From NCBI GenBank assembly GCA_022562855.1, contig JADFON010000050.1, positions 1 through 8,685 of the forward strand: a stretch of DNA of 8,685 bases, written 5' to 3'. The stretch comes from Candidatus Zhuqueibacterota bacterium (GTDB lineage: Bacteria > SM23-31). The notes beneath the pieces were generated by a model that was given only the letters and a program-made list of their open reading frames with translations, had not been told where the DNA came from and ran no database searches. Of this stretch, positions 1 through 8,685 are shown in pieces. The translations under genes and the position numbers were made by a program. Position 1 is the stretch's first letter. Each line of letters starts with the position of its first letter.

Positions 1-133
<133 letters not shown>

Positions 134-195
134 GTTTTTTTACACCTTTGAGTTGTTTTAGGGCTCGTTATCAACGTATAATCCGCACATACCAG

Positions 196-208
196 TTGTC
201 AAAGATCA
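196..208 (-). promoter_or_regulatory. boxA-like antitermination site in the rRNA leader
   Basis: On the minus strand this reads TGATCTTTGACAA, matching the E. coli rrn boxA (TGCTCTTTAACAA) at 11 of 13 positions. It lies about 60 nt upstream of the 16S 5' end and downstream of the proposed promoter, where boxA is expected. In known systems boxA RNA binds NusB-NusE to stop premature Rho termination of rRNA transcripts. The assignment rests on motif match and position. Confidence 0.6.
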
Positions 209-245
209 TTACCTCATCGTATGCGAATTATCGCTTCCAAGAGGT

Positions 246-265
246 TGCCTCTCATTTCAGAGGCA
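246..265 (-). other. Hairpin at the very 5' end of the rRNA leader
   Basis: A perfect 7-bp inverted repeat (TGCCTCT / AGAGGCA) with a 6-nt loop. The predicted transcription start, about 7 nt below the -10 box, falls at or beside position 265, so the nascent rRNA precursor would begin with this stem-loop. It could protect the 5' end or separate the leader from antitermination elements. No function is demonstrated. Confidence 0.45.
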
Positions 266-271
266 TCAATA

Positions 272-300
272 AATATAGACAGACTTAGAATTTCAGTCAA
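272..300 (-). promoter_or_regulatory. Sigma-70-type promoter of the rRNA operon
   Basis: On the minus strand, a -35 box TTGACT (295-300) is followed by a 17-nt spacer and a -10 box TATATT (272-277). That is five of six consensus bases in each box with ideal spacing. The DNA just upstream of the -35 box (about 301-345) is almost pure A and T, as in the UP elements of strong rRNA promoters. The position 130-170 nt before the 16S 5' end fits an rRNA P1-type promoter. Confidence 0.75.
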
Positions 301-350
301 GCTATATTTACCAATAAACTATTAAATTTTTAAAGAAATGCTATAACTTT

Positions 351-1175
351 TTATAACTCGAGCAGAAGCCTGTCTTGAGCCGCAAGAACGTTATCTCTTA
401 ACTTTTGGGCAGGAGCCAATATATACTCATCAATGAACTCATCTGTATGGCTCGGATCGTGATGAAACAGCACTAATTTGTTCACGTTAGCCGCATCAGC
501 GACTTTCACACCTTCTTCATATGTGCTGTGACCCCAACCTTGATGACCGTCCAGATATTCTTCCGGCGTAAATTGTCCATCATAAACAAGAAGGTCGGCG
601 TCTTGAGCAATTTCAACCAGATTTGGGTCAACGCCTTCCTTCGGATGTTCATTATCCGTGGCATACGTAAACACTTTACCGTTGTGCTCTACTCTAAAAC
701 CGAGGCATTCGCCCGGATGTGAAAGATGAGTCGAGCTGACAACCGTATCTCCAATAGTAATCTTATCGCCATTAATCTCAACGACTTCGACTTGAGACGG
801 TAAGTGGTCAAACGGAACAGGGAAGTATATATCTCCCATCAAGACTTTTAGTTTATCGTAAAACTTTGAATTCTCGTATCTTCTACCGTATAGAACCACC
901 TTGTTTTTCTTTTCGAAAAGAGGTTTAAAAAATGGCAAGCCCTGCGTGTGGTCCCAATGTAAATGAGAAAAAAATATGTGAAGTTCCAGCGGTTCATCGG
1001 GATAATTACTTGAAAGCCGGTCGCCGAGATTACGAATTCCCGTTCCTGAATCAAAAATAATTTTGTATTTCTCAGACGTTTGAACTTCCACACATGGAGT
1101 ATTCCCTCCATATCTGAGAAATCCCTGTTCAGGAATCGGAGTGCTTCCCCGAACACCCCAAAATTTAACACGCAT
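351..1175 (-). CDS. MBL-fold metallo-hydrolase (RNase Z / PhnP / cyclic-phosphodiesterase-like)
   Basis: A complete 274-aa protein of the metallo-beta-lactamase fold. The N-terminus MRVKFWGVRGSTP with a later GGNTPCVEV is the typical opening of the family related to RNase Z and the phosphodiesterase PhnP. The metal-binding motif HLHWDH is at residues 71-76 (H71, H73, D75, H76). Further likely ligands are H150 or H153 in STHLSHPG, D174 in YATDNEH, and H238/H239 in LFHHDPSH. These groups together predict an intact two-metal phosphodiester hydrolase. No signal peptide is seen, so it is likely cytoplasmic. The start is ATG with a strong GAGGAA ribosome binding site 5 nt upstream (1181-1186). The gene lies alone between the rRNA promoter and the sialidase-like gene. 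The substrate, whether RNA, cyclic nucleotide or other phosphodiester, cannot be told from sequence. Confidence 0.88.
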   Translation of the reverse strand: MRVKFWGVRGSTPIPEQGFLRYGGNTPCVEVQTSEKYKIIFDSGTGIRNLGDRLSSNYPDEPLELHIFFSHLHWDHTQGLPFFKPLFEKKNKVVLYGRRYENSKFYDKLKVLMGDIYFPVPFDHLPSQVEVVEINGDKITIGDTVVSSTHLSHPGECLGFRVEHNGKVFTYATDNEHPKEGVDPNLVEIAQDADLLVYDGQFTPEEYLDGHQGWGHSTYEEGVKVADAANVNKLVLFHHDPSHTDEFIDEYILAPAQKLRDNVLAAQDRLLLEL

Positions 1176-1180
1176 TCGTT

Positions 1181-1186
1181 TTCCTC
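1181..1186 (-). promoter_or_regulatory. Ribosome binding site of the MBL-fold gene
   Basis: GAGGAA on the minus strand, 5 nt before the ATG at 1175. It fixes that start and shows this genome uses Shine-Dalgarno signals. The rest of the 93-nt gap (1176-1268) is very AT-rich. I see no convincing terminator or clear promoter in it. Confidence 0.7.
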
Positions 1187-1268
1187 AATTGAAATATGAA
1201 CTTAAGGTGTTAAGATAATAATAGTTTATGATAAATACAAATTATTGATTAATACAATAAATAAGAAA

Positions 1269-3089
1269 TTATTTCAGCAAAATCATCTTCTTTGCTTGAA
1301 CAAAATTAGCTGCTTGTAGTCGGTAGAAGTACATTCCTGATGCCACTTTTGAGGCGTCCCAAACTATTTGGTGCCTTCCTGCGCTCTGAATCCCATCAAA
1401 TAGATTAGCTACCTGCTCACCTCTCAGATTGTAGACTACAAGTGAGACCTTACCACTAACCGGAAGTGAAAACTCAATTGTAGTTTCCGGATTGAATGGA
1501 TTAGGAAAATTCTGTTCTAATTCCATCGACACGGGAATCGTTTTCTCTTCATCCGAAACGGCTAAAATTGACAGATCATGTGCTAAATGATAATAAACAT
1601 GTTTGCCTTGCTGGTCGCCGAGCGGTTCTTCCACATCTACCATATACACCATATGTAATGTTTCAAATCCGTTGTCGCCGGTTTCAACTGTAGGCGATCC
1701 CTGAATTTTGGTTTCGTTGATACCGGGCGAGTTGGTTATATTTTCCGGCTCTGTCCAGGTGGCCCCCAAGTCACTTGAAATACTCAGGAACAAATCGCTT
1801 GCAATCATTCCACCCTTTATAGTATCACTTATGCTTGTGCCTGCTGAATATACCAATGCAAGTAAACCTGAAGGCGTTACAAATGGCTGGGTTAGTCCGC
1901 ATCCTATTTCGCATGTTTCGTTGGAACTGAGTTCGAAATCGAGTGTGTCAATGACGTGAAGAGTCCATTTACCCTTTTCCAAACCAATATGACTAATAAG
2001 AGATTTTTGTCGGTTCAGGGTTTCTATAATATTCACGAAAAAATGTACTCTTCCAAAAGGATCTATAATCATACTTGTGGTCCACGCTGAAATAAAAGCA
2101 TCAGCATCAAAACTTTGAGCCGGAAACCCAACAATATTTTCTTCTTCTATCAATACAGGAGATCCCCATGTCGCTCCGTTATCAGAAGATAATTTATAGA
2201 TAAGGTTTCTATCCGGAAACCTGGGCGAAGAAGACGAATCATCCATATCCCAAGCTCCGCCCACTGCCACATGATTTCCACGAACGTAGTTATAGGCTGT
2301 ATGGTTAAATACTGAAGCAACCTCCGCGCTGCCGGGTACTTCAACCGGAAATATGCTGGCATCTAAGTTCGGCTCTACCACTGAAATATTAGAAACGTCT
2401 GCTTCATATACGATATAATAATCCTCTCCTCTGGTAAAACTGATGAATGATGTGAAGACTTTATTACCGGTTGTAATTACGGGGGATGCCACATACAGGT
2501 CGGGATATGGCGCTATGCTATGGAAGTCCACCCAATTCCAAAATGATTCGTCATACTTCATTGTATTATATAACAATATCGGATCACCACCAAATTCTCC
2601 ACCTCCTCCAACTTCTTCACTGTAGAAAATTATCGGTACGTCTATTCCATCAATATTTGCTCCTGAAACTATACTGGGAAACTGCGCTTCAAAGTTATGG
2701 TTATCCGGTTCGTTCAGATCATTTTGAACAAACCATGATTCTCCCGAATCATCTGAATAGCCGAACCCTAATATCTTTGGTCCCGCTTTGTTATCGCTTA
2801 ATATCCTACCGGTAAAAATAAGCGCGCCGGTCTCAACATTATACATTAGCGGATTTAATCCTCCATAAAACATACTTAAGATATTTCCGGTTGTATCAAT
2901 CAAAGTAGGATTTATCCCTGTGGAGCTGTAATCAATTTTTATTATCTTCCCATTACCAGTCTTCGATGTAATTCCAGATTCCGGATGTTTTATTCGTGGA
3001 AAATTTTTTGTTGGTTTTTTACCAGCGGATAAGAGTGTACCTACAGGAAACAGTACACAGAGGAGAATAATCGAAAATATTTTGGAGAT
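1269..3089 (-). CDS. Secreted Asp-box (BNR/sialidase-like) protein with C-terminal T9SS sorting domain
   Basis: The frame stays open from 3092 to 1269 and encodes about 606 aa. The part after the first usable ordinary start codon (TTG at 2903) is 544 aa, but the 62 residues before it form a clear export signal: SKIF, a hydrophobic run IILLCVLFPVGTLL, then SAGKK. I therefore place the start near 3089. Three Asp-box motifs (S-x-D-x-G-x-T/S-W) lie at about residues 112-119 (SDDSGESW), 301-308 (SSDNGATW) and 438-445 (SSDLGATW), indicating a beta-propeller of the BNR/sialidase type. The last 85 or so residues form a type A sorting domain (NFPNPFNPET, later YNLRGEQV and GMYFYRL, ending KKMILLK), so a cell-surface or secreted location via type IX secretion is likely. 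Asp-boxes alone do not prove sialidase activity; I see no clear catalytic arginine triad. No ATG exists at the proposed start; ATC at 3087-3089 follows an AAAGG site. Confidence 0.8.
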   Translation of the reverse strand: MSKIFSIILLCVLFPVGTLLSAGKKPTKNFPRIKHPESGITSKTGNGKIIKIDYSSTGINPTLIDTTGNILSMFYGGLNPLMYNVETGALIFTGRILSDNKAGPKILGFGYSDDSGESWFVQNDLNEPDNHNFEAQFPSIVSGANIDGIDVPIIFYSEEVGGGGEFGGDPILLYNTMKYDESFWNWVDFHSIAPYPDLYVASPVITTGNKVFTSFISFTRGEDYYIVYEADVSNISVVEPNLDASIFPVEVPGSAEVASVFNHTAYNYVRGNHVAVGGAWDMDDSSSSPRFPDRNLIYKLSSDNGATWGSPVLIEEENIVGFPAQSFDADAFISAWTTSMIIDPFGRVHFFVNIIETLNRQKSLISHIGLEKGKWTLHVIDTLDFELSSNETCEIGCGLTQPFVTPSGLLALVYSAGTSISDTIKGGMIASDLFLSISSDLGATWTEPENITNSPGINETKIQGSPTVETGDNGFETLHMVYMVDVEEPLGDQQGKHVYYHLAHDLSILAVSDEEKTIPVSMELEQNFPNPFNPETTIEFSLPVSGKVSLVVYNLRGEQVANLFDGIQSAGRHQIVWDASKVASGMYFYRLQAANFVQAKKMILLK

Positions 3090-3095
3090 AAGCTA

Positions 3096-3100
3096 CCTTT
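3096..3100 (-). promoter_or_regulatory. Ribosome binding site supporting an upstream, non-ATG start
   Basis: AAAGG on the minus strand, followed after 6 nt by ATC (3087-3089). An in-frame TAG (3093-3095) lies between the two, so translation of this frame cannot start further upstream. The spacing is right for a Shine-Dalgarno site and the signal peptide begins directly at the ATC. The expected ATG is not there, which points to a rare AUC/AUA/AUU start, a point mutation, or a base error. Confidence 0.5.
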
Positions 3101-3102
3101 CG

Positions 3103-3119
3103 TTTAGCTGGTCGCTAAA
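3103..3119 (-). other. Small inverted repeat between clpX and the Asp-box gene
   Basis: TTTAGC and GCTAAA separated by 5 nt form a 6-bp stem directly before the AAAGG site. There is no T-tract after it, so it is not a standard intrinsic terminator. It could affect translation of the downstream gene or be chance. The gap between clpX and the downstream gene is only about 50 nt, and I see no clear promoter in it. Confidence 0.3.
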
Positions 3120-3139
3120 TATTATGGAGGGAAATAGTA

Positions 3140-4381
3140 CTAAGCTCTTTTTCTGCGGTACCTTACAATCGGTGATTTTTTTGAAATAATGACATCTTCG
3201 GTTATTACACATTCCCGAACATTATTCATTGATGGTATATTAAACATTATTTCTTGCATTGCCTCTTCCAGAATAGCTCTAAGCGCTCTTGCTCCTGTTT
3301 TTCTTTTCTTCGCTAATTCCACTACTTTTTTAATGGCGTCTTCTTCGAAAAGAAGTTCAACACCATCCATTTCAAAAAGTTTCTTATACTGCTTTATAAG
3401 TGAATTTTTCGGTTCAATCAGAATGCTATAGAGAGCTTTTTCATCCAATTCATCTAAAGTAGCAACTACAGGAAGTCTTCCTACCAATTCCGGTATCAAT
3501 CCGAATTTAATTAAATCGGATGGCTCGCACAATGATAGCGTATCCCCAATTTTCATATCCTCTTTCCCTTTGACTTCAGCGCCAAATCCCATAATACCGT
3601 TTTTAATTCTGCTAAGTATTATTTCTTCAAGTCCGTCAAAAGCGCCACCACAAATAAATAGAATATCTTTCGTATTAACGTTCACAAGTGGTTGTTCGGG
3701 ATGTTTTCTGCCTCCTTTCGGCGGAACGCTGGAGATCGTCCCTTCGAGAATTTTCAACAGAGCCTGCTGAACGCCTTCGCCGGATACATCCCTCGTTATC
3801 GAAGGAGAAGACGTTTTTCTTCCAATCTTGTCTATCTCATCAATATAGATGATTCCTTTTTGCGCTTTCTGTAAATCATAGTCGGCTGACTGAAGAAGTC
3901 TTACCAAAATGTTTTCCACATCTTCGCCGACATAACCTGCTTCAGTAAGGATGGTTGCATCAACAATCGTAAAGGGAACTTCAAGAAATCGGGCGAGTGT
4001 TTGGGCGATAAGCGTTTTACCCGTACCGGTGGAACCTAACATCAGTATGTTACTTTTATCTATCTCAACTTCTTCAAAAAGTTTCCGACTGCTTATCCTT
4101 TTATAGTGATTATAAACTGCAACAGCTACAGCTTTTTTTGCTTTATCCTGTCCTATTACATATTTGTCGAGTTCATTCTTGATATCATGCGGCGCCGGTA
4201 TTTTGAATTTTTGCGGCGTAATATCACTATCCGCATCTGCCTTGATAAGCTCCACGGACTCAAAAACGCAATGATCACAGATGGATACATTTGACCCTTG
4301 AATAATACGGTATGCCTGATCTTCAGACCTACCGCAAAACGAACAAGTTAAAATTTGTTCTTTATCTTCTTTATCTTTCAA
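3140..4381 (-). CDS. clpX: ATP-dependent Clp protease ATP-binding subunit ClpX
   Basis: A 413-aa protein with all ClpX hallmarks and normal length. An N-terminal zinc-binding domain has C13, C16, C35 and C38 (CSFCGR...CDHC). An AAA+ domain follows with Walker A GSTGTGKT (116-123), pore-1 loop GYVG (149-152), Walker B IIYIDEID (177-184), an RKH loop (GGRKHP, 223-228), a ClpP-contacting loop with MGF in place of the usual IGF (264-266), and sensor 2 GARALR (363-368). ClpX unfolds tagged proteins and feeds them to ClpP in the cytoplasm. The only start that keeps the zinc finger is TTG at 4381, which directly follows an in-frame TAA and overlaps the stop of the preceding ATPase gene. Only a weak AGAAG lies upstream. 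The usual neighbour clpP is absent. This gap, the TTG start and the junction suggest that the native 5' flank of clpX has been replaced. Confidence 0.96.
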
Positions 4382-4390
4382 TTATCTTCT
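4362..4390. repeat. 9-bp direct repeats at the clpX / AAA-ATPase junction
   Basis: TTATCTTCT occurs at 4362-4370 and again at 4382-4390, with a further partial copy TTATCTTT at 4371-4378. One copy lies in the first codons of clpX and the other in the last codons of the truncated ATPase, so they bracket the junction at 4378-4381. This is the pattern expected of a microhomology-mediated join, either in the cell or during library amplification or assembly. It could also be chance in AT-rich lysine and glutamate codons. Confidence 0.55.
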
Positions 4391-4983
4391 GCTTTACTTT
4401 TTTTCAATTCTAATTCTATTTCCCCTTCATAATAGTTTGGATAAATTGATAAATATTGTATTTTATTTATAGCCGGGGCCTCAGCAAACAACCTGCTTCC
4501 AAACACACCAGTATTTGTTTTAATAGAAAAGACGTTTTGAGAATCCGATTTAAATTTTATGTATTGTTTTTTTCCACCTAAAAAGTTAAATGTTACTGAG
4601 AATTGATTAATAAAACTTCCAGTCGTGTCATATTGGATTTCTGTCAGGCATTGGTAATTTCCAAAACTATTAAAAAGAGAAATTTTTTCGGAATCACCAA
4701 TTTGCGTAAATTCTGAATGATGGAATTCAAAAGATATTTTAAGATTGTTTTTAGGGTTTTTATCATATATCAAATCTAAAAACTCCCTAACCTTATAATA
4801 TTTCCCTTTCAAATAAAGTGTTTCATTTGTCGAATCTAATTCAATTGTTTGTTTGAGCAACAGTAATAGTTGTATTAAAGAAGATTTACCCGAACTGTTC
4901 ACTCCAGACAAAATAGTGAAAGGTTTGATTTCAAAATTTTGTAAACTTTTAATTGACTTAAAATTTTGGATAGATATTTTCAT
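4378..4983 (-). CDS. AAA_15/OLD-like ATPase, N-terminal half only (probably truncated)
   Basis: A 201-aa protein that opens like SMC/RecF/OLD-type ATPases: [14 protein letters not shown], then a Walker A GVNSSGKS at residues 27-34 and a leucine-rich helix. The rest is beta-rich and ends in [27 protein letters not shown]. Proteins of this type are usually much longer and carry an ABC signature, a Walker B (often in an EEPE-like context) and a switch histidine in the second half. None of these is present, so this product should not hydrolyse ATP normally unless another protein completes it. The ATG overlaps the preceding GHKL stop by 4 nt (ATGA). Base composition is much more AT-rich (roughly 27% GC in the stretches I counted) than either neighbour. 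The stop falls on the clpX start, which makes truncation by a junction more likely than a natural short protein. Confidence 0.72.
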
Positions 4984-6572
4984 TTAAAATCCTCCTTTAT
5001 TTTCTCCTTTAGATTCTCTGCAAGCTCTTTAGGTAATACCTTGTCAATCACACCGAATATTTTCGATAAAAACTTTTTTTCCTTTCTGTTCAATGAGCTT
5101 AACTCATCGGTAAGGAACTTTGTTTTTTCCTCCGCTCCGTTCGTAGGAAGTTTTATTTGTTCGACCTTCGTTTTGTTACCACCTGTTACCCTATTAAATA
5201 ACTTCCTTTTCGATGTGTCATCCTCTCCAAGATTTTCGGATATTTTGTTTAATTCTTTCTCAGCACTTTCTGCCTTTTCCTTCATTCCCTCGAATTTCTC
5301 CTTATATACCTGCTCCTCATTTTTGTCAGTAAATCCCCTTTTTCGCTTGGTTTTAAATTCTTTTTGAAATTCAACAAGTTGGTCAATTTTATTTTGGATA
5401 TTCCTGGCGGATGATGCAAAGTGGTATAAGTTATGAAGTTCTCCCCGACAAAGTTTTTTCAGTTGCTTTTCAAAATTTGCCATCAGGTCATTCTCCAAAA
5501 AGTAGTCTCTTCTTGCATTTGGGATTAGGTCTTTATGAAATGCGTGTACTTCTCCGAAAAAATAATAAGATCCCCGGTCTTCCTTAAACAATTTCACCAA
5601 ACAGTTATCCGCACCTATTTGAATATTTCCTTTTCGCAACCGAAGCCCGCGAGCTAAATTGACTTTAGGAATCACCCCTGTATAATTCGAGATACCATAC
5701 CATCCCCAGCCAAGAAACTCACCATCAACCCCACCAATAGTAAACCATTGCAATTGATTGATGTCGTCTATTTTCTTTTTGCCCCCGTTCTCTTCTTTGT
5801 AAATGCTGGTCGTATATGCTTTGAATATTTGATTATTGTTTACATAAATAATGTATTCATCAATTGACTGCCCGTGCTTATTTAATTCTTCGTGTATCTG
5901 GTCGCTAAAAATGAATCCTTTATTGAAAGGGACAGGTGCAACCATTGACAAGTATTCAATAATGTTTCTTTTATCTAAAAGAGCATCATTAGTTACACCA
6001 ACAAGCGTAACTCTGAAATACCTTTCTTGAGATTTGGCTGATTTTGTTTCAAAACTCGTTACTTTATCAATAACATCAACAGCTTCTTCTTTTTTGCTGC
6101 GATCGTGTATGATATTTTTTAATAGCTTGGCATCCCAAGTCAATACCGATTTCACATCTTCACCTTCATAGCTTGTTTCAAATACAAGCTTGTCGCAATA
6201 TCCTAAACCACCCAATCTTCCAATTCCCCTGAAACCCTTATGTTTTTCCCTGTCTTTCGGTGATTGTGCAACGTTTTTGAGAACTGATAATATTTGCACT
6301 GCTTTTATCCCTGTTGCATTGTCATAAATAGTAATTTTTCTTCCCGCTTTATCTATATCAATTTCAATATAGCCCTCATCCCTCGTTTGTAATATCCCTT
6401 CCTCAGCCGCCTTATCAATCTGGTCAGCACCATTTTGGATATATTCACGATAAATAAACCTTGCATCCTCATACATCCCAAGAGTTAAGGACTCGATAAC
6501 ATCTTTTCCTATTCTTGTTTTTGTGTCAACCATTTTGGAACTGCTTGTAAAGTGGTCTAGGAAATTTGACAT
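4980..6572 (-). CDS. Hsp90-like GHKL ATPase with C-terminal coiled coil
   Basis: A 530-aa protein whose first third is a GHKL (gyrase/Hsp90/histidine kinase/MutL) ATP-binding fold. The N-box is REYIQNGAD (42-50, with E43, N47 and D50), the G1 box is DNATG (84-88), and the lid region is HKGFRGIGRLGGLG (111-124). A second conserved stretch near 308-320 (RGLRLRKGNIQIG) looks like the S5-type domain that follows GHKL folds and may supply the catalytic lysine. Residues about 393-447 are charged and heptad-like, a probable coiled coil for dimer or partner contact. No histidine-kinase dimerisation or membrane segment is seen, so it resembles Hsp90/MutL/MORC-type proteins. The stop overlaps the next gene by 4 nt. 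The ATG at 6572 overlaps herA by 47 nt and has a weak AGGT upstream. ATG at 6533 (MVDTKTRIGKD) gives only an 8-nt overlap and is an equally good start. Confidence 0.85.
   Translation of the reverse strand: MSNFLDHFTSSSKMVDTKTRIGKDVIESLTLGMYEDARFIYREYIQNGADQIDKAAEEGILQTRDEGYIEIDIDKAGRKITIYDNATGIKAVQILSVLKNVAQSPKDREKHKGFRGIGRLGGLGYCDKLVFETSYEGEDVKSVLTWDAKLLKNIIHDRSKKEEAVDVIDKVTSFETKSAKSQERYFRVTLVGVTNDALLDKRNIIEYLSMVAPVPFNKGFIFSDQIHEELNKHGQSIDEYIIYVNNNQIFKAYTTSIYKEENGGKKKIDDINQLQWFTIGGVDGEFLGWGWYGISNYTGVIPKVNLARGLRLRKGNIQIGADNCLVKLFKEDRGSYYFFGEVHAFHKDLIPNARRDYFLENDLMANFEKQLKKLCRGELHNLYHFASSARNIQNKIDQLVEFQKEFKTKRKRGFTDKNEEQVYKEKFEGMKEKAESAEKELNKISENLGEDDTSKRKLFNRVTGGNKTKVEQIKLPTNGAEEKTKFLTDELSSLNRKEKKFLSKIFGVIDKVLPKELAENLKEKIKEDFK
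4991..4997 (-). promoter_or_regulatory. Strong ribosome binding site inside the end of the GHKL gene
   Basis: AAGGAGG on the minus strand, 7 nt before the ATG at 4983. It is a perfect Shine-Dalgarno sequence that also encodes the last Lys-Glu-Asp residues of the GHKL protein. With the ATGA overlap it supports coupled translation and confirms this start for the AAA-ATPase gene. Confidence 0.8.
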
Positions 6573-8157
6573 TTAGCAATGACCTGAATACAGGATGTTC
6601 AATAATGTATTCGCCCGGTTCCAACCGTGTCATCATATTCTTGTAAACAGGAGGTATGAATCTATAATCGGGTTTTGTTGCTTCAATTGCATTGGTTCTT
6701 CCATAGGCGTGTGTTGCACAGTTACCCTTCACTCTGTCATGTATTGCGCTTTTGAATTGCTCCACCGAGAACAATATAATACCCATAGAACGCCCCCGTT
6801 CCGTAATGTCAATTATCTGCCTTAGAATTGGTGAATTCTTTGGTACATCACTTGACGCATACTTGTTTAGTTCATCAATAAAAATGATAACCTTGGAAGG
6901 TATTTCGGTTTCGTCCCTGTCCTCTTGTCCTAATTTCAAATCATAAATAGCCCCGATAACGTCCCCGAATACAAATGCCTGCGTGTCTTGGTCGAGCTTA
7001 GCAATATCAATAACATAAGCATCATTCTTCTGAATGTTCTTTATCGCATCTCGCATCCTTGTTTCATTCTTTTCCTTTACTACGCGCTTAGAAAATATGG
7101 GATGTGTGAGGGCTTTATTGATTATTCTTTTAAATTTCCTCCAGCTATTAACCATTATTTCTTTATCTCCTGATTTTCCTGGTTTACAATGTTCACCAAC
7201 CGCATTTTTAAATTGCGCCCAATTACCTATCTCACTAAACCCTCCTTGTTCTGTAATAATATAGTTGATTATCGAATCCATTGTGCCAGATGAATCGTCT
7301 ATATTGGCAAACATTAACTCCAAATTATCCTTGTCCTCCTCGAAAATGTATTTGTATTTGAATGCTATGTTTTGATCAATTTGGGCTTCAATGTCTTTTT
7401 CTCTTCCATGACTAAAAGTGAACGTTTTGCCTGAATCTGCATACGGATAGAAATATTTTGCATTCTTGAAAGGCTCGGTATCCAATTTCATCATTTCATA
7501 TATCTTTTTCTCCTCTCTTGCTATATCCTTGTTTGGTTCGTCAATTGCCAGCAAGTCCCTTCCTTTTACATTGAAAATCACAAACGCAACCGTTTCGTCA
7601 CGTTCTATATCAATATTATTAAGGTATTTGTGTTGTATCGCCTTCAAGAGAAACATCGAGTATGACGTTTTAGCTGCCAACCCCGAAATACCGGAAATAT
7701 TCAAATGCGCTCCCTCTGGCCCAATAAGGAATTTAGGGTTAAAGCGCACAGGCAAGGTTACTTTATCATCCCCTTTATACATTTCAATGTATCCGCACGG
7801 GAGAGTGTTTTTCTTATCATCAAGCCCCAATGCCTGCGCAACTTCTTTTGCATTTGCCAAACTTACTTTGCTTCCGTCAAGCACAGGGGTATAAATGCCT
7901 TCACTATTGCCAACCACCTTCGCCTTTACATAATTCATTCCTATTCTATGAGTGTTCAAAACAGTTTCTACATCCCCGAAATCACTTGAAATGAAATTAC
8001 TTAGATAGCTTGCAGAATCGGTGATATGAGAAATTTCCTCAATCACTCCGAATGTTATAGAGCCATCTATGTGGTCAGCTTTTACCACATCAAAAGGACT
8101 TAGCACCATTTGCTTGTCCGTCCAAAAATAGAAATCATCTAACCGTTGAACGACCAT
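6526..8157 (-). CDS. HerA/FtsK-superfamily ATPase (DUF87-like) with atypical P-loop
   Basis: A 543-aa protein. Residues about 18-100 look like the small beta-barrel (HAS-like) domain common at the N-terminus of HerA proteins. The nucleotide site begins HLNISGISGLAAKTSYS (151-167): it aligns with the HerA P-loop (HLxxxGxTGxGKS) but has one extra residue and alanine where the glycine before lysine is expected. Walker B is clear: VIIFIDELN (423-431, D428 and E429). It is followed by ERGRSMGIILFSVEQ (453-467), the region where HerA and FtsK proteins place sensor and subunit-contact residues. HerA-type proteins form hexameric DNA pumps, acting with NurA in archaeal end resection and with various nucleases in bacterial defence loci. 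Here no nuclease lies adjacent; the partner is the overlapping GHKL gene. The start is ATG, with no clear Shine-Dalgarno site, and an in-frame TAA lies just upstream. Confidence 0.87.
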   Translation of the reverse strand: MVVQRLDDFYFWTDKQMVLSPFDVVKADHIDGSITFGVIEEISHITDSASYLSNFISSDFGDVETVLNTHRIGMNYVKAKVVGNSEGIYTPVLDGSKVSLANAKEVAQALGLDDKKNTLPCGYIEMYKGDDKVTLPVRFNPKFLIGPEGAHLNISGISGLAAKTSYSMFLLKAIQHKYLNNIDIERDETVAFVIFNVKGRDLLAIDEPNKDIAREEKKIYEMMKLDTEPFKNAKYFYPYADSGKTFTFSHGREKDIEAQIDQNIAFKYKYIFEEDKDNLELMFANIDDSSGTMDSIINYIITEQGGFSEIGNWAQFKNAVGEHCKPGKSGDKEIMVNSWRKFKRIINKALTHPIFSKRVVKEKNETRMRDAIKNIQKNDAYVIDIAKLDQDTQAFVFGDVIGAIYDLKLGQEDRDETEIPSKVIIFIDELNKYASSDVPKNSPILRQIIDITERGRSMGIILFSVEQFKSAIHDRVKGNCATHAYGRTNAIEATKPDYRFIPPVYKNMMTRLEPGEYIIEHPVFRSLLNVKFPRPLYKQFQNG

Positions 8158-8220
8158 CCACTTTTATATTATCGGAAACACCATGCTTCCCACTGCCTTT
8201 ACGCGTGGCCCACGGGTCAA
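8158..8220. other. Composition breakpoint between cassette and GC-rich DNA
   Basis: Base composition changes within about 60 nt, from about 40% GC (herA) to about 60-70% GC. The stretch next to herA (8160-8180) is AT-rich and the rest GC-rich. I find no tRNA end, integrase site, terminal inverted repeat or terminator in it, and the 9-bp repeat of the other border is not present here. A weak TAATAT sits about 13 nt before the herA ATG, too close to serve as a normal leadered promoter. Confidence 0.6.
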
Positions 8221-8685
8221 CCGGGGGCCGCGGCGCGCTTGAAGAGGGCGCCGACGAACGCTGTAATGGCTTGGCGGGATATTAGCATTATCACAAGGGC
8301 ATATGCGATTTCGAGGCCCGTAAAGGCGTACGGCGACCCGAACGTCTCGTTGCCATGGACCCAAAATGCCAGCCCGCCGAACGTCGGGTGCCAGAGAAGC
8401 AAGGCCATCGCCGACCGGGTGCGCAACAGCTCTTTCAGGTAAAAGACGATCTCAGGACCGGCAAGCCCCAGAATGCCGTAGGCGCACACGCCCAACACCA
8501 CCCACAGGGCAAGCATCCGTTCCAGGGACAGGTGCAGCAGGAGGAATGACAGCGCGCCGGCGCCATGAACAGCCACCGCGAGGCACACGAACTTCTCGTA
8601 GCCAAGGGCATTTTCAAGATGCCACAATGGCACGAACAATAATTGGACCGCATACCAGATCAGCAGGATTTGCGTGGCCGTGACC
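8217..8685 (-). CDS. Polytopic inner-membrane protein, C-terminal part (flippase-like?)
   Basis: An open frame that enters from the right edge and ends at a TGA at 8217, giving the last 155 residues. Hydrophobic stretches near residues 5-23, 32-52, 57-80, 92-110 and 118-137 predict about five membrane helices, with a short basic tail (FKRAAAPG). The pattern, including PLWHLENALGYEK between the first helices, is reminiscent of the C-terminal half of polysaccharide flippases of the MOP superfamily, but no diagnostic motif confirms this. GC content is about 60%, with GC-rich codon choice unlike every other gene here. It is therefore either recently transferred DNA or sequence from a different organism joined to this window. 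Its true start lies outside the window. Confidence 0.6.
   Translation of the reverse strand, partial: VTATQILLIWYAVQLLFVPLWHLENALGYEKFVCLAVAVHGAGALSFLLLHLSLERMLALWVVLGVCAYGILGLAGPEIVFYLKELLRTRSAMALLLWHPTFGGLAFWVHGNETFGSPYAFTGLEIAYALVIMLISRQAITAFVGALFKRAAAPG

Follow-up and report, generated by a model that had tools for sequence, protein, structure and literature searches.

The three overlapping ATPase genes found in an 8,685-nucleotide stretch of Candidatus Zhuqueibacterota DNA (contig JADFON010000050.1, hereafter the window) are, judged by sequence comparison, a fragment of a larger cassette that was cut at both ends. This cassette, NurA-HerA-GHKL-radical SAM, is almost certainly real and conserved. 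It was found neither in PADLOC nor in the open-access literature searched, recurs in distant bacteria and often lies near defence genes; from its genomic context, it is probably a defence system. The cassette is characterized by a conserved gene order, by catalytic motifs and folds, by co-occurrence of its genes, by its patchiness and by defence-rich flanks.

The truncated operon in the window

All three genes are located on the reverse strand, and our ORF call agrees with the frames, strand and overlaps given in the original prediction. The HerA-type hexameric ATPase (6526-8157, 543 aa, N-terminally truncated, with the homologous part at about 6529-8141) had no Pfam match. It belongs to the HerA family by its match to D. 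radiodurans HerA from PDB (6.7e-38), is 57% identical to HerA of locus L007 and carries Walker A (GISGLAAKTS) and Walker B (DELNK) motifs, which are kept across 86 HerA sequences. The Hsp90/MORC-like GHKL ATPase (4980-6572, 530 aa as called) matched Pfam HATPase_c_3 (2.6e-8) and contained an N-box (REYxQNxAD), G1 (DNATG) and G2 (GFRGIGRL) motifs and a long coiled coil at approximately residues 362-448. The AAA fragment (4378-4983, an ORF of 201 aa), of which 4382-4983 represents about 199 N-terminal residues of an AAA_15/NsnB-like protein, matched Pfam AAA_15 (6e-10) and PADLOC NsnB (2e-21). It overlaps the GHKL gene by 4 nt. The GHKL/HerA overlap amounts to 47 nt when counted from the first ATG, or to 8 nt with the methionine of MVDTKTRIGKD (6533) as the GHKL start. 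The latter start is probably the right one, since the GHKL of the closest relative begins with MVDTK and a HerA/GHKL gap of -8 nt recurs in Bacteroidota.

This closest relative, locus L031 of a Bacteroidetes MAG, is 91.5% identical at the nucleotide level over window positions 4840-8141, and the similarity stops abruptly at 8141. At this right junction (8138-8165), the operon fragment meets unrelated DNA, so that nurA and the start of HerA (about 20 N-terminal residues) are absent. The GC content is 0.36-0.38 inside the operon segment versus 0.59 at 8142-8685, and the trinucleotide profile of 4382-8141 was closest to that of the L031 operon. No match to the right junction was found by exact search against viral contigs. 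At the left junction (4378-4384), the fragment meets clpX within an A-rich stretch. The window AAA aligns with residues 1-203 of a 469-aa relative (L075) at 60% identity and ends at clpX; from this, the AAA/clpX overlap can be regarded as a junction effect, the AAA fragment being cut short where clpX begins. The full operon in L031 carries further genes at this place, in line with the gene loss originally supposed there. Two different clpX genes, 60% identical, were present in the genome bin (window 3140-4381 and G000 contig C108, 2268-3485). No other piece of the operon was found in the bin, nor a second copy in the six genomes of the phylum that were searched. Outside the operon, the window encodes a metallo-beta-lactamase-fold hydrolase near RNase Z (351-1175) and a protein that is likely secreted (1269-2903), which matches BNR repeats weakly and has a Por_Secre_tail sorting domain.

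Taken by its composition and alignments, the contig looks like a chimera of three joined pieces, and it is uncertain which host the operon comes from. Contig C56 may be foreign to this genome, and the window junctions may also represent a real rearrangement. It is extremely improbable that the trio itself is an accident of assembly and no biological unit. Both of its ends are junctions, composition shifts there and the bin contains two clpX genes, but the HerA-GHKL-AAA order recurs with its overlaps in four intact operons elsewhere (L031, L032, L035 and L056), and nucleotide identity to L031 is 91% throughout HerA-GHKL. For the operon, an accident is already refuted, while the flanking joins stay doubtful.

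Gene content and inheritance of the intact cassette

A GHKL alignment, run against about 85,000 species genomes, yielded 450 relatives, the best 79 of which were taken as genome loci. Exactly NurA-HerA-GHKL-radical SAM was present in 51 of these 79, and in 17 the four families were all present but separated by other genes, either optional modules or broken gene pieces. One locus (L042) possessed the four-gene cassette with a DGQHR gene downstream; the remaining 10 ended at contig edges or had extra or interrupted genes. The cassette genes shared one strand throughout, the gaps between them had medians of 6, 2 and -4 nt (79 loci), and clustering of ORFs from 107 loci recovered radical SAM in 98, HerA in 86 and NurA in 80. 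Cultured carriers included Dysgonomonas macrotermitis, with the four-gene cassette, and Flagellimonas meridianipacifica, with a five-gene version.

Inserts were located between GHKL and radical SAM, namely AAA_15-X-GHKL2 (5 loci), GHKL2-c9 (8 loci) or single genes of 475-479 aa (2 loci). As they differ among loci, the window AAA belongs to the variable part and not to the core. The intact L031 operon is ordered NurA-HerA-GHKL-AAA_15-X-GHKL2-radical SAM. Its second GHKL paralogue (L031 13834-15369) is 67% identical in nucleotides to window 6159-6521, a short stretch. The insert families c9 (~330 aa, for example L033 13235-14224) and X (~290 aa, for example L031 12938-13825), exchangeable parts at this position, gave no useful Pfam match. 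Directly after the radical SAM gene, a reverse transcriptase (L109 10370-11899) and a MazG-domain protein (L058 9477-10481) were observed, possibly as extra modules.

HerA and GHKL, expected to be a conserved pair made together, are indeed one, and their adjacency is not due to chance. The HerA-GHKL-AAA_15 trio did not hold as a unit: the core is NurA-HerA-GHKL-radical SAM, with AAA_15 optional (5 of 79 loci). Nor was the TOPRIM nuclease anticipated in the absent C-terminal half of the AAA encountered, as a full-length relative of 461 aa gave only AAA_15/AAA_21 and other P-loop Pfam matches; an OLD nuclease identity was rejected on the same grounds. As for an effector lost from the operon, genes had been lost at the clpX junction as proposed, but the likely nuclease is NurA, encoded upstream of HerA and lost at about 8142. 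Against the original prediction would have spoken HerA and GHKL that are rarely adjacent or that always belong to a conjugation, segregation or packaging module. Neither was seen; no neighbours of the latter kinds were recognised at the loci inspected.

Co-occurrence was also examined in 378 Lachnospiraceae genomes by an independent search, which found radical SAM in 13, HerA in 11 and both in 10 (Fisher 2e-16). The co-occurrence of the cassette genes does not reflect query bias. One contig carried both genes, spaced by about 3.3 kb, in every case but genome G384, whose HerA was split over two contigs, and GHKL adjoined radical SAM in all 10 of the 10 Lachnospiraceae radical SAM loci fetched. 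Among 72,556 plasmid records, GHKL and radical SAM searches matched the identical 12. Pairwise distances of the four cassette proteins correlated at 0.80-0.91 (67 loci), a range to which correlated host phylogeny contributes, and fit joint inheritance. The cassette is patchy; one family, for instance, gave a strong match in a single genome out of 299. Some of its nearest relatives occurred in other phyla, a few of which could be accounted for by MAG contamination. Viral contigs gave no matches in single-protein scans with the window GHKL and HerA; alignment queries are needed for them.

Protein identities, defence neighbours and known systems

The cassette NurA had no match to Pfam NurA. By hhalign it matched NurA-like neighbours of HerA-SbcCD operons (92.6%, E 4.4e-7), which themselves match Pfam NurA only weakly (0.0015), and its profile compared directly with DrNurA reached only E 0.11. 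It contains a DGS motif, positions D82, E51, D223 and E318 are about invariant, and its gene lies upstream of herA. By remote homology, the protein can thus be assigned to NurA, the likely nuclease of the cassette. The AF2 model of GHKL (pLDDT 87.8) matched the folds of Hsp90 (Z 24.4), SMCHD1 (21.1) and MORC3 (20.8); with conserved N-, G1- and G2-boxes and with N-terminal and middle domains, it is a member of the Hsp90/MORC-type GHKL proteins. The radical SAM model (pLDDT 87.2) was closest to TsrM (Z 14.3), AprD4 (13.8) and MgmA (13.6). It combines an N-terminal Rossmann domain resembling B12-binding domains with a TIM-type barrel, and its CxxxCxxC motif is invariant. As modelled, the enzyme has a cobalamin-type (class B) fold, and cobalamin binding is predicted. 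A methylthiotransferase (MiaB/RimO) was rejected, as only the three motif cysteines were conserved at >=93% (98 sequences) and those of a second cluster were absent. Among solved structures, those closest to radical SAM belong to enzymes whose substrates are small molecules, peptides, proteins and tRNA rather than DNA, which counts against a DNA mark.

To assess genomic context, 110 flanking proteins and 110 control-region proteins (11 of the same genomes) were searched with PADLOC models at 1e-10. There were 163 models matched in flanks versus 13 in controls, a ratio that overstates the effect, as models were counted and several may match one protein; control regions were also few in number. 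At 1e-60, the flanks contained AbiEii, PtuA, Cas7b, SoFic, HEC-01B and PDC-S01/S05/S13. The loci thus lie among defence genes, as had been suspected. A viral contig (L018/L028) carried Lamassu, DrmA, DrmB and a NERD-helicase together with the radical SAM-GHKL pair. Its run of genes (L018 6414-21125, L028 979-12709; IMGVR_UViG_2619619281_000003) comprises LmuA/LmuB, GHKL, a NERD/UvrD helicase, DrmA, DrmB, the NERD-helicase, radical SAM and a second GHKL, and none of its genes that were searched was identified as a methylase. By its gene content, this run is a DISARM-like locus with radical SAM-GHKL.

The cassette resembles several known systems in part. It shares with HerA-NurA of archaea and Deinococcus, which occurs alone or with Mre11/Rad50, the NurA gene upstream of HerA in an operon, the HerA match to DrHerA and the NurA DGS motifs, but it has GHKL and radical SAM in place of SbcC/SbcD, is patchy and lies in defence context. 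DISARM consists of DrmA, DrmB, DrmC and a DNA methylase. The L018/L028 contig and a comparable arrangement of a modification enzyme with a helicase/nuclease recall it, while the main cassette has NurA-HerA instead and neither drm genes nor a methylase; DISARM membership was therefore rejected for it, with L018/L028, which has drmA and drmB, as the exception. Alphaproteobacterial versions resemble Dnd/Dpd in carrying a DndB-like DGQHR gene directly before radical SAM, although no cysteine desulfurase, PP-loop sulfurtransferase or TGT was seen and NurA-HerA cassettes mostly lack DGQHR. The full-length AAA_15 of L031 matched NsnB of PADLOC (3.3e-65), a component of Menshen (NsnABC), and its neighbour X matched NsnC weakly (0.002). 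Menshen is described as combining DUF262 with an OLD nuclease (PMC10952713). In the L031 operon, no DUF262 (NsnA) gene was seen, a second GHKL is present instead and the NsnB-like gene occurs only as an insert, so that membership was rejected. The SIR2-HerA and DUF4297-HerA anti-phage systems also couple a HerA motor to an effector, but the cassette effector is NurA-like, and GHKL and radical SAM are extra. Among GHKL defence proteins, VcSduA is a Shedu protein with a GHKL domain (PMC12137116); VcSduA, MzaB and paraMORC share the use of an Hsp90/MORC-type ATPase as nuclease regulator, whereas the cassette GHKL is a separate protein with a coiled-coil C-terminus.

No named system fits, as originally noted. 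At E<0.1, nothing in PADLOC matched the window GHKL, and at 0.01 nothing matched the L031 NurA, while HerA (mad8, 5.5e-5) and radical SAM (JetC, 0.008) had only weak matches. In open-access literature, no description combined NurA, HerA, radical SAM and GHKL, although preprints or subscription journals could hold one; NurA, HerA and radical SAM appeared together only on an unrelated subject, and DGQHR with radical SAM only in profiling work.

Possible functions of the cassette

The partners of radical SAM outside the cassette bear on its substrate. On alphaproteobacterial plasmids, a DGQHR protein (DndB Pfam, 2.6e-5) is encoded directly upstream of radical SAM, another neighbour of the GHKL-radical SAM pair is DpdB-like (2.4e-16), and SNF2 and ParB-like genes also accompany this pair. 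The plasmid operon DGQHR-radical SAM-GHKL is a sister system of the cassette. It was seen in L003, L004, L005, L006 and L008 (Rhizobiales, Novosphingobium pNL1 and Roseomonas plasmids), where its frequent neighbours are a PIN_8-GHKL pair, an SNF2 helicase and genes for ParB-like proteins. Compact viral relatives of the radical SAM mostly occur without GHKL, and a ParB-like protein was at most three genes away in 11 of 49 such loci, compared with 0 among 438 distant genes. Compact proteins of ~280-430 aa at L164, L167-L172, L174 and other viral loci share a DFNQG motif, some of them beside a short ParB-like gene. In the phage Marinitoga camini virus 1 (L010 4888-8714), NurA-HerA is accompanied by a compact relative of radical SAM encoded on the other strand, and GHKL was not found there. 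From the DGQHR, DpdB-like, ParB-like and DrmAB partners, we infer that the substrate of radical SAM would be DNA.

In the proposed mechanism, the cobalamin-type radical SAM would chemically mark host DNA, and a dimer of the Hsp90/MORC-like GHKL would act as an ATP-driven clamp sensing unmarked or otherwise foreign DNA. The clamp would license the HerA motor, which would feed the sensed DNA to NurA for degradation. GHKL would thus be the switch, and NurA-HerA would degrade target DNA. We tentatively regard the window as carrying a broken piece of a mobile, patchy four-gene defence cassette, in its NsnB-like AAA_15 variant, with such a mark-sense-degrade mechanism. That the cassette is restriction-modification-like, with radical SAM as the DNA marker and NurA-HerA as the nuclease motor, is the leading reading, although less likely than not. 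More speculative is the general form of the idea, namely that a cobalamin-dependent radical SAM writes a new DNA base mark which the Hsp90/MORC-like clamp reads, gating interchangeable nuclease-motor modules (NurA-HerA, DrmAB, or DGQHR with PIN and SNF2); we consider it rather unlikely. None of 74 radical SAM genes was broken versus a few broken GHKL or HerA genes, a difference that is not significant and agrees only weakly with the prediction that loss of a modification gene should not precede that of the nuclease.

Other functions would be compatible with part of these data. Viperins make altered nucleotides, and radical SAM might likewise serve as an effector or a maker of messengers, yielding an altered nucleotide, a signal or damage to invader nucleic acid, while NurA-HerA and GHKL sense and process phage DNA. 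The defence context of cassette flanks and of the Lamassu/Drm contig agrees with this, and viperin, a radical SAM defence enzyme, was among the fold matches; yet its Z was low (7.2-7.5) versus 12-14 for the cobalamin-type enzymes to which the fold is nearest, and the DGQHR and ParB-like partners point to DNA. We hold this function to be unlikely. It is somewhat hard to credit that the enzyme modifies protein or RNA instead, for example by a mark keeping NurA-HerA or GHKL inactive, or by a tRNA mark. Its nearest solved structures include MgmA (a protein methylase), TsrM and MiaB (tRNA), but radical SAM stays when DrmAB, DGQHR or SNF2/ParB-like modules replace NurA-HerA, and the compact viral enzymes exist without GHKL.

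Finally, the cassette might be an operon for DNA repair or recombination, in which NurA-HerA resects ends and radical SAM takes out a lesion. HerA-NurA in its canonical form is a repair machine, and spore photoproduct lyase is a radical SAM enzyme that removes lesions. Resection is an established activity of HerA-NurA in archaea and in Deinococcus (PMC12977600), and among canonical operons NurA-HerA-SbcD-SbcC is the closest relative. A repair role nevertheless appears improbable, for the cassette is rare and patchy (1 of 299 and 13 of 378 genomes), some of its nearest relatives belong to other phyla, its flanks are rich in defence genes and its inserts are swappable. On informal inspection of the loci, no Mre11/Rad50 genes were noticed next to the cassette.

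If the mark-sense-degrade mechanism is true, the cassette would represent an immune pathway uniting an Hsp90/MORC-type ATPase, HerA-NurA and B12-radical chemistry, and a new modification of DNA (or of another target) would be predicted. It would also be a defence cassette that has so far gone unnamed, despite the 450 GHKL relatives present in about 85,000 species genomes.
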